Positions 1 to 64,000 of a stretch of 64,000 nt of DNA are shown here, piece after piece. A model generated the notes under the pieces. The model saw nothing but the letters and a program-made list of their open reading frames with translations. It did no database searches and had not been told where the DNA came from. How positions within the stretch are numbered: position 1 is the stretch's first letter; every line of letters begins with the position of its first letter. The stretch comes from Peteryoungia algae (lineage in GTDB: Bacteria; Pseudomonadota; Alphaproteobacteria; Rhizobiales; Rhizobiaceae): NCBI RefSeq assembly GCF_030369675.1, contig NZ_CP128477.1, positions 62,001-126,000 of the forward strand. Reading direction: 5' to 3'. The translations under genes and the position numbers were made by a program.

Positions 1-31
1 GAAGCCCCGAGGCCCACCACGCACCCTTGGA

Positions 32-280
32 TCAGGAAGCGTTGGAAACCGTGCGGTTGACGAGGGTCACCGACTTGTCGGCATTGACCTTGTAGATCTC
101 GTGGACGTCGCGGCCGTCACCGTTTGCAAACGTGTGGAAGAAGGTCGAACCAACAGGTGCCTTTTCCAGCTGAACAGTGGCGTTGTCATAGGTGATCGAA
201 CCCGGGATCGGCTGGACGGAGGCGAAAGCGGCCGAGCCGGCTGCGAAGGTGATCAGGGCGGCAGAGATGATGGTCTTCAT
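32..280 (-). CDS. Small secreted protein, tandem copy 1
   Basis: An 82-residue protein of a family I do not recognise. It starts with a typical signal peptide (MKTIISAALITF, then Ala-rich to about residue 20), leaving a mature chain of about 62 residues with no cysteine. The conserved core includes PIPGSITYD, FFHTF and EIYKVNAD. The start is supported by an AAGGA ribosome binding site 8 bases upstream. This is the last copy in transcription order and the most changed of the five: Phe replaces Leu in the signal peptide, and His replaces Arg before EIYK. The DNA after its stop differs from that of the other copies, so the array seems to end here, although only 31 bases are visible beyond it. 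Confidence 0.85.
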   Translation of the reverse strand: MKTIISAALITFAAGSAAFASVQPIPGSITYDNATVQLEKAPVGSTFFHTFANGDGRDVHEIYKVNADKSVTLVNRTVSNAS

Positions 281-306
281 GGTGATATTCCTTTGTGCGT
301 TAGTTT

Positions 307-346
307 GGCGGTGGCTCGGGGCGGTGGAAAAGGCCGAGCCTGCCGC
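307..346 (-). other. Intergenic hairpin between copies 1 and 2
   Basis: GGCTCGG (313-319) pairs with CCGAGCC (334-340), and an outer GCGG/CCGC helix closes after a short internal loop. No T-tract follows on the minus strand, so it is not a standard terminator. It lies in the leader of copy 1. Confidence 0.7.
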
Positions 347-391
347 TGGAGGTCTTTGCGTCTTGGGAGGCGCTATGTTGATCGCTTCGGA

Positions 392-640
392 TTACGAGGC
401 GTTGGAAACCGTGCGGTTGACGAGGGTCACCGACTTGTCGGCATTGACCTTGTAGATCTCGCGAACGTCGCGGCCGTCACCGTTTGCAAACGTGTGGAAG
501 AAGGTCGAACCAACAGGTGCCTTTTCCAGCTGAACAGTGGCGTTGTCATAGGTGATCGAACCCGGGATCGGCTGGACGGAGGCGAAAGCGGCCGAGCCGG
601 CTGCGAGGGTGATCAGGGCGGCAGAGATGATGGTCTTCAT
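392..640 (-). CDS. Small secreted protein, tandem copy 2
   Basis: An 82-residue protein differing from copies 3-5 at one residue (Thr for Ser in the signal peptide). Signal peptide, cysteine-free mature chain and ribosome binding site are as in the other copies. The preceding gap (641-757) has the most divergent hairpin of the set: bases change but pairing is kept. Near-identity at the DNA level, including synonymous sites, points to recent duplication or gene conversion. The function is unknown; a secreted or periplasmic location is inferred from the signal peptide. Confidence 0.87.
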   Translation of the reverse strand: MKTIISAALITLAAGSAAFASVQPIPGSITYDNATVQLEKAPVGSTFFHTFANGDGRDVREIYKVNADKSVTLVNRTVSNAS

Positions 641-666
641 GGTGATATTCCTTTGTGCGTTGGGTT

Positions 667-716
667 GGCGGCGACCCGGTTGAGGGAAGGGGGAGAGGGG
701 AACCGGGCCGGCCGCC
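667..716 (-). other. Intergenic hairpin between copies 2 and 3, with compensatory changes
   Basis: The inner stem here is GGCCCGGTT/AACCGGGTC as read on the minus strand. A T-A pair of the other copies has become C-G, two A/T pairs are added, and one G-T wobble remains in the minus-strand reading. The outer GGCGG/CCGCC helix is kept. Paired changes support an RNA structure made from the minus strand. Confidence 0.7.
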
Positions 717-757
717 GAAGGGTGCGTCTTGGGAGGCGCTTTGTTGATCGCTTCGAA

Positions 758-1006
758 TTACGAGGCGTTGGACACCGTGCGGTTGACGAGGGTCACCGAC
801 TTGTCGGCATTGACCTTGTAGATCTCGCGAACGTCGCGGCCGTCACCGTTTGCAAACGTGTGGAAGAAGGTCGAACCAACAGGGGCCTTTTCCAGCTGAA
901 CAGTGGCGTTGTCATAGGTGATCGAACCCGGGATCGGCTGGACGGATGCGAAAGCGGCCGAGCCGGCTGCGAGGGAGATCAGGGCGGCAGAGATGATGGT
1001 CTTCAT
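758..1006 (-). CDS. Small secreted protein, tandem copy 3
   Basis: An 82-residue secreted protein whose sequence is the same as copies 4 and 5. The signal peptide is followed by VQPIPGSITYD and ends at TVSNAS. The AAGGAATATCACC leader next to the start codon is shared with copies 1, 2 and 4. The gap to copy 4 carries the conserved hairpin. No catalytic motif, cysteine or membrane segment is present after the signal peptide, so a structural, binding or signalling role is more likely than an enzyme; that is inference. Confidence 0.87.
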   Translation of the reverse strand: MKTIISAALISLAAGSAAFASVQPIPGSITYDNATVQLEKAPVGSTFFHTFANGDGRDVREIYKVNADKSVTLVNRTVSNAS

Positions 1007-1032
1007 GGTGATATTCCTTTGTGCGTTGGGTT

Positions 1033-1078
1033 GGCGGCGGCTCGGTTGGGGCGGGGGAGAGGGGCCGAGCCAGCCGCC
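1033..1078 (-). other. Intergenic hairpin between copies 3 and 4
   Basis: An outer GGCGG/CCGCC helix and an inner GGCTCGG/CCGAGCC helix surround a purine-rich loop (plus-strand sense) whose length differs from the other copies. No T-tract follows. Confidence 0.7.
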
Positions 1079-1125
1079 GAAGGGTCTTTTGCGTCTTGGG
1101 AGGCGCTATGTTTGATCGCTTCGAA

Positions 1126-1374
1126 TTACGAAGCGTTGGACACCGTGCGGTTGACGAGGGTCACCGACTTGTCGGCATTGACCTTGTAGATCTCGCGAAC
1201 ATCGCGGCCGTCACCGTTTGCAAACGTGTGGAAGAAGGTCGAACCAACAGGTGCCTTTTCCAGCTGAACAGTGGCGTTGTCATAGGTGATCGAACCCGGG
1301 ATCGGCTGGACGGAGGCGAAAGCGGCCGAACCGGCTGCGAGGGAGATCAGGGCGGCGGAAATGATGGTCTTCAT
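1126..1374 (-). CDS. Small secreted protein, tandem copy 4
   Basis: An 82-residue protein with the same sequence as copies 3 and 5. Its DNA differs from theirs at only scattered, mostly silent positions, for example near the start codon. The identity of copies 3-5 at protein level despite silent changes suggests purifying selection or gene conversion. The ribosome binding site and upstream hairpin (about 1401-1441) match the other internal copies. Confidence 0.87.
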   Translation of the reverse strand: MKTIISAALISLAAGSAAFASVQPIPGSITYDNATVQLEKAPVGSTFFHTFANGDGRDVREIYKVNADKSVTLVNRTVSNAS

Positions 1375-1400
1375 GGTGATATTCCTTTGTGCGTTAGTTT

Positions 1401-1441
1401 GGCGGTGGCTCGGGGCGGGGGAGAGGGCCGAGCCGGCCGCC
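1401..1441 (-). other. Intergenic hairpin between copies 4 and 5
   Basis: The same two-helix architecture: GGCGG/CCGCC outside and GGCTCGG/CCGAGCC inside, with a shorter loop. It lies between the stop of copy 5 and the ribosome binding site of copy 4. Confidence 0.7.
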
Positions 1442-1488
1442 GAAGGGTCTTTTGCGTCTTGGGAGGCGCTATGTTTGATCGCTTCGAA

Positions 1489-1737
1489 TTACGAGGCGTT
1501 GGATACCGTGCGGTTGACGAGGGTCACCGACTTGTCGGCATTGACCTTGTAGATCTCGCGGACGTCGCGGCCGTCACCGTTTGCAAATGTGTGGAAGAAG
1601 GTCGAACCAACAGGGGCCTTTTCCAGCTGAACAGTGGCGTTGTCATAGGTGATCGAACCCGGGATCGGCTGGACGGAGGCGAAAGCGGCCGAACCGGCTG
1701 CGAGGGAGATCAGGGCGGCGGAGATGATGGTCTTCAT
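1489..1737 (-). CDS. Small secreted protein, tandem copy 5 (first of the near-identical set)
   Basis: An 82-residue protein with the same sequence as copies 3 and 4, and the promoter-proximal member of the near-identical set. Its upstream DNA (1738-1839) is unlike the other intergenic units: the leader reads AAGGAACTCCGACC and has no GGCTCGG hairpin. It may therefore hold the ancestral promoter, with the downstream units generated by duplication of gene plus spacer. A different, imperfect hairpin lies at about 1760-1786. Confidence 0.87.
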   Translation of the reverse strand: MKTIISAALISLAAGSAAFASVQPIPGSITYDNATVQLEKAPVGSTFFHTFANGDGRDVREIYKVNADKSVTLVNRTVSNAS

Positions 1738-1839
1738 GGTCGGAGTTCCTTATCTTGAATTGAGTGACACGCTGCGTGTTCAGCTCATGATTGTATGTCT
1801 GGGTAGAGTTTCACCCGGGATTTAGAATCGTCTCTTGCG

Positions 1840-2079
1840 TCAGTCGTTCGACATGGAACGGGAAACGATCGATACGGTCCTGTCTGCATTCACCTGGTAG
1901 ATCTCGCGGACCTCGGATCCACCGGTGTAGAAGGTATGAAAGAAGTTCGAACCGGTCGGGGCCTGTTCGAGCCTCGGCTGCGCACCGCCATAGGTGATGG
2001 AGCCCGGGATTGGCTCTACCGCGAAGGCGGCCGATGTGCCTGCGAGGGTTGTGAGGAGTGCTGCTGCGATGAACTTCAT
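1840..2079 (-). CDS. Small secreted protein, diverged sixth paralogue
   Basis: A 79-residue protein starting MKFIAAALLTTLAG with a signal peptide of about 20 residues. It keeps the family core (EPIPGSITY, GSNFFHTF, VREIYQVNAD) but is far more diverged than copies 1-5. A longer reading frame runs upstream to 2277, but that extension puts charged residues before the signal peptide, so the internal ATG at 2077-2079 is preferred. This copy defines which residues the family conserves: the PIPGSITY, FFHTF and EIYxVNAD segments. Confidence 0.8.
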   Translation of the reverse strand: MKFIAAALLTTLAGTSAAFAVEPIPGSITYGGAQPRLEQAPTGSNFFHTFYTGGSEVREIYQVNADRTVSIVSRSMSND

Positions 2080-2636
2080 TGTCGTTGTGCCTTGAGAACC
2101 TTGTTCAATCGAACTGTGCGGTTCGATGATGTAGATTTGGCGCAGACGGCTGCGGATTACAATACCCCATTGCGCACAATCGAACTGATTGGTTCGGTTG
2201 GTGTACCCGGTATACGGAGAGGCACTTGAAATTTGTCCTATTGAAATCAGCGGTTTAGGCTGTGTTTTGGCTGTCATTTAACTATGACATAGAACGATTA
2301 TTTTTTATTTCTCTCACCCTTTTGTGACTGCTGCTTGACTGTCCAGACCCCGATCGGGGCGTCGCAGGCGACCGCGGGTGGCCCCTGTGCGGCGGCAATC
2401 GGTCTTTCGTCCCGATATTTCAAGAAGCCTGCTCGCGGCCCTCCGCGCAAAATTCGGACGTTCCGCCATTCCAACAATCTGCGGAAGCTTTGTCCTCCAT
2501 GTCGATGCTCGGCAGAACGCCTGTCGCGCCAGCCCCGGGGGCACGGGAAACGCTTTTGCGAACGCATGGATCCACGTTGACTAAGACGACTTGTCAGGTA
2601 GTCTTAAATCGTTAACGCCAGAGAGGAGGCACAGAC
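2080..2636. other. Intergenic region of 557 bases without a convincing gene
   Basis: The left part is the leader of the sixth small-protein gene and holds a perfect hairpin, ATCGAAC (2108-2114) with GTTCGAT (2121-2127). An AT-rich stretch follows at about 2260-2325. The rest is GC-rich with overlapping open frames on both strands, none with a clear ribosome binding site or recognisable product. Just before the sulfate-binding gene there is an imperfect dyad with AAGAC/GTCTT arms around 2583-2606 that could be an operator. Confidence 0.5.
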
Positions 2637-3653
2637 ATGAAGTGCATTGGGAAAAATCTTGCGGCGTTTCTTATCGGCCTGGGCCTGTCCACCGGCCTCG
2701 TGCTGCCGGCAGGCGCCACGGAGCTCCTGAACGTTTCCTATGATCCGACGCGCGAGTTCTATGCCGAATTCAACACGGTCTTTGCCAGGCACTGGCAAAC
2801 CGAGACCGGCGAGACCGTGACGGTGAGCCAGTCGCATGGCGGTTCCGGCCGCCAGGCCCGCGCCGTGATGGAAGGCCTCAAGGCAGATGTCGTCACACTC
2901 GCCCTGCAGAGTGACATAGACATTATCGCAGAGCGGTCAAAGCTGATCGCCGCGGACTGGCGAGCCCGTCTGCCGAACAGGTCGTCCCCCTATACGTCGA
3001 CCATCGTGTTCCTGGTGCGCAAGGGCAATCCCAAGGGCATCAAGGACTGGGGTGACCTGGTGAAGGGGGACATCCAGATCGTCACGCCCAATCCGAAGAC
3101 CTCGGGCGGTGCACGCTGGAACTATCTCGCCGCCTGGGCCTGGGCCAACAAGAAGTTCGGCGGTGATCAGCAGAAGATTGGCGAGTATATCGCCGAGATC
3201 TACCGCCGCGCGCCGGTGCTTGATACCGGCGCACGCGGCGCGCTGACGAGCTTTGCCCAGCGCGAAATCGGCGACGTACTGATTTCCTGGGAAAACGAGG
3301 CCTATCTCGCCGGCAGGGAATTTGGCGCAGACCAGTTCGAGATCGTCACCCCGTCGCTGTCGATCCTCGCCGAACCGCCGGTTGCCGTCGTCGATGTCAA
3401 TGTCGACGAGAAGGGCACCCGCAGGGAGGCGGAAGCCTATCTGAACTACCTCTATTCGGCAGAGGGCCAGGCGCTCGCCGCCAAGCATTTCTACCGCCCC
3501 TCGCGGCCGGATCTCGTGGCCGCAGGCTCCGGTCCCGAATTGCCCAGGCTCGATCTCGTCACCATCGACGATCCACTCTTCGGCGGCTGGGCTAAAGCTC
3601 AGCAGGAGCATTTCGGCGAAGGTGGTATCTTCGACCGGATCTACCGCCCCTGA
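2637..3653 (+). CDS. sbp: Sulfate ABC transporter substrate-binding protein (Sbp/CysP type)
   Basis: A 338-residue periplasmic binding protein for sulfate or thiosulfate. Residues 1-28 form a signal peptide. The mature chain starts TELLNVSYDPTREFY, and SHGGSGRQARAV, VTLALQSDID, NPKTSGGARWNYLAAW and VLISWENEA are typical of Sbp. Length is normal for the family. A strong GAGAGGAGG ribosome binding site precedes the ATG. It is not followed by the usual cysT/cysW/cysA permease and ATPase genes; the next gene is a SulP permease after a strong terminator. It probably serves an ABC permease encoded elsewhere. Confidence 0.93.
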   Translation: MKCIGKNLAAFLIGLGLSTGLVLPAGATELLNVSYDPTREFYAEFNTVFARHWQTETGETVTVSQSHGGSGRQARAVMEGLKADVVTLALQSDIDIIAERSKLIAADWRARLPNRSSPYTSTIVFLVRKGNPKGIKDWGDLVKGDIQIVTPNPKTSGGARWNYLAAWAWANKKFGGDQQKIGEYIAEIYRRAPVLDTGARGALTSFAQREIGDVLISWENEAYLAGREFGADQFEIVTPSLSILAEPPVAVVDVNVDEKGTRREAEAYLNYLYSAEGQALAAKHFYRPSRPDLVAAGSGPELPRLDLVTIDDPLFGGWAKAQQEHFGEGGIFDRIYRP

Positions 3654-3674
3654 CGGGTGGCACCTCCCAAGGGT

Positions 3675-3713
3675 AAGGAAGGCGGTTCCGAAGGGGCCGC
3701 CTTCCTTGTTTTT
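3675..3713 (+). terminator. Intrinsic terminator after sbp
   Basis: AAGGAAGGCGG (3675-3685) pairs with CCGCCTTCCTT (3697-3707), followed by GTTTTTC. The 11-bp stem is perfect. Confidence 0.9.
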
Positions 3714-3774
3714 CGGCAGAGTCGGACAAGACGATCTTGCCTTCCAGCCGACGCCTATTGTTGCGCTGCGGCAT

Positions 3775-3930
3775 GTTTTGAGCTACAGACCCTCATCCAC
3801 AAGGACCCGGTGAAAATCCGGGTGGCTCTTCTGGCCGCCGATCCGCCAGACAACACAGCAACGCAACCCATTACTTCTTTTCTGGCCCGGGACCCGCTCG
3901 GACCGTTGCAACAACTGTGAAAAATCAACA
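3775..3930 (+). promoter_or_regulatory. Candidate structured leader of the SulP gene
   Basis: Two adjacent hairpins lie 80-125 bases before the SulP start: ACCCGG (3805-3810) with CCGGGT (3818-3823) around a TGAAAAT loop, and TCTGGC (3830-3835) with GCCAGA (3845-3850). The first loop resembles the GGTGAAAATCC segment of cobalamin riboswitches, but the other conserved cobalamin boxes are not visible. Rfam contains leader motifs reported upstream of sulfate transporters in this class, which should be compared. Assignment is open. Confidence 0.35.
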
Positions 3931-5418
3931 ATGCAAACTCTTATCAATTACCGCCGCGAGTGGTTCTCCAACATCCGTGGCGACATCCTTTCCGGCATCG
4001 TCGTGGCGCTGGCCCTCATCCCCGAAGCGATCGGCTTTTCCGTCATTGCCGGCGTCGATCCCAAGGTCGGCCTTTATGCCTCCTTCGCCATCGCCTGCGT
4101 CACCGCCTTTGTCGGCGGCCGGCCCGGCATGATTTCGGCTGCCACTGCCGCGACTGCCGTGATCATGGTGACCTTGGTCAAGGAACACGGCCTGCAATAT
4201 CTTTTCGCCGCCACGATCCTGATGGGCATCATCCAGATCCTCGCCGGCTTCCTGAAGCTCGGCCGGGTCATGCGCTTCGTCTCGCGCTCGGTCATCACCG
4301 GCTTCGTCAACGCACTCGCCATTCTCATCTTCATGGCGCAGCTCCCCGAACTGATCGGCGTGCCGGGCATGACCTATGCGATGATCGCCGGCGGCCTCGC
4401 GATCATCTACCTCTTCCCCTATGTGACGAAGGCCATCCCGTCGCCGCTGGTCGCCATCGCGGTCCTGACCACGCTTGCCTGGTGGACGGGCATGGACCTG
4501 CGCACCGTTGGCGATCTCGGTGAACTGCCCTCGACGCTGCCGGTCTTCCTGCTGCCGGATGTGCCGCTCACCCTTGAGACGCTGCAGATCATCTTGCCCT
4601 ATTCGCTCACTCTCGCTGCCGTCGGCTTGCTCGAGTCCTTGCTGACCGCGCAGATCGTTGACGACATGACGGATACGCCCAGCAACAAGAGCCAGGAATG
4701 CATCGGTCAGGGCACGGGCAACATCGCCTCCGCCATGATCGGCGGCATGGGCGGTTGCGCCATGATCGGCCAGTCTGTCATCAACATTACCTCCGGTGGC
4801 CGCGGGCGCCTGTCGGCCTTCGTCGCCGGCGCCTTTCTGCTCTTCCTGATCGTGGTGCTCGACGATCTCGTCCGCATCATCCCCATGGCAGCCCTCGTCG
4901 CCGTCATGATCATGGTCTCGATCGGCACCTTCTCCTGGCGCTCGATCCTCGATGTGAGCCGCAATCCCTGGCCATCCACGGTCGTGATGCTGGCAACCGT
5001 CGTGACAGTCGTTGCGACCCACGATCTCGCCAAGGGCGTCATCGTCGGCGTACTCCTGTCCGGGATCTTCTTTGCCGGCAAGGTGGCCAAGCTGTTCAGC
5101 GTCAGCCGCCATGCCGACGGGGCGTCCGGCACGGTCACCTACCGGGTCACGGGCCAGATCTTCTTCGCCTCGGCCGAGAGCTTCATCCACGCCTTCGATT
5201 TCGCCGACGTGGCAGACAAGGTGGTGATCGACGTGACCACCGCCCATCTCTGGGACATCACTGCGGTCGGCGCGCTCGACAAGGTCGTGCTGAAATACCG
5301 CAAGGCTGGCGTCGAGGTCGATGTTCTCGGCTTCAACGAGGCGAGTGCCGACATGGTCGATCGTTTCGCTCTGCACGACAAGGACGAGCGGCTTGCCGCA
5401 AGTGCTGCCCTGCACTGA
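3931..5418 (+). CDS. SulP family inorganic anion transporter with STAS domain
   Basis: A 495-residue inner-membrane permease of the SulP/SLC26 family, which moves sulfate, bicarbonate or related anions. Residues 15-390 hold about 10-12 hydrophobic segments; [28 protein letters not shown] and [14 protein letters not shown] are family hallmarks. Residues about 395-480 form a cytosolic STAS domain ([12 protein letters not shown] through [16 protein letters not shown]). There is no strong ribosome binding site at this ATG, but the next in-frame methionines would remove the first helix. Proximity to sbp suggests sulfate, but bicarbonate is possible. Confidence 0.92.
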
Positions 5419-5431
5419 TTTGAAGCAGACC

Positions 5432-5458
5432 GGGCGCCGGAAATTCGGCGCCCTTTTT
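5432..5458 (+). terminator. Intrinsic terminator after the SulP gene
   Basis: GGGCGCCG (5432-5439) pairs with CGGCGCCC (5446-5453), followed by five T. The T-tract is itself part of a second inverted repeat. Confidence 0.88.
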
Positions 5459-5498
5459 CGACGTCACCATTCAATCAAGCAAAGGTGACGTCGAAAAA
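5454..5498. repeat. 15-bp perfect inverted repeat overlapping the terminator tail
   Basis: TTTTTCGACGTCACC (5454-5468) and GGTGACGTCGAAAAA (5484-5498) are exact reverse complements separated by 15 bases. Because the left arm begins with the terminator T-tract, the two structures share bases and compete in RNA. It may also act as a terminator for minus-strand transcripts. Confidence 0.75.
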
Positions 5499-5550
5499 CC
5501 GGATGGGTGCACTAGTCTTGCAGGGAGTGCCCACAGTCCGGAGAAAGATC

Positions 5551-5925
5551 ATGAACCGCTTACTCTCCTTGTCTGCCCTGGCAGGCGTCGCTCTGTGCGC
5601 CGGTGCGGCCATGGCCCATCACGGCTGGTCCTGGGCCGAGGCCGACCAGATCGACCTGACCGGCAAGATCACCGCGATCTCCTTTGCCCCGCCGCATCCG
5701 ACGCTCGAACTCGACACGGCCGATGGCGGCTGGCGCATCGAACTCGGCAATCCGAACCAGACCCAGCGATCCGGCTTTGTCGAAGGCGTGGTTGCTGTCG
5801 GCGATGAGATCACCGTGCGCGGCAATCGCTCGCTCGATCCCGCGGAGAAGCGGCTGAAGGCCGTGCGTGTCATCGTGGCGGGCAAGAACTACGATATCTA
5901 TCCCAGTCGCATCGTGACGAACTGA
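5551..5925 (+). CDS. DUF6152-type secreted protein
   Basis: A 124-residue protein with a signal peptide (MNRLLSLSALAGVALCAGAAMA) whose mature chain begins HHGWSW. The pattern of ITAISFAPPHPTLEL, WRIELGNP and VTVRG-like strands recalls DUF6152, a small periplasmic beta-strand family of unknown function. The upstream in-frame ATG (5485) would bury the signal peptide, while ATG 5551 follows GGAGAAAG, so it is chosen. The N-terminal HH of the mature chain could bind metal (inference). It is followed after 4 bases by a membrane protein gene, so the two probably form an operon. Confidence 0.8.
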   Translation: MNRLLSLSALAGVALCAGAAMAHHGWSWAEADQIDLTGKITAISFAPPHPTLELDTADGGWRIELGNPNQTQRSGFVEGVVAVGDEITVRGNRSLDPAEKRLKAVRVIVAGKNYDIYPSRIVTN

Positions 5926-5929
5926 CTGC

Positions 5930-6400
5930 ATGGACTGGCTGGCGGCTCTCGGCGAGACACCTGTGGCCCAGGCGCTGATGCGCTGGCCGGTGCTCTACAT
6001 CTTCGTCAATGCCAGCCACATCCTCTCGCTTGGCATGCTGGTCGGGGCGAGCGTCATCCTCGATCTGCGCCTGCTCGGCGCCTTCGCCCGCCTGCCGCTG
6101 GCGGAGACGCTGACCGTCCTCTCGCGGATCGCAGCGGTCGCTCTGGGGTTTGCGGTGCTGACCGGCGCGCATCTCTTCTCCGTGCGTCCGCTGGACTATG
6201 CAACCAACACCGCTTTCCTCATCAAGATCGTGCTCGTTCTTCTTGGCACGGCCAATGCCCTTGCTGTCCACCGATCGCGCGACTGGCAGGCGATGGTGGC
6301 CGGCGCGCCCGCGACGGCGCTGCTCCGTCTGGCGGCGCTGGCCTCGCTTGTCTTCTGGCTGGGAGCGTTGCTTGCCGGGCGCTGGATCGGGTTTCTCTGA
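5930..6400 (+). CDS. Small integral membrane protein (DUF6644-like)
   Basis: A 156-residue protein with about four hydrophobic helices (near residues 18-40, 55-80, 85-105 and 130-152) and one conserved-looking histidine in the first helix (NASHILSLGMLVGAS). It starts 4 bases after the DUF6152-type gene. This kind of membrane protein often sits beside DUF6152 in Rhizobiales as I recall it. The role is unknown; partnership with the secreted neighbour, perhaps in metal or redox handling, is inference. Confidence 0.75.
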   Translation: MDWLAALGETPVAQALMRWPVLYIFVNASHILSLGMLVGASVILDLRLLGAFARLPLAETLTVLSRIAAVALGFAVLTGAHLFSVRPLDYATNTAFLIKIVLVLLGTANALAVHRSRDWQAMVAGAPATALLRLAALASLVFWLGALLAGRWIGFL

Positions 6401-6514
6401 GTGCAACCGCTTCGGGATCTCTCCCCTGGATCCGCCGGAAAATGACGATTGTCAGTATCTTTGCACCGGGCCGAAGCAATGGTACTCTCCCTTCGTTGTT
6501 CGGGGGATTTCAAC

Positions 6515-6886
6515 ATGCCACAATTATCTGTCTGGTATTTCCGTACGGCCATTCTCTTTCTGATCGCCGGCATCTGTCTCGGCCTGTACATGTCGATCAC
6601 GCACCAGTTTGAGGCGACCGGTGCGCATGCCCATATCAACCTGCTCGGCTGGGTCACCATGGCGATCTTCGGCATCTACTACGCATTGAACCCGGTCCAG
6701 GCCGCGAGCCGGATCGCCAAGATCCAGTACATGCTCTACACGATCGGCATTCTGGTCATGGCACCATCGCTCTTCCTGATGCTGACCGGCAATCCGGCCC
6801 TGGAACCCGTCGTGGCGATCTCCTCGCTGGTGACGTTTTCCGGCGTCCTGCTGTTTGCCATGATCCTGTTTACGCGCAAGGCGTGA
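6515..6886 (+). CDS. Small membrane protein resembling a piece of heme-copper oxidase subunit I
   Basis: A 123-residue protein with four predicted helices. The segment AHAHINLLGWVTMAI resembles the H-x-H-x-N-LLGW signature of cbb3-type oxidase subunit I and related heme proteins, but the chain is about a quarter of that length. The ATG at 6515 follows GGGGGATTT; the longer frame from 6449 would add a charged extension. A b-type heme protein is possible because of the paired histidines. No other oxidase genes are nearby. Confidence 0.72.
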   Translation: MPQLSVWYFRTAILFLIAGICLGLYMSITHQFEATGAHAHINLLGWVTMAIFGIYYALNPVQAASRIAKIQYMLYTIGILVMAPSLFLMLTGNPALEPVVAISSLVTFSGVLLFAMILFTRKA

Positions 6887-6942
6887 GCAGGATCGGTACG
6901 GCGTAGGCCACACTTGGGGCTCGACGGCTGGGTTGGTGAGAC

Positions 6943-7536
6943 CTAGTCGTCGATAGTCTGTGCAACCGCCTGTCCCGCGATCCTTGCGATCGCCATGAGC
7001 CGGTCGAGGGAAAGCCCCGCGCGGGCCTTGGCCGACATTCCGGTCATGGTCGCGCCGACGAAATCCGCCACTTCGCTGGCCTTGTCCGGATGTCGTGCGG
7101 CGACATAGTCAAGGATGGCCTCTTCTGCACCGCGCTGTAGGGCACAGGCGGCTGCTCGCGCGTCCGGGTCGTCCGATCGGACACCTTCCACCACCATACA
7201 TCCCGTTGCGTCCGGATTGCCCGCATACCGGCGCGCCGCATCCTCGAGCACAGCTGTAAGGCACGCGGCCACCGGCTCGTCCGGCCGCAACAGTTCGGCA
7301 AGCGGGATGGCCTCGGTTGCCGTGTAACGGTCCAGGACGCGCGCATAGAGCCCCATCTTGCTGCCGAAGGCGGCGTAGAAACTCGGCGGGTTGATGCCGA
7401 GGGCCGTCGTGATGTCGGCCACGCTGACCGCGTCATACCCACGACCGTGGAAAAGTTGCTGAGCAACGGCGATCGCCTCTTCCGGGTCGAAGCGGCGCGG
7501 TCTGCCGCGTGGCCGGATATTTTTTGTATCAGTCAT
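6943..7536 (-). CDS. bdcR: TetR family regulator, BdcR-like
   Basis: A 197-residue TetR/AcrR repressor. The N-terminal helix-turn-helix (residues 12-58; GRPRRFDPEEAIAVAQQLF, SVADITTALGINPPSFYAAFGSK) and the following region (CMVVEGVRSDDPDAR) closely follow E. coli BdcR as I know it. It diverges from a BdcA-like gene, the same arrangement as in E. coli, so it probably represses that gene and itself from the 71-base gap between them. Confidence 0.85.
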   Translation of the reverse strand: MTDTKNIRPRGRPRRFDPEEAIAVAQQLFHGRGYDAVSVADITTALGINPPSFYAAFGSKMGLYARVLDRYTATEAIPLAELLRPDEPVAACLTAVLEDAARRYAGNPDATGCMVVEGVRSDDPDARAAACALQRGAEEAILDYVAARHPDKASEVADFVGATMTGMSAKARAGLSLDRLMAIARIAGQAVAQTIDD

Positions 7537-7607
7537 TACAAAAAGCCTTGAAGCTGAGAAATCAATATTTATGTAGTGCTCGTTAGGTAACCACTCAAGG
7601 AGCGAAC

Positions 7608-8321
7608 ATGTCCAAGTTTATAGGAAAATCAGTGCTGGTGCTCGGCGGCAGCCGCGGGATCGGCGCGGCCATCGTCCGGCGCTTCGCAGCCGATGGCGCA
7701 AATGTCACCTTCACCTATGCCGGATCGAAGGCTGCGGCCGAGCAATTGGCGGCCGAGACTGGCAGTACGGCAGTTGTCACCGACAGTGCCGACCGTGAGG
7801 CCGTGGTCCAACGGGTTCGCGAAAGTGGTCCGCTGGACATCCTCGTGGTCAATTCCGGTATCGGCGTTTTCGGCGATGCGCTGGACCAGGATCCCGATGT
7901 CATAGATCGGCTTTTCCAGATCAACATTCACACGCCCTATCACGCCTCTGTGGAAGCGGCGCGACAGATGCCCGAGGGCGGCCGTATCATTGTGATGGGG
8001 TCGGTCAACGGTGATCGAATGCCTGTTCCCGGCATGGCGTCCTATGCAGTCAGCAAATCCGCCCTGCAGGGTCTCGCTCGTGGGCTGGCACGCGATTTCG
8101 GTCCGCGCGGCATCACCATCAATGTCATCCAGCCAGGGCCGATCGATACGGATGCCAATCCGGAGAACGGGCCGATGAAGGATCTGATGCACAGCTTCAT
8201 GGCCATCAAGCGCCACGGCCGCCCGGAAGAGGTCGCCGGCATGGTTGCCTGGCTGTCTGGCCCGGAAGCCAGTTTCGTCACGGGGGCCATGCACACGATT
8301 GACGGTGCATTCGGCGCCTGA
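7608..8321 (+). CDS. bdcA: SDR family oxidoreductase, BdcA-like (c-di-GMP-binding dispersal protein)
   Basis: A 237-residue short-chain dehydrogenase/reductase. It has the TGxxxGIG-type dinucleotide motif (GGSRGIGAAIVRRF, residues 12-25), the NxG motif (VNSG) and the active-site SVN...YAVSK arrangement. Long stretches match E. coli BdcA as I recall it (TFTYAGSKAAAEQLA, VEAARQMPEGGRI, FVTGAMHTIDGAFGA). BdcA was reported to bind c-di-GMP and promote biofilm dispersal. AAGGAGCG precedes the ATG. The strong similarity to an enterobacterial pair suggests either old conservation or transfer. Confidence 0.87.
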   Translation: MSKFIGKSVLVLGGSRGIGAAIVRRFAADGANVTFTYAGSKAAAEQLAAETGSTAVVTDSADREAVVQRVRESGPLDILVVNSGIGVFGDALDQDPDVIDRLFQINIHTPYHASVEAARQMPEGGRIIVMGSVNGDRMPVPGMASYAVSKSALQGLARGLARDFGPRGITINVIQPGPIDTDANPENGPMKDLMHSFMAIKRHGRPEEVAGMVAWLSGPEASFVTGAMHTIDGAFGA

Positions 8322-8334
8322 TCGGCCATCACAA

Positions 8335-8355
8335 GGGGCGCCCCCCGGGCGCCCC
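8335..8355. terminator. Hairpin between convergent genes
   Basis: GGGGCGCC (8335-8342) pairs perfectly with GGCGCCCC (8348-8355). It lies between bdcA and the converging DUF2161 gene. There is no T-tract, so its role as a terminator is only likely. Confidence 0.5.
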
Positions 8356-8391
8356 GGTTGGAGCGCGGTCATTGATACGCTGGTTGTCAGG

Positions 8392-9042
8392 TCACACGTG
8401 CCGCCACCGCGCCAGCGCCTCTTGACCCACAGGGGTCAAGCCATAGACACCGCGCTCCACCCGCTCGAACCAGCCATAGACATTGCCCTGCAGGATCTTG
8501 GCCGCCTCAGGCACCTGCGCCCGGACCTCCCGCACCATGAGCGGACCCGATGCGAGCGCCGAAGCGCAGCCGAGCGCCTGCTGGCGATAGGCCGTCATGA
8601 GCGGTGTCCTCGTGCTGCCGCCCACCGCAGGATCGCCCTTGCGCCGCTGGTGTTCGCGCATCAGCCGTGAGCGCCGTTTCGGATTGGTGCGGGGCATGGG
8701 CGTGACCGAACCGACGATGACGCTGACCTCGCCGGCATCGGATATGCCGAGCATGCCGATCCCCAGCCGTCGGCAGAGATCGCGGTAGCGTTTGTCGCTC
8801 TCGCGCCCCTTGCCCTTGGCCGAGACACGCCCCGCGATCCAGACTTCGTCGGCGACAGAGGCGCGATCGACAGCCTGCAGGATGAGTTCGAGATTGAAGT
8901 TGAGCTTGAGCTCGCAGACCACGAGCACAGGCGGATCCTCATCGTTCAGGCCGACGAGATCGCAGCCGCCGATCTCGCCCTTGACGCTGTAGCCGGCCTT
9001 TTCCAGGAAGGCCTTGACCGGCAGGTAGAGTGAAGTTTCCAT
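8392..9042 (-). CDS. DUF2161 family PD-(D/E)XK nuclease-fold protein
   Basis: A 216-residue protein. The N-terminal half has the nuclease-fold pattern: a buried Asp in GGCDLVGL (about residues 26-33), then VVCELKLNFNLELILQAVDR (about 41-60), giving the E-x-K pair. The C-terminal half contains basic NPKRRSRLMREHQRRKGD and a helical, winged-helix-like end. DUF2161 proteins are predicted phosphodiesterases of unknown substrate. It stands alone between bdcA and a CBS-domain protein, so context gives no further clue. Confidence 0.82.
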   Translation of the reverse strand: METSLYLPVKAFLEKAGYSVKGEIGGCDLVGLNDEDPPVLVVCELKLNFNLELILQAVDRASVADEVWIAGRVSAKGKGRESDKRYRDLCRRLGIGMLGISDAGEVSVIVGSVTPMPRTNPKRRSRLMREHQRRKGDPAVGGSTRTPLMTAYRQQALGCASALASGPLMVREVRAQVPEAAKILQGNVYGWFERVERGVYGLTPVGQEALARWRHV

Positions 9043-9149
9043 GGACCTGCCAGAGTTTGGAAGGAGATGCCCGACAACTACTGCGATTTTCCGGCGTGTG
9101 ACACCCGGCGCGGCTGCTATTCGGCGAAAAACTGCCCGGATACGCCCGA

Positions 9150-10430
9150 TCAGCCGTCGATGCGCTTTACCAGCAGCTTGTCCACCCGGCGTCCGTCCAT
9201 GTCGATGACTTCGAAGGACCAGCCCTTTGCGGTGAATTTTTCGCCGAGGGAGGGGAGGCGCTTGATCTGGTCGATGACGAAGCCCGCGACGGTCTCGTAG
9301 TCCGGATCGGCCTCGATCGAAAAGCCCATCTCGTCGGCAAACTCGTCGATCGGCATCCAGCCGGCCACGAGGAAGGTTCCATCCTCGCGCTCGGTGAGGG
9401 GAGGCTCCTCGCCGTCCTCCTCCTGAAACACGCCGGTGATGGCTTCCAGCACGTCACCCGACGTCACGATCCCTTCGAAATGGCCATATTCGTCATAGAC
9501 GAGAACCATGTGGGCGGGCGAGCGACGCAACGACTGGATGACGTTGATGGCGCTGGTCCGGTCTGACACCACGGGCGCCTCGCGCATCAGGGAGCGGATG
9601 TCGAGTTCTGTACCCTGCAGGAGGGCGTCCAGTGCGTCCTTGACGAAAACGACCCCCAGGATTTCGTCCGAAGAACCGTTGCGCACCGGAAGGCGCGACC
9701 GCTGCGAATTGCGCAGCTGTTCCCGGATTGCGGCGAAATCATTCTGGATGTCGATGACCTCGACCTCGCGGCGCGGGGTCATCAGGCCACGCGCGGCCCG
9801 GTCTGCGAGGCGCATGACGCCCGAGATCATTTCCGACTCTTCTTCCTCGATCACGCCGGCGCTGTGCGCCTCGGCGAGCACGCTCCTGATTTCCTCGTCG
9901 GTCATCTTCTCGCCTTTGTCGCCCTTCTGGCCGAGAAGTGCGAGAACGAGCTTGCCGGAGGCATTGAGCAGCCAGACGAGAGGAAGCGCGACCCTCGAAA
10001 GCATCGCCATGGCTGGCGCGACCTTGGATGCGACGGCCTCTGGCGCACGAAGTGCGATCTGCTTGGGCACGAGTTCGCCGACGATCAGCGACAGATAGGT
10101 GATGGCAACGACGACCGATCCGACACCCAGGCCGTCTGAAAGTGCTTCAGACAGGCCCTGCGCCTGCAGCCATCCGGCGAGGCGCGCGCCCAGCGTCGCG
10201 CCTGAAAAGGCGCCAGAGAGCACGCCGACAAGGGTGATGCCGATCTGCACCGTGGAGAGGAAACGCCCCGGATCTTCGGCAAGCCGGATGGCGATCGCAG
10301 CACCGCGATTGCCCTGATCGGCGAGAAGCTTCAGGCGCACCGGGCGGGAGGAGACGACGGCGAGTTCGGACATGGCGAGAACGCCGTTGAGCAGTGTCAG
10401 GAAAACGACGATGGAGATTTCGATTAACAC
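9150..10430 (-). CDS. CNNM/CBS-domain membrane protein (hemolysin C/CorC-related)
   Basis: A 426-residue protein. Residues 1-200 form a CNNM transmembrane domain with four hydrophobic segments (LLNGVLAMSELAVVSSRP; VGSVVVAITYLSLIVGELVPK). Two CBS domains follow at about 205-330 (MTPRREVEVIDI, VLVYDEYGHFEGIVTSGDVLEAI), and a CorC/HlyC domain at about 345-420. The family is linked to Mg2+/Co2+ efflux; calling it a hemolysin is historical. The likely start is GTG at 10430 (GTG TTA ATC), preceded by a GGA element. Confidence 0.9.
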   Translation of the reverse strand: MLIEISIVVFLTLLNGVLAMSELAVVSSRPVRLKLLADQGNRGAAIAIRLAEDPGRFLSTVQIGITLVGVLSGAFSGATLGARLAGWLQAQGLSEALSDGLGVGSVVVAITYLSLIVGELVPKQIALRAPEAVASKVAPAMAMLSRVALPLVWLLNASGKLVLALLGQKGDKGEKMTDEEIRSVLAEAHSAGVIEEEESEMISGVMRLADRAARGLMTPRREVEVIDIQNDFAAIREQLRNSQRSRLPVRNGSSDEILGVVFVKDALDALLQGTELDIRSLMREAPVVSDRTSAINVIQSLRRSPAHMVLVYDEYGHFEGIVTSGDVLEAITGVFQEEDGEEPPLTEREDGTFLVAGWMPIDEFADEMGFSIEADPDYETVAGFVIDQIKRLPSLGEKFTAKGWSFEVIDMDGRRVDKLLVKRIDG

Positions 10431-10677
10431 GAGTGGTCCATTGATTACGTCAGGATGCGCCGGAGCGAGCCGCTCGGTGATCCGGGATGCCGATAAGCCG
10501 GCCAGTCCCTCCGTTCAGCTGTCACGCACAATAACATGCGGCTGAGAAACGTCGACACGCTCCATATACGTGAGGAGTCCCGCTCCTGCAAACCGCAGAT
10601 TTGTGACGCGCAGGTTTCGGGTGGCATCGGAACCCCTTTGCCGACATCGTCGGTCCGGCAGAAGACCGGAGGATTGC

Positions 10678-10935
10678 ATGCATAGCGACAGGCTGACCAG
10701 CACCCATAGGAACCCGACCCCGGCGCAGTGGCAGGCGATCCGCAGTCGCGACACGTCCATGGACGGCCATTTTTTCTATGGGGTCCTCTCCACCGGTATC
10801 GCCTGCCGCCCTTCCTGTGCGGCCCGGCCCGCCCGGCCGGAGAGTGTCGTCTGCTATGAGACGGTGGCGCAGGCGAGCGCAGCCGGCTTTCGTCCCTGCC
10901 TGCTTTGTCGTCCTGATAGGCCTGAGGCCTGGTGA
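10678..10935 (+). CDS. Stand-alone Ada-type zinc-binding domain protein
   Basis: An 85-residue protein that is essentially only the N-terminal metal-binding domain of Ada. DGHFFYGVLSTGIACRPSC and AGFRPCLLC supply the four zinc cysteines that in Ada also accept methyl groups from DNA phosphotriesters. It ends soon after the last cysteine pair. The AraC-type DNA-binding and methyltransferase domains of full Ada are absent, and the next gene is on the other strand. Either a genuine mini-Ada or a remnant; the intact cysteines and AGGA ribosome binding site favour a functional gene. Confidence 0.75.
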   Translation: MHSDRLTSTHRNPTPAQWQAIRSRDTSMDGHFFYGVLSTGIACRPSCAARPARPESVVCYETVAQASAAGFRPCLLCRPDRPEAW

Positions 10936-10953
10936 CCTGCCGCCGGGCGCGGC

Positions 10954-12264
10954 TTACACGAGGAAGGTCGAGATGATCGGAAAGGCCGTGAGAATGGCGA
11001 TCCGGATCAGGTCGGCACCGACAAAGGGCACGATGCCTCGATAGGTCTCGCGGATCGGCACGTCGCGGGACATGGCCGATATGATGAAGAGGTTCAGCCC
11101 CACCGGTGGCGTTATCATGCCGATCTCCGCCACCATCAACACCAGGATGCCGAACCAGATGGCGAAATGCTCAGGGCTCATGCCGAAATCCATGGCCGTC
11201 ACGATCGGGAAGAAGATCGGAATGGTGAGCACGATCATGGAGAGCGAATCCATGATGCAGCCAAAGATGATGTAGAGCGCGAGGATGATGATCAGCACGG
11301 TCATCGGCGCATAGCCCTGCGCCGTCACCCATTCCGCACCGAGCTGGGGCAGGCGGGAGAAGGCGAGGAAGGAATTGAAGACCGAGGCGCCGAGGATGAT
11401 GAAGAAGATCATGCCGGTCGAGACGGCCGTCTCCTTGAAACACTCGAACAGAGACTTGCGATCCAGGCCGCCATTGACGAAGGCGACGAGACCCGCGCCG
11501 ACCGCGCCGACGGCGGCCGCCTGGGTCGGGGTGAACCAGCCGAGATAGATGCCGCCGACGACCGAGAAGAAGATGGCGATGACGGGCCAGACGGCAATCA
11601 TCGCCGGTACCCGGTCCCTCCAGGCGACGCGTGCCGCATGTCCCGCCGAACCGGGTTTCACCCGCACATAGATGGCAATGACGATCAGGTAGGAGAGCGC
11701 CGCAATGATGCCGGGCACGAAGGCGGCAAGGAAGAGTTTGGCGATATTCTGCTCGGCGAGGATGGCATAGATGACCAGCACGACCGAGGGCGGGATCAGG
11801 ATGCCGAGCGTGCCGCCGGCTGCAAGCGAAGCCGTTGCCAGCCCGCCGGAATAGCCGTTCCGCTTCAGTTCCGGCAGCGCGACCTGCGCCATGGTGGCGG
11901 CGGTCGCGAGTGACGAACCGCAGATCGAGCCGAATCCCGCACTGGCGCCGACGGCCGCCATGGCGACCCCGCCCTTGCGATGGCCGAGAAAGGCGGCCGC
12001 TGCATTGAACAGCGCCTGGCTCATGCCACCGCGTGCGGCGAACTGGCCCATCAGCAGGAAGAGCGGAATGATCGACAGCGAGTAGTTCGCATTGGTGTTC
12101 CAGGCCAGCGCCTTCATCTGCGCAAGCACCGGCGTCCACCTGTCGAGCACGAAATAGGTGCCGACGATGCCGGTGGCCAGCATGGCAGCCCCGATCGGCA
12201 CGCGCATCAGGATCAGAAGGATGAGAACGGGGAAGGACCAGAGTCCGATTTCGACGCTGCTCAT
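10954..12264 (-). CDS. dctM: TRAP transporter large permease (DctM type)
   Basis: A 436-residue inner-membrane protein with about 12 hydrophobic segments, the Na+-coupled permease of a tripartite ATP-independent periplasmic transporter. Hallmarks are MRVPIGAAML, GASAGFGSICGSSLATAATM and MVAEIGMITPPVGLNLF. The reading frame stays open upstream to 12621, but the real start is the ATG at 12264, which overlaps the stop of the small permease gene (TGATG). The substrate cannot be told from the sequence. Confidence 0.93.
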   Translation of the reverse strand: MSSVEIGLWSFPVLILLILMRVPIGAAMLATGIVGTYFVLDRWTPVLAQMKALAWNTNANYSLSIIPLFLLMGQFAARGGMSQALFNAAAAFLGHRKGGVAMAAVGASAGFGSICGSSLATAATMAQVALPELKRNGYSGGLATASLAAGGTLGILIPPSVVLVIYAILAEQNIAKLFLAAFVPGIIAALSYLIVIAIYVRVKPGSAGHAARVAWRDRVPAMIAVWPVIAIFFSVVGGIYLGWFTPTQAAAVGAVGAGLVAFVNGGLDRKSLFECFKETAVSTGMIFFIILGASVFNSFLAFSRLPQLGAEWVTAQGYAPMTVLIIILALYIIFGCIMDSLSMIVLTIPIFFPIVTAMDFGMSPEHFAIWFGILVLMVAEIGMITPPVGLNLFIISAMSRDVPIRETYRGIVPFVGADLIRIAILTAFPIISTFLV

Positions 12265-12803
12265 CAATGGGCTCCGAGCGATGCAACGATGGTGCGCCGG
12301 TTCCGGATGTCCCGGATATCGGCGACGACGACAAACAGGCAGATGATCAGGTTGGCGAACAGCAGCACGAGCGCCACGGCATAACCCCACCAGACCGGAA
12401 TGAGCAGCAGCGGCGTGATTTCGCCATTGCCGAATTTGTCCATCGTCCCGACGAAATGACGCCAGGTGACGAGGCCGAGAAGCACCGCGATCAGCACGTC
12501 GCCGACGACTTGGGTGAAGTTCATCGCCTTCGGCCCGAAGGCGGAGATGATGAGATCGACACCGACATGACCGCGCTTCAGCTGGCAATAGGGCAGGAAG
12601 GCGAAGACGGCGAGACCGCACAAGGCTTCCACGAGCTCGATTTCGCCGGGCAAGGGTCGAATGGTCAGGCTGCCGGCGATCGATAGCACGGTCAGTCCGC
12701 AGGCGACGAGCAAACAGAGCCCGCCAAACGCGACCAGAGCCCCGGCAAGGGCATGGCTGGCCCGCTCGAGGCGCTCGAAGCTGCTTGACGTGGAGTTCGC
12801 CAT
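12264..12803 (-). CDS. dctQ: TRAP transporter small permease (DctQ type)
   Basis: A 179-residue membrane protein with four helices (about residues 18-45, 60-78, 100-118 and 138-165). The PLPGEIELVEALCGLAVFAFL and QLKRGHVGVDLI stretch is typical of DctQ. GGGAGG lies just before the start at 12803. It overlaps the large permease gene by one base, so the two are translationally coupled. A terminator-like hairpin separates it from the upstream binding-protein gene. Confidence 0.92.
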   Translation of the reverse strand: MANSTSSSFERLERASHALAGALVAFGGLCLLVACGLTVLSIAGSLTIRPLPGEIELVEALCGLAVFAFLPYCQLKRGHVGVDLIISAFGPKAMNFTQVVGDVLIAVLLGLVTWRHFVGTMDKFGNGEITPLLLIPVWWGYAVALVLLFANLIICLFVVVADIRDIRNRRTIVASLGAH

Positions 12804-12827
12804 GGGGAGGTCCTCGGGTATCAGACG

Positions 12828-12864
12828 AAAAAAAATCCGGGCGCCTTCCGACAGGGCGCCCGGA
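12828..12864 (-). terminator. Terminator/attenuator between TRAP binding-protein and permease genes
   Basis: On the minus strand TCCGGGCGCC (12864-12855) pairs with GGCGCCCGGA (12845-12836), followed by eight T. It lies 3' of dctP and 5' of dctQM, so it likely lowers permease expression relative to the binding protein. Confidence 0.85.
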
Positions 12865-12877
12865 CAGGTGTGGGAAC

Positions 12878-13912
12878 TTACTTGGCGTTCGCCTCGATCA
12901 GAGCAAGTGCATCGTTGTAGAGGGTCGTGCCATCGAGGCCCTTGCCGTCCATTTCGGCGATCCAGGCCTTGGTGACGGCCTCTCCGGCCGCCTTCCAGCG
13001 TGCGGTCTCGGCCTCATCCAGGGTGATCGTGGTATTGCCGGCCTTGTCGGCAATTTCCTTGCCGCGAACGTCGCCTGAGTCCATGGCCTGCCCAAAGAGC
13101 CGGGCGAGTTCCTTGCCCGAATTGGCGTCGATCACCGACTTCAGATCGTCAGGCATGGCGTCGTAGCTGTCCTTGTTCATCGCGAAGAAGAACGTGCCGG
13201 TATAGAGGCCGGTCGAGCCGGAAAACGCCGTATGGTTCGGCGCGAGTTCGGCGATCTTGATCGCCGGCGTCACTTCCCACGGCACGACGGAGCCGTCGAT
13301 GACGCTCTTCGACAGGCTTTCCGGGACGGCCGTCACCGGCATGCCGATGGCCGATGCGCCCATGGCCTCGAGCATCTGGTTGACCACTTTGGACGTGCCG
13401 CGAAGCTTCAGGCCCTGCATGTCTTCGAGCTTGGAAACCGGCTTGGAGGCGATCGTGTGGATGAGCCCCGGGCCATGCGTGTGGACGGCGAGCACATGGT
13501 AGTCGGTCAGCTCGTCCTTCAGGTGCTTTTCGTAATAGTCCTGGAAGGCGAGCGAGGTCGCTTCCGCGGTGGTCACCATGAATGGCAGTTCGAAGGCTTC
13601 CGACTTGGGGAAACGACCCGGCGTATAACCGAAAAGGGTCCAGGTGAGGTCGACGACACCGTCCTTGACCTGGTCGACGAGGTCGGACGGTTTGCCGCCC
13701 AGCTGCATCGCCGGATACAGTTCGACTTCGATCCGGCCATTGGAATCGGCCTTGATCTTGTCGGCCCAGGGCTGCAGCACCTTGGCCGGGATCGTCGCCT
13801 GCGGCGGCAGCATCTGATGCAGTTTCAGGGTGACGTCGGCGGCAAAGCTGGCAGTCGCCGACAGCGACATGACCAATCCGGACAGGCCGGCAATGAGAAA
13901 CGGGCGCAACAT
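12878..13912 (-). CDS. dctP: TRAP transporter substrate-binding protein (DctP type)
   Basis: A 344-residue periplasmic solute receptor. Residues 1-24 are a signal peptide (MLRPFLIAGLSGLVMSLSAT). The mature chain has the DctP pattern: LKLHQMLPPQATIPAKVLQPW, GRIEVELYPAMQLGG, LRGTSKVVNQMLEAMGA and the conserved central Arg expected to grip a carboxylate (family knowledge). The ATG at 13912 is preceded by GGGAGGAG; the longer frame to 14083 adds a basic non-signal extension and is rejected. First gene of the dctPQM operon. Confidence 0.93.
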   Translation of the reverse strand: MLRPFLIAGLSGLVMSLSATASFAADVTLKLHQMLPPQATIPAKVLQPWADKIKADSNGRIEVELYPAMQLGGKPSDLVDQVKDGVVDLTWTLFGYTPGRFPKSEAFELPFMVTTAEATSLAFQDYYEKHLKDELTDYHVLAVHTHGPGLIHTIASKPVSKLEDMQGLKLRGTSKVVNQMLEAMGASAIGMPVTAVPESLSKSVIDGSVVPWEVTPAIKIAELAPNHTAFSGSTGLYTGTFFFAMNKDSYDAMPDDLKSVIDANSGKELARLFGQAMDSGDVRGKEIADKAGNTTITLDEAETARWKAAGEAVTKAWIAEMDGKGLDGTTLYNDALALIEANAK

Positions 13913-14283
13913 GATCTCCTCCCATGTCTTGTTGAGCGCGGGGAACCTGCCGATCCGAGATCTCGTTGCGATCCGAACACATGACCGTGAGGTCATGAAA
14001 GGTCGCATCGTTGGGCTCCTCACTCCCGACCGGCAAACTTCTCCCTTGATGGTTATGCTTACAGATGGCTTCGTCGCATGCAAATAATCTTCTGGCGGTC
14101 ACGCATAACCAAACTTGTATGAATGGATGCTCTGCGCCGCAATCTTTAACGCGTGTTTCAGGGCATGTCTTGCAAGCTTCGATCCGGAGTCCTTGGCGAG
14201 GACAGCGCGCTCGGTTATAGCTCGCCCCGGTCCGCTCATGACGAGCGGCGTACCGGTTGATGCGTATCGGGGATGGGTCGAGA
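13913..14283. promoter_or_regulatory. Divergent control region of the TRAP operon
   Basis: This 371-base gap holds a perfect dyad, CATGACC (13980-13986) with GGTCATG (13991-13997), 68 bases before dctP and a good operator candidate. Farther out, GGTTATGC (14051-14058) and GCATAACC (14103-14110) form an 8-bp inverted repeat whose centres are 52 bases apart. I see no gene here. No regulator gene is adjacent, so the controlling protein is unknown. Confidence 0.5.
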
Positions 14284-15426
14284 ATGAGTTTCACCGCTGC
14301 CGGAGCTGCCCGCCTGACAAGGTCGCTCTCTCTCGCCACGGGTCTTGTCGCGGCAGTTCTCCTGTCATCCTGTGCCGGACGGCCCGGTCCCGAAACCCTG
14401 GGCACGGTCGACCTCGGCGACTTTGAGCCGACCCGGGTCGAGACCCTCTACACGGTCACCACCCGCGGCCGCGCCACGACGGGCGCAAATGTCTTCACGA
14501 CGGACAAGACGCGCCAACCCAATTATGCGAGCTTCGACATCTCCATTCCCCCGACCCATGTGGCGGCCGCGATCGAGTGGCCGAAGCCGGGCCGCGAGGT
14601 GGACCCGAAAACCGATTTTGCCGTCGTCTCCCAATCTGTTCTCGACCGGGCCTCGCTGCTGCAGGTTCTCCGCCGGCGCGAGGCCGCCGCTCCGGTTGTC
14701 TTCGTCCACGGCTACAACTACAATTTTCAGGAATCGCTCTTCCGGCTTGCCCAGCTGAAGACGGACAGCAATGTCGAAGGCACGCCGGTGCTCTTCTCCT
14801 GGCCATCGCTTGCCGCCTTGCCGGCCTATGTCGCGGACAAGGAATCCGCTACCTATTCGCGCGATGCGCTGGCTGACTTGCTGTCCGACATGGTGCGGGC
14901 GCGCAAGGGTGAGGTCGATGTCTTCGCCCATTCCATGGGTGGCTGGCTGACCATCGAAGCGCTCCGGCAGCTCAGGCTGGAAGGCAAGGACGATGTGCTC
15001 GACCGTCTGAGGGTGATCATGGCGGCCCCCGATATCGACGAGGATGTCTTCACCGCCCAGCTCGATGTGATCGGCCGTATGCGCACCCCCATCACCATTC
15101 TCGTTGCACCCGACGATCGTGCCCTCCAGGTGTCGAGCTTCCTCGGCGCCGGCACCCAGAGGGTCGGCGCTCTCGATGCGCGAAGCCCGGAAGTCGAGGA
15201 AGCGGCGCAGCGCTACGGCATCACGATCGTCGATATCTCCTCGCTGGAATCGATCGACGCGACCAACCACAATCGCTTCTTCGACGTGAAGCAACTGGCC
15301 GTCGCACTGAACAAGCCGGCGGCCGCCGCGACCCTGGGCGATGCCGGCGCCTTCGTGCTGGATGCCGCAGCCCAGACCGTGTCCAGTCCCTTCTCGCTGG
15401 CAGCGACCGTCCTGCGCCAGCGGTGA
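14284..15426 (+). CDS. Alpha/beta hydrolase lipoprotein (DUF900 family)
   Basis: A 380-residue predicted lipoprotein: hydrophobic signal and lipobox LLSSC at about residues 27-31. The DUF900 hydrolase fold follows, with VFVHGYNYNFQE (about 139-150), nucleophile motif AHSMGGW (Ser about 217), a possible acid in DDRALQVSS, and a late His in ATNHNRFF. Start chosen at the second ATG (MSFTAAG), which places the basic N-terminus directly before the hydrophobic stretch; ribosome binding is weak. The gene lies about 210 bases before lpiA on the same strand. Substrate unknown. Confidence 0.83.
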   Translation: MSFTAAGAARLTRSLSLATGLVAAVLLSSCAGRPGPETLGTVDLGDFEPTRVETLYTVTTRGRATTGANVFTTDKTRQPNYASFDISIPPTHVAAAIEWPKPGREVDPKTDFAVVSQSVLDRASLLQVLRRREAAAPVVFVHGYNYNFQESLFRLAQLKTDSNVEGTPVLFSWPSLAALPAYVADKESATYSRDALADLLSDMVRARKGEVDVFAHSMGGWLTIEALRQLRLEGKDDVLDRLRVIMAAPDIDEDVFTAQLDVIGRMRTPITILVAPDDRALQVSSFLGAGTQRVGALDARSPEVEEAAQRYGITIVDISSLESIDATNHNRFFDVKQLAVALNKPAAAATLGDAGAFVLDAAAQTVSSPFSLAATVLRQR

Positions 15427-15638
15427 TCCGACCGGTCTTGTCGATCAACGGGCTTTTCAGCCGGGCCTTTCCTGCAGGGCTGGCTTGCTTTGCGTCCGCT
15501 TGACGGGAGAGGCATTCGGGTGTCTCGCGCAGTTTATGCGCCGCATTACCGAAGCGTTTACCACCTTGGTGGCACAAGCTTCGATAAATACGAATGCGCT
15601 AATAAGCAGTCGAGTCTCTCCATCCAGTGGTTCCTTTC

Positions 15639-16958
15639 ATGGCTTCTCCTTCGTCCGGTGCCGATCCGGCGGCGTCCGCGCCCGCCGCGGATCTCCCCAA
15701 GCCGCTGTCGCATGCGGCTCTCTCGCTGATTCCGCGTCTCCTCCTGCGCCTGCCGCGCACGGGGCTGCTGCTGGGCGCCATCGTCATGCTTGCCCTGCTG
15801 GGCCCGGTGCTCGCGGAGGAAAGCGCACTCCGTTTCGGCTGGAGCCTCTTCATGGCGCGTCAGGGTATCGATGCGGCCGAGGGCACGCTGGGGCTGTCGA
15901 TGGTTCTCGGCGTCATTGCCTCGCGCGGCCTGGTGCGCATGCCGCGGCGGCGTCGCAATGACGCCTCGGCGGAAGGTGAACTGGCCCGTGCCGTCGCCCT
16001 TCTGTCCGGGCAGGGCAATGCCAGCGCCGGCCTTATCCGCCTTGGAGACAAGCGCGTCCTGATGTCCGACTGCGGCCAGGGCTTCATCATGTATGCCCGC
16101 CGGGGTCGCTCGCTGGTGGCACTCTTCGACCCTGTTGGACCGAGGCATCTCTGGGCGCCGCTCGTGGAAAAATTCATCGCGGAGGCCCGCCGGACCCGCA
16201 GCCGTCCCGTCTTCTATCAAGTCTCTGCCGATTTCCTGCCGGTGGCCGTGGAGATGCGTCTGCAGCCCCTGAAGCTCGGCGAGCAGGCCGTCGTTGACCT
16301 CCCCCGTTTCAGCCTTGCCGGCGGCGACTGGCTGAAGCTCAGGCGCTCGATCAACCGTGCCGAGCGCGATGGGCTTTGCTTCGAACTCGTCCCGGCCGGT
16401 TCGGTCGCGCCGCTGATCGATGAGCTCCGGCTTGTTTCCGAAACCTGGCTTTCTGCCCACGAGGCCGGCGAAAAGGGCTTCTCGCTCGGAACCTTCGAGC
16501 CGGACTATGTCGCCTCCGGCCCCGTCGCCGTGGTCCGTCTCGAAGGCCGGATCGTCGCCTTTGCCACCCTGATGACTGCGTCTTCGAACGGCGATGCCTT
16601 CATCGACCTGATGCGCCATGTGCCGGGCGTGCATCGCGGCATGATGGACCTGCTCTTCGTGAAGATCATGGAGGCACTGAAAGCCGATGGATTCCGGACG
16701 CTCAATCTCGGCATGGCGCCGCTCGCGGGGCTCTCCGTCCATCGTCGCGCGCCGACCTGGAACCATGTCGCCCGCCAGGTTTTCGAACACGGCGAACGCT
16801 TCTACAACTTCCGTGGCGTGCGTGCCTTCAAGGAGAAGTTCGATCCCGAATGGCAGCCGCGCTATCTGGCCGTCGCAGGCCAGGGTCTCCCCCTCCTGTC
16901 CCTGATCGACGTGACGCTGTTGATCGGTGGCGGGCTGAAGAGCCTGATGCGCAAGTGA
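15639..16958 (+). CDS. lpiA: Lysyl-phosphatidylglycerol synthase LpiA, short form (DUF2156/MprF C-terminal domain)
   Basis: A 439-residue protein corresponding to the synthase half of MprF/LpiA, which transfers lysine from Lys-tRNA to phosphatidylglycerol. Two hydrophobic helices near residues 35-60 and 85-105 precede the cytosolic domain; VLMSDCGQGFIMYARRGRSL, WLKLRRSINRAERDG, GTFEPDYVA and YNFRGVRAFKEKFDPEWQPR match the family. The long N-terminal flippase domain of full-length MprF (about 840 residues) is absent, and no separate flippase gene is adjacent. The stop overlaps the acvB start (TGATG). An in-frame GTG lies 12 bases upstream. Confidence 0.88.
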   Translation: MASPSSGADPAASAPAADLPKPLSHAALSLIPRLLLRLPRTGLLLGAIVMLALLGPVLAEESALRFGWSLFMARQGIDAAEGTLGLSMVLGVIASRGLVRMPRRRRNDASAEGELARAVALLSGQGNASAGLIRLGDKRVLMSDCGQGFIMYARRGRSLVALFDPVGPRHLWAPLVEKFIAEARRTRSRPVFYQVSADFLPVAVEMRLQPLKLGEQAVVDLPRFSLAGGDWLKLRRSINRAERDGLCFELVPAGSVAPLIDELRLVSETWLSAHEAGEKGFSLGTFEPDYVASGPVAVVRLEGRIVAFATLMTASSNGDAFIDLMRHVPGVHRGMMDLLFVKIMEALKADGFRTLNLGMAPLAGLSVHRRAPTWNHVARQVFEHGERFYNFRGVRAFKEKFDPEWQPRYLAVAGQGLPLLSLIDVTLLIGGGLKSLMRK

Positions 16959-18379
16959 TGTGGATAGGCGCAAGCGTCGCTAAGTGCAGCAGCCTGCGCA
17001 GGCGGCTGACAGCGGCCGTCTTCCTCCTTTCGGTCATGGCAGGCGGCGCACCAGCAACGGCGTCGAGCGACGGCATTGTCAGTCTGCCGCAGGATCACAT
17101 TGCCACCCCCGATGACCACAGGATATCAGGCGTCGTCGTGCTGATCTCCGATGCCAATGGCTGGGACATGGCCGAGCAGGCCGCGCTGGAAGCCGTGGTC
17201 GCCGGCGGCGCAATCGGCGTCGGCGTCGATCTGCGCACCTGGCGGACGGCGCTCGCGCGCGAGACGGCGCGGGAGTGCCTCTTCCTTCCCGCCGATATCG
17301 AACGGCTGACCCGTCAGTTGCATCGCAGTCACCAGGCAGATTTCTATCGCCCACCGCGCATCATCGGTTTCGGCGAAGGCGGGGCGCTGGCGCTCGCCAT
17401 CGCAGCCCAGACGCCGAATCGCAGCTTTGCCGAGACGATCGGCGAGACCGTCGCCGTCGACCCGACGCAGGCAGTCATGCTTCCCAAGCCGCTCTGCACG
17501 CCAGCCCCGCGCCAGGAAACGGCAGACGGAACGGCCTATGGGCTGTCGCCAGGCCCGTTGCCCAATCCCATCCGCATCACCTTCTCGTCGCTGGCCGATG
17601 ATACCTCGCGGCATCATGCGCAATCCCTGCAGACGAGCCATCCGGATGTGGTGATCGCACGAGGGGACGGTGATGCCGCGCCCATCCTTTCCACCGAAGC
17701 CGCCGATCTCGTTGCGCGATTGGCACCTGATGATGAAGCCCTCGACCTGCCGTTGGTCGAGGATCTGGTGACGCCGACCCATGATACGGTCGCGATCTTC
17801 TATTCCGGCGACGGAGGCTGGCGGGAGATCGACCAGCGCATCTCCGCCCGCTTGAACGCGAAAGGCATACCCGTCGTCGGCGTCGATGCCCTGCGCTATT
17901 TCTGGAGCGAGAAGACGCCCGAGGCGACAGCCGCGGACCTCTCGACCATCATCGACCACTACCGCGCCCGCCTCGGGGTCCGGAATGTCGTCCTGATCGG
18001 TTACTCCTTCGGCGCCAATATCCTGCCCAGGGTCTACAATCTACTGCCAGAGGCAGACCGCAAGAGTGTAACACTCCTCTCGCTGCTCGCGCTCTCCCGT
18101 CAGGCCGATTTCGAGATCGCCGTCTCCGGCTGGCTGGGTGCTGCAGGTGCCGGTAAACATGGCGATCCCGTCGATCATCTCGCCGGTGTCGAGGCCGCCA
18201 AGATACAGTGCGTCTACGGGCTCGATGAGGAGGATACGGGCTGCCCGGCGCTCGAACCCCGTGTCAGGGACGGTCTTGAACTCATCGCCCGCCCCGGCGG
18301 CCATCACTTCGACGAGAATTATGAGCTGCTGGCCGATGGCATCTTCGCGCGAGCAAGGCAAGCTGGTGCCGTCGATTGA
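16958..18379 (+). CDS. acvB: AcvB/VirJ family lysyl-phosphatidylglycerol hydrolase
   Basis: A 473-residue periplasmic protein with an N-terminal signal (basic SLRRRLTAAVFLLSVMAGG). The C-terminal VirJ domain is an alpha/beta hydrolase with nucleophile motif GYSFGANILPR (Ser about 350) and late His in GGHHFDENY. In Agrobacterium, AcvB hydrolyses the lipid made by LpiA and is needed for virulence; the R. tropici orthologue is AtvA. The start overlaps the lpiA stop, so synthesis and turnover of the cationic lipid are coupled. The frame is open upstream to 16850, but that part overlaps lpiA. Confidence 0.9.
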   Translation: MWIGASVAKCSSLRRRLTAAVFLLSVMAGGAPATASSDGIVSLPQDHIATPDDHRISGVVVLISDANGWDMAEQAALEAVVAGGAIGVGVDLRTWRTALARETARECLFLPADIERLTRQLHRSHQADFYRPPRIIGFGEGGALALAIAAQTPNRSFAETIGETVAVDPTQAVMLPKPLCTPAPRQETADGTAYGLSPGPLPNPIRITFSSLADDTSRHHAQSLQTSHPDVVIARGDGDAAPILSTEAADLVARLAPDDEALDLPLVEDLVTPTHDTVAIFYSGDGGWREIDQRISARLNAKGIPVVGVDALRYFWSEKTPEATAADLSTIIDHYRARLGVRNVVLIGYSFGANILPRVYNLLPEADRKSVTLLSLLALSRQADFEIAVSGWLGAAGAGKHGDPVDHLAGVEAAKIQCVYGLDEEDTGCPALEPRVRDGLELIARPGGHHFDENYELLADGIFARARQAGAVD

Positions 18380-18383
18380 AGCC

Positions 18384-20036
18384 CTACCGGTCGCTCGTCT
18401 CCCAGCGCGGATTGATCCACGGTTCCTGATTGCTGCGGGGCAGGGGTGTCTTGCCGAGAATATGGTCGGCCGCCTTCTCGCCGGTCATGATCGAGGGGCC
18501 GTTCAGATTGCCATAGGTCAGTTTCGGGAAGATGGATGAGTCCGCCACGCGCAGGCCCTCCACTCCGATCACCCGGCATTCCGAATCGACCACGGCCATC
18601 GGGTCGTCCTTCGATCCCATCTTCGCCGTGCCGCAAGGGTGATAGGCGCTTTCCAGATGCTCGCGCAGGAAGGCATCTATCTGGTCGTCCGTCTGGACCC
18701 CTTCGCCGGGCTGGATTTCCGGGCCGCGGAAGGCGTCGAAGGCCTTCTGGCCGAAGATTTCGCGGGTCAGGCGCACGCAGTGGCGGAATTTGATCCAGTC
18801 TTCCTCATGGCTCATATAGTTGAACTTGATGACGGGATCGGCCATCGGATCTGGCGAGGCGAGGGTCACCGACCCGCGCGACTTGGAGTGGTTGTAGCCC
18901 ACATGGACCTGGAAGCCATGGCTCTTGGCCGCAGCCTTTCCGTCATAGGAAATGGCGACGGGCAGGAAGTGGAACTGGATGTCCGGCTGCTTGACGCCAG
19001 GCGCCGAGCGCACGAAGGCGCAAGATTCGAACTGGTTCGAGCCGCCGAGCCCACGGCCGGAAAACAGCCATTGCGCGCCGGCCACCCCCTGCCAGAACCA
19101 GGGCAGCCAGGAATAGAGCGATACGGGCTTCAAAGAGATCTGCTGGAAGTAGAATTCCATGTGGTCCATCAGGTTGGCGCCGACGCCCGGCCGGTCCACC
19201 TTCACCTCGATGCCCATTTCCTTCAGATGCGCTGCCGGTCCGATGCCGGACAGCATCAGCAGCTTCGGCGTGTTGAAGGAGGAGGCTGAAACGATCACCT
19301 CGCGATTGGCCCTGACCACTTCGATTTTGCCATTGCGCTCGATTTCGACGCCAACGGCACGGCCGTTCTCGATGACGATCCTGCGGGCAAAGCAGCGCAC
19401 CAGTTCCACATTGGGCCGTTTCATCGCCGGCTTGAGGTAAGCATTCGCGGCCGACCAGCGGCGCGAGCGCCAGATGGTCTGCTCCATCAGGCCGAAGCCT
19501 TCCTGCTTCTCGCCGTTGTAATCCTCGGTCGTCTCGAAGCCCGCCTCGCGGCCGGCTTCGACAAAGGCGCGCACCAGAGGGTTCTTCGCCGGGCCGCGCT
19601 GGACATGCAACGGCCCGTCCGTGCCGCGCCAGCCTTCCTGACCGCCATGCGAATTTTCCATGCGCTTGAAGTAGGGAAGCACGTCCGCATAGCCCCAGCC
19701 GGAGGCGCCGCTCTCTTCCCAGCCGTCGAAGTCCTCGGCAGATCCCCGCACATAGACCATGCCGTTGATCGAGGACGACCCGCCGATCACCTTGCCGCGG
19801 GGGGCGGTGATCCGCCTGTTGTTGAGATTGGGTTCCGGCTCGGAGAGATAACCCCAGTTGTAGCGCTTCATGCTCATCGGCCAGGCAAGGGCTGCCGGCA
19901 TCTGGATGAAGGGCCCGATATCCGACCCGCCATATTCCAGCACCATGACGGTGTGCTTGCCGTCTTCCGACAGCCGGTAGGCCATGGCCGAGCCGGCCGA
20001 GCCGGAGCCGATGATGATGAAATCTGCCTGGTTCAT
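18384..20036 (-). CDS. betA: Choline dehydrogenase
   Basis: A 550-residue FAD flavoprotein of the GMC oxidoreductase family, oxidising choline to betaine aldehyde. The FAD-binding motif [13 protein letters not shown] lies at residues 9-21, [14 protein letters not shown] near 86-99, the catalytic His in [13 protein letters not shown], and the C-terminal [13 protein letters not shown]. Length is normal. Third gene of betI-betB-betA, 77 bases after betB, with an 8-bp hairpin in the gap. It supplies glycine betaine for osmoprotection and choline catabolism. Confidence 0.96.
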
Positions 20037-20079
20037 TGCGGTATGTATCCCAGCCTCGGATAAGTGGTGATGTCCCCCG

Positions 20080-20099
20080 GCCTCCCCCGCAGGGGAGGC
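20080..20099 (-). other. Intercistronic hairpin between betB and betA
   Basis: GCCTCCCC (20080-20087) pairs perfectly with GGGGAGGC (20092-20099) around a CGCA loop. There is no T-tract. It may stabilise or partially terminate the betIBA transcript, or be a copy of a dispersed repeat. Confidence 0.55.
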
Positions 20100-20113
20100 G
20101 TCGTTACGTCAGA

Positions 20114-21577
20114 TCAATACGGCGCCTCGCATTTGCCCATGCCGACGTAAATCGTCTTCAGCTCGGAATAATGCTCGAGCGCCGCTGCCGAATTCTCGCG
20201 ACCAAAGCCCGATTGTTTCGACCCGCCGAAGGGGATTTCGACCGGGCAGAGATTATAGGTGTTGATCCAGAGCGTGCCGGCCTCCAGCTGGTCGACCACG
20301 CGATGGGCGCGGGAGAAGTCTGCGGTGAAGACACCGGCCGAGAGGCCGAATTCCGTCGCATTGGCCCGCTCGATGACCTCCGCCTCGTCCTCGAAATCGA
20401 GCACGCACATCACAGGCCCGAAGATCTCTTCGCGCGCGATGGTCATGTCGTCGGTGACATCGGCAAACACGGTCGGCTGGATGTAGAAGCCTTCGCCGGT
20501 GACGCTGTTGGGAATGCCGCCGCCGGTCACCAGCGTGGCACCCTCCGCCTTGCCCTTGTCGATATAGGAGAGCACCTTCTCGCGCTGGGCAAGCGAAACC
20601 ATCGGCCCCATCTGGGTTGTCTCGTCCTGCGGGTCGCCGATCAGGATGGCTTCGGTGCGGGCCTTGAGGCGCGAGAGGAAGGTGTCCTTGATCGCCTTGT
20701 GCACGAAGACGCGCGTGCCGTTCGAGCAGACCTGGCCGGTCGAATAGAAGTTGCCGAGCATGGCGCCCGAAATCGCGCTGTCGACATCGGCATCGTCGAA
20801 GACGACAATCGGCGACTTGCCGCCGAGCTCCATGGTAACATGCTTCAGCTGCGAGGCGGCAGCGCCTGCCACCTTGCGGCCCGTCGGCACGGAGCCGGTC
20901 AGCGACACCTTGGCGACATCGGGATGCGACACGAGCAGCGGCCCGGTCTCGCGGTCCCCCTGGATGACATTGTAGACGCCCTTCGGCGCGCCGGCCTCGA
21001 TCAGGATCTCGGCGATCTTCAAGGCCCCGAGCGGCGTCACTTCCGATGGCTTGAACACCATGGCATTGCCGGCGGCGAGTGCCGGCGCACCCTTCCAGCA
21101 GGCGATCTGTTGCGGATAGTTCCAGGCTCCGATGCCGGCGACCACGCCGAGCGGCACGCGCTTCGTATAGGCCCAGTCGCCCCCAAGCGGGATCTGGCTG
21201 CCATTCATCGCACTTGCAATGATGCCGCCGAAGAATTCAAAACTGTCGGCGCCCGAGGTCGGGTCGGCGACGATGGTCTCCTGAATAGGCTTGCCGGTGT
21301 CGAGCGTCTCAAGCTCGGACAGCTCGCGATTGCGCTCCCGCATGATCTCGGCGGCCTTTTTCAAAACACGTCCGCGCGCAGCCGGTGTCCAGGAGGCCCA
21401 TTCCTTCTGCGCCCGCTTGGCCGATGCAATCGCCATCTCGACGATCGCAGGCGTGGCCGCGTGCAGCCGCGCGATCACCTCGCCGGTGGCCGGGTAGATG
21501 CTCTCGATTACGGCGCCGTCTGTATCCTCGACATAGTCTCCGTCGATGAAATGCGAGGCTTGCGGTTGTGCTCTCAT
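20114..21577 (-). CDS. betB: Betaine aldehyde dehydrogenase
   Basis: A 487-residue NAD(P)-dependent aldehyde dehydrogenase making glycine betaine. Key residues: Asn in GAWNYPQQ, Glu in MELGGKSP, and catalytic Cys in [15 protein letters not shown]. The ATG at 21577 ([15 protein letters not shown]) follows CGGAGAAACATC and fits the family length better than the ATG at 21601. It lies between betI and betA. The betC choline-sulfatase gene common in rhizobial betICBA operons is not between betI and betB. Confidence 0.95.
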
Positions 21578-21708
21578 GATGTTTCTCCGGACAGCGTTCA
21601 ATCTGGTCTAATCATCGGGTCATGCCCCTCATTGCGGGCACAAGGTGTTGCGCCTGACCCGGCCTGGCACCGTCTCCCGTCTGAACGGGGAGGCGGAGAG
21701 GAGGGGGC

Positions 21709-21765
21709 TTAGCCTTCGTCTTTTCCTCTCCCCACGCGCGGGGACGGGGTTGGGTGAGGGGCAAT
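21709..21765. repeat. REP-like palindromic element inside the betI 3' end
   Basis: The sequence encoding the last 18 residues of BetI (HPTPSPRVGRGK) contains a palindrome around CCCCACGCGCGGGGA, followed by the TTGGGTGAGGGG type of tail common in rhizobial intergenic repeats. A second GGGAGGCGGAGAGGAGGGG segment lies just outside, at about 21687-21706. The element appears to have replaced or extended the original C-terminus. Confidence 0.55.
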
Positions 21766-22356
21766 CCTTGCTGCGATCGTGGTCTGCAATTGCCCCGCCA
21801 CATAATCCTCGACCAATGCGACAGAGGCATCAATCGATAAAGGTGCCGCTTTCAGAGATTGACGGATATAGAGCCCGTCGATCATCGCGGCTGCGCCATC
21901 GGCAATCCGCCCCGCGTCGGCGGCCCCGCAAAGCGGCTTCAGCCCCGAGAGCAGGTTCGAATGCAGCCGCCGCGCATAGACGACGAGCAGTCGGCGCACC
22001 TCTTCCGAACGCTGCGCTTCCGAATAGAAGGCGAGCCAGGCGGCGACGACGTGAGGCGCGAACTGGTTGGCCTGGAAGGAAATGCGCAGCACGGCCGAAA
22101 TCCGTTCGCGCGGCGTCTCCGACGACGCAAGTGCGGTCACCGCATCGGCGCGCAGCTGGCGCAGCAGCGAGCGGATCGTCTCGACCAGCAATTGATCCTT
22201 GGAGCCGAAATAGTGATGGGCGAGCGCCGGCGAGACACCCGCCGCGCGGGCGATCTCCGACATGGTCACGGTGAGCGATCCGTGATGCCCGATCGTTTTC
22301 AATGCGGCATCGACAAGCGCCTTTCGACGCACCGGCTCCATTCCGACTTTCGGCAT
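21709..22356 (-). CDS. betI: TetR family transcriptional repressor BetI
   Basis: A 215-residue repressor of choline-to-betaine genes. The start MPKVGMEPVRRKALVDA matches known BetI N-termini; the frame to 22404 is an unused extension. Helix-turn-helix at residues 25-55 (VTMSEIARAAGVSPALAHHYFGSKDQLL). The C-terminal 18 residues come from a repeat-like element and are unlike the family. First gene of betIBA; a perfect BetI-type operator sits 33 bases upstream. Confidence 0.92.
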   Translation of the reverse strand: MPKVGMEPVRRKALVDAALKTIGHHGSLTVTMSEIARAAGVSPALAHHYFGSKDQLLVETIRSLLRQLRADAVTALASSETPRERISAVLRISFQANQFAPHVVAAWLAFYSEAQRSEEVRRLLVVYARRLHSNLLSGLKPLCGAADAGRIADGAAAMIDGLYIRQSLKAAPLSIDASVALVEDYVAGQLQTTIAARIAPHPTPSPRVGRGKDEG

Positions 22357-22388
22357 TCCAGATCCCCTTGTCTTGCACCACCATACTT

Positions 22389-22408
22389 TTGATTGACTGA
22401 TCAATCAA
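22389..22408 (-). promoter_or_regulatory. BetI operator
   Basis: TTGATTGA (22389-22396) and TCAATCAA (22401-22408) are perfect 8-bp arms around CTGA. This matches the known BetI operator pattern and lies just before the betI start, so the operon is autoregulated and probably induced by choline. Confidence 0.85.
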
Positions 22409-22700
22409 CTAAAAATCGGAAACGTCTCTCGATGGGCCGCAGCGGCGTTCCATTAACGGTAAACCGGTGAGGCTGGCGCATGGGGTTTCGCCGGGCGATA
22501 TGTCGACGGGAACCGAAAACGAGTTGCCAAAACGCATGTTTCGCGGCCTTTCCCGGCTTCGGGAGCCGCCCAGGTCTTATCGTCATCCGGTTTTGTGCCA
22601 TGAAACTTTCATCGCACTGTCACACTGCCGAAAGCCTTTGTTGACGATTGAACCGCCAAATTTCCGCCCATAAAAACAAATGCATACTGGAGTATCGCCT

Positions 22701-24533
22701 ATGGGTGCGGGGGTCGCGGAAGATTTGGGCGCATTGCGGCGCTTCGCCAGTGACCAGTTGGTCACGCTTGCCAAGCTTGTCGTGGAAAATGCCTTCCAGC
22801 CGATCGTCGAGGTCGGAACCGGGGCGGTGTTCGGTCATGAAAGCCTGATGCGCGGTCAGGACCGCATCGGCTTTGAAAGCCCTCTCGATCTTCTCGACCA
22901 GGCCGCCGCCACGGGCCAGCTTCTGCCGCTGGAGCAGATGGTCGCGACCCGGGCGCTTGCCAAGTTCGCAACGCTCCCCGATCGCGCCGGCGCCACGCTG
23001 TTCCTCAATCTCGACGTTCGCCTCATCCCCGAAGGCAATGAGCTGGTTGATACGCTGCTCGACCAGCTTCGCAAGGCGCATGTGCCGCCGTCTTCCGTCT
23101 GCTTCGAACTGTCAGAGCGCTTCGACAACACCCGTGTCCCGGAATTTGCCGCCCTTGTCGAGCGTCTGCGCCGTTCGGGCTTCAAGCTCGCCATCGACGA
23201 CTTCGGTGTCGGCCATGGCGAGATGAAACTGCTCTGCGACTATCCGGTCGACTATGTGAAGATCGACCGCCATTTCATCACCGGCCTCGACAGCAATCCG
23301 CGCAAGCGCCACCTGGTGAAAAACATCGTCAATTTCTGCCATGTGCTCGGCGTGCGTGTCATCGCCGAGGGCATCGAAACCGAAAACGAATTCCTCGCCT
23401 GCCGGGAGTTCGGTGTCGATCTGGTCCAGGGCTGGTATATCGCCCGCCCCAGCACCATTGTCTCGGAGCTGAAGAGCGCCTTTCCCCATCTCCAGGATGT
23501 GGGCAAGGCTCGCCGCGCCACGCAGTCGCTCGACGAGATCTTGATCCGCAAGCAGATCGAGACCCTGCCAACAGTCTTCGAGCACGAAAACATCGACCAT
23601 GTCTTCGATCTGTTCCGCCGCAATCCCGGCCAATCCTTCTTCCCCGTCCTGAATGCCAATGGCGAGCCACGCGGCATCATCAATGAGCGGCATCTGAAGG
23701 AATACATCTACCAGCCCTTTGGCCGCGATCTTCTGAAGAACAAGCTCTACGAGCGTTCGATTTCCCACTTCGTCGACCGCGCCCCGATTGTCGGCCTCGA
23801 TGCCGATGCCGAGCGGCTGATGACGATGTTTGCCAATATGGAAGGTTCCGACTGCGTCATCCTGACGGAAAACATGCGGTATGCAGGTGTCGTCTCGGCT
23901 GCCTCGCTGATCCGCATCATGAGCGAGAAGCAGCTGAAGACCGCTCAGGACCAGAACCCGCTGACGGGCCTGCCCGGCAATCGCGCCATCCGCGATTTCA
24001 TGCGCTCGGCGGCCCTGGATGGCGATGGAACACGATTCTGCTGTTACTGCGATTTCGACCATTTCAAGCCGTTCAACGACCATTACGGCTTCCACCAGGG
24101 CGACCACGCGATCTCGCTCTTCGCGGCCCTCCTGCGCCGCTATTTCTTCTCTGAAGACGATTTCCTCGGCCATGTCGGCGGCGATGATTTCTTCATCGGC
24201 GTCAACGATTGGACCCGCGAGGAACTGGCCGAAATCCTCGACCGCCTCCTGTCGGATTTCCACGACGACGTCATCGACCTCTATTCCGAGGCCGACCGCC
24301 AGGCCGGCCATATCAGGGGCCTCGATCGCCAGGGCCTGGAGCGCGATTTCCCGCTGATGCGCTGCTCGATCGGCGTTCTCGAACTCCCCTCAGGCCTCGT
24401 CATCGACGATGTCAATCGCATCAGTGGCGAGATCGCCGAGCTGAAGAAACAGGCCAAGGAAAGCGCCGAAGGCGTGGTGATCGGCGTGTCGGGCGACAAA
24501 GAGGCGACGTTATCCTCCGGCCGTGCCGCTTGA
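22701..24533 (+). CDS. EAL-CBS-GGDEF cyclic-di-GMP protein
   Basis: A 610-residue cytosolic protein. Residues about 25-255: EAL phosphodiesterase domain with ESL for EAL, DDFGVGHGEMKLL, YVKIDRHFI, AEGIET and VQGWYIARP, so most metal and catalytic residues are present. About 270-400: two CBS-like repeats (SHFVDRAPIVGLDADA, VILTENMRYAGVVSAASL), suggesting nucleotide sensing. About 415-590: GGDEF domain with signature GGDDF near residue 491, Glu replaced by Asp. ATG 22701 has GGAG 9 bases upstream, which the ATG at 22680 lacks. It may be mainly a phosphodiesterase. Confidence 0.88.
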   Translation: MGAGVAEDLGALRRFASDQLVTLAKLVVENAFQPIVEVGTGAVFGHESLMRGQDRIGFESPLDLLDQAAATGQLLPLEQMVATRALAKFATLPDRAGATLFLNLDVRLIPEGNELVDTLLDQLRKAHVPPSSVCFELSERFDNTRVPEFAALVERLRRSGFKLAIDDFGVGHGEMKLLCDYPVDYVKIDRHFITGLDSNPRKRHLVKNIVNFCHVLGVRVIAEGIETENEFLACREFGVDLVQGWYIARPSTIVSELKSAFPHLQDVGKARRATQSLDEILIRKQIETLPTVFEHENIDHVFDLFRRNPGQSFFPVLNANGEPRGIINERHLKEYIYQPFGRDLLKNKLYERSISHFVDRAPIVGLDADAERLMTMFANMEGSDCVILTENMRYAGVVSAASLIRIMSEKQLKTAQDQNPLTGLPGNRAIRDFMRSAALDGDGTRFCCYCDFDHFKPFNDHYGFHQGDHAISLFAALLRRYFFSEDDFLGHVGGDDFFIGVNDWTREELAEILDRLLSDFHDDVIDLYSEADRQAGHIRGLDRQGLERDFPLMRCSIGVLELPSGLVIDDVNRISGEIAELKKQAKESAEGVVIGVSGDKEATLSSGRAA

Positions 24534-24589
24534 ACCTGCAGTCTTATTCGTCATGATGCCGCAAGTGTGGACAGCGCCGCGCGAAGACC

Positions 24590-25072
24590 ATGAATGAGAG
24601 ACAGATGTTTTCGGTGGCCAAGGAGCCCGCAGACCAGCCAGAGATCCAGCGCCTTCTGGACCTTTCGGACGCCGTTGCCGCATCCCTTTATCCCGGTGCC
24701 TTTCGCCAGCCGTTGAACTGCGCCACCCTATCGCGGCCCGACATCGCGCTTTATGTCGCGCGCAATACCGCCGACATTGAGGGGAGCCGCGCGCTCGGTT
24801 GTGCCGCACTCCTTGATCTGTCGGACGGCACGGCTGAACTCAAGCGGATGATCGTCGACCCTGAATACGCAAACCGAGGCATAGGCAGCGGGCTCATCCA
24901 CGCAGCTCTGGAGGGGGCCCGCCAACGCGGCATGCGAAGCGTGCTGCTCGAAGTTGGCATCCGTAACATCAAGGCCCGCCGTCTATACGAACGCGCCGGT
25001 TTTCGCGACCGGGGTCCATTCGCGTCGTACCTTGATACGCCGATTGCCACGTTCATGGAGATCAGCCTGTAA
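24590..25072 (+). CDS. GNAT family N-acetyltransferase
   Basis: A 160-residue acyltransferase. The acetyl-CoA-binding motif A is ELKRMIVDPEYANRGIGSGLIHAAL (R/Q-x-x-G-x-G/A as RGIGSG) and motif B is RLYERAGFRDRGPF. It most resembles small GNATs annotated as amino-acid or small-molecule acetyltransferases; the substrate cannot be told. It starts 57 bases after the EAL-CBS-GGDEF gene with no clear terminator between them, so co-transcription is possible. Confidence 0.87.
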   Translation: MNERQMFSVAKEPADQPEIQRLLDLSDAVAASLYPGAFRQPLNCATLSRPDIALYVARNTADIEGSRALGCAALLDLSDGTAELKRMIVDPEYANRGIGSGLIHAALEGARQRGMRSVLLEVGIRNIKARRLYERAGFRDRGPFASYLDTPIATFMEISL

Positions 25073-25095
25073 GGCGGGTGAGGCGTATCCGGATA

Positions 25096-26811
25096 TCAGC
25101 GAAACAGCTGCATCAATGTCTCGCTGTTGCTGTTGGCGATAGACAGCGACTGCACGGCAATCTGTTGCTGGGTCTGCAGCGCCTTCAGGCGTGTGGAAAC
25201 CTCGTTCATGTCTGCATCGACAAGGCGGCCGACCCCGCTGTCGATGCTGTCGGAGAGCTTGTCTGCAAACTCTGCCTGCATCTCGATGCGCGTCTGCAGC
25301 GCGCCCAGCTGGCTGGCGCTGCTGATCGCCATCTTTTCCATGTGGTCGACACCCCTCAGATACTGGTCGATGGTTCGGACGTTCTGGGTGATGTCGACTT
25401 CCGCCAGATCGAAGTCCGGCGCATAGGGCGGGTTTGACTGGATGTTGCCAACATAGACACGCGCGGCAGGATTGCCGGCTTCCGGATAGACGGTCTGGTC
25501 GGCGGAAAAGCTGATCAAGTTGCCGCTTGCAACGGCCATCAGATTGCTCCCGATGGAGGCCTGGCTGATGACGGCAGCCAGGTCTGCTGCGCTGCCGATA
25601 TAGCCGTCGACCGTACCGAGTGCCGCATCAACGACCGCCCGGTTGATCGTGTAGGTCGTCGTGGCGCCGGGGCCGACCTGCACATCGAAATAGACCTCTG
25701 CCAGGGGGGATACCGTAAACGCCGTGGTGAACGAGATCGACGCTCCGGGATACATGTTGTCATGGTTCTGATCCGGCGCGTCCTCCAGACCCATGGCAAA
25801 ATTTGCCGGATAGGCGCCGCTGGCAAAGCTGGAGGCGACATTGGAGATCGTGATGCTGGATCCCGGATGGCCGGAAGTTTCCAGCGACCCGATCTCGAAA
25901 TGCGTGGTGGAACCGCCGCCGGAAAACAGGGACTCGTAAGCCGTCGCAGGAACACCATTGTCGGTGAAGGCACGTTCCAGCACGGCACGCAATTGTGCCG
26001 GACTGGCGACGATCCCGTCGGTGGTGCCGAGTGCGGCATCCACGAGAGCCTTGTCGATCGTCAGTGTATGGTCATTGCCCGTCGAATGGGTCCCGGAATC
26101 GACATTGATGTCGAAGGTGATGGTATCGCCCGCGGCAAACGTCACGCCACCGGTGAACTTGTGGCGCTCATGCCCCTGATGCGCGACGGAATTGACGCCG
26201 GTGCCGCGGAAGCCGCCGATATCGCCGACACTGTGGATCTGTTTCTGCAGGATGCCCCCACCGCCGCCTTCGTTCAGCATGCTGGACTGCTTCAGGTCGA
26301 TATCCATGGTCTTGACCTGGACATTGCCGCTCGCGTCGCGGACGAAGGAAGAGACCACGCTCGTCGTCATCGGCCCTTCTTCGAGGAGTGGCAGAGTGGA
26401 TTTTGTCTTCAGCAGGTTCTCGCCGCTGAAACTTGCCGATTCCACGATGGATTCGGCTTGCGCGTTCAGCTGCGAAAGCTCTTCCTGGATCTTCGCCCGG
26501 TCGACGCCTTGTTCCTTGGCCGCAACCAGTTTTGCCTTGAACTCCCCGAGGATGTCGGTGATGGCGGCCGTGCCGGCATAGGCGGTGTCGAGTTTGGCAG
26601 CGCCGAGGCCAAGCGCGTCGGATACGGCGGAAATTGCCATGTTGTCCGAGCGCATCGTGGTGGCTATCGACCAGTAGGCTGCATTGTCTGAGGCTGCTGC
26701 AACCCGCAGTCCGGAGGCTGCCTGCTGCTGTGAGACGGTCAGATTTGCGGCAACGCTCCGCAGTGTCTGGAGCGCAGCAATGGCGCCCAGATTCGTGTGA
26801 ATACTGGTCAT
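25096..26811 (-). CDS. Flagellin with large central insert
   Basis: A 571-residue flagellar filament protein. Residues 1-145 and about 480-571 are the conserved D0/D1 ends (MTSIHTNLGAIAALQTLR; IANSNSETLMQLFR). The middle is much longer than in flagellins of 320-400 residues and contains a duplicated unit at about 222-283 and 357-419; both have an FDxxV strand, then VDAALGTxDG and an alanine-rich AQLRAVL/ADLAAVI helix. It resembles DUF1522-type inserts. The start MTSIHTN is the family norm; the open frame continues upstream. No other flagellar genes are in the window, so it is a stand-alone locus. Confidence 0.93.
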   Translation of the reverse strand: MTSIHTNLGAIAALQTLRSVAANLTVSQQQAASGLRVAAASDNAAYWSIATTMRSDNMAISAVSDALGLGAAKLDTAYAGTAAITDILGEFKAKLVAAKEQGVDRAKIQEELSQLNAQAESIVESASFSGENLLKTKSTLPLLEEGPMTTSVVSSFVRDASGNVQVKTMDIDLKQSSMLNEGGGGGILQKQIHSVGDIGGFRGTGVNSVAHQGHERHKFTGGVTFAAGDTITFDINVDSGTHSTGNDHTLTIDKALVDAALGTTDGIVASPAQLRAVLERAFTDNGVPATAYESLFSGGGSTTHFEIGSLETSGHPGSSITISNVASSFASGAYPANFAMGLEDAPDQNHDNMYPGASISFTTAFTVSPLAEVYFDVQVGPGATTTYTINRAVVDAALGTVDGYIGSAADLAAVISQASIGSNLMAVASGNLISFSADQTVYPEAGNPAARVYVGNIQSNPPYAPDFDLAEVDITQNVRTIDQYLRGVDHMEKMAISSASQLGALQTRIEMQAEFADKLSDSIDSGVGRLVDADMNEVSTRLKALQTQQQIAVQSLSIANSNSETLMQLFR

Positions 26812-26840
26812 GAAAAAGACTCGCGGAGGGGGATGATGGC

Positions 26841-26855
26841 GACGCATCATGCGTC
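26841..26855 (-). promoter_or_regulatory. Dyad upstream of the flagellin gene
   Basis: GACGCA and TGCGTC are perfect arms around TCA, 30 bases before the flagellin start. It may be a regulator site or a 5' leader hairpin controlling flagellin translation. Confidence 0.45.
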
Positions 26856-27035
26856 AATAAGTGATATCTGTTTAAGGGCCTGCATGGTTAACGAAATGTA
26901 AATCGGCCAATGCGAGGTTTCATACTTTCATCATTGCAACCAAAAATGATCACCTTGCCAGCCGAGGCAATTCACCACATTTCTGCTGACGGTATCGTGC
27001 GTTAGCTATCGTTTCTGTCAATTGGAGTTCTCCCG

Positions 27036-28037
27036 ATGTCACTGCCCGCCACCATGCGCCACGTCGATTTTCCCGCCCATGGCGGCCCGGAGGTCATGAG
27101 CCTCATCAAGGGGCCACTGCCGAGCCCGCGCACCGGCGAAATTCTGGTGAAGGTGGCGGCTGCGGGCGTCAACCGGCCGGATGTCGCCCAGCGCCAGGGC
27201 GCCTATCCGCCGCCGAAGGATGCAAGCCCCATCCTGGGCCTTGAAATCGCTGGCGAGATCGTCGCACTGGGGGACGGCGTCACCGACTTCCAGATCGGCG
27301 ATCAGGTCTGCGCCCTGGCGAACGGCGGTGGCTACGCGGAATACTGTAGCGTGCCGGCCACCCAGGCCCTGCCATATCCCAAGGGCTATGACGCCGTGAA
27401 GGCAGCAGCCCTTCCCGAAACCTTCTTCACCGTCTGGGCCAATCTCTTCCAGATGGCGGGCCTCACCGAAGGCGAGACCGTGCTCATCCATGGTGGCTCC
27501 TCCGGCATCGGCACAACCGCGATCCAGCTCGCCAGGGCATTCGGCGCCACCGTCTACGCGACGGCCGGCTCGGCCGAAAAATGCGCCGCCTGCATGGATC
27601 TCGGCGCTGCCAGGGCGATCAACTACAAGGCCGAGGATTTCGTCGAGATCGTCCGCGAAGAAACCGGCGGCAAGGGCGTCGATGTGGTGCTCGACATGAT
27701 CGGCGCTGCCTATTTCGAGCGCAATCTTCAGGTTCTGGCGAAAGACGGCTGCCTCTCGATCATCGCCTTCCTGGGTGGTTCGACCGTCGAAAAAGCCAAT
27801 CTCTCACCCATCATGGTCAAGCGCCTGACGGTGACAGGCTCCACCATGCGCCCGCGCAGTCAGGAAGAAAAACGCGCTATCCGCGACGACCTGATGACGC
27901 AGGTCTGGCCCCGCCTGGAACGCGGGGATCTGGCTCCTGTCATCCATTCGGTGCTGCCGTTCGAGTCTGTCGTGGAGGCGCATCGGCTGATGGAAAGTTC
28001 GGCGCATATCGGCAAGATCGTGCTGAAGCTGGGGTGA
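27036..28037 (+). CDS. NAD(P)H quinone oxidoreductase, zinc-free MDR family
   Basis: A 333-residue medium-chain reductase of the quinone oxidoreductase/PIG3 type. N-terminal GroES-like domain ([21 protein letters not shown]), then a Rossmann fold with [18 protein letters not shown] near residues 148-165 and [16 protein letters not shown]. The cysteine/histidine zinc ligands of alcohol dehydrogenases are missing, as usual for this branch. GGAG precedes the ATG. Likely function is NADPH-dependent reduction of quinones or reactive carbonyls. Confidence 0.92.
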
Positions 28038-28116
28038 GGCTGCGGCGCACTTCGGGACATCTGGCGCTTCGCTCGCCTTGCAATCCATGGCCCAAAAGCG
28101 CCGACCGGGACCCTGG

Positions 28117-29283
28117 TCAGGCAACATACGAAAACTTGCTCAGGTCCAGCGCGGGTGAGATTTCGTGTTCGATGCCGCCGCCGCTTCGCTTTGCCCGGTA
28201 GGAGGCCCGGTCTGCGGTCGCCATCATGTGCTCCAGTTTCGCAGAGCCCGAAAGTGCCATCGTGTATCCCAGGCTGACGCCGATGGCGATCTCCTCACCG
28301 CCAATCCGATACGGCAGGCCGAGCACATCCAGGATCTTTCGCGCCAGGGTTTCAGCGTCTGCGGGATCCCTGATGTCGGGCTGCAGAATGACGAATTCGT
28401 CGCCGCCAATCCGCGCGGCAACAATAGGCGGATCCAGGGTCTCTTGCAGCCGCTTGGCGATACCTGCGAGCAAAGCGTCGCCGACCGCATGACCAAAGCG
28501 ATCATTGACGCCCTTGAAGCCGTCAAGGTCGAAGAGATGGATGCAGGTGAGCATATCGTCAGTGCATTCGAGGCTCGAATAGGCCTCGATCAACGCCGTT
28601 CTGTTGCGTAGCCCTGTCAGCGGGTCACGGCGTGCCTGCCGTTCCATATCCAGACGCAGGCACATTTGTCTCGTCGTGTGGCGGTAGACGTGCAGGACGC
28701 TCTGCATCGCAGCGAACAGGAAGAGCACGCACATCATGCCCAGGATCCAGTGGACCGTATCGCCATACAACAAGACCGAGATTGTCGTCGGCAGGCCTGC
28801 AATCAAGATCGCGGTTGCCGCGATGAACGGCCGGACGGATATCCTGACCGCCACCCCGGCAGAGTATCCATAGATCAGTGCTGCAGCGAGGAGGTGGACT
28901 GACAGATCCCGGTAGGAGAAGGCGGAGGTGGTGATTGTCCCCACGCAGCCCGCAATGAGAAAGATGAGAAGTCCGTGGGCCGCCTGCCAGCGGGCGGCAT
29001 CCGCAACCGTCACGGACTGCCTCGCGTCTGCGTGCCGATGGGCGAGGGTCACGGCGATTTTGGCCAGCGAGGCAATGGCCCCGATGATCGTGGCAATCAG
29101 CAGCGGCGTGCTTCCAAGGCTCTCATAGGCGAACAGGCCGACGGCGAGAATGGTCACGGCCATGATTGTCGTCGGGGTCAGTGTCGAGTTGAGCTCCGAC
29201 ACCAGCATCTTGAACACATCGTCGGTCTCTCTGTAGCGCACACCGAACCCTTTATTCAGACCGTCGGCCCGGTAGAGGGCCAT
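28117..29283 (-). CDS. Membrane-bound diguanylate cyclase
   Basis: A 388-residue protein with six hydrophobic segments in residues 35-200 and a C-terminal GGDEF domain (about 215-375): DPLTGLRNRTALIE, FDLDGFKGVNDRFGHAVGD and ARIGGDEFVIL, an intact active site that should make c-di-GMP from two GTP. GGGA lies just before the ATG. The N-terminal membrane region presumably senses an unknown signal. Converges with the quinone oxidoreductase gene. Confidence 0.93.
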   Translation of the reverse strand: MALYRADGLNKGFGVRYRETDDVFKMLVSELNSTLTPTTIMAVTILAVGLFAYESLGSTPLLIATIIGAIASLAKIAVTLAHRHADARQSVTVADAARWQAAHGLLIFLIAGCVGTITTSAFSYRDLSVHLLAAALIYGYSAGVAVRISVRPFIAATAILIAGLPTTISVLLYGDTVHWILGMMCVLFLFAAMQSVLHVYRHTTRQMCLRLDMERQARRDPLTGLRNRTALIEAYSSLECTDDMLTCIHLFDLDGFKGVNDRFGHAVGDALLAGIAKRLQETLDPPIVAARIGGDEFVILQPDIRDPADAETLARKILDVLGLPYRIGGEEIAIGVSLGYTMALSGSAKLEHMMATADRASYRAKRSGGGIEHEISPALDLSKFSYVA

Positions 29284-29630
29284 TGTTCCCTCAAGAGTGA
29301 AAGGCGGAGCTTAAGATTCCGTCAGGCCCACCCCTAAAATCTGGCCGGCGAGCCGGGCTGTCGCTGGGGCTATCGGTGACAGCGCAGGAAGGTGTCGGTG
29401 CGAACCTGCCGGATGGCAGGCCGATTGAGCATGCCTTGCCCCGCGTTTTCCAGGCGTCGTGGCGGAAAAGCGGTGACCTCGATGGAACGGCATCAGGGCC
29501 GCAGGCGTCTAGGAAGAGCGATGATGCGTTCCCTCGCATTGTCTTGAGCGTCAGGACATCAAACGTCGGGCCATCCCTTGGTGGTGGTCGGTGGGGCATC
29601 TGGGACGCCGAATGTGAAAGGAACTTCTAT
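29284..29630. other. Intergenic region without a supported gene
   Basis: This 347-base stretch separates the divergent diguanylate cyclase and proteasome-like genes. The plus-strand frame is open from 29376 into the next gene, but the sequence before 29631 is low in recognisable content and has no ribosome binding site. I see no clear hairpin or operator. Confidence 0.5.
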
Positions 29631-30326
29631 ATGACCGTCGTGCTTGCCACCGTTTGCCAGGATGGCGTCGTTCTCGGCTCGGACTCCCAGATCACCGACA
29701 AGGGGAGAGGCATGACCTATCCCGCCGAGAAGCTTCATCCCCTTGGAGAATCGGCGGCCTGGGGTGGCAGTGGTGCGCGATCCGTGCTGACCGATGTGAA
29801 ACGCTGCTTCAATGATAACAGCGCATCCATTCTGGAGGCACCCGACATTGGCCGTGCGCTGCAGGCGCAGGTTCTCCCGATCCTGCGCCACCATTACGAC
29901 ACCTTCATTCCCGACGTGCCGGGCGAGGAAGGCGGCGGCACGCCATCGGCCTATGTGATGGCCGCCGGATGGCGGGAGGGCGAACCCTGGATCATCGAGA
30001 TAACTCCCTCGGGCATGATCGGCCACTATGCCGATATCGGTTTTCACGCGATTGGCAGCGGTGCGGCCATGGCCCAGCAGGCGGGGTCGCTCTTGTCCCA
30101 CTTCCACCTGAGCGAGCGGTCGACGCGTTTTGGCTGCGCGGCGGTGTTGCGGGTCCTGCAGGCGCTCGATCTCACCTCGGCCAGCGTCGGCAAGCCGTTC
30201 AGCCTGTGTCGGATCGATGCCGAGGGCGCCCATCACCTCAGCGACGAGGAGATCGAGGAACTCAGCGGTATCGTGGGCCGATGGGAGGAGGCCGAGCAGG
30301 CCATCATCGGCGACATCTTCGACTGA
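29631..30326 (+). CDS. Proteasome-like Ntn hydrolase (beta-subunit fold)
   Basis: A 231-residue protein whose N-terminus reads M-TVVLATVCQDGVVLGSDSQ. After removal of Met, Thr1 is followed by Asp at position 17 (GSDSQ) and Lys at 33 (YPAEKLH), the exact spacing of the proteasome/HslV catalytic Thr1-Asp17-Lys33, with the beta-fold GGSG turn afterwards. AAAGGAA lies 8 bases before this ATG; starting at 29376 would bury Thr1. It resembles neither HslV nor Anbu closely by eye. No ATPase, ATP-grasp or transglutaminase gene is adjacent. A self-activated peptidase is inferred; partners are unknown. Confidence 0.72.
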   Translation: MTVVLATVCQDGVVLGSDSQITDKGRGMTYPAEKLHPLGESAAWGGSGARSVLTDVKRCFNDNSASILEAPDIGRALQAQVLPILRHHYDTFIPDVPGEEGGGTPSAYVMAAGWREGEPWIIEITPSGMIGHYADIGFHAIGSGAAMAQQAGSLLSHFHLSERSTRFGCAAVLRVLQALDLTSASVGKPFSLCRIDAEGAHHLSDEEIEELSGIVGRWEEAEQAIIGDIFD

Positions 30327-30553
30327 TCAGGCCGGCACGGAACGCTCCTGGCCGACGCCTTTGGAAATGCTCCCTGCAGCGCATGGACCCGAAAAGATCC
30401 GATCCGGCTCGGTACTAGACGTCAGTCAGGGCCGCCACGGCACCCGAAGAGCGCCAAGTGATGCAGCCGGTACCTGCCCCTGCATCAGGACTGAGGCCGA
30501 CTGTCGCTCCGGGCTTTCGGATCGGAGCGCCGACCAGAAACCCGTCCCCCCCG

Positions 30554-31579
30554 TCAAGACACTGTGACCGGCTTCGACCGCAGCATGCTGGCCGTAGCCG
30601 GGTCGGCGCGCCGACAGAGGCGGGGCGGCAGTCCTTTCATGATCAGTTCGGCATCGACGACCGCCATCGAACCCAGGGCATAAAAGGCGTCCCGTGTCCC
30701 GCCCGTCCTGTGCGCGGACAGCAGAATGCCGGAGGTTTTGCGCACGGGATCGTCTGCGGCGACGGGCTCCTCCGGAAACACGTCCGTTGCCACCTTGATA
30801 TGGCCGGATTGCGCAGCCTCGATCATCGCCGGGAAGTCGACGACGGCAGCCCGGCTCATCAGCAGAAACGCCGCACCCGGCTTCATCAGGGCGAATTCCC
30901 GTTTTCCGACGAAGCCCTCGTTTTCGCTGGTGACGCTCGCAAATACACAAACCACCCGGCTTTCGCTGAGCACGTCGTCGAGCGTAGTCGGCTCGCAATC
31001 CTGGCGTTCGATAATCTCCTTGGGAAGCCAGGGGTCAAAAACGCGGACCTTGTTTCTGAACGGGCGAATGAGGTCCCGAAACTCCCGGCCGAGATCGCCG
31101 AAACCGATGATTCCGACGGGTGCGCCTGAGAAACGGAAGGTGTTCGCATTGCCCTCCAGACCATAGCGCTCGACACCCTGACGAAAATCGCGATCCGCCG
31201 CGGTGATCCCCCGGGCAAGATCGAGCGCCATGGCAAGGGCCGCCTCCGCCACCGGAGAGGCGAAGGCCGAGGCCGGCGTGATCACCCAGATCCCGCGCTC
31301 GACGCAGGCCTGATAGTCGATATTCGGCAGGAAGTTCGATTCGACATTGATGATCGCCTTCAGCTTGGGCGCCTTGTCCAGACGTTCCCTCGGCATGTCG
31401 GTCTGGCCGAAGATCAACACCGTCTCGGGAAGAAGTCGCTCGACGTCTTCGGCAGGCATTGCCCGGTCTTCCGAGACGATGACCTCGCCCAGCGCCTCAA
31501 GCCGCGCTCTGACCGAAGGCTCCATGATCAGTTCGAGTGTCCTGGGCAATGGATCGACCAGAATGATGTTGCGGCCCAA
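30554..31579 (-). CDS. D-isomer-specific 2-hydroxyacid dehydrogenase family protein
   Basis: A 341-residue NAD(P)-dependent dehydrogenase. The Rossmann segment VGIIGFGDLGREFRDLI lies near residues 155-170, the catalytic Arg in MSRAAVVD, the Glu in VFPEEPV and the His in SAHRTGGTRDAF. The best start is a TTG at 31579 with GGGAGGA 6 bases upstream. Substrate is not predictable; relatives include phosphoglycerate, glyoxylate and hydroxypyruvate reductases. It may form a short operon with the small gene at 31625-31930, which lies upstream on the same strand. Confidence 0.88.
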   Translation of the reverse strand: MGRNIILVDPLPRTLELIMEPSVRARLEALGEVIVSEDRAMPAEDVERLLPETVLIFGQTDMPRERLDKAPKLKAIINVESNFLPNIDYQACVERGIWVITPASAFASPVAEAALAMALDLARGITAADRDFRQGVERYGLEGNANTFRFSGAPVGIIGFGDLGREFRDLIRPFRNKVRVFDPWLPKEIIERQDCEPTTLDDVLSESRVVCVFASVTSENEGFVGKREFALMKPGAAFLLMSRAAVVDFPAMIEAAQSGHIKVATDVFPEEPVAADDPVRKTSGILLSAHRTGGTRDAFYALGSMAVVDAELIMKGLPPRLCRRADPATASMLRSKPVTVS

Positions 31580-31624
31580 TGTTTCCTCCCTTGAAACCCG
31601 CGTAAGACACGCGGGAGCGCCTGC

Positions 31625-31930
31625 TCAAATCCCCGAGCCGTCCAGCTCCTTTTCGTCCTTCCCCTCCCAGGCCGGCGGCCGGACCATCGCATCCAGGTTG
31701 ACCCCCGGAAGCGGCATCCAGCATTTCAGCTCCGGCTCCGCATAGGCAACGATCAGGCCAGGCGTCGAGTCCGACGAGCGCCAGCCATCGGCTCCGAAGC
31801 GGTCCCCGTTCGACCAATAGACGAGATCGACCGCGCCAGGCCCCTGTTCGGAGGCGCGGATGGTCACGAGGATACGGCTGCCGTCTTTCGGCGCCGTGCG
31901 CATGTTTCGCCAGCGGTTGGTTTCTTCCAT
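31625..31930 (-). CDS. Small DUF551-like protein
   Basis: A 101-residue protein with the pattern W-x-x-M-x-T-A-P-K-D-G-S-x-I-L near the N-terminus, then YWSNGDRFGADGWRSS and a late CWMPLP, which recalls short tryptophan-rich DUF551 proteins. Function unknown. The ATG has GGGAGGAG 8 bases upstream. It is 45 bases upstream of the hydroxyacid dehydrogenase start. Confidence 0.72.
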   Translation of the reverse strand: MEETNRWRNMRTAPKDGSRILVTIRASEQGPGAVDLVYWSNGDRFGADGWRSSDSTPGLIVAYAEPELKCWMPLPGVNLDAMVRPPAWEGKDEKELDGSGI

Positions 31931-32126
31931 GTTGTAACTCCTCCCATTGCGGAGGCGAGTGTCACCGCCGGAGCAGGGACGGTCAATATAAATTGGCGAT
32001 TGGATCAGCGCTGAGCGCTTGGCGACGGGTTCACACCATCTTTTTTCAGGCCTGTTTCATGCCATAGGATATGGCATGTCTGCCGAAACCCTGAACGAAC
32101 CCGCACTGCGACAAGGAATGATCCTC

Positions 32127-32495
32127 ATGCCCAAAAGCCCTGTCACGTGTGAAGTTCGCTATCACCTCGATCTGGAGCGCATCGCGGAATTCGAGGCCTA
32201 TGCCCGCATCTGGATCAAACTGATCGAACGTCACGGCGGCACGCACCATGGCTATTTCATGCCGCGAGAAATGCCGCAGGATGCCAAGGTGAGCTTTCAA
32301 GGCTTGGGGAGCGAGGGGGCGGCCGACATGGCGATCGCGCTGTTCACCTTCGCGGATGACGAAGCCTATGCGCGCTATCGGGAGCAGGTGGCAAAAGATC
32401 CGGATGGCGTGGCCGCGAACGCACGGTTCGGCGACGATCCACCGTTTCGCAGCTATGAGCGCGTTTTTCTGACGCCTCTAGCGACCGCAGTCTGA
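32127..32495 (+). CDS. NIPSNAP family protein
   Basis: A 122-residue protein with the dimeric alpha/beta-barrel NIPSNAP pattern: VTCEVRYHLDLERIAEFEAYARIW, then RHGGTHHGYFMPRE and a second strand set MAIALFTFADDEAYARY. The family's role is not settled. ATG 32127 has AGGA 10 bases upstream, and its N-terminus fits the family; ATGs at 32076 and 32118 are alternatives. It stands alone. Confidence 0.82.
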   Translation: MPKSPVTCEVRYHLDLERIAEFEAYARIWIKLIERHGGTHHGYFMPREMPQDAKVSFQGLGSEGAADMAIALFTFADDEAYARYREQVAKDPDGVAANARFGDDPPFRSYERVFLTPLATAV

Positions 32496-32643
32496 TCTCG
32501 TCACCGGCGCGCGAATTGTGGACGAAACCTGCCGCAATGCAACACAATTATCCCAACAAAACGTCACACAATGTGCCTTGTCGAATCCGCGAACGCACCC
32601 TACCTTTCAATCATCGGCAACGTAACGAAAGGAAGGTGATCCA

Positions 32644-32718
32644 ATGTCTAATGAGATTTCGGTCTGCGTGTGTGACTTTGGAAAGGGTGCGGTTTTGACG
32701 GGGCAGCCCTCGGCCTGA
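32644..32718 (+). CDS. Putative 24-residue small ORF in a structured transcript
   Basis: ATG at 32644, stop at 32716, product MSNEISVCVCDFGKGAVLTG plus QPSA. The preceding AAAGGAAGGTGATCC is almost the full complement of the 16S rRNA 3' end (AAAGGAGGTGATCC with one extra A), an unusually long ribosome binding site for so short an ORF. A hairpin and a strong terminator follow within 85 bases. It could be a leader peptide, a dual-function sRNA ORF or a small protein with a CxC motif. I do not recognise a family. Confidence 0.45.
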   Translation: MSNEISVCVCDFGKGAVLTGQPSA

Positions 32719-32777
32719 TCCAGCCTTCCTTCGGATGGTTTTCCATCCGGGTCCAGACAAAGGACTAAAACTCATGG

Positions 32778-32803
32778 GAGCCACCCTCGCGGGTGGCTCT
32801 TTT
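32778..32803 (+). terminator. Intrinsic terminator
   Basis: Nine-bp perfect stem GAGCCACCC/GGGTGGCTC around a TCGC tetraloop, followed by TTTT. Confidence 0.88.
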
Positions 32804-32836
32804 GATTCAAGGGTTTTGCATCGAGGGCAGGATGCC

Positions 32837-33571
32837 CTAGGGTCCGACCGTCCCGAAGCCCGGCACCTTGATGCCCGGCCGGGCGAAATCCACGCCCGCC
32901 ACGAGACCGAGGAAATTCACCTCCAGCCCGCTGCGCACCCCGACCGACAGTCCGGCGAGCCCGCCGAGGCTCAAGTGCAGGTCGCGTCCATCCTTGTCGA
33001 GATGATAGAAGGCCCCGCCGGCCAGATAGTCGCGGCCCACGGCATCGGCCGGCAGCACGGCGCCCAGTTCCGGCACTTCGCGCAACACATGCGCGACGAA
33101 GGTGTTGGAGTTCGGCCCCGGATAGATCCGGTAGCCTCCAGGCTGGCCATACTGATAGCCGCCGATCGCAGCCTCCACCATCGGGATCAGACGCTTCGCC
33201 TCTTCGCCCTTCACCTCCGCCACCAGTCGCGGCGGGTTGGAATACCAGAAGGCATCGGGTGCCCGGTGGTTGCGGCGGATAGGGGAGCCCCATCCCACCT
33301 TGTCATAGCGCTGATAGGCGCCGTTCTCCTCCTTGGTGACGATCCAGGCATGGCTGGCAATCGCGCCCTTCAATCCGCCCGTCATGGCGGAAAAGACATA
33401 GATCGCAGCTTCCGGGCTCTCTTCAGCCGTCGGCAACAGGCCCGACGAGCCCCATTTTGCCGCACTCCAGCCGTCGGGATGGTCCCGGGTCGCCCAGAGC
33501 CCGGCGGAAACCAGGGTCGGCAGCACGAAGACGAGCAGGATGACGGAGATGATGCGCAGCAGAAATTTCAA
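32837..33571 (-). CDS. DUF3750 family protein
   Basis: A 244-residue protein with an N-terminal signal anchor (MKFLLRIISVILLVFVLPTL). The body has SHAWIVTKEENGAY, PGPNSNTFVAHVLREVP and FYHLDKDGRDLHLS, typical of DUF3750, an exported family with NlpC/P60-like His and Asn/Cys-position motifs in my reading. The start is TTG at 33571; no ATG gives an intact hydrophobic N-terminus. It diverges from the asparaginase gene. Function unknown. Confidence 0.82.
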   Translation of the reverse strand: MKFLLRIISVILLVFVLPTLVSAGLWATRDHPDGWSAAKWGSSGLLPTAEESPEAAIYVFSAMTGGLKGAIASHAWIVTKEENGAYQRYDKVGWGSPIRRNHRAPDAFWYSNPPRLVAEVKGEEAKRLIPMVEAAIGGYQYGQPGGYRIYPGPNSNTFVAHVLREVPELGAVLPADAVGRDYLAGGAFYHLDKDGRDLHLSLGGLAGLSVGVRSGLEVNFLGLVAGVDFARPGIKVPGFGTVGP

Positions 33572-33643
33572 TCCGGACCTCGAACGGGATGGAGATGCAT
33601 GCTTTAAGAAGCATCAGACAATATTGGCATTTTGAGGCAGATC

Positions 33644-34651
33644 ATGGAAAATCCGATCACGGTCGAGGTCACGCGCGGTCAACTCGTCGAGAGCCGCCAT
33701 CGCGGTCTGGCGATCGTGGTCGATGCCGAAGGCAAAATCGTCTTCTCCGCCGGTGATGTCGATGCCGGCGTGTTCCCGCGCTCGGCCTGCAAGGCCATGC
33801 AGGCTTTGCCACTGGTCGAAAGCGGCGCGGCCGATGCCTATGGCTTCGGCAACCGGGAACTCGCACTCGCCTGCGCCTCCCATTCCGGTGAGCCGGAGCA
33901 TGTCGCAACCGCTGCCGCCATGCTGAAGGCGGCGGGTCGTGATGAAAGCGTGCTCGAATGCGGCGCCCACTGGTCGTCGCACCAGGCCGTGCTGATCGAG
34001 CAGGCGCGCACGCTGGACAAGCCGACCGCACTTCACAACAATTGTTCGGGCAAACATTCCGGCTTCGTGTGCACCTGCTGCCACACCGGCGAGGACCCGC
34101 GCGGCTATGCCGGTTTCGACCATCCGCTGCAACAGGCGATCCGCGCCATCATGGCGGATCTCACCGGTGCCGTGCTCTCCAGAGACAATTGCGGCACCGA
34201 CGGCTGCTCCATCCCCACCTATGCCGTGCCGCTGATCGGTCTCGCGCGCGGCTTCGGCAAGCTCGCAACGGGCAGTGGCTTGGAGCCCATCCGGGCCGCC
34301 GCCGCCCGCAGGCTCATCAACGCCTGCATGGCCGAACCCTTCTATGTTGCCGGGACCAGGCGCTTCTGCACGAAACTGATGCAGGTGGCACCGGGCAAGA
34401 TATTCGCCAAGACCGGCGCCGAAGGCGTCTTCTGCGCACTTCTCCCGGACAAGGGCCTCTCGTTTGCCGTAAAGGCCGAGGATGGCGCCACCCGCGCCGC
34501 CGAGGCCATGATCGCCGCTTTGCTTGCCCGCCATTTCGATGAGGGCAGCGCGGAACACACCACGCTCACGGGAATGTCCCGCCACGGCATGAGCAACTGG
34601 AACGGTCTTCATGTCGGCACGATCAGGGTGACGGACGTGCTCTTCGCCTGA
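33644..34651 (+). CDS. L-asparaginase, Rhizobium etli type (class 3)
   Basis: A 335-residue enzyme hydrolysing asparagine to aspartate and ammonia. It belongs to the asparaginase II family of R. etli, unrelated to E. coli AnsA/AnsB. Expected active-site elements are visible: Ser47-x-x-Lys50 in PRSACKAM, Ser79 in ASHSGEPEH, the Cys/Lys metal site in NCSGKHSGF and DNCGTDGCS, and the late Lys in FAKTGAEG. Numbering is one lower than in the ReAV structure as I recall it. GAGG lies 7 bases before ATG 33644. Confidence 0.92.
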   Translation: MENPITVEVTRGQLVESRHRGLAIVVDAEGKIVFSAGDVDAGVFPRSACKAMQALPLVESGAADAYGFGNRELALACASHSGEPEHVATAAAMLKAAGRDESVLECGAHWSSHQAVLIEQARTLDKPTALHNNCSGKHSGFVCTCCHTGEDPRGYAGFDHPLQQAIRAIMADLTGAVLSRDNCGTDGCSIPTYAVPLIGLARGFGKLATGSGLEPIRAAAARRLINACMAEPFYVAGTRRFCTKLMQVAPGKIFAKTGAEGVFCALLPDKGLSFAVKAEDGATRAAEAMIAALLARHFDEGSAEHTTLTGMSRHGMSNWNGLHVGTIRVTDVLFA

Positions 34652-34688
34652 GCACGAGATTCCAGCTTCGGCGCTGGTCGAACGTCAC

Positions 34689-34711
34689 CCTCCCTGCCGC
34701 AAGGGAGGTTT
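34689..34711 (+). terminator. Terminator-like hairpin after the asparaginase gene
   Basis: CCTCCCT (34689-34695) pairs with AGGGAGG (34702-34708), followed by only TTT. Weak terminator or dispersed palindrome. Confidence 0.5.
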
Positions 34712-34772
34712 AACCCTTCTCGGGCTAGACTGCGCGGCGAGCGATCCTGCGCAACCGACGAGGCCGATTTCC

Positions 34773-36068
34773 ATGGATGCTTCGATGAGAAGCCCGTACC
34801 GGATCCCTGGCGATACCGCCCTTTGTGCCTCGGCTGTGCCGCTTGAGTGCAATGGCCGTATGCTTCAACTCGATTGCCGCGAAACTTGCGATGAACTCTA
34901 TGCCCTGAAAGAGGCCTGGCAGGCCCTGGAGAGCCGGTGTTCCGAGCCCTTCGCCTATTTCCAGAGTTTCGACTGGTGCCTGAACTGGTGCCGTGCCTTT
35001 CTCGAGGACGAGGCAGGCGATCACCCCCGCCTTCGGGTCTATGCTCTCTGGGACGGTGCCGAATGCCTGATGATCTGGCCGCTGATGACCCGCCGGGTCA
35101 CCCCCGCCATCACCGTTCTGGTGCCCCTGACGGCTCCGATGAACCAGTATGCGACGTTGCTCCATGATCCCGCCCGGTTCGATCCCGCCCTTGGTCGTTC
35201 GGTTTTTGCCGCGATCCGCAAGAACAGCGGCTGCGATGCCATCTGCCTTGACCATGTGCCGCAATCCGCGCTGCTGGCCGAGATTCTCAAGGGCGAGGGA
35301 TCCAGCCCTGACGGGGTGCAGAAATCCTCCATCCTCGATCTGAGCAAGGTGTCGGACTGGGAAAGCCACCATGCCAGCCTGCCGAAAAAGCAGCGCCTGC
35401 AGCGCAATAGCCGCCGCAACCGGCTGGAAAAGCTGGGGTCACTCGATTACCGGGTCTATCCCGCAGGCAGTCGGGGCTATGCCGAGCATATCGACCACTG
35501 CATCGCCATGAAACAGGACTGGCTGAAGGGCACCGGCCGTCTCGGACGCGATCTCTTCGATCCGCGCTTCGCCACTTTCCTGCACGATCTCGGCAGCACG
35601 CCTGGCAAGGACGATGACGGCGTCTTCCTGCATGCGCTGACGCTCGACGGCGTGCCGATTGCGATGGAACTCGGCATGCGCTTCCGGCAGGATTACTACT
35701 GCTTTCTCGGCGCCATCGATCTCGCCTATCAGAAATTCTCGCCCGGCAAGGTGCAGATGGAACAGGCCCAGCGCTGGGCGATCGAAACCGGCATCCGCCG
35801 CTTCGACTTCCTCAATGATCCCTCCACCTACAAGTCGAGCTGGACCAACACGACTGCGCCGCTCACGGCCTGTTACATCCCCTTCACCAGCCTCGGCCAG
35901 CTCTATTGCCGGCATTGGAAGGCCGGCCTTCGACCGCGCCTGCGTGCGCTCTATGATGGCATCGGCCCGGCTTGGCGATGCCGCTTCAGGAAAGTGGTCG
36001 ATGCGCTGCATCGCTTCGTCTGGCGCAATGGCGGCAATATGAGCCTCGTGCTGTGCTGCATTCCATGA
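34773..36068 (+). CDS. GNAT/CelD-type acetyltransferase for polysaccharide synthesis
   Basis: A 431-residue protein of the Acetyltransf_6 (CelD/BcsL) type. The N-terminal half has FQSFDWCLNWCRAFL, and the C-terminal GNAT core has SLPKKQRLQRNSRRNRLEKLG, MELGMRFRQDYYCFLGAIDLAYQKFSPGK (in two parts) and FDFLNDPSTYKSSW. Such proteins modify exopolysaccharide or cellulose precursors. Its stop overlaps the start of a flippase gene by 4 bases (ATGA), so the two are translationally coupled. Confidence 0.85.
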   Translation: MDASMRSPYRIPGDTALCASAVPLECNGRMLQLDCRETCDELYALKEAWQALESRCSEPFAYFQSFDWCLNWCRAFLEDEAGDHPRLRVYALWDGAECLMIWPLMTRRVTPAITVLVPLTAPMNQYATLLHDPARFDPALGRSVFAAIRKNSGCDAICLDHVPQSALLAEILKGEGSSPDGVQKSSILDLSKVSDWESHHASLPKKQRLQRNSRRNRLEKLGSLDYRVYPAGSRGYAEHIDHCIAMKQDWLKGTGRLGRDLFDPRFATFLHDLGSTPGKDDDGVFLHALTLDGVPIAMELGMRFRQDYYCFLGAIDLAYQKFSPGKVQMEQAQRWAIETGIRRFDFLNDPSTYKSSWTNTTAPLTACYIPFTSLGQLYCRHWKAGLRPRLRALYDGIGPAWRCRFRKVVDALHRFVWRNGGNMSLVLCCIP

Positions 36069-37402
36069 TCGGCAAACTTCGGCGCAAGGCCCTCGATCTA
36101 GTCGGCGATCCCGGCCTGCGTGGTGCGCTGGTCAGTATATCCGTGCGCATTGCCGCTGCCTTTGTCGGGCTCGCCCTGCAGATCCTGCTCGCCCGCCTGA
36201 TGGCGCTCGAGGATTACGGCATCTATGTCATCCTGTGGACATGGGTCAGCGTCGTCGGTCAGGTCGGCGTCCTCGGCTTCTACGATTCCGCCGCCCGCTT
36301 CATTCCGCGCTACGGAAGGCGTGAGAAGCATGCCCATCTCGCCGGCTACCTGGCCACGGGCTTTCGCGCGGTCATGATGGGGTCGGGCCTGCTCGCGGCC
36401 CTTACACTTGTTTTCCTCACCGTGCTGCCCGGCTTCGTCGATCCGGCTTTCCTGCTGCCGCTCGGCGTGTTGGCACTTGGCTTTCCCGTCCTCTCGCTCG
36501 AATCCTATCTGACGGGTGTCTCCAGAGGTTTCGGCTGGTATGCGCTGTCCACCATCCCCGGCTACATTCTCCGGCCGGTGCTGATCATGCTCGGCATCGG
36601 CATCGCCCGGGCGGTGGGGCTGCCGCTCGATGCCGTCACGGTTCTCGCCATTGTAGTCCTCGCCTCCATCGTCGTCCTGCTTGTCCAGGCTCTGCTCCTG
36701 CGCGCGCGCCTGCCGAAAACTGAGCGCATCGTGGCGACGCCACAGCGCCGTCGCTTCTGGCTGCTCGCCTCCGTCCTGATGATGCCGGCCATGACGGCGG
36801 AGGAGCTCTTCGTCTGGATCGATGTCCTGATTCTCGGCTTCCTCGTCGCCCCGGACGAAGCCTCGCTATATTTCGCCGCCCAGCGCTCGCTGTCGCTGGC
36901 AGCCTTCGTGCAATACGGCTTCATGCTGGTCGCCGCGCGCGGCTTTTCGCTGTCGCTCGCTTCGGCCGACCGGGCAGGCCTTCAGGCGCAGATCACCCGC
37001 TCCACCAATGCCACCTTCTGGCTCACCATTCCCTCCGTCGCGCTCACGCTCCTTGCCGGCTATCCCTTGCTTGCCCTGTTCGGCCCGGAATTCCTCGCCG
37101 CCTATCCGTGTCTCGCCTTGCTTGGTCTCGCCTATGTCATCCGTGCGGCAACTGGCCAGGCGGCCGAATTGCTGGTGGTCCAGGGACGCTATCGCCTGAG
37201 CCTGCTCATCGTTTCGATATCGGTGGCGACCTGTCTCCTGCTGATGCTTTTCCTCGTCCCCCTCTGGGGTATTGTCGGCGCAGCCATGGCCATGGTCATC
37301 GTCCAGGTGCTGCGTCTCGCCGTGGTGACATGGCTCGTTCATCGCCAGACCGGCTACTGGGTGTTGGTGCGCCTGTTCGCGCAGAGAACGCAGGAGGTGT
37401 AG
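36065..37402 (+). CDS. Polysaccharide flippase (Wzx/MATE-like oligosaccharide exporter)
   Basis: A 445-residue membrane protein with about 12 hydrophobic segments. LARLMALEDYGIYVILWTW and DSAARFIPRYGRREKHAHL near residues 40-90 are typical of the oligosaccharide flippase superfamily. It would move lipid-linked saccharide units across the inner membrane. It overlaps the acetyltransferase gene (ATGA). The pair lacks adjacent glycosyltransferases or a polymerase, so it probably serves a pathway encoded elsewhere. Confidence 0.9.
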   Translation: MIGKLRRKALDLVGDPGLRGALVSISVRIAAAFVGLALQILLARLMALEDYGIYVILWTWVSVVGQVGVLGFYDSAARFIPRYGRREKHAHLAGYLATGFRAVMMGSGLLAALTLVFLTVLPGFVDPAFLLPLGVLALGFPVLSLESYLTGVSRGFGWYALSTIPGYILRPVLIMLGIGIARAVGLPLDAVTVLAIVVLASIVVLLVQALLLRARLPKTERIVATPQRRRFWLLASVLMMPAMTAEELFVWIDVLILGFLVAPDEASLYFAAQRSLSLAAFVQYGFMLVAARGFSLSLASADRAGLQAQITRSTNATFWLTIPSVALTLLAGYPLLALFGPEFLAAYPCLALLGLAYVIRAATGQAAELLVVQGRYRLSLLIVSISVATCLLLMLFLVPLWGIVGAAMAMVIVQVLRLAVVTWLVHRQTGYWVLVRLFAQRTQEV

Positions 37403-37440
37403 GCCTCGGCGTCTCATCTGGAGCTCGGGCGCCCGAAGGC

Positions 37441-38196
37441 TCAGGCGAGGATCACGTTGGCCCCCCTGGACCTGTAGCCCTCGAGCACCGTGTCCTCAGC
37501 CTCCGACACCACGATCATGCCCGTGAGCTCGGGGATGGCGGCGATGCCGAAAGGCGAGACGCTGTCGAGCTTGTCCAGGGTCAGCGGGCAATAGGTTGCA
37601 AGGCTCCGCTCCAGGATCCGCCGTTTGATCGCGGCCTCCTCGAAATCGCCGGTCGTCAGGCCGTCGCTCGCATGCGCGGCCGTCGCCCCGAGGAAGAAGA
37701 CATCCGGCCGCAAGCGCTCGATGGCGGCAAGCGCGGTCGGTCCGACCGACACCATGGAATGTTTGTAGATCCGCCCGCCGATCAGCACGACGTCCACGGC
37801 GCCATGCGCTTCCAGCTCCGCAGCGATGGTCGGCGCATGGGTGATCACGGTGAGCGCCATGTCCCGCGGGATATGGCGCACGATCTCCGCCGTCGTCGTG
37901 CCGCCGTCGAGGAAGATCACCTGCTCGGGCGCGATCAACTGCACGGCTGCCACTGCCAGTCGCCGTTTTTCCTCGGTCGCGAGACCACGCCGCACCGAAA
38001 GCCCGGGCAGGGGAGCGGCAACGGGCAACGCTCCGCCATGCACGCGCTTCAGAAGCCCGGCCGAGGCCATGTCGCGCATGTCTCTGCGGATTGTGTCCTC
38101 CGACACGCCCCATAACCGCGCAAGCTCGCCAGCCACTGCCCGCCCGTCGCGCTTCAGCATGTCGAGGATTTGCCGTCGTCTCTGTTCTGTCAGCAT
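37441..38196 (-). CDS. DeoR family transcriptional regulator
   Basis: A 251-residue repressor. Residues 1-58: DeoR helix-turn-helix (MLTEQRRRQILDMLKRDG, SEDTIRRDMRDMASAGLLKRVHGGAL). Residues 75-230: sugar-phosphate sensor domain with FLDGGTTTAEIVRH and LIGGRIYKHSMVSVGP. The open frame continues upstream to 39009 through an antisense stretch, but ATG 38196 is the family start. It diverges from the small gene at 38317, its likely target. Confidence 0.9.
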   Translation of the reverse strand: MLTEQRRRQILDMLKRDGRAVAGELARLWGVSEDTIRRDMRDMASAGLLKRVHGGALPVAAPLPGLSVRRGLATEEKRRLAVAAVQLIAPEQVIFLDGGTTTAEIVRHIPRDMALTVITHAPTIAAELEAHGAVDVVLIGGRIYKHSMVSVGPTALAAIERLRPDVFFLGATAAHASDGLTTGDFEEAAIKRRILERSLATYCPLTLDKLDSVSPFGIAAIPELTGMIVVSEAEDTVLEGYRSRGANVILA

Positions 38197-38316
38197 GAAC
38201 CTACCCGAAGTGTCACGATAATGCATGATTCTAGCGAAATAGATTCGACAATCCAGAAGAATCGTGCGGATGTGTGCATGTCTCTGCATGAGGCGGAGGA
38301 CGTGAAGGAGAATGAA

Positions 38317-38673
38317 ATGTTGATTTTGATTGCCGGTCCCTATCGCTCGGGCACCGGAGACGACCCGGAAAAAATGGCCGCCAATCTCAAGGTGCTGGAA
38401 GCACCATCTCACGCCTTGTTCAAGGCGGGCCATGTGCCGATGATTGGCGAATGGGTGGCACTGCCGATCTGGCATGCAGCCGGTGGAAAGTCGGTCGGTG
38501 ACGATCTCTATGAGGAAATCTTCCATCCGGTCGCCGGCCGGTTGCTGCAACTCTGCGAAGGCGTCCTGCGCCTGCCCGGCGCCTCGAAGGGCGCCGACAA
38601 TGATGTGCGCATCGCGACTGAACGCGGCATTCCGGTCTGGACCCGGCTGGAAGATGTGCCGGGCTGCGGGTGA
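38317..38673 (+). CDS. Nucleoside 2-deoxyribosyltransferase-like protein (DUF4406 type)
   Basis: A 118-residue protein starting MLILIAGPYRSGTGDDPEKM, with VPMIGEWVALPIWHAAGG and the C-terminal GASKGADNDVRIATERGIPV. The IAGPYRSG opening and late D-x-E/D-A pattern match nucleoside 2-deoxyribosyltransferase-like folds (DUF4406). AAGGAG precedes ATG 38317; the frame is open upstream but without signals. Divergence from a DeoR-type regulator, a family that controls nucleoside and sugar use, supports a nucleotide role. Confidence 0.8.
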   Translation: MLILIAGPYRSGTGDDPEKMAANLKVLEAPSHALFKAGHVPMIGEWVALPIWHAAGGKSVGDDLYEEIFHPVAGRLLQLCEGVLRLPGASKGADNDVRIATERGIPVWTRLEDVPGCG

Positions 38674-38722
38674 GGGAAGGTGAGGCCATCTGGAGACAGC
38701 CACACCCCTCTGCGCGAAATGG

Positions 38723-39382
38723 TTACTCCACTTCTGCCAGCCGCTTCGCCCACATCGCCTTGAAGCACGGGCGGGACTGGATGCGGGCGAGCCAGGCTGC
38801 CGTTTTCGGATGGGCGTCGAAGAGCGGCTGATAGGCCTGGGCGTAGCGCACGATCTCGCCGAGATTGATGTCGGCCACGGTAAACCGTCCACCGACGGCA
38901 TAATCGTTGCCGGCAAAGTGCTTTTCCAGCACGCCGAAGGGGCGGGCGAGGATGCGGGCGACGGCCTTGGCTTCCGCTTGGCCGGCCTCGGTGGCGAGGC
39001 GTCCGTCAATATTGGCCATGGAGATCTTCAGGGCCTCTGACTCGATCGATGTCGCACCGAAAAGCGTCCATTGCAGCATCAGCGCGTCTTCCGCCGCATC
39101 CTTCGGCGCAAGCGGCCCGCCTGATGTCTTCGCCACGTAGAGCGTCTGCGCCAGCGACTCGTTCAACACCAGACCGTTATCCTCGATCGTCGGGATGCTG
39201 CCCATCGGGTTGATGCTGAGGAATTCCGGTGAGCGCGTGTTGAGCCGCGCGCCGTCTGCCATGGGGTCCTTGAGCTTGTAGGCCTGCAGAACCGGCACCA
39301 GTTCGAAGGGCGAGCCCAGTTCTTCCATCAGCCAGAGAATGCGCGTCGCGCGCGACTTGTAGACGCCGTAGATTTTCAGCAT
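38723..39382 (-). CDS. Glutathione S-transferase family protein
   Basis: A 219-residue GST. The N-terminal thioredoxin-like domain (MLKIYGVYKSRATRILWLME) and the PMGSIPTIEDNGLVLNESLA glutathione-binding region (cis-Pro, then E/S) are followed by an all-helical C-terminal domain with the N-capping pattern FTVADINLGEI. Substrate unknown. It stands alone, convergent with the DUF4406-type gene. Confidence 0.9.
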   Translation of the reverse strand: MLKIYGVYKSRATRILWLMEELGSPFELVPVLQAYKLKDPMADGARLNTRSPEFLSINPMGSIPTIEDNGLVLNESLAQTLYVAKTSGGPLAPKDAAEDALMLQWTLFGATSIESEALKISMANIDGRLATEAGQAEAKAVARILARPFGVLEKHFAGNDYAVGGRFTVADINLGEIVRYAQAYQPLFDAHPKTAAWLARIQSRPCFKAMWAKRLAEVE

Positions 39383-39686
39383 GTGCCACTCCCGTGATTG
39401 TTGCGCGGGAAGCTATCCTGCGTGGGGCGTCCGGAAAAGCCGCTTGCGCTGATCGCATCGATGAAATTTCCTGATCGCGGCTGGAATTGACAAAAGCCGG
39501 CCTCGGCGCGTATTCCTTCGGCTCCAGGGTCTGCAGTTCACCCAGGCGTCACCGCCCCGATGAGGGGAGCTAAACCTGCTTCTCTCTTGTCGACGTCAGC
39601 TCGTTTTCCCGTGCCCCGTCGGAAGTCGGTGACCACCGGCCAGCTTGGCTGCTTTCGGGCGCCAGGGCACGACCAGGAGAAATGAG

Positions 39687-40241
39687 ATGTCGAGGATGAC
39701 ACATGCCTTTGCGGCACCCGATCTGTCGGCGCTGGCGAAAAGCCTGAAGCGCGAACTTGATGCGCGGACAGACCTGCCCGGCCATGTCGAACTTTTGAAC
39801 ATGCTTACCCGCGCCGTCGGCTTCCGCAACTACCAGCATTTCAAGGTGAGCCACGCGGCGCAGGAGCGTCTCGCCAATCCGCCTGGGATCGAAGCGGAGC
39901 CCGCAATCGATTACCGGCGTGTGGAACTCACCGCCCGCTGCTTTGCCGGGACGGACATACTCGTCCGCTGGCCGGGCAAGTTCAACCAGCAGCAACTGGC
40001 GCTCTGGGTGCTCTGGTCCTTTCTGCCGTCGGGGGAGGATGTGGGGGAGAAGGCGGTCAATGCCGTGCTGATGCGTCACAACGGCTTCGGCGACCATGTC
40101 CTGATCCGCCGCGAGTTGGTCAATATGGGGCTCCTGAACCGCACGCAGGACTGCCGTCTCTATCGCCGTGTGGAAAAACGACCGCCGCCTGAGGCGCGTG
40201 AGCTGATCCGTCTGGTAACGAGCCGCCGCCGCGAAAGCTGA
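39687..40241 (+). CDS. DUF2087 domain protein
   Basis: A 184-residue protein. The C-terminal 80 residues match DUF2087 (LWVLWSFLPSGEDVGEKAVN, NGFGDHVLIRRELVNMGLL, DCRLYRRVEKRPP), a winged-helix-like domain often found in putative regulators. The N-terminal part has AFAAPDLSALAKSLKREL and GFRNYQHFK. CAGGAGAAATGAG precedes ATG 39687. Role in transcription or RNA binding is a guess. Confidence 0.82.
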   Translation: MSRMTHAFAAPDLSALAKSLKRELDARTDLPGHVELLNMLTRAVGFRNYQHFKVSHAAQERLANPPGIEAEPAIDYRRVELTARCFAGTDILVRWPGKFNQQQLALWVLWSFLPSGEDVGEKAVNAVLMRHNGFGDHVLIRRELVNMGLLNRTQDCRLYRRVEKRPPPEARELIRLVTSRRRES

Positions 40242-40244
40242 GAA

Positions 40245-40284
40245 GACCGGCAAACGGATATGGGACGCGGCGGGTTTGCCGGTC
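40245..40284. terminator. 11-bp inverted repeat between convergent genes
   Basis: GACCGGCAAAC (40245-40255) and GTTTGCCGGTC (40274-40284) are perfect reverse complements filling the 48-base gap between convergent genes. Likely a bidirectional terminator or 3'-end hairpin, although T-tracts are lacking. Confidence 0.6.
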
Positions 40285-40289
40285 GCGTC

Positions 40290-42128
40290 TCACCCGGCCT
40301 TGTGAAGAATTAGCCGCTCGCGCTCCCGCAGGATGCGTGTCCATTCGGGATGGAAATTGCTGACCTCGAGCATTTCGCGCACGCTGTCCCGGTCGATGGG
40401 GCGGGCGAAGAAATAGCCCTGGCCGGCCCTGCAGTCCAGCGACAGCAAATGCTCGGCCTGCGCCTGTTCTTCGATGCCTTCGGCCACGACCTGTATGTCG
40501 AGCCCTCTGGCGATATCGAGCAGGCCGCGCGTGATCACGCTTCCGCTGCCGGCATCGGCCAGGCGACGGACGAAACACTTGTCGATCTTGATGATGTCGA
40601 CGGGGACCGTGAGCAGGTGGGTCAGCGAGGCAAAGCCCGTGCCGAAGTCGTCGAGGGCCACCTTGATGCCTGCTTCGCGCATCGTGTGGATCTCTTCAGC
40701 CACGACATTGTCCTTCTGCGCGAGATAGACGGATTCCGTGACCTCGGCCACGATATGGTCCGGAGAAAGCCCGGCGCGGCCGAAACTGTCCACGATCCGC
40801 TTCGTCAGCCCGCCGCGATGGAAGTCGGCAGCCGCGAGGTTCAGCCCCACGCGCGCGAATTTAAGCCCTTCACGATGCCAGTCGCCGGCGGCGGTCGAAA
40901 TGCGTTCCAGCATGCGCTCAGTAATCTCGATCGCCGCATGGGCGTCTTTCATCGCCTCGTGAAAATGCGCAGCCGCAATCAGGCGGCCGTCCGGCATTTT
41001 CATCCGGCAGAGCGATTCAAAACCCGTGATGCGCCCGGTCGCAAGTTCGATCAGCGGCTGGAAATGTGCATCGATCCGGTCTTCACGCAGCGCCTGGTCG
41101 ACCTCCTGCACCGAGCGGAAACGTTTGGCGATCGCGGTGCCGAGACCCGGCTGATATTCGACGTAGCGCCCACGCGCCCGTTCCTTCGCGTGATAGAGCG
41201 CGTAGTCGGCGTTCTGTCGCACCTGTTGCGGGCTCCGCTCCACGCCGGCCCGGGCGCCACCCAGCGTCGCGGCCGGATAGATCAGGTGCCCCGCGCAATC
41301 GGCCGGTTCCTTGATGCGGGCAATCAGCGTATCGGCGAGAGCCGCCGGATCGGTCGTTGCGATGCAGGGCACGATTACGGCAAATTCGTCACCACCGAGA
41401 CGGAAGGCCATGCCGGGCGCTGCTTCCTGCTTCATGCGTTCCGCCACGACCTGGATCAGATCGTCACCCGCGCCGTGGCCGAACGTGTCGTTGACCATCT
41501 TGAGGTTGTCGAGATCGACAAGCATCAGGGCCCAGTCGGGCTCGCGCCGGGAAACTTCGTTGATGACCTCGGTGAACCGGCTGCGATTGGGCAGGCCTGT
41601 CAGGCCGTCTGTATCGGCCATGCGCCGCCGTTCGGCCATGCGCTGGTCGCGTTCGATGGCAATGGCGCAGAGATGCACGCAGGCGCTGACGATCTGCCGC
41701 TCCAGGTCCGACGGTCCGCGGATGGTGCGGTAGTAGAAGGCGAAGGTCCCCAGCACTTTGCCCGAGCCGATGATCGGCGTCGACCAGCAGGCCCTCAGCC
41801 CGAGTGGCAGGGCGAGTTGCTTGTAGGGCTGCCAGTATTCATGGGTGTCGATATCCTCCACCAGAACCGGCTCGCCGTGATAGGCCGCCGTTCCGCAGGA
41901 TCCGACCCCGTGGCCGATCGCGACGCCGTCGATGGCGGAAATGTATTCGAGCGGAAGTGAAGGGCCGGCCAGATGGCGCAGCCGCCGCTCTTCGTCGAGC
42001 AACAGAACAGAGCAGACGATATCATCCTTCATGGTCTCCACTTCGCGGCACAGATAATCCACGGTCTCAGCCAACGACTGCCCTGTCGCGATTTTCTCGA
42101 GGATGATGTTCTGCAAGGGTAGAAGCAT
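40290..42128 (-). CDS. GAF-GGDEF-EAL cyclic-di-GMP protein
   Basis: A 612-residue cytosolic protein. Residues 1-165: GAF sensor (GHGVGSCGTAAYHGEPVLVE). About 170-335: GGDEF with DTDGLTGLPNRSRF, VDLDNLKMVNDTFGHGAGDD and FRLGGDEFAVI, intact. About 345-600: EAL with HFQPLIELATGRITGFESL, DDFGTGFASLTHL, IIKIDKCFVR, VAEGIEEQAQAE and GYFFARP, also intact. It may switch between making and breaking c-di-GMP. No soluble partner genes are adjacent. Confidence 0.94.
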   Translation of the reverse strand: MLLPLQNIILEKIATGQSLAETVDYLCREVETMKDDIVCSVLLLDEERRLRHLAGPSLPLEYISAIDGVAIGHGVGSCGTAAYHGEPVLVEDIDTHEYWQPYKQLALPLGLRACWSTPIIGSGKVLGTFAFYYRTIRGPSDLERQIVSACVHLCAIAIERDQRMAERRRMADTDGLTGLPNRSRFTEVINEVSRREPDWALMLVDLDNLKMVNDTFGHGAGDDLIQVVAERMKQEAAPGMAFRLGGDEFAVIVPCIATTDPAALADTLIARIKEPADCAGHLIYPAATLGGARAGVERSPQQVRQNADYALYHAKERARGRYVEYQPGLGTAIAKRFRSVQEVDQALREDRIDAHFQPLIELATGRITGFESLCRMKMPDGRLIAAAHFHEAMKDAHAAIEITERMLERISTAAGDWHREGLKFARVGLNLAAADFHRGGLTKRIVDSFGRAGLSPDHIVAEVTESVYLAQKDNVVAEEIHTMREAGIKVALDDFGTGFASLTHLLTVPVDIIKIDKCFVRRLADAGSGSVITRGLLDIARGLDIQVVAEGIEEQAQAEHLLSLDCRAGQGYFFARPIDRDSVREMLEVSNFHPEWTRILRERERLILHKAG

Positions 42129-42252
42129 GGGACCTGCAACATGTTGACTGCCGCAGACTAGATCAGGTGAGCCTTAAATAGACATTACGACCATTCGAAA
42201 GCTCTGATGTTGGTTTCCGGATCATTAATCAATTCACCCGGGGCGTCCCGGT

Positions 42253-43632
42253 TTAGCCGCCGGCCATGCGGTTCCCGGAAAGCGTCAGATGCGGGAAGGT
42301 CGTATCCCCGTCTTCGAGCGCACCACCCACCCGGTCTTTCCAGCGATATCCGACGATGGCGCCCCCCGTGGCCCCATCCACGATATTGTTGCGGATCACA
42401 GTCTCGCCGGCGCCCTCCACCACACTCACCCGCATGCCCTCGGCGCTGCCGCGCAGGATATTGTCACTGACGATGACATTGCGCAGATAGGGTCCCCAGC
42501 CAATGGCGAGTGCCGCCGTCTCGGCGCCATCGACGAGATTGTCCGTCACCAGCGTATCGGCCTCGACCGAGATGCCGAAGCCAAAGCCGCTCACCGTAGG
42601 CTCGTAAGGTCCCTTGTCGACAATGCCGCGCACGATGTTGCCGCTGACCGTCGAGAGCCGCCCCCCATGATCGAAATTGGCGACCGAAATCCCGATCGCC
42701 GCCCCATCGATGACATTGCCCTCGATCATTGCCCCCTCGAATTCGAACTCGGCATAGATGGCGGTCTCGCCGGAGCGGAAAGCCTGGTTGCCGCTGATGG
42801 TGATGTTGGAGGCGGAATTGGCGCGGATTGCGGAAAATGCGCAATCGGAGACGTGATTGCCGGAAACCAGCATATTGTCGGCCCGGAACACATTGATGCC
42901 ATTGCCATATTGCCCGGTGCCGCCATTGGTCGCGCCGATCCGCGCCACCCGATTGCCCGAGATCACGCTGCCGTCCTCGCCCTTGGTCCAGCGATGCACG
43001 AGAATGCCGCCATTGCCGCAGTCGAATATCTCGTTGTTGCGCAGCGTGAAGGCCTTGCCCTCGATCGACCAGATCCCCGCTTCCGCCGCCCCGGCCACCC
43101 GGGTCGTCTCGATGCGACCGCCGGAACGTGCGAGATAGATGCCGCATTTGCGGCTGCCGATGATCTCGCAGGCTTCGATCACCACATCGTCGACGCTGCG
43201 AAAGGCGAGAAGCCCCTCCGTATAGTCCGCAAGCCATCGATTGGCGCCATCGAATGTGATGCCCGAGAGGCTGACCCGTCGGATGTCCTGGGCTGCGATG
43301 AGATGCCCGTCGCCGCGATAGACGAGCCGTGTCAGGCCTGGAATCCCGGTCAGCCGACTGCCGTCGCGCAACTCCAGATTGGCCACCTCATAGGTGCCGG
43401 CTGGGAGGAAGACCGGTTGTCCGACGGCCGCCGCCCGGTCGATCAGGGTCTGCAGCTTGCGGCTCTGGTCGTCCTCGGTACCGGGCAGGATGCCCGCCTC
43501 TGCCGCATCGAAACCGCCCCGCAGTTCCGCCATTGCCAGCGTCTGTGCCAGGGGCGCGCGGATGCTCACGGGCAGGCCCGCAGTGGCGAGCAGCCCGCCC
43601 AGTCCTGCAATGACCGAGCGTCGTGAGGGCAT
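42253..43632 (-). CDS. Tat-exported right-handed beta-helix repeat protein (TIGR03808 type)
   Basis: A 459-residue secreted protein. The start MPSRRSVIAGLGGLLATAG holds a twin-arginine signal (SRRSVIAG). The body is a parallel beta-helix made of repeated N-x-I/V-x-x-N-x-x-x units (FTLRNNEIFDCGNGGI, VSGNHVSDCAFSAIRA, TISGNQAFRSGE), like pectate-lyase-type folds. TIGR03808 proteins are known from rhizobia but have no settled function. No catalytic Asp cluster is obvious. The longer frame to 43698 would hide the Tat signal. Confidence 0.9.
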   Translation of the reverse strand: MPSRRSVIAGLGGLLATAGLPVSIRAPLAQTLAMAELRGGFDAAEAGILPGTEDDQSRKLQTLIDRAAAVGQPVFLPAGTYEVANLELRDGSRLTGIPGLTRLVYRGDGHLIAAQDIRRVSLSGITFDGANRWLADYTEGLLAFRSVDDVVIEACEIIGSRKCGIYLARSGGRIETTRVAGAAEAGIWSIEGKAFTLRNNEIFDCGNGGILVHRWTKGEDGSVISGNRVARIGATNGGTGQYGNGINVFRADNMLVSGNHVSDCAFSAIRANSASNITISGNQAFRSGETAIYAEFEFEGAMIEGNVIDGAAIGISVANFDHGGRLSTVSGNIVRGIVDKGPYEPTVSGFGFGISVEADTLVTDNLVDGAETAALAIGWGPYLRNVIVSDNILRGSAEGMRVSVVEGAGETVIRNNIVDGATGGAIVGYRWKDRVGGALEDGDTTFPHLTLSGNRMAGG

Positions 43633-43849
43633 CTTGTCGTTCCGTTCGAGACGATTGGATATCGCTGCGAACTTGGCGGAACGGGCCTCTGGCGGCAAGA
43701 AGAGGCTTAAAACAGTGTTAACGCCCCAGATGAAGATCTTCGCCTTTGGTCTGGGGACGTCATCGCAAGGAGTTGAGCCAGATCAAGGAAAGGCGCCCGG
43801 ATGCGCCTAAGGTGATCCTCGAAAGATAGGAACACGAAGGAAAACGATC

Positions 43850-44053
43850 ATGCTTCGTCTCGCTGCAGTCCTCTACATTCTTGTCGCCAGCGCCGTCGGC
43901 GGTGCGGCGGTGATCACGGTTCTGTCGCTCGACATGCGTGAAGGCTGGCAGATCGCAGCCGCCTTTGTGGCAGGTCTGGTGATCTCGATCCCGATTGCTG
44001 CCGTGCTCGGCAAGAAGATCTACAATGCCCTGCAAGGTCCAAAACCCGTCTGA
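43850..44053 (+). CDS. Small two-helix membrane protein
   Basis: A 67-residue protein with two hydrophobic helices (residues 3-27 and 33-53) joined by a short charged turn, and a C-terminal KKIYNALQGPKPV. AAGGAAAAC precedes the ATG. I recall similar short proteins in Rhizobiales but know no function. A branched palindrome follows the stop directly. Confidence 0.75.
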   Translation: MLRLAAVLYILVASAVGGAAVITVLSLDMREGWQIAAAFVAGLVISIPIAAVLGKKIYNALQGPKPV

Positions 44054-44055
44054 CC

Positions 44056-44107
44056 TCACGCCATCCCGGCAATGGCGGGAACCGGCTTCGCGTGCGAAGT
44101 GGCGTGA
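44056..44107 (+). other. Three-way-junction palindrome
   Basis: TCACGCCA (44056-44063) pairs with TGGCGTGA (44100-44107) and encloses two hairpins: TCCCG/CGGGA (44064-44080) and CTTCG/CGAAG (44086-44099). It begins 3 bases after the stop of the small membrane protein gene. There is no T-tract. Could be a 3'-end processing structure, a structured RNA or a dispersed palindrome. Confidence 0.5.
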
Positions 44108-44534
44108 CTACGGAGAGAGATCGCATTGATGGCGAAACTGCTTCGCCAGGCAGGCTTCAGACTTTCGATATGGGACGCAAACCCTTTCGGTCCTGGCGGA
44201 GTGGAAAGGGCGGTGGATACCAGTCCCATGGCGACCGGCCGGCATTTTCTCGGGGGAGGGCGTGCCGGTCGGATCGATTCTGCCGTTTGTCGATTTCGTC
44301 TGTCGGCTTTCGTCATGTTCGATATGGTCGAACTGCGCCGCGAACCCTTCGTTGAACCGCAAATGGAGGCGCCTGAAAGCCTCCGTGTCCGACCCTCCGG
44401 CTGTCACCACCCGGATTGCCTTTGAGCCGCGTGCAAATCCTGCGCCGAGGCGCGAAGCTGACCTTCGGCATAAGCTTCGCGCCAGCCGCGCCTGACAGAT
44501 TGCGGCCTACGACGTCAGTGTGATCAGGTGCAGC
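44108..44534. other. Region without a convincing gene
   Basis: About 430 bases with overlapping open frames on both strands (about 100 codons each) but no recognisable product. The plus frame from the ATG at 44129 has only an AGAGA element upstream. This may be a decayed gene or an upstream region of the L,D-transpeptidase gene. Confidence 0.4.
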
Positions 44535-45362
44535 ATGTCCAAGGTTTCGAGCTCATCATCGGCAAGACCGCAGTCTTCGGTCGCAAGGCGGGTTCTGTCG
44601 CTCGGGCTCGGCACTGCGCTGGTCGGCTCGCTCTCGGGCTGCATCCTGATGACCGATACCAGCCGCATGAACATCGATGTCTTCCAGGATGAGGTCGCCC
44701 CCGTCTGGTACGATCCGGCCCGCACGCCGCCGGCCGCCGATCAGACGGCGCCGCAGAAGCGCGATCTCTACAAGACCCAGTTCCATCAGACCTATGGCCT
44801 GCCCGTCAGCAATCCGCTGCACCGCACCATCTACGGCCTGATGGTCGATGATGGCCACACCCTGCCGCCGATCCCGCTCGACCGCGTCCGCTCTGACATG
44901 CTGCGCCACGAGGTGGACTACCAGACGGCGGAAGCGCCCGGCACCATCGTCGTCGACACCAAGGCGCATTACCTCTATCTGGTCCAGCCCGGTGGCAAGG
45001 CGGTCCGCTATGGCGTCGGTCTCGGCCGCGATGGTTTTGCCTGGTCGGGCAGGGGTGTCATTCAACGCAAGGCGAAATGGCCGCACTGGACGCCGACCGA
45101 TGACATGGTCGAGGCCAATCCCAACCTGCGCCCCGTTTCCGCCGAGCGCGGCGGTCTGGTCGCCGGTCTCAACAATCCGCTCGGTGCCCGTGCGCTCTAC
45201 ATCTATCAGGGCGGCAAGGACACGCTCTACCGCGTGCACGGCACGCCCGACTGGCAGTCGGTCGGCAAGGCCACCTCGTCTGGCTGCGTGCGCATGTTCA
45301 ATCAGGACGTCATCGATCTCTTCGATCGCGTGCCCGACAACACCCCGATTGTTGTCATTTAG
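44535..45362 (+). CDS. L,D-transpeptidase lipoprotein, paralogue 1
   Basis: A 275-residue predicted lipoprotein (lipobox LSGC near residues 33-36) with a YkuD domain. GTIVVDTKAHYLYLVQPGGK starts the domain, and HGTPDWQSVGKATSSGCVRM gives the catalytic H-x14-17-S-H/S-G-C-h-R signature (Cys about residue 250). These enzymes make 3-3 peptidoglycan cross-links or anchor proteins to the wall. A GTG at 44520 is an alternative start. The next gene is a paralogue. Confidence 0.9.
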   Translation: MSKVSSSSSARPQSSVARRVLSLGLGTALVGSLSGCILMTDTSRMNIDVFQDEVAPVWYDPARTPPAADQTAPQKRDLYKTQFHQTYGLPVSNPLHRTIYGLMVDDGHTLPPIPLDRVRSDMLRHEVDYQTAEAPGTIVVDTKAHYLYLVQPGGKAVRYGVGLGRDGFAWSGRGVIQRKAKWPHWTPTDDMVEANPNLRPVSAERGGLVAGLNNPLGARALYIYQGGKDTLYRVHGTPDWQSVGKATSSGCVRMFNQDVIDLFDRVPDNTPIVVI

Positions 45363-45520
45363 CGACAGTCGTTTGCGACGGGATCCATCTCTCCAAAACG
45401 TGAGCGGGGGTCGGCGTTGCATTAAGTGAAGCTTTCCTGTTTGCATCGCATCATCGCGGAACAAAGCGCACCTCCCGGCGTCTTCCTCCGCAGCGCTGCC
45501 ACAGGAAATTTGTAACCTAC

Positions 45521-46228
45521 ATGTCTTCAATGCCTCCCCTGACCCGCCGTTCGCTTCTGTCGTTGACAGGCCTCGGAGCCGCCTCGCTGCTCGCAAGCTG
45601 CACCACCTCCCGTCCGCTCCCTCCCGGCGTTCGCCTCGATGGCCCGGCCGTCCCCGCCGCCCCGAAGGGTCGCACGCCCGAACTCGACGCCATGTATGGC
45701 GAAGTCTATGACGGCGGTTTCGTCATTCCGGCCGTCCCTTACTGGAAGATCCCCGACCGCTTCTATCGCCAGCAGGTCGTCGATCCCACCGGTGAGGTCC
45801 CCGGCACGGTCGTCGTCGATACGCCAAACCGCTTCCTCTATCTCGTCGAGCGCGGTGGCACCGCCATGCGTTACGGCGTCGGCATCGGCCGTGACGGCTT
45901 TTCCTGGGGTGGCGCCGGTGTGATCCAGTGGCGCCAGAAGTGGCCGAAATGGACCCCGCCGGACGAGATGATCGCCCGCCAGCCGGAACTGGAGATCTAT
46001 TCGGTGCGCAACGGCGGCAAGCCGGGCGGTATCGACAACCCGCTCGGTGCCCGCGCGCTTTACATCTTCCAGAACGGACAGGACACGCTCTACCGCCTGC
46101 ATGGTTCGCCGGAATGGAATTCCATCGGCAAGGCCGTCTCGTCGGGCTGCGTGCGCCTGATGAACCAGGACGTCATCGACCTCTATGAGCGCGTGCCGAA
46201 CAAGGCGAAGATCGTCGTCCGGCAGTAA
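45521..46228 (+). CDS. L,D-transpeptidase lipoprotein, paralogue 2
   Basis: A 235-residue protein with a twin-arginine-like start (LTRRSLLSLTGLGAASLLAS), lipobox LASC, and a YkuD domain ending in HGSPEWNSIGKAVSSGCVRL (Cys about residue 210). The domain is closely related to the preceding gene (GxxFxWxGxGVIQ and NPLGARALYI shared), so the pair arose by duplication; the N-termini differ and suggest different export routes (Tat versus Sec). Confidence 0.92.
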   Translation: MSSMPPLTRRSLLSLTGLGAASLLASCTTSRPLPPGVRLDGPAVPAAPKGRTPELDAMYGEVYDGGFVIPAVPYWKIPDRFYRQQVVDPTGEVPGTVVVDTPNRFLYLVERGGTAMRYGVGIGRDGFSWGGAGVIQWRQKWPKWTPPDEMIARQPELEIYSVRNGGKPGGIDNPLGARALYIFQNGQDTLYRLHGSPEWNSIGKAVSSGCVRLMNQDVIDLYERVPNKAKIVVRQ

Positions 46229-46266
46229 CGGCCGGCAACGCCGTTCAGCGATTTCAGCACAGACGA

Positions 46267-46296
46267 AAGGCCCCGCCGGCAAGCCGACGGGGCCTT
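46267..46296. terminator. Bidirectional terminator between convergent genes
   Basis: AAGGCCCCG (46267-46275) pairs with CGGGGCCTT (46288-46296); an inner GGC/GCC pairing extends it. Serves the L,D-transpeptidase gene and the host-attachment gene. Confidence 0.75.
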
Positions 46297-46330
46297 CCTC
46301 ATATTGGCCTGTGTTCCGCGCTGGCGGAGG

Positions 46331-46735
46331 TCAGGCGGCCTCGAGCGCCTTTTCGATGTCCTGAACCGTATGGCCGGTCAGGTCCTTGTCGAGTTCGCCG
46401 ATCAGGACGGCCGAAAGCTGCTTGTGATAGCCCTTGCGCATCTCGCCCAGCGTCCGCGGCGCGGCGATGATGACGAGGTTCTTGATCTTGCCGTCCAGCA
46501 CATGGCGGTTCAGCATGTCGGTGATGCCGCTGCCGAAACCGTCTTCCTCCTGCTGGCTGTCGTCAGGATTGGCGGCGCTGCTGGAATGACGGTTGCCGGA
46601 GGTGATCTTCGAGCTGTCGATCTCTTCCGCCGGCATGGCCTTCAGCTTGATATCAAGCGCGTTGCCCTCGTTCTGGAAAAGGCTCAGCTTCTCGCCGTCG
46701 GCGACGGCAATGACGGTGTTCTGGGGCACTTGCAT
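46331..46735 (-). CDS. Host-attachment family protein
   Basis: A 134-residue protein of the family Pfam calls 'protein required for attachment to host cells', known from Agrobacterium. TVIAVADGEKLSLFQNEGN opens the fold, and VIIAAPRTLGEMRKGYHKQLSAVLIGEL is the conserved C-terminal part, reminiscent of release-factor eRF1-like folds. No export signal, so it is probably cytosolic despite the name. ATG 46735 follows AAGGAGAAC. Confidence 0.88.
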   Translation of the reverse strand: MQVPQNTVIAVADGEKLSLFQNEGNALDIKLKAMPAEEIDSSKITSGNRHSSSAANPDDSQQEEDGFGSGITDMLNRHVLDGKIKNLVIIAAPRTLGEMRKGYHKQLSAVLIGELDKDLTGHTVQDIEKALEAA

Positions 46736-46880
46736 GAAAGTTCTCCTTGCTGGTCTGTGCGAGGTCCACCGAAGGTGGCGCTGCCGCAGGTGACCGGAGG
46801 ACAACCCCTCGGGCTTTTGATCGTTCCTTCATCGCAGGCCCCGATCGCCGGCATGGCACTCCGACCTCCTGCCTTTGGCC

Positions 46881-47276
46881 TCACCCCCGACAGCGAAACG
46901 GGCTGAAAGAACTCGCAGCCCCGGCATTCATGGTGGCAATGGTCAGCCCGTTGGCGACCTCGATATCGGTATCGGTCTCCGGACAGGCATCGACATCGGC
47001 GAGGCAGCCGCTGGCGATAAATTCCCGGTTCCGGGCCAGGAAACGGTCGGAGACGCCGTCATGCCCGACGTGGTCGAGGATGTCGTCGAGGGCCCTGGCA
47101 TAGACCTCGCATTTCGTCCGTTGCCAGTCCGACCGCCCCTCCACCGTCGTGCCGGCCTCCTGCGCCCATGCCTGGGCGTTCAACATCGTCATCGAAACGA
47201 CACCCGCCGTCAGACAGGCAAGGGCGAGGCCGAGACGGAAAATCGCGTGGCCCGTCGTCGTCGCATGGCCGGTCAT
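46881..47276 (-). CDS. Small exported protein coupled to the beta-lactamase gene
   Basis: A 131-residue protein with a signal peptide (residues 12-38, ending AQAWA). The mature part contains four cysteines (TKCEVYARALDDILDHVG, SGCLADVDACPETD, PFRCRG), likely two disulfides. Not a family I recognise. Its ATG overlaps the stop of the beta-lactamase gene by 4 bases (ATGA), so the two are translationally coupled. It could be a chaperone, regulator or unrelated envelope protein. Confidence 0.78.
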   Translation of the reverse strand: MTGHATTTGHAIFRLGLALACLTAGVVSMTMLNAQAWAQEAGTTVEGRSDWQRTKCEVYARALDDILDHVGHDGVSDRFLARNREFIASGCLADVDACPETDTDIEVANGLTIATMNAGAASSFSPFRCRG

Positions 47277-48169
47277 TGACCGTATTCCGCAAAGATCGCA
47301 GCACCAATCTCGGCAATGGCGGCATCCCTTGTCTTCAGTGGGTGCTTTCGCCCGTCCATGTAGATGGCGACGACCAGTGGCGCACCCTCCGGCGGTCGCA
47401 GAAGGGCGATGACGCCGCGCGTGCCGTGACCACCGGCACCGCTGCGGTCGGCGATCCTCCAGCCCTTCGGCAGCTCGGCGCGCAGCAAGCCGCCCGCCAC
47501 GGCATTCGCCGCCATCCAGGATTCCAGCTGGTCCGCGGCCTCAGGCTCGAGCGCACCGTCCAGCAGCAGCCGGCGCAGGGTGCTGGCCATGGCCTGGGGC
47601 GTGGTCGTGTCGCGCGGATCACCGGGGGTTGCCTGGTTGAGTTCCGGTTCGTATCGGTCGAGCCGTGTCGTGTCGTCGCCGGTGCGCCGCAGAAAATCCG
47701 TCAGCGCAGGCGGTCCGCCGATCGCTTTCAGGACGGTATTGGCAGCCGCATTGTCGCTGGTGCGCAGGGTGATCTCGCAGAGTGCACGGGTGGAAAGGCT
47801 CGTGCCGACCCGCTTTTCCGTGACGGGGGAATGCGGGCGCAGATCTGCCTGGCGGATCTTGTGTTTCTTTTCGAGCACGGGGTCGCCGGAAGAGAGGGCA
47901 GCGGCGCAGGCGAGCGCCTTGAAGGTGCTGGCCATGGTGAAGCGTTCACCCGCCCGGTAGCCGTGCATTGCGCCGGTGCCGGTATCGATGACCGCAAAGC
48001 CGACGCGCATGCCGAGCGTCGTCTCGACGCGCTCTGCGGCTGCTGTCACCGGATCGGCGTCCTTGACCTGCGCCGACGCCGGCCCGGGCGCATGCAGCAG
48101 TGCCGGCAGGACAATGCCCAACAGAAGGGCGGTCATGCGAAATGGCGTGATAGGTCGGATGCTTGTCAT
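47273..48169 (-). CDS. Class A beta-lactamase
   Basis: A 298-residue periplasmic serine beta-lactamase with a signal peptide to about residue 33. Class A motifs: S-T-F-K (Ser about 81, Ambler 70), TSDNAA (Ambler 130-132), EPELNQA (Glu166-x-x-x-Asn170 type), and DRSGAGG where Arg replaces the usual Lys234 of KTG. The RSG/RTG form is known from carbenicillinases. ATG 48169 is preferred; the frame upstream to 48322 lacks a signal peptide. First gene of a two-gene operon. Confidence 0.93.
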   Translation of the reverse strand: MTSIRPITPFRMTALLLGIVLPALLHAPGPASAQVKDADPVTAAAERVETTLGMRVGFAVIDTGTGAMHGYRAGERFTMASTFKALACAAALSSGDPVLEKKHKIRQADLRPHSPVTEKRVGTSLSTRALCEITLRTSDNAAANTVLKAIGGPPALTDFLRRTGDDTTRLDRYEPELNQATPGDPRDTTTPQAMASTLRRLLLDGALEPEAADQLESWMAANAVAGGLLRAELPKGWRIADRSGAGGHGTRGVIALLRPPEGAPLVVAIYMDGRKHPLKTRDAAIAEIGAAIFAEYGQ

Positions 48170-48318
48170 GCGGTTCTCCCTGTCGCGCCTTTCAGATTGA
48201 AGGCGAACAAGGCAGGAGCGAGGCGCAGCGATGACAGGCCTGGCTCCCTTCCGTGTCCGATGACGGGGCGGAATTTCCGCTTTCCGCTCAGCCTCTGTGG
48301 CCGGGGATGATCCCGACC

Positions 48319-48774
48319 TCACCGCTCGTGCACGGTCTCCAGCTGGTCCTTCAGCCGGTTCAGGCTGTCGCGCAGGCTTTCGATCTCGGCAATGTCGCAG
48401 CCGGTCTGGTTGCCGATCGTCGAGAAGACCTCCAGCGCCCGGCGTTTCAGCGCCCGGCCTTCCTCCGTCAGGGTGATGAAGACCACGCGTTCGTCAGCGG
48501 CATCGCGGCGACGGGAGACATACTGGATCTGTTCGAGCCGCTTCAGGAGCGGCGAAAGCGTGCCGGAATCGAGCCCCACCTTTTCGCCGAGCGCCTTTAC
48601 CGAAAGGTCGTCCTCCTCCCACAGCGCCATCATCACCACATATTGCGGATAGGTGAGGCCGAGCGGCGTGAGCAGCGGCTTATAGGCGCGCGTGAAGGCG
48701 TGTGCGGCGCCGTAGAGCGCAAAGCACAGCTGCTTGTCCAGCCTTAGTTCCTTTTCGAGTGTTTCGTCGGTCAT
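48319..48774 (-). CDS. ohrR: Organic-peroxide-sensing MarR family regulator OhrR
   Basis: A 151-residue repressor. The reactive Cys17 in LDKQLCFALYGAAHAF is the peroxide sensor of OhrR, and the winged helix has VKALGEKVGLDSGTLSPLLKRLE. Diverges from ohr, with a perfect palindromic operator between. Oxidation of Cys17 by organic hydroperoxides would release the DNA (family knowledge). ATG 48774 gives the usual N-terminus; the upstream open frame is ignored. Confidence 0.94.
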   Translation of the reverse strand: MTDETLEKELRLDKQLCFALYGAAHAFTRAYKPLLTPLGLTYPQYVVMMALWEEDDLSVKALGEKVGLDSGTLSPLLKRLEQIQYVSRRRDAADERVVFITLTEEGRALKRRALEVFSTIGNQTGCDIAEIESLRDSLNRLKDQLETVHER

Positions 48775-48858
48775 GGCCCTTGATGAACCCCCTTCGGCAT
48801 CTATTGTTTCCACAGTGGCCAAAACTGGCGCACATTTCAATGCGCAAAAAACAATTGC

Positions 48859-48875
48859 GCACAATTCAATTGTGC
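48859..48875. promoter_or_regulatory. OhrR operator
   Basis: GCACAATT-C-AATTGTGC is a perfect 8+1+8 palindrome in the ohrR-ohr gap, next to a TATATA -10-like element of ohr. A partial second copy (AACAATTGCGC) lies directly to the left. Confidence 0.87.
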
Positions 48876-48916
48876 TCTATATAAACATTACCAACCGTCA
48901 AACAAGGAGAACACCC

Positions 48917-49339
48917 ATGGCAATCCTCTATACCGCGCACGCCCATGCCACCGGCGGCCGCTCCGGCCACGGCGTAAGCGACAACGGCGTACTTGATGTG
49001 ACATTGACGACCCCGAAGGAAATGGGTGGCGACGGCGCGACCGGCACCAATCCCGAACAGCTGTTCGCCGTCGGTTATTCCGCCTGCTTCCTCGGCGCGC
49101 TCAAGTTCGTCGCCTCGAAGGAAAAGGTGAAGATTCCGGAAGATGCCAAGGTGCATGCCGCAGTCGGCATCGGCCCGCGTGAAGACGGCGGCGGTTTCGG
49201 CATCGAGGTCAAGCTCACCGTCGAAGTGCCCGGCCTTGACCGCGAACTGGTCGAGCGCCTCGCAGCCGCAGCCCATATCGTCTGCCCCTACAGCCACGCC
49301 ATGCGTACCTCGACCGAAGTGCCGGTCACGGTCGCCTGA
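48917..49339 (+). CDS. ohr: Organic hydroperoxide resistance protein Ohr
   Basis: A 140-residue thiol peroxidase that reduces organic and fatty-acid hydroperoxides. Both catalytic cysteines are present: Cys57 in GYSACFLGAL and Cys123 in VCPYSHAMR. CAAGGAGAACACCC precedes ATG 48917. Length and motifs are standard. Controlled by the divergent ohrR. Confidence 0.97.
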   Translation: MAILYTAHAHATGGRSGHGVSDNGVLDVTLTTPKEMGGDGATGTNPEQLFAVGYSACFLGALKFVASKEKVKIPEDAKVHAAVGIGPREDGGGFGIEVKLTVEVPGLDRELVERLAAAAHIVCPYSHAMRTSTEVPVTVA

Positions 49340-49370
49340 TCGCCTGGCCCCTTTAAGATCCACCGCCCGA

Positions 49371-49397
49371 AGGCCGGCCTTGTGCCGGCCTTTTTTT
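49371..49397 (+). terminator. Intrinsic terminator after ohr
   Basis: AGGCCGGC pairs with GCCGGCC(T) around a CTTGT loop, followed by seven T. Confidence 0.9.
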
Positions 49398-49495
49398 GCG
49401 TCAGCCGCGTTGCGGAGGTACGGCTTGCTGGACACGGGGGAGGTGGCCAGAGGAGGATGCGGAAGTCTCCATGATTTCTGAGCCTTGCTCGGCCG

Positions 49496-50134
49496 TCAGC
49501 GCGTATCTGCCGCAGCAAAATGCGCCATCTGATCGGCATGGGCCTGGATGAAGGCGGGTCTTGCTGTGGCCCGGGCAACATAGGCCTGGCAGGCGGGATA
49601 ATCTAAAAGGCCGCCGAGCCGCCCGACGAGCCGCAGCACATCCGCCATGGCGATATCGGCGACGGAAAACGAACCGGCAAGCCAGTCGCCGCTCGACAGC
49701 ACCGCCTCCATGCGCGAGATCCGCGCGGACAGAAAGCCGACCAGGGCTTGCGGAATGCCGCCTTCCGGCTTGGAGAAGGTCAGGATCGACCAGGGCAGGC
49801 TGGCCGCCTCGACGGAATTGAGGGCTGCGAACAGCCATTCCGTCACTTTGGCCCGTCCAGCCGGGTCGCCCGGCATCAACAGCTCGCTCCGGCTGCCCAG
49901 ATGCAGCAGGATCGCGCCGGTTTCGAAGATGGAGAGTTCGCCATCGGTCAACCAGGGAACCTGCGCGAAGGGCTGGTGCGCGAGATGGTCCGCCTCGCGC
50001 TGGCGAAAGGATGTGCTGGCCACCTGATAGGGCAGGCCGGCTTCTTCCAGTGCCCAGCGTATCCTGAGGTCGCGCACATAGCCGCGCGGCAATTCCGGCA
50101 CCCAGTCATACGTCGTCAGCGTGATATTCGTCAT
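49496..50134 (-). CDS. Glutathione S-transferase family protein
   Basis: A 212-residue GST. The N-terminal thioredoxin fold reads LTTYDWVPELPRGYVRDLRI, with FAQVPWLTDGELSIFETGAIL for glutathione binding, and the helical C-terminal domain has FSVADIAMADVLRL. The opening loop (WVPELPRGYVRDLR) is unusual next to standard GSTs. It lies 90 bases downstream of a MarR gene on the same strand. Confidence 0.88.
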   Translation of the reverse strand: MTNITLTTYDWVPELPRGYVRDLRIRWALEEAGLPYQVASTSFRQREADHLAHQPFAQVPWLTDGELSIFETGAILLHLGSRSELLMPGDPAGRAKVTEWLFAALNSVEAASLPWSILTFSKPEGGIPQALVGFLSARISRMEAVLSSGDWLAGSFSVADIAMADVLRLVGRLGGLLDYPACQAYVARATARPAFIQAHADQMAHFAAADTR

Positions 50135-50224
50135 GGCGTTCCTTCGTTGCCTCTTCCGTGCGGTGGAAAAAAGCCCGCGGGCGCGACCGGATGATGGCCA
50201 GCCGCCGGGTGTGGTGGAGCTGGA

Positions 50225-50671
50225 TCAGCCGCTCACCTCCGTCAGCCCCTGGCGCAGCACATGCGCGTCGCTCGTCATCGTCGCTTCGATGGCGGCATGC
50301 ACGTCTTTCCAGATCGGGACGGCGTCTGAAAGCGCCAGACTACCCTCGGGCGTCAGCCGCAACCGCTTGCCGCGCCGGTCCTTCGGGTCAGGCTCGATGG
50401 ACACCCAGCCGCGCGCCGATAGCGGCTTCAGGGCGGCCGTCAGCGTGGTCCGGTCCATGGCCAGAAGTCTGGCAACAGGGCCCATCGGCGGCGGTTCCGG
50501 CCGGTTCAGCGCCATCATCAACGAGAACTGTTGGTTTGTCAGTCCGACAGGCTTCAGCGCCAGATCGAAGCGGCGTCCAAGCGCTCGGGCTGCGCGCTGG
50601 GCATGCAGGCAAAGGCAGGTGTCTTTGATGTGAATGGTGGTGGAATAGGGAATCAGTGGCCCGTTTGACAT
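50225..50671 (-). CDS. MarR family transcriptional regulator
   Basis: A 148-residue winged-helix regulator (LTNQQFSLMMALNRPEPPP, VARLLAMDRTTLTAALKPL, DPKDRRGKRLRLTPEG). Cys residues in the N-terminal KDTCLCLHAQRAARAL could sense redox state, as in other Cys-x-Cys MarR proteins. It diverges from the DUF899 gene with a palindrome between them, so it probably controls both that operon and itself. Confidence 0.9.
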   Translation of the reverse strand: MSNGPLIPYSTTIHIKDTCLCLHAQRAARALGRRFDLALKPVGLTNQQFSLMMALNRPEPPPMGPVARLLAMDRTTLTAALKPLSARGWVSIEPDPKDRRGKRLRLTPEGSLALSDAVPIWKDVHAAIEATMTSDAHVLRQGLTEVSG

Positions 50672-50682
50672 GGAATAAATAT

Positions 50683-50694
50683 GTTGATATCAAC
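50683..50694. promoter_or_regulatory. MarR-type operator
   Basis: GTTGATATCAAC is a perfect 12-bp palindrome, flanked by AT-rich ATAT arms, 11 bases from the MarR start and 26 bases from the DUF899 start. Confidence 0.8.
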
Positions 50695-50720
50695 CTATAT
50701 GTCAAGAGGAGGACGGCAAG

Positions 50721-51452
50721 ATGGACTGTCAGGTTGTTTCGCGGGAGGAATGGCTCGAAGCCCGCAAGGCCCTGCTCGCGAAGGAGAAGGAACTCACCCG
50801 CCATCGCGATCGCGTCAACGCGGAGCGCCGCGCCTTGCCCTGGGTGCGTATCGACGAGGACTACCGCTTCCAGACGCCGAAGGGGGAGGTGCTGCTCGCC
50901 GATCTCTTCGAGGGGCGCAGCCAGTTGATGATCTATCACTTCATGTTCGGCCCCGACTGGGAGGCCGGCTGCCCCGGTTGCTCCTTCTTCGGCGACCATA
51001 TCGATGGCATGCTGCCGCACCTGAACAACCACGACGTCACCTTCGTCTGTGTCTCGCGCGCCCCGCTCGACAAGATCGAGGCCTACAAGCGCCGGATGAA
51101 CTGGATCTTTCCCTGGGTGTCCTCCTTCGGCAGTCAGTTCAACTACGATTTCCACGTCTCCTTCACGCCCGAGCAGCTCGCCTCGGACACGGTCAGGTAC
51201 AATTTTCGCGACACGCCGCGCGAGCAGGCGCATGATGAACTGCCCGGCCTCTCGGCCTTTTACAGGAACGAGAAGGGCGAGATCTTCCATACCTATTCGC
51301 AATATGCCCGTGGAGGCGAAGAGGCTCTCGGGACCTTGATGATCCTGGATCATGCACCGCTCGGTCGCAACGAGACCGGCACGCTGAGTTTCGTGAAGCG
51401 CAAGGACGAATATGCCGCAAAGCCGGTAGAAAAGGCCGGCTCCTGCCATTGA
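50721..51452 (+). CDS. DUF899 family thioredoxin-fold protein
   Basis: A 243-residue protein of the DUF899 family: WVRIDEDYRFQTPKGEVLLADLFEGRSQL opens the thioredoxin-like fold (in two pieces), YHFMFGPDWEAGCPGCSFF contains a C-P-G-C motif (near residues 80-83) and the C-terminal half has FHTYSQYARGGEEAL. The CxxC suggests a redox role. AGAGGAGG precedes the ATG. First of three same-strand genes with DUF1579 and VOC proteins. Confidence 0.9.
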   Translation: MDCQVVSREEWLEARKALLAKEKELTRHRDRVNAERRALPWVRIDEDYRFQTPKGEVLLADLFEGRSQLMIYHFMFGPDWEAGCPGCSFFGDHIDGMLPHLNNHDVTFVCVSRAPLDKIEAYKRRMNWIFPWVSSFGSQFNYDFHVSFTPEQLASDTVRYNFRDTPREQAHDELPGLSAFYRNEKGEIFHTYSQYARGGEEALGTLMILDHAPLGRNETGTLSFVKRKDEYAAKPVEKAGSCH

Positions 51453-51462
51453 GGGAGACTGC

Positions 51463-51954
51463 ATGATGGAATTCCCGAAGCCTACCGAACATCACCGTTT
51501 GCTCGAGCGCCTCGTTGGTGATTGGCTCTATGTCACCTCGACCGGCCACCCGGATTACGATCCCGATGATCCAGCCAAGTGCTGGACTGAAACCTTCCGC
51601 TCCGTCGGCGGCCTCTGGATGGTGGGCGAAGGTGAGGGCGGCATGCCGGATGGCAGTCGCGCCACGATGATCATCACCCTTGGCTACGACCCGCGGCTGG
51701 GTCACTATGTCGGCAGCTGGGTCGGGTCGATGATGGACAAGTTCTGGGTCTACAAGGGCTGGATCGAGGATGACGGCCAGACGCTCGTGCTCGAGGCGGA
51801 AGGCCCGAGCATGCAGGACCCCGAGCGCACCGAGCTTTATCGGGATGTCATCCACTTCATCGATGATGATACCAGAACCTTCTCCGGCAGCGTGCGTCAG
51901 CCGGACGGGACTTTCAAGACCTTCATGACCAGCCAGGCAAAACGCGCCGGCTGA
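51463..51954 (+). CDS. DUF1579 family protein
   Basis: A 163-residue cytosolic protein with the DUF1579 pattern: HHRLLERLVGDWLYVTSTGH, WMVGEGEGGMPDGSRATMI, LGYDPRLGHYVGSWVGSMMD and SGSVRQPDGTFKTFM. The fold is a lipocalin-like beta barrel in related proteins; ligand unknown. It starts 10 bases after the DUF899 gene, so it is in the same operon. Confidence 0.88.
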   Translation: MMEFPKPTEHHRLLERLVGDWLYVTSTGHPDYDPDDPAKCWTETFRSVGGLWMVGEGEGGMPDGSRATMIITLGYDPRLGHYVGSWVGSMMDKFWVYKGWIEDDGQTLVLEAEGPSMQDPERTELYRDVIHFIDDDTRTFSGSVRQPDGTFKTFMTSQAKRAG

Positions 51955-51984
51955 AGGCCGGCCACAAGGAGAGAGGGACTGCGC

Positions 51985-52761
51985 ATGCATGGCACATTCA
52001 TCTGGCACGAACTGATGACACCTGACCCCGCCGCGGCGAAAGCCTTCTATGGTCCGCTGCTCGGCTGGGAGCCGACCGACATGCCAATGGAAGGCTTCAC
52101 ATACACATCGTTTGCCCTCCCCGGATTTCCCTCTGGTGTCGCCGGCATGATGGCGTTGACCGAGGAAATGAAAGGGCAGGGCATCCCGCCCAACTGGACC
52201 GGCTATATCGCCGTCGATGACGTCGATAAAACGGCTGCGGACTATCAAAGGGAAGGTGGCGTGATCTGCCGTCCCCCGGAAGATATCCCCGGCGTCGGCC
52301 GCTTCGCCGTCGTTGCTGATCCGCAAGGTGCCGTCGTCTGCATCATGACCCCGATGATGGAAGACAGGAGCACCGGCACCTGGCCCACCCCCGGCAGCAC
52401 CGGCACCGTCGGCTGGAACGAGCTCATGGCTGGCGACTGGGAAAAGGTCTGGGACTTCTACGCCGCCCGATTCGGCTGGGAAAAAGACATGGCCGTCGAC
52501 ATGGATGCCATGGGCATCTACCAGACCTTCAAGCTCGGTGATCGCGGCATTGGCGGCATGATGACCAAGCGCCCCGAAATGCCCATGGCCTATTGGGGAT
52601 ACTATTTCATCGTGCCCGGGATCGATTCGGCGGTCGAGAAGGTCAAGTCGCTTGGCGGCAAGATCCTGATGGGTCCCCATCAGGTTCCCGGCGGCTCATG
52701 GATCGCCGCCTGTCAGGATCCGCAGGGCGCTTACTTCAACCTGACGTCAGCCACGAAATGA
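51985..52761 (+). CDS. VOC family protein (two glyoxalase-like domains)
   Basis: A 258-residue protein with two vicinal-oxygen-chelate units: residues 1-120 (FIWHELMTPDPAAAKAFYGP) and 135-255 (VGWNELMAGDWEKVWDFYAA). Both have the His/Glu-type metal strand pattern in weakened form. The family includes dioxygenases, fosfomycin and bleomycin resistance and glyoxalase proteins; function here is open. GGAGAGAGG precedes the ATG. Last gene of the MarR-controlled group, followed by a terminator. Confidence 0.88.
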   Translation: MHGTFIWHELMTPDPAAAKAFYGPLLGWEPTDMPMEGFTYTSFALPGFPSGVAGMMALTEEMKGQGIPPNWTGYIAVDDVDKTAADYQREGGVICRPPEDIPGVGRFAVVADPQGAVVCIMTPMMEDRSTGTWPTPGSTGTVGWNELMAGDWEKVWDFYAARFGWEKDMAVDMDAMGIYQTFKLGDRGIGGMMTKRPEMPMAYWGYYFIVPGIDSAVEKVKSLGGKILMGPHQVPGGSWIAACQDPQGAYFNLTSATK

Positions 52762-52765
52762 CGCG

Positions 52766-52801
52766 CAAAGGCCGGAGTGGCATATTGCCCTCCGGCCTTT
52801 G
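52766..52801. terminator. Bidirectional terminator
   Basis: CAAAGGCCGGAG (52766-52777) pairs with CTCCGGCCTTTG (52790-52801), a 12-bp perfect stem between convergent genes. The A/T ends supply short tails in both directions. Confidence 0.8.
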
Positions 52802-52836
52802 TCGAATTCTGCTGTAAGGGTCCGCATGCGCTGGCC

Positions 52837-53064
52837 TCAGCCGCGCTTCACGGCCTTTTTCACCGCGCGCTTTTTCGGTGCGGGCGCGTTTTCGGCCTCG
52901 ACGGCTTCGCGCTGCATGCGCAGCGCCTTCAACGCCTCGGTCTTGCGTTCGCGCGCAGTGGCTTCCGCTGCGATCAATGAACGCGCGACGCTGTCGGTGG
53001 TCGCGGCCTTGTCCTGCGGCGAAACCTTCTCAGGCTTGAAAAACGTATCTTTGGTAGCGTTCAT
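52837..53064 (-). CDS. Small basic lysine/alanine-rich protein
   Basis: A 75-residue protein: MNATKDTFFKPEKVSPQDKA, then a helical SVARSLIAAEATARERKTEA and a basic KKRAVKKAVKRG tail. The tail resembles histone H1-like or nucleic-acid-binding ends. Such proteins appear conserved in Rhizobiaceae in my memory, but I know no function. AGGAAGGACTCCGAG precedes the ATG. Near rpsU and a cold-shock gene. Confidence 0.75.
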   Translation of the reverse strand: MNATKDTFFKPEKVSPQDKAATTDSVARSLIAAEATARERKTEALKALRMQREAVEAENAPAPKKRAVKKAVKRG

Positions 53065-53156
53065 CTCGGAGTCCTTCCTGCAGCCTGGCTGCCTGTCTCG
53101 GCATGGGGGTGAGGTCCGGCGGCCCTGGCCCGAGGAAATGGTCCGATGACCGTGGC

Positions 53157-53178
53157 CGGTCACCGAAGCCGGTGACCG
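53157..53178 (-). other. Hairpin downstream of rpsU
   Basis: CGGTCACCG and CGGTGACCG form a 9-bp perfect stem with an AAGC loop; a smaller AAGGCC/GGCCTT palindrome lies next to it. Likely the 3' end of the rpsU transcript. Confidence 0.5.
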
Positions 53179-53246
53179 AGGAAAGGCCGGTGGCCTTCCT
53201 CCTGGTCGGACATCCGCGCGCCCGAGGGCGCACGGAGGGGGTCGGA

Positions 53247-53489
53247 TCAGCGTGCGCCGCGAACGGCAGCCTTCTTCGGAGCCGGAAGCAGGCCTTCGCG
53301 CTGCATCTTCTTGCGCGCCAGCTTGCGCTGGCGGCGAATGGCTTCAGCCTTTTCGCGCACGCGCTTTTCCGACGGCTTTTCGAAGGCGCTGCGAGCCTTC
53401 ATTTCGCGAAACAGGCCTTCGCGCTGCATCTTCTTCTTCAGCACGCGGAGCGCCTGGTCGACATTGTTGTCACGAACGAGAACTTGCAC
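53247..53489 (-). CDS. rpsU: 30S ribosomal protein S21
   Basis: An 80-residue basic protein: [40 protein letters not shown], then a basic tail. S21 helps start translation on the 30S subunit. The start is GTG at 53489 with GGAAAGGAAACGACC upstream. Alphaproteobacteria often carry more than one S21 gene; this one next to a cold-shock gene may be condition-specific (inference). Confidence 0.95.
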
Positions 53490-53632
53490 GGTCGTTTCCT
53501 TTCCGGGCGTCGAGCCCGATTGATCTGGTGTTGCGAAAAAGGGGATACTGCAGGCTAACGCGCCACGCCCCGGCGAAGATCCCGAAAAATCGGGTTTGGC
53601 CCATCGCATACAGGAGTTGCGTCAGGCGAACA

Positions 53633-53663
53633 ATAAAAAAGGCCGGGCGAAACCCGACCTTTT
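53633..53663 (-). terminator. Intrinsic terminator of the cold-shock gene
   Basis: On the minus strand AAAAGGTCGGG pairs with the CCCGGCC segment across a TTTCG loop, followed by TTTTTT. Confidence 0.87.
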
Positions 53664-53720
53664 GTCGCCACTCAGCCCCGCTGCGGTACGTCCGTGGTCA
53701 GCGGGGCGAGCGACAAATCT

Positions 53721-53930
53721 TTAAGCGGCGCGCAGGTTGTCGGCCGAGCTCTTGCCCGAACGCTTGTCCTGAACGATGTCGTAGCCGATCTTCTGGCCTT
53801 CGACGAGATCGCGCATGCCGGCGCGCTGAACGGCAGAGATGTGGACAAACACGTCGGCAGAGCCTTCATCCGGCTGAATGAAGCCAAAACCCTTGGTGCT
53901 GTTGAACCACTTTACGGTACCTGTGTTCAT
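53721..53930 (-). CDS. cspA: Cold-shock domain protein (CspA family)
   Basis: A 69-residue OB-fold protein with RNP1 (KGFGFIQPD) and RNP2 (VFVHISAV), starting [17 protein letters not shown]. It binds single-stranded RNA or DNA and acts as an RNA chaperone. Its ribosome binding site lies inside a hairpin loop directly upstream. Bacteria usually carry several Csp paralogues; whether this one is cold-induced is not visible. Confidence 0.96.
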
Positions 53931-53951
53931 AACGATTTCCTTTCAATCGTT
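53931..53951 (-). promoter_or_regulatory. Hairpin presenting the cspA ribosome binding site in its loop
   Basis: On the minus strand AACGATT-GAAAGGA-AATCGTT forms a 7-bp perfect stem whose 7-base loop is the Shine-Dalgarno sequence, and the ATG follows the stem at once. The helix is AT-rich and could melt or form with temperature. Confidence 0.7.
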
Positions 53952-54376
53952 GGGCGTGCCGCCGAGACATTCGACGGCTGGTATATCGACGTTGAAGGAA
54001 ATCTGGCGTGCGCCGGGGCGCGTAGACAAAGTCGCTCGCAATCTTCGATGGCGGCAATATAGTGGGTGCGAGCCTCGCTGACAAGCAAAAATGGCCATTT
54101 GCGCCGGGGCTGTGGCAATTGCGACTGTATGGAGCCCCAAGTGCCCGACAAATCGGGATTCTGGCAAAGGGCGCTGTCAGCGTCGGCAAGGCGCCTTATC
54201 CGCACTCCTGCGCGAAAATCCTGAAACCCGGCTGCGGATCAGCCACGGGCGGGTCCACACAAAAACAGTACGACGATTCTCTCAGCGACCTTGCTGGGAG
54301 TTGCATCATCCGGTCACCCTTGCCGTCAGGGCAGACTGTCGGCGCAACGGATCTCTCTCATCAACGGGCATGTCCG
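53952..54376. other. Intergenic region between divergent cspA and secreted-protein genes
   Basis: Probably contains a long cspA leader, as cold-shock genes often have. The plus-strand frame is open across much of it but lacks a start with a ribosome binding site. No clear operator found. Confidence 0.45.
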
Positions 54377-54869
54377 ATGAACACGGTTCTCGCCGCAACG
54401 GCCATTCTCCTGATCTCCGCCACGGCACCGCTTGCCGGCAGCTTCACCTTTCCGGCCGGTCAACCCGCCGCGACAGTGGAGATTCCGGATGACTGGCAGC
54501 CGACCGTGACCGACGACGGGATCGAGGGCAATTCGCCCGACGCCGGCACCTATATCTCCTTCGACATCGCAGGCAATGAGGACATGGAACAGGTCATGAC
54601 CGATGTCTTCGCCTTCCTGGAGGAGAATGGGGTGACGGCGGATCCGGGCGCCCAGAAGGAAACCGAGGATGAACTGGACGGCATGCCCTTCCAGACCATC
54701 GAATGGAAAGGCATGGACAAGGACGGTCCCGTTTCGATCGGCGTCGGCATCGTCGCGCTCTCGGCAGACGGGGATCGCCATCATCTCCTACTGGGCCTCG
54801 ACCGAGACCGAGGAGGAGAACCTGCTTGAAGTCGGCAAGATCCTCGCCACGCTCAAGCCGGCAAAATAA
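54377..54869 (+). pseudogene. Small exported protein gene with a frameshift near its 3' end
   Basis: The ATG at 54377 opens a signal peptide (MNTVLAATAILLISATAPLA) and a mature domain (FTFPAGQPAATVEIPDDWQP, GTYISFDIAGNEDM). After SADGD the frame reads into an unlikely end (HHLLLGLDRDRGGEPA, stop at 54829). Removing one G from the GGGG run at 54770-54773 restores a natural continuation, IAIISYWASTETEEENLLEV, ending LKPAK at 54869. So either a real frameshift or a sequencing error in the G run. Function unknown. Confidence 0.75.
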
Positions 54870-55206
54870 GGTCGGCCGACACCGATCGCGATGTGACGGA
54901 AAACTGCGCCCCGTGCCGGACCGGGCCGGGGCGGATCGTGACGGGCTCTGGGCCGGGTTGCGGCCCGGCGAAATGCCGCAGTCGGTTTCGTTTCCGAGTT
55001 CCATAGCGACAAGCCGGCGGCGATCTGCTAGGAGAGCGCACCCGTTCCTGGAGTGACGGGCGATCTCTAAGCCACGAAAGCCAGCCGACCATGACCATTG
55101 CTGCGGGCCTCTCCTTCGGATGCCCCGTGTCGCGCGCCCCGATTTTGGGCGCATCCAGCCCCTCCGCCGCCTTTCCCGATCATGCAAACCTTTCGGAGGC
55201 CGGCCT
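54870..55206. other. Intergenic region before the desaturase gene
   Basis: GC-rich, 337 bases. It holds a GCCGGG/CCCGGC hairpin with a TTGCGG loop near 54950-54970, without a T-tract. The plus frame is open from 55120, but the desaturase start is better placed at the GTG at 55207. I see no other gene. Confidence 0.45.
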
Positions 55207-56256
55207 GTGAGCGCTGCATTCGATTACCGCGAAGATCAGACCCCCAAGGACGAGACGCCCGATGCCAAGGCCTGGCTGAAGATCGTCAATGCCTATCGCA
55301 AGCCGAACCTGACGCGTTCGAGCGTCGAGCTCGCCGTCACCCTCGTTCCTTTCCTGGCTCTCTGGGCCGGTGCCTGGGCGAGCTTCCAGTTTGCCTTCTG
55401 GCCGGGTCTCGTCCTGGTCGTTCCGGCCGCCGCATTCCTGCTGCGCCTTTTCATCATCCAGCATGACTGCGGCCACGGCGCCTTCTTCGCCCGCCGCTCG
55501 GTCGACGACTGGACCGGCCGTCTGCTGGGTGTGCTGACCTATACGCCGTACGACTACTGGCGCCGCGCGCATGCCGAACACCATGCGACCGCCGGCAATC
55601 TCGATGAACGCGGCGTCGGTGACATCACCACGCTGACCGTTGCCGAATACCGCGCGCTCTCGCCGCTCGGCCGCCTCGGCTATCGCCTCTACCGCAATCC
55701 GATCGTCCTCTTCGGCATCGGTCCGATCTGGGTTTTCCTGCTCAAGCAGCGTCTGCCTTTCGGCATGATGAAGGATGGCGCTCTGCCTTGGGTTTCGACC
55801 ATGGCCACCAATGCCGGCATGGTCGCAATGGCCGCGCTGATGATCTGGATCGCTGGCCTCGATACCTTCCTCGTCGTGCATCTGCCGATCGTGCTGCTCG
55901 CCGGCGCACTCGGCATCTGGCTCTTCTATGTCCAGCACCAGTTTGAAGACACCCACTGGTCGAACTCGCCGGAATGGCAGTTCCAGCATGCGGCCCTTCA
56001 CGGCGCCTCGCATTACGACCTGCCCTGGGGCCTGCGCTGGCTGACCGGCCATATCGGCGTGCACCATGTGCATCACCTGTCGAGCAAGATCCCCTTCTAC
56101 CGTCTGCCCGAAGTCCTGCGCGACCATCCGGAGCTGAAGACCATCAGCCGCATCACGCTGAAGGAAAGCTTCGCCTGCGTGAAACTCGTTCTCTGGGACG
56201 AGGCCTGTGGCCGGCTGGTATCGTTTCGGGAAGCGCGACGGATGGCGGTGGCCTGA
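55207..56256 (+). CDS. Membrane fatty acid desaturase
   Basis: A 349-residue integral membrane di-iron desaturase. Three histidine boxes are intact: HDCGH (about residue 86), HAEHH (about 122) and HHVHH (about 286). Four or more hydrophobic helices lie between them. It most resembles omega-6/delta-12-type desaturases, introducing a double bond into membrane lipid acyl chains. Start GTG with GGAGG 7 bases upstream. A terminator follows. Confidence 0.92.
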   Translation: MSAAFDYREDQTPKDETPDAKAWLKIVNAYRKPNLTRSSVELAVTLVPFLALWAGAWASFQFAFWPGLVLVVPAAAFLLRLFIIQHDCGHGAFFARRSVDDWTGRLLGVLTYTPYDYWRRAHAEHHATAGNLDERGVGDITTLTVAEYRALSPLGRLGYRLYRNPIVLFGIGPIWVFLLKQRLPFGMMKDGALPWVSTMATNAGMVAMAALMIWIAGLDTFLVVHLPIVLLAGALGIWLFYVQHQFEDTHWSNSPEWQFQHAALHGASHYDLPWGLRWLTGHIGVHHVHHLSSKIPFYRLPEVLRDHPELKTISRITLKESFACVKLVLWDEACGRLVSFREARRMAVA

Positions 56257-56289
56257 GGCCGCGCCTCTCCTTGCGGTCCACGATCAGTT

Positions 56290-56327
56290 GATGCCCGTCG
56301 CTCCGCAAGCGGCGGGCGTCTTGTTTT
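56290..56327 (+). terminator. Intrinsic terminator after the desaturase gene
   Basis: GATGCCCGTCGC pairs (with G-T wobbles) with GCGGCGGGCGTC, followed by TTGTTTT. Confidence 0.75.
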
Positions 56328-56347
56328 GTGGGGGCAGCGCCGCCGAA

Positions 56348-57040
56348 TCAGCTCTTCGCACCCGTCTCCCACCCGGCGACCCAGAGCTTGCGCAGCCGGT
56401 CCCCTTCACGGCGGAAGTGGTTCCCCGTCGCCCGACAGGCGCTGATCCGGTCGGCACGGAAATTGCGGAGCGCGCCGCGCAACTCGCACCAGCCGACGAT
56501 GACTTCAGCCTCGGCATAATGGATCACTGCGATCGGCCGGATGCGCCGCGTCGTCGCCTGTCGCTGTTCGTTGGTATAGTCGATCTCCAGCTTTTCCTCA
56601 TCGCGGATGGCACGGCGGATCATCGAGAAATCAATCGCATCGGGCGCCTCGGCCACCCGTCCCCAGGCATAGAGCGAGCGCGACACGATCGCCTCCTTGA
56701 GCGGCCCGGGAACCGCCGCCGCGATCTTGTCGAGCACCCGGACTGACGCTTCGCGCAGTTCCTTGTCCGCCGTGCGTCGGGTCAAGGCCATGCCGAGCAC
56801 GATCGCCTCGGTCTCTTCTGCGGTAAACATCAGCGGCGGCAGGTGGAAACCGGGCCTCAGAATGTAACCGACGCCGCGTTCACCCTCGATCGGAACGCGC
56901 ATCGCCTGGAGTGCCGCGATGTCGCGGTAGATCGACCGCTGCGTCACCTCCAGCTTTTCTGCGATCTGTTGCGCCGTTATCGGGTGGGCAGCAAGCCTCA
57001 AGGTCTGGATGATCTCGAACAGCCGGGACGCCTTGCGCAT
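56348..57040 (-). CDS. WYL-domain transcriptional regulator (YafY type)
   Basis: A 230-residue regulator with an N-terminal helix-turn-helix (ASRLFEIIQTLRLAAHPITA, AEKLEVTQRSIYRDIAAL) and a C-terminal WYL region (EEKLEIDYTNEQRQATTRRI, ending AGWETGAKS). WYL proteins often sense nucleic acids or nucleotides. It diverges from the LysE-type exporter gene with a 122-base gap, which it likely controls. Confidence 0.9.
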   Translation of the reverse strand: MRKASRLFEIIQTLRLAAHPITAQQIAEKLEVTQRSIYRDIAALQAMRVPIEGERGVGYILRPGFHLPPLMFTAEETEAIVLGMALTRRTADKELREASVRVLDKIAAAVPGPLKEAIVSRSLYAWGRVAEAPDAIDFSMIRRAIRDEEKLEIDYTNEQRQATTRRIRPIAVIHYAEAEVIVGWCELRGALRNFRADRISACRATGNHFRREGDRLRKLWVAGWETGAKS

Positions 57041-57162
57041 GGGTCAGACCTCAACTCAACTGACACAGCTTTGTCAGTAGCCTTTGTCTAAAGCATCCCC
57101 AACACATTGAAAACAAGCGGTTCCGACCGGGCTGTCTGCGCAACTGAGGAGATCCTACTGAC

Positions 57163-57798
57163 ATGACCTATGCCGAAAACCTCTGGCTCTTCTCCCTCTT
57201 GCTCGCCGGCATCATCGTCGTCCCCGGCATGGACATGATCTTCGTCATCGCCAATGGACTGACGGGTGGTCGTCGCGCAGGCATTGCCGCGACGTCGGGC
57301 ATCATGCTCGGCGGCGCCTTCCACACGCTCTTCGGCACGATCGCCGTTGCGGCGCTCTCGACGTTCGTGCCCCAGCTTGCCGGCCCCATGCTGGTGGCGG
57401 GCTCCGCCTACATGATCTGGATCGGCTACACGCTGGCGAAAAGCGCCATCGTCATCGACGGCATCGAGGCGTCGAGGCTGTACCGAACGGCGCGCATCTT
57501 CACCCAGGGCCTCATCACCTGCCTGCTCAATCCGAAAGCCTGGCTCTTCATTCTCGCCGTCTATCCGCAATTCATGCGCCCCGAATACGGCGCCTTCTGG
57601 CGCCAGGCGCTCGTCATGGGTGCGCTCACCCTGCTCTTGCAGGCGCTGGTCTATGGCGGGCTCGCCTTTGCTGCGGCGAGGGGCCGGGAGGCGCTGGTCT
57701 CGAAGCCCGCGATCACCATCTGGATTGGCCGCGCCGCCGGCTGGCTGCTGATGGCAGTGGCGGTGCTGGTGTTGATCGAGGGGTGGCGCAGCTGGTGA
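57163..57798 (+). CDS. LysE/RhtB family exporter
   Basis: A 211-residue inner-membrane exporter with six hydrophobic helices. PGMDMIFVIANGLTGGRRAG near residues 23-42 is the LysE/RhtB hallmark; GLITCLLNPKAWLFILAVYPQF is the second conserved block. Such proteins export amino acids or homoserine lactones. GAGGAG precedes the ATG. Probably under the divergent WYL regulator. Confidence 0.92.
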   Translation: MTYAENLWLFSLLLAGIIVVPGMDMIFVIANGLTGGRRAGIAATSGIMLGGAFHTLFGTIAVAALSTFVPQLAGPMLVAGSAYMIWIGYTLAKSAIVIDGIEASRLYRTARIFTQGLITCLLNPKAWLFILAVYPQFMRPEYGAFWRQALVMGALTLLLQALVYGGLAFAAARGREALVSKPAITIWIGRAAGWLLMAVAVLVLIEGWRSW

Positions 57799-57821
57799 GA
57801 TGAGGTGGAAAGGGGCGGGGC

Positions 57822-58133
57822 CTAAAGCCCCACGGCCTTCCGCAAAGCCTCGTTCATCCGTGACTGCCACCCGTCGCCACTCGCCTTGAACCGGTCGATG
57901 ACCTCCTGGTCGAGCCGGATGCTGATCGCCTTTTTCGGCGTCTCGGCCTTGGGGCGCCCCAGCTTGCGGTCGATCGAGGCGGCAAGATCGGGAAAGACCT
58001 CGCGGAAGGGGCGGAGTTCTTTCAGTTCCTCGTCGGTCAGTTCCGGATTGTCCGGATCCGACGCAATCATTGCCTGGATCTCGGCCTCTTCCGCATCTGT
58101 CAGCGGACGGGCCGAGGAGAATTTGTTCTTCAT
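57822..58133 (-). CDS. brnA: BrnA family antitoxin
   Basis: A 103-residue antitoxin: flexible N-terminus (ARPLTDAEEAEIQAMIASDP) and a C-terminal ribbon-helix-helix-type end (KKAISIRLDQEVIDRFKASG, DGWQSRMNEALRKAVGL). BrnA neutralises the ribonuclease BrnT and represses the operon. Its ATG overlaps the 3' end of the brnT frame (ATGA), the normal brnTA arrangement, but the toxin frame is interrupted. Confidence 0.92.
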   Translation of the reverse strand: MKNKFSSARPLTDAEEAEIQAMIASDPDNPELTDEELKELRPFREVFPDLAASIDRKLGRPKAETPKKAISIRLDQEVIDRFKASGDGWQSRMNEALRKAVGL

Positions 58134-58378
58134 GGCTCGCTCCTTTCCTTCCGGCTGGCTGGTCGCATGGAGATGATCGAGATCGCTTCATGTCCTATCG
58201 GCAGAAAGACGACCGCGATGATGATCCGGCCCTGAAGCTCACCGATTGCGATCGCCCGACCGGTCTTTGCCGTCCGGATCTATGCGTTCAGAAAGAACGA
58301 CATGTCGAGATCCGCGAAGTCCAGCCGGTGCTTCGCCAGATTCTGCTGCCGCTTCGGTTCATCCCAGACGATCGCCAT
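58130..58378 (-). pseudogene. brnT: BrnT family toxin with an in-frame amber codon
   Basis: From ATG 58378 the frame reads MAIVWDEPKRQQNLAKHRLD, FADLDMSFFLNA, then TAG (58282-58280), then IRTAKTGRAIAIGELQGR and ISIISMRPASRKERSEP, ending TGA at 58130. Both halves match BrnT, including the SMRPAS-RKER end that carries catalytic residues. One amber codon splits the toxin in two, so a functional toxin is unlikely unless the stop is suppressed. The antitoxin is intact. Confidence 0.85.
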
Positions 58379-58437
58379 ATTTTATGTATATACGGAAATT
58401 CCGCAAGCCGGCATCCTGCGTTTTTAGGGGAATCCGC

Positions 58438-58758
58438 TCAGCCCCTTGCTGGCAACAGGATCACCGCCGCCCCGGCGAGGCAGATCGCAGCGCCGGTCAG
58501 ATCGAATCGATCAGGCCGCTGTCCTTCAATCACCCAGAGCCAGCTCAACGACGCCGCGATATAGACCCCGCCATAGGCAGCATAGGCCCGACCCGCCGCA
58601 TCCGATGGCACCAGCGTCAAAAGCCAGGCAAAGAGGGCGAGCGAGGCAAGCCCCGGCACGAGCCAGAGGGGCGAGCGGTCGAGCTTGAGCCAGGCCCAGA
58701 AGGCAAAACATCCGGCAATTTCGGCAAGTGCGGCAAGGGAATAGATCAGCAGGGTCAT
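58438..58758 (-). CDS. YnfA family membrane protein
   Basis: A 106-residue protein with four hydrophobic helices. [20 protein letters not shown] and [20 protein letters not shown] are hallmarks of YnfA (UPF0060), which is SMR-transporter-like. Function is not settled. It stands alone. Confidence 0.93.
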
Positions 58759-58808
58759 GGCGCCGATCTTCTCATGTCACGCAGGGCGGCGAAAGGGCGG
58801 GGACGTCG

Positions 58809-59672
58809 TCAGCCCGATCGACCCTGCAGGTTCAGGACGTGACAGACCCGCGGCAAGAGGTCCGCCTCTTTCGGGAAACAGACGAAGAAGCCCTGCACGC
58901 TGTCGAAGCCGAGCTGTACGGCACTTTCCATCTGGTCCTCGTTTTCCACGCCGGCAGCCGTCACGATCATGCCGAGATCGTGGCAGAGGGCGATGACATG
59001 GCGCACGATCGCCTTGTCGACGGGACTGGTGAGCGCGCTGCGCATCAGCGAATGGTCGATCTTCAGGCGCTGGAAGCTGTGATTGCGCAGTGCCGAAAGC
59101 CCGGCATGGGTGGCGCCGAAATTGTCCATCGCAAGCGCAAAGCCGCAATAATGCAGCGCCTCGAGCGCCAGACTGACCGGCTTGGCAAGCGGGCCGTAAA
59201 AGGCAGGCTCGGCAACCTCGATCTCCAGCATGTCCGGCGTCAGGCCGAAGTCCTGCACCATGTCGGTCAGGCGCAGGGCAAAATCCCCCGCACACAGGTC
59301 GAAGGCCGTGGCATTGACGCTGATCCGACCGAAATCATGCCCCTCGGCCCTCCAGCGCGCCGCCTGGCGCAGCGTGGTCGAAAGCACGAAGTCGCGGATC
59401 GACAGCGACAGCATCGGATCGTGGAAGACGGAGCGGAAATCCTGCGCGGCCGCCAGCCGGTCAGGCCCCAGACGCCAACGCAGCAAGGTCTCGACGCTGT
59501 CCACTTCGCGCTGATCGACGGAATAGGTAGGTTGATAGGTGAGTTCGAAGCGACCGCGTTCAAGCGCGCGCTTTGCATTGTTGACCAGAACGATTTGATC
59601 CAGAGTGCTGTCCAAACTCGACCCCATGAACCCACAGGGCCATTGCCCGTGAATTGTATCAACACACATCAT
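58809..59672 (-). CDS. Degenerate EAL domain protein
   Basis: A 287-residue protein, or 272 from ATG 59627. It is a lone EAL domain: LTYQPTYSVDQREVDSVETL, ISVNATAFDL, IEVAEPAFYG, LKIDHSLM and VQGFFVCFP are recognisable, but DDFG has become MDNFG and the AEGVE block has become AAGVE, so metal and catalytic acids are lost. Probably no phosphodiesterase activity; such proteins may bind c-di-GMP or act through protein contact. Confidence 0.85.
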   Translation of the reverse strand: MMCVDTIHGQWPCGFMGSSLDSTLDQIVLVNNAKRALERGRFELTYQPTYSVDQREVDSVETLLRWRLGPDRLAAAQDFRSVFHDPMLSLSIRDFVLSTTLRQAARWRAEGHDFGRISVNATAFDLCAGDFALRLTDMVQDFGLTPDMLEIEVAEPAFYGPLAKPVSLALEALHYCGFALAMDNFGATHAGLSALRNHSFQRLKIDHSLMRSALTSPVDKAIVRHVIALCHDLGMIVTAAGVENEDQMESAVQLGFDSVQGFFVCFPKEADLLPRVCHVLNLQGRSG

Positions 59673-59815
59673 ATATCAGGCTTAGTTGCTCGGAGGTGAA
59701 CAAAAACGCGGCGGAAACGGCGAGCTTTTGTCACTCAGTTCTTGTCGCCTGCGGAAAAAAGCAAGCGTCGGCAGAGCGGTGAGGCATCTGGAAACGATAG
59801 ATCTCGCGCGTCCTC

Positions 59816-61072
59816 TCAGGGCACCAGCGTTTGCGCGATCTTGAAGCGTTTCGTGGTCTCGCCCGCCTTGTCCCCCGGTTTTTCGAAATGAAACACGAAG
59901 GTTTGCACGGCCTCCAGCAGGCTGGTTGTTGCCATGAAACGTTGCCGGTGTGGTTTCTGATGCGGCTTGCCGATCTCGGCCAGCATGATGGCAATGTTGC
60001 GCTTCGGGTCCTTCAGTTCCGCTTCGGGAAAGCCGGTGCCCACCCCACCATTCTGGTTGAGCTGGAAGAGCCCGAAGCTGCGTTCGCCGTTCAGATTTTC
60101 CGCGGCGGGGTTCAGGCCCGATTCGGCGATTGCATTGGCAATGGCCGCGATCTGCTGGATCGCGCCGAAACCCGCCGCTGCGAATCCCTCCGCGATCAGG
60201 CTTGCGATCGCCCTGCGCGAGGCAGGGACATGGGGGGAGTTCAGGTTGATGCCTGTGGCGGGCAGGGCAGGGCCGAAGTGCTCATCGAGCTTGGCGATCA
60301 TCTTGTCCACCTCCTCGCGAACCGGTCCGCGGCTCGCCGCGAGCGCGGCCTCGAGGTGGTCTCCGACCAGGCCCAGCGAAGTCTTGCCATCGCGCGACAG
60401 AAGCGGCTTGTCGCGGCCATCCAGATTGGCGGCATCGATCTTTTCGGAGGCTGCCTTGCGCCGCGCCACATCGAGGATATCTGCGAGACCGGTTGCCGGT
60501 GTCGCAATGGCAAGTGCAGCGGCCTCTGTTCCCAGAACCTGGGCCAGCAGAAGTTCCGCCATGCTGGGCTGCCGCGAGAGCGTGTCGGCCAGCGCCCGCT
60601 GTCGGGTCGAGGCCATCGCTGCGAAGACCATCATCTGCGCGCGCCAGCGCGTGATATGGTCTGACGAATATTCGATCTTCCATTCGGGCTGGACCGCATT
60701 GAGCGACCATTCCTGTCTGGAAAATCCGATAGGGCCGAAACGTGAGCCGTCATCGGTCGCCCAGCCGGTGACATTGCTCCGAAGCTGGGCCACGGCCATC
60801 AGATAGAAGGCGTTGATGTCGAAAACGCCGGCCAGATCGACGCATTCCCAGGCGACCTCCTCGCGGCTGAGGGGACCGAGAGAATCAGACGCCTTGTCGA
60901 TGGCGCCGTCAGTGGTCCAGCCCTCCTGGCCGGTTTCCTTCACCCTGATCTTCGTCCAGGGCAATGTGCTGTCGTCCAGCACCTCGACCACCGTGCCATG
61001 TTTGAGCGCGGTTTCGGTCGGTGCACCGCCGGCCGTCTCCCGGAGTGTCCGATCTGCAATCATGATGGCCAT
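59816..61072 (-). CDS. SH3/lysozyme-fold protein (Phage_lysozyme2 type)
   Basis: A 418-residue protein. Residues about 5-55: SH3-like (KHGTVVEVLDDSTLPWTKIR, GQEGWTTDGAID). Residues about 300-390: lysozyme-like domain with catalytic-type Glu (about 317) in ANAIAESGLNPAAENLNG and GLFQLNQNGGVGTGF, as in phage tail-tip lysozymes. No Sec signal is visible, so it may be exported by another route or act on incoming material. AGGAGG lies 7 bases before ATG 61072. It follows a lipoprotein gene on the same strand. Confidence 0.82.
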   Translation of the reverse strand: MAIMIADRTLRETAGGAPTETALKHGTVVEVLDDSTLPWTKIRVKETGQEGWTTDGAIDKASDSLGPLSREEVAWECVDLAGVFDINAFYLMAVAQLRSNVTGWATDDGSRFGPIGFSRQEWSLNAVQPEWKIEYSSDHITRWRAQMMVFAAMASTRQRALADTLSRQPSMAELLLAQVLGTEAAALAIATPATGLADILDVARRKAASEKIDAANLDGRDKPLLSRDGKTSLGLVGDHLEAALAASRGPVREEVDKMIAKLDEHFGPALPATGINLNSPHVPASRRAIASLIAEGFAAAGFGAIQQIAAIANAIAESGLNPAAENLNGERSFGLFQLNQNGGVGTGFPEAELKDPKRNIAIMLAEIGKPHQKPHRQRFMATTSLLEAVQTFVFHFEKPGDKAGETTKRFKIAQTLVP

Positions 61073-61169
61073 GGCATGTCCTCCTGATGACATTTCTGCT
61101 GCGGATCGATCGTCGGTGCGGTCAGGTTCAGGGCCGGGGTGAAGGGTCTCGCAATTCCCCGGCCCGCTA

Positions 61170-62231
61170 TCAGCGAGACTGTTCTCCCGCGTCGAAAGCA
61201 TCCCTGACGCCACGTTGCGCGCAGGTTTTCCCGGCGGCGAGGTCCGCCTCCTCGGTCAGCATCTCGACTTCGGCACTGTTGATGCCAGTCGCCTCCGTAT
61301 CTGGCCGCAAGACGTTGCGGCCCAATAGAAACTGCCGGATCGCCTGATCCGTGGCAGGTCCCGGCTGCCCGTCGCTCGGCACGCAGACAAGCGCCTGGAT
61401 GCGCTTCAGTCTTTCGGTGGAAATCAGCGCGCTGAACCGGGGCACGTCGCGGCGCGGGCCCTGCGGCGGCAGGGGTGTCGTGGCGCTTGCCGGCTCCTGA
61501 AGGGCTGCGGCGACCTCGGGATCGCGCTCGCTTCCGACCTTGACGCCGACACTGCTGGCGCCCGGGGCGCTCACCGGCACGGCGGTTGCCGCTCCGACAT
61601 GCTCCACGAGCGAGGCCTCGATGGTCGCCGGCAGGCAGAGGTCGAGATAGCCGCGAACATATCCATAGGCAGACGCCGGTCCGTTGATCCCCGACTTCTG
61701 CTGTGCCGCCCCTTCGCGATAGGCACGCGACAGCTTGGCCACGAAGGACTTCGTCGTCGCTGGCGGCAGTTGGTAGAGATAGGTGCCGCTGACAATGTCG
61801 GTGAGGCTGGAGGCGAGCCCGAAGGCCTGCGCAACCACCGCCATGGAAAGCTGGGAGGCCTTGGTTGCAAAGAGAATGGCATTTGTCGTCTGCCCGCCGA
61901 CCGAAAGCGTCGACCGGATTGCGTCCTTGCGCCTGTTCAACTTGAAGAGACGATCGAAATAGGCCGAGCAGGCATCGTCGACATAGTTGAAGCCGGCGAG
62001 CGTCACGTCATACCATCCCGCCTCCACATTTCCGTACCCGGCATCCCGGCGAAGCCCGTCCAGCACGGTTGAGCGGTTGCTGCTGGCCGCCTCGACGCTC
62101 GGGCCCTGCAGGACAGGCGCGATCCCGTCAGCCAGATCCACAGCACCATTGCATCCGCCGAGACAGAGCGGAATCAGTGCAAAAGTGAAGCGTGCGCGCG
62201 GTCGCGTGACCGCTCGAGAATGAGCCATCAT
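61170..62231 (-). CDS. Lipoprotein with C-terminal peptidoglycan-binding-like region
   Basis: A 353-residue predicted lipoprotein (lipobox LGGC near residues 24-27). The middle has no domain I recognise (VDDACSAYFDRLFKLNRRKD, SLTDIVSGTYLYQLPPATTK). The C-terminal LKRIQALVCVPSDGQPGPAT and AIRQFLLGRN resemble PG_binding_1 repeats. It lies 97 bases upstream of the lysozyme-fold gene, so the pair may act on the cell wall together. Confidence 0.75.
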   Translation of the reverse strand: MMAHSRAVTRPRARFTFALIPLCLGGCNGAVDLADGIAPVLQGPSVEAASSNRSTVLDGLRRDAGYGNVEAGWYDVTLAGFNYVDDACSAYFDRLFKLNRRKDAIRSTLSVGGQTTNAILFATKASQLSMAVVAQAFGLASSLTDIVSGTYLYQLPPATTKSFVAKLSRAYREGAAQQKSGINGPASAYGYVRGYLDLCLPATIEASLVEHVGAATAVPVSAPGASSVGVKVGSERDPEVAAALQEPASATTPLPPQGPRRDVPRFSALISTERLKRIQALVCVPSDGQPGPATDQAIRQFLLGRNVLRPDTEATGINSAEVEMLTEEADLAAGKTCAQRGVRDAFDAGEQSR

Positions 62232-62419
62232 GTCCCCCAGACGCTGGCGTCAGCCCGCATCCATCTGCGTTTGTCTGAATGACAACCGCCACCGGAAGTG
62301 GAGGATACATGAAGTTACACGCAAGTAAATACTGCGTGCATTTGTTGCGATTATGTAATCAAGGGTTGCATGCGCTTGCGCGGCCACGCAAAGGCAAAAA
62401 CGGGTGTTATCTTCAGAGC

Positions 62420-63982
62420 TTACCGCTTCAGGCTGCCGAGAATCCCGCGCACCAGCGCCCGCCCGACGGATGACGCGACGGAGCGGGCCGCGCTCTTCAT
62501 CGCAGCCTCGATGACGCTCTCGCGCTGATAGCCGGAGCGGCGCTTGGTCGTCGTGCGGCCGGAGGATGTCTCCGTCGGCTCGTCGCCGAAACCGGGAAGC
62601 GTCCAGCGACCGGCAGCGCTGTCTCCGCCTGCTGCCTTCTCCTCCGCCGCCTGGCGCGCCGCCTCGGCATCGGCGGCCTTCTTCGCCCGCGCCATCAGGA
62701 TCTCGTAAGCCGATTCCGAATCGAGATCGACGTCGTACTGCCCGGCGACCGGCGAGAGGTTCATCACCTTTTGACGTGTTGCATCGTCGATCGGCCCGAC
62801 CTTGCCGGAAGGCGGACGGATCAGCGTGCGCTCGACCATGGAGGGAATGCCCTTGGCTTCGAGTGTGGAGACAAGCGCCTCGCCGATGCCGAGCTGGGAG
62901 ATCGCATCGGCACAGTCGAAGGCCGGATTGGGCCGGAACGTGTCTGCCGCCGTCTTCACCGCCTTCTGCTCACGCGGCGTATAGGCACGCAGTGCATGCT
63001 GCACCCGGTTGCCAAGCTGGGCGAGCACGGTTTCGGGCACGTCGAGTGGGTTCTGCGTAACGAAGTAGACGCCGACGCCCTTCGAGCGGATCAGGCGCAC
63101 AACCTGCTCGACCCGCTCGAGCAGCACTTTCGGCGCATCATTGAAGAGAAGATGAGCCTCGTCGAAGAAGAAGACCAGCTTCGGCTTGTCGAGATCGCCC
63201 ACTTCGGGCAGTTCCTCGAACAGTTCCGAGAGCAGCCAGAGCAGGAAGGTCGCGTAAAGTCGCGGATTCATCATCAGCTTGTCGGCAGCCAGGATGGAAA
63301 TCGCACCGCGCCCGTCATTCGTCGTGCGCATGATGTCGGTGACCTTGAGCGCCGGTTCACCGAAGAAATTCTCCGCCCCCTGCTGTTCGAGGATCAGCAA
63401 GCCCCGCTGCAGCGTGGCGATCGATGCCTTGGAGATGAGGCCGAACTGGCTGGACAATTCCGTCGCATGCTCGGCCATATAGGTCAGAAGCGCCTGCAGA
63501 TCCTTGAGATCCATCAGCGGCAGCCCGCCTTCGTCGGCGATCTTGAAAGCGATGTTGAGCGCGCCTTCCTGGGCCTCCGAGGCATTCATCAGGCGCGACA
63601 GAAGCAGCGGCCCCATCTCGGCCACGGTGGTGCGCACCCGGTGGCCTTTCTCGCCGTAGAGATCCCAGAAGATGACGGGGAATTCGGCTGGCGCAAAATC
63701 AGTGAAACCGATCTGCTCCGCGCGCTGGGTGATCCAGTCCTTCGGTTCGCCCATGGCGGCAATGCCGGAGAGGTCGCCCTTGATGTCGGAGGCGAAGACC
63801 GGCACGCCGGCCTCGGAGAAGCTTTCCGCCAGCACCTGCAGCGTCACAGTCTTGCCGGTGCCGGTGGCCCCGGTCACGATCCCATGGCGGTTGCCGTATT
63901 TCAAAGCCAGATATTCGGCCTTGTTCAGGCTGTCGTCCGGATTGCGGCTGGTGCCGAGATAGAGCGAACCTTCTTGCAGCAT
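62420..63982 (-). CDS. HerA-like ATPase of the DUF853/YjgR family
   Basis: A 520-residue P-loop ATPase. Walker A GATGTGKT lies at residues 38-45, Walker B at LVFFFDEAHLLF, and QNPLDVPETVLAQLGNRVQH is a family block. The C-terminus carries an Ala/Glu-rich helix (KKAADAEAARQAAEEKAAGG) and a final basic RGILGSLKR. Related HerA-type helicases move DNA; the role of this group is not settled. It begins 18 bases before the window end. Confidence 0.93.
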   Translation of the reverse strand: MLQEGSLYLGTSRNPDDSLNKAEYLALKYGNRHGIVTGATGTGKTVTLQVLAESFSEAGVPVFASDIKGDLSGIAAMGEPKDWITQRAEQIGFTDFAPAEFPVIFWDLYGEKGHRVRTTVAEMGPLLLSRLMNASEAQEGALNIAFKIADEGGLPLMDLKDLQALLTYMAEHATELSSQFGLISKASIATLQRGLLILEQQGAENFFGEPALKVTDIMRTTNDGRGAISILAADKLMMNPRLYATFLLWLLSELFEELPEVGDLDKPKLVFFFDEAHLLFNDAPKVLLERVEQVVRLIRSKGVGVYFVTQNPLDVPETVLAQLGNRVQHALRAYTPREQKAVKTAADTFRPNPAFDCADAISQLGIGEALVSTLEAKGIPSMVERTLIRPPSGKVGPIDDATRQKVMNLSPVAGQYDVDLDSESAYEILMARAKKAADAEAARQAAEEKAAGGDSAAGRWTLPGFGDEPTETSSGRTTTKRRSGYQRESVIEAAMKSAARSVASSVGRALVRGILGSLKR

Positions 63983-64000
63983 GCGGACGTGTCTCCCATT

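What the first reader, a model, noticed from the sequence alone, without database searches (positions are those of the whole stretch)
29631..30326. Orphan proteasome-like Ntn hydrolase
Thr1, Asp17 and Lys33 are in exact proteasome numbering after Met removal, with a well-placed Shine-Dalgarno sequence confirming that start. It resembles neither HslV nor Anbu by eye and has no unfoldase or partner gene nearby. Bacterial proteasome homologues outside HslV, Anbu, BPH and actinobacterial 20S are little described, so this may be a separate branch.
Basis: partly seen in the sequence, partly recalled or inferred. Interest (0 to 1): 0.75.

Follow-up and report, generated by a model that had tools for sequence, protein, structure and literature searches.

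The report
Roaming single-gene bacterial proteasome homologue
This gene encodes a proteasome-type threonine peptidase subunit found in scattered alphaproteobacteria and, as a sister group, in actinobacteria; it appears to travel as a lone gene without the usual unfolding partner, and although databases already label it a proteasome protein, what it does has not been shown.

Summary

The catalytic residues are invariant in 101 of 101 aligned relatives, which form two sister clades, alphaproteobacterial and actinobacterial by the rows that bear an organism's name. The alphaproteobacterial gene is patchy (12 of 63 genomes of its genus), under purifying selection, sits at different junctions within the genus, and diverges almost independently of HslVU (Mantel rho 0.20). 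It looks like a horizontally exchanged single gene without a linked unfoldase. Asp166 and Ser169 of the proteasome's second triad appear replaced; Arg49 is invariant.

Most likely it is a propeptide-less, homo-oligomeric, unfoldase-independent Thr peptidase; activity and assembly are inferred. It is not undescribed: databases call it 'proteasome protein', and Fuchs et al. 2021 described 22 such families. Whether it is their WPH, AAH or neither stays open.

The parts
29631..30326 (+). proteasome-like Ntn hydrolase gene, 231 aa plus stop
29617..29622 (+). Shine-Dalgarno site AAAGGA, 8 nt before the ATG
   Evidence: purine-rich SD-like stretch at the same place in the 34 of 35 relatives' loci that the script located
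29634..29636 (+). codon of Thr1 (Met-numbered residue 2), predicted nucleophile
   Evidence: invariant in 101 of 101
29682..29684 (+). codon of Asp17
   Evidence: invariant in 101 of 101
29730..29732 (+). codon of Lys33, predicted general base
   Evidence: invariant in 101 of 101
29772..29774 (+). codon of Gly47, predicted oxyanion hole
   Evidence: invariant in 101 of 101
30243..30320 (+). C-terminal helix H5 (residues 205-230), 26 residues, as in 20S beta and Anbu
   Evidence: AlphaFold2 model, block pLDDT 85-98
29344..30550 (.). stretch of about 1.2 kb (the gene and its flanks) present here; in L098, a congener without the gene, about 60 bp stand between the same two neighbours
   Evidence: blastn coordinates; absence of the gene there, (G005)

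Best explanation
A stand-alone proteasome beta-type threonine peptidase subunit. Shown: the gene, the catalytic residues and their invariance, absence of a propeptide, a confident predicted beta-subunit fold with H5, patchy presence, changing neighbours, purifying selection. Inferred: methionine aminopeptidase removes Met, leaving Thr1 free from the start; Lys33 deprotonates the Thr1 hydroxyl, Asp17 orients Lys33 and Gly47 forms the oxyanion hole; subunits assemble through H1-H4 and H5 into a homo-oligomeric two-layered particle (closed double ring, or an open spiral like Anbu) that hides the sites; it cleaves short or unstructured peptides without a dedicated AAA+ unfoldase. The invariant Arg at position 49 of the predicted S1 pocket suggests a preference for acidic or C-terminal carboxylate groups. 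It spreads between alphaproteobacteria as a single accessory gene.
Against: No activity or assembly data. By the profile alignment, Ser183 stands at the place of the proteasome's Asp166 (Ser in 86 of 101, Ala in 10) and Val186 at that of Ser169 (99 of 101); D166N or D166A damages proteasomes (PMC4792962, passages), so classical peptide hydrolysis is not assured. That alignment is ungapped there but of low identity. The first AlphaFold2 job, with 15 sequences, gave pLDDT 44.5. The own genome holds four AAA+ matches to the Mpa profile below cut-off, any of which could be a partner in trans.
Confidence: 0.6

Rival explanations
1. A Thr1-dependent ligase, transpeptidase or amidase rather than a protease, working as a small oligomer or monomer, as connectase does within the same superfamily.
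For: Asp166 and Ser169 equivalents appear replaced. The stretch from Asp17 to about residue 38 and the R49 pocket residue are strongly conserved across the family, which suits one specific substrate. Connectase shows that a proteasome-like fold can be a specific ligase (PMC8665760).
Against: Connectase lacks H1-H2 and has a two-helix insertion between S3 and S4 (PMC8665760); the model here has H1 and H2 and no such insertion. The closest folds are the ring-forming 20S beta subunits.
Confidence: 0.2
2. A substrate-cleaving core that uses a housekeeping or distant AAA+ unfoldase in trans, so a conventional ATP-dependent protease whose partner is merely unlinked.
For: AAA+ proteins are present elsewhere in the genome (4 sub-threshold matches to pup_AAA). 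Both clades share strongly conserved stretches.
Against: The gene seems to move alone between hosts, so a partner would have to be ubiquitous. Fuchs et al. report no co-occurring AAA+ for their families (PMC8665760).
Confidence: 0.15
3. A degenerate, catalytically dead remnant of a proteasome or HslV.
For: Presence is patchy (12 of 63 in the genus) and the second triad looks altered.
Against: Purifying selection (33 pairs) and invariant active-site residues (101 of 101) across two phyla.
Confidence: 0.05

Closest known systems
Bacterial 20S proteasome beta subunit (PrcB; Mycobacterium, Rhodococcus)
   Different: No propeptide; far below the TIGR03690 cut-off (17.1 of 191.9 bits); no alpha subunit found (search inconclusive) and no Mpa-type ATPase over cut-off; Asp166 and Ser169 apparently not kept.
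Anbu (ancestral beta subunit)
   Different: No transglutaminase or ATP-grasp domain among nine neighbours; only 13-18% identity in the rows shown.
HslV
   Same: Thr1-type beta fold; phrog_1040 'peptidase HslV family' matches at 8.5e-8.
   Different: No hslU among the nine neighbours tested; the genome has its own hslVU; longer C-terminus with S12 and H5.
WPH, the 'Widespread Proteasome Homolog' of Fuchs et al. 2021
   Same: A long C-terminal helix and similarity to both 20S alpha and beta; Proteobacteria and Actinobacteria are among its hosts.
   Different: WPH is also listed in archaea and PVC bacteria; such members were not seen here, but the lists shown were capped. Its sequences could not be obtained.
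[quoted passage not shown] 2021
   Same: The two taxa in its name are those of the named members here.
   Different: AAH is described as compact without S12/H5 and as present in many phages; here S12/H5 are predicted and no phage match was found.

Membership tests
Proteasome family (Pfam PF00227) | score over the curated cut-off | tested here: met
   30.2 bits against 22.4
Proteasome family (Pfam PF00227) | Thr1/Asp17/Lys33 triad and Gly47 | tested here: met
   101 of 101 aligned rows
Proteasome family (Pfam PF00227) | four-layer Ntn sandwich with H1-H4 | tested here: met
   model pLDDT 92.5 and PDB matches; a prediction, not a solved structure
20S proteasome beta subunit | score over the bacterial or archaeal beta equivalog cut-off | tested here: not met
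   17.1 of 191.9 and 16.3 of 224 bits
20S proteasome beta subunit | Ser129, Asp166 and Ser169 around the Thr1 amine | tested here: not met
   Ser143 (for 129) kept in 95 of 101, but Ser183 and Val186 stand at 166 and 169 by the alignment (counts); the placement is inference at low identity
20S proteasome beta subunit | partner alpha subunit in the genome | tested here: inconclusive
   the PF00227 search of the genome found one place, the hslV locus, but missed this very gene, so another miss is possible
HslV | hslU neighbour | tested here: not met
   nine neighbours; hslVU is elsewhere in the genome
Anbu | operon with transglutaminase, ATP-grasp, Alpha-E (frequent, PMC5666114, passages) | tested here: not met
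   none of these among nine neighbours
Anbu | long C-terminal helix H5 | tested here: met
   residues 205-230
Anbu | open split-ring assembly | not testable with these tools
   only single chains were predicted
Connectase | no H1-H2, two-helix insertion between S3 and S4 | tested here: not met
   H1 50-69 and H2 73-91 present, no insertion
AAH (Fuchs 2021) | alphaproteobacterial and actinobacterial distribution | tested here: met
   rows with an organism's name (best 120 of 773 and of 1107; most rows unnamed); Aquipuribacter, Egicoccus and Amaricoccus looked up, the rest by their names
AAH (Fuchs 2021) | compact, without S12/H5 | tested here: not met
   S12 199-202 and H5 205-230 predicted; the criterion is the paper's general statement on HslV, BPH, AAH, CPH and PPH
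AAH (Fuchs 2021) | found in many phages | tested here: inconclusive
   no match in 50,697 phage records at E<=1, and in a viral-contig scan 14 pattern hits of which none encodes a relative; both reach close relatives only
WPH (Fuchs 2021) | C-terminal helix predicted to make a coiled coil | tested here: inconclusive
   26-residue H5 predicted; coiled-coil pairing not tested
WPH (Fuchs 2021) | similar to both 20S alpha and beta | tested here: met
   M. jannaschii alpha 6.3e-6, beta 2.5e-6
WPH (Fuchs 2021) | identity to the reference sequence WP_040339656.1 | not testable with these tools
   accession named in the paper; no tool used here returns a protein by accession

The most novel reading that the evidence does not exclude
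A mobile, one-gene, unfoldase-free proteasome relative whose altered Thr1 surroundings (no Asp166 or Ser169, invariant Arg49 and an invariant Gln19-Thr21 / Pro30 / Lys33 cleft) make it a specialised peptidase or peptide ligase acting on one conserved, carboxylate-bearing target, exchanged between alphaproteobacteria and shared with actinobacteria: a proteasome-fold enzyme kind not yet characterised.
Probability: 0.2. Interest if true: 0.7.

Novelty: new member of a known kind. Interest (0 to 1): 0.42.

Why it matters
Self-compartmentalising proteases are usually read together with an unfoldase. A lone, horizontally exchanged beta-like subunit that keeps its catalytic triad but apparently not the second triad would be a compact test case for what a proteasome fold does without a regulator, and for how homo-oligomeric intermediates such as Anbu arose. 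Being one short gene without a propeptide, it should be easy to express and test.

Tried and rejected
Search for a conserved partner: ORFs around 42 copies (35 loci of genome contigs, 6 congeners with short flanks, the window) were clustered; clusters shared by 12 or more regions all lie on the gene itself, and neighbours proper recur in at most 8 of 42. No PADLOC model matched. No plasmid match for the window's protein (E<=0.001) or an actinobacterial member (E<=0.01). A class sample gave 2 of 385 genomes: the own one and L044, a 62-residue match at 39% that lies in the frame of an IspDF-like protein (by eye) and was taken as chance. A phylum sample gave 3 of 398: the own genome, a 28-residue match to a different proteasome-like protein (L080) and a match to an HslV-like protein (L081).

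WPH or AAH: I looked for another family that would fit AAH better. L080's relatives (418 at E<=0.001, best 120 shown; rows with an organism's name are Bradyrhizobium, Nitrobacter, Agrobacterium and Tardiphaga; no phage match at E<=0.01) did not settle it. The genome's HslV as bait in phage records gave 13 records at 52-59% identity, two annotated as HslVU and the rest without annotation, not the phage families sought. The PHROG 1040 search in 385 genomes of the class rang in 303; 30 loci were looked at, most with HslU beside them; L046, L049 and L056 stayed unexplained.

First structure job (15 sequences) gave pLDDT 44.5 and was not used; the 101-sequence job was. Against viral models, 28 matches at E<=0.001 with TM 0.42-0.63 by the query; the few named ones include HslV and proteasome-subunit names. 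Among the 50 rows and no HslV or BPH chain is shown, which excludes nothing.

Common upstream element: from the window, homology stops within 29 bp before the ATG in 33 of 35 comparisons, so only the Shine-Dalgarno region is widely shared. Several pairs of closely related genomes share far longer flanks, up to about 8 kb on one side. Sudden ends at gene borders can also come from fast decay of non-coding DNA. The single promoter-like site at 29311-29340 is a consensus match only.

Full report
Observation. The ORF at 29631-30326 (+) is real: 231 aa, ATG start, AAAGGA 8 nt upstream. Mature numbering gives Thr1, Asp17, Thr21, Lys33 and Gly47. Of 1119 possible starts in the window's 170 ORFs of at least 120 aa, only this one shows T/S-D-K at those places. 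A longer mechanical ORF begins at GTG 29376, but 191 of 203 near-full-length homologues have exactly one residue before the Thr.

Family. Pfam Proteasome is passed with 30.2 bits (cut-off 22.4); NCBIfam 20S beta models match far below cut-off; PHROG 1040 'peptidase HslV family' matches at 8.5e-8; PADLOC gives nothing. Protein searches with the window's protein and with a relative of 64% identity gave 773 and 1107 homologues at E<=0.001, of which the best 120 each are shown. Over 203 of the 207 proteins fetched there are two clades with an empty gap between them: 113 at 79% or more identity to the window's protein and 90 at 66% or less; the split has FastTree support 1.0. Rows that bear an organism's name are Alphaproteobacteria in the first clade and Actinomycetota in the second (three looked up; one further named row says only 'soil metagenome'); most rows are unnamed.

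Active site. In a 101-row alignment (A2) T1, D17, Q19, T21, K33, G45, S46, G47, R49 and L52 are invariant; the Ser129 equivalent is Ser in 95. A strict motif search hit 189 of the 207 fetched; of the 18 misses, 14 still show T, D and K in their printed starts and 4 begin beyond the Thr. At the places aligned with Asp166 and Ser169 stand Ser (86 of 101) and Val (99 of 101). In proteasomes Asp166 and Ser129 tune the Thr1 amine, and D166 mutants are crippled (PMC4792962, passages), so this family either works differently at that step or tolerates the loss. That positions 20, 31, 35, 45, 49 and 53 line S1 is recalled, not tested; on that basis the invariant Arg49 hints at acidic P1 groups.

Distribution and mobility. 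In its genus 12 of 63 genomes have it, own included; in a class sample only the own genome truly (1 of 385). A scan of species genomes found 35 loci with patterns that reach only close relatives; they lie in 34 genomes, as L011 and L035 come from one assembly. HslVU identity to the window's genome runs from 73 to 98% in 22 comparison genomes, while this protein stays at 83-90%; the two distance matrices correlate weakly (Mantel rho 0.20, permutation p 0.05). From the window, DNA homology stops within 29 bp before the ATG in 33 of 35 comparisons and within 13 bp after the stop in all 35; part of this may be plain decay of non-coding DNA, and close pairs of genomes do share longer flanks. In the genus, the neighbouring 2-hydroxyacid dehydrogenase has close orthologues (85% or more) in 22 of 63 genomes, own included; 9 of the 22 have this gene, 6 of them within 2 kb of it in three different arrangements and 3 elsewhere; 13 lack it. 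In L098, whose genome lacks the gene, the window's junction is about 60 bp instead of about 1.2 kb. Small neighbours there also change order, so the locus is a general hot spot; I found no mobility gene next to it by Pfam, and I did not search for terminal repeats. dN/dS against 33 relatives is 0.05-0.14 (dS is 0.6-1.8, so the ratio is rough). Together these say: maintained function, accessory gene, exchanged horizontally.

Surroundings. Neighbours by Pfam: zinc-type oxidoreductase 27036-28037, GGDEF protein 28117-29283, 2-hydroxyacid dehydrogenase 30554-31579, unassigned 101-aa ORF 31625-31930, DUF3750, L-asparaginase II, flagellin, GNAT, EAL/GGDEF (nine likely genes; 32019-32495 not submitted). 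No AAA+ domain among them. The own genome's four matches to the Mpa/ARC model are below cut-off, as in 13 of 14 control genomes. The genome has a normal hslVU.

Mechanism. The favoured reading is a propeptide-less, homo-oligomeric, unfoldase-independent threonine peptidase. Steps shown: residues, fold by prediction, conservation, mobility. Steps inferred: Met removal, assembly, peptide cleavage, substrate choice. The chief doubt is the apparently missing second triad, which leaves room for a ligase or amidase.

Known or new. Fuchs, Alva and Lupas 2021 (PMC8665760; parts 1-5 of 6 read) described 22 new proteasome-like families without known function or AAA+ partners. By distribution this looks like their AAH; by its C-terminal S12/H5 and likeness to both alpha and beta it looks like their WPH. 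Their sequences were not obtainable here, so the name stays open. Searches for 'WP_040339656', for 'widespread proteasome homolog', and for 'proteasome-like' with AAH, BPH and phage returned only that paper. Two broader searches returned none and nine papers, whose listed titles and abstracts show work on Anbu, BPH and others but, apart from that same paper, none on WPH or AAH. A 2026 review cites the paper; the terms searched there occur only in its reference list (PMC13022661). The finding is therefore a sound new member of a known, uncharacterised kind, with an interesting twist in its mobility and active-site surroundings.

Noticed in passing
L080:1501-2247 (a genome of the same class, behind handle G701): A second, different alphaproteobacterial proteasome-like protein (249 aa, begins M-TVVVAFLCTDGIVLAADS), near an ORF that looks like a tyrosine recombinase (by eye); 418 homologues at E<=0.001, of the best 120 shown only 3 carry a Pfam Proteasome match; named in Bradyrhizobium, Nitrobacter, Agrobacterium and Tardiphaga.
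   Followed up: partly
window 27036-31930 and L082-L103: In the genus, a GGDEF gene, this gene, a 2-hydroxyacid dehydrogenase gene and a 101-aa ORF occur in several different orders and subsets, like a small gene-shuffling hot spot.
   Followed up: partly
L011:1216-1911 and L035:8001-8696: One assembly (Rhizobiaceae bacterium ACE_PRO27) carries two copies of the gene on two contigs, alike in their near flanks.
   Followed up: no
L034:6244-6934: The copy in a Mesorhizobium microcysteis record has internal stops when read in one frame (match of 691 bases against 693), as from a frameshift or an assembly error.
   Followed up: no
window 25096-26850 (-): A 584-aa flagellin-family protein with a large middle part between the Flagellin_N and Flagellin_C regions.
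   Followed up: no
window 29559-30236 (-): A 225-aa open frame lies antisense to the gene; one cluster of mostly antisense frames is found in 41 of the 42 regions compared, perhaps a by-product of GC-rich codon use.
   Followed up: no
genome behind L014 (handle G840), hslV: HslV matches in two overlapping pieces, suggesting a frameshift in that record.
   Followed up: no
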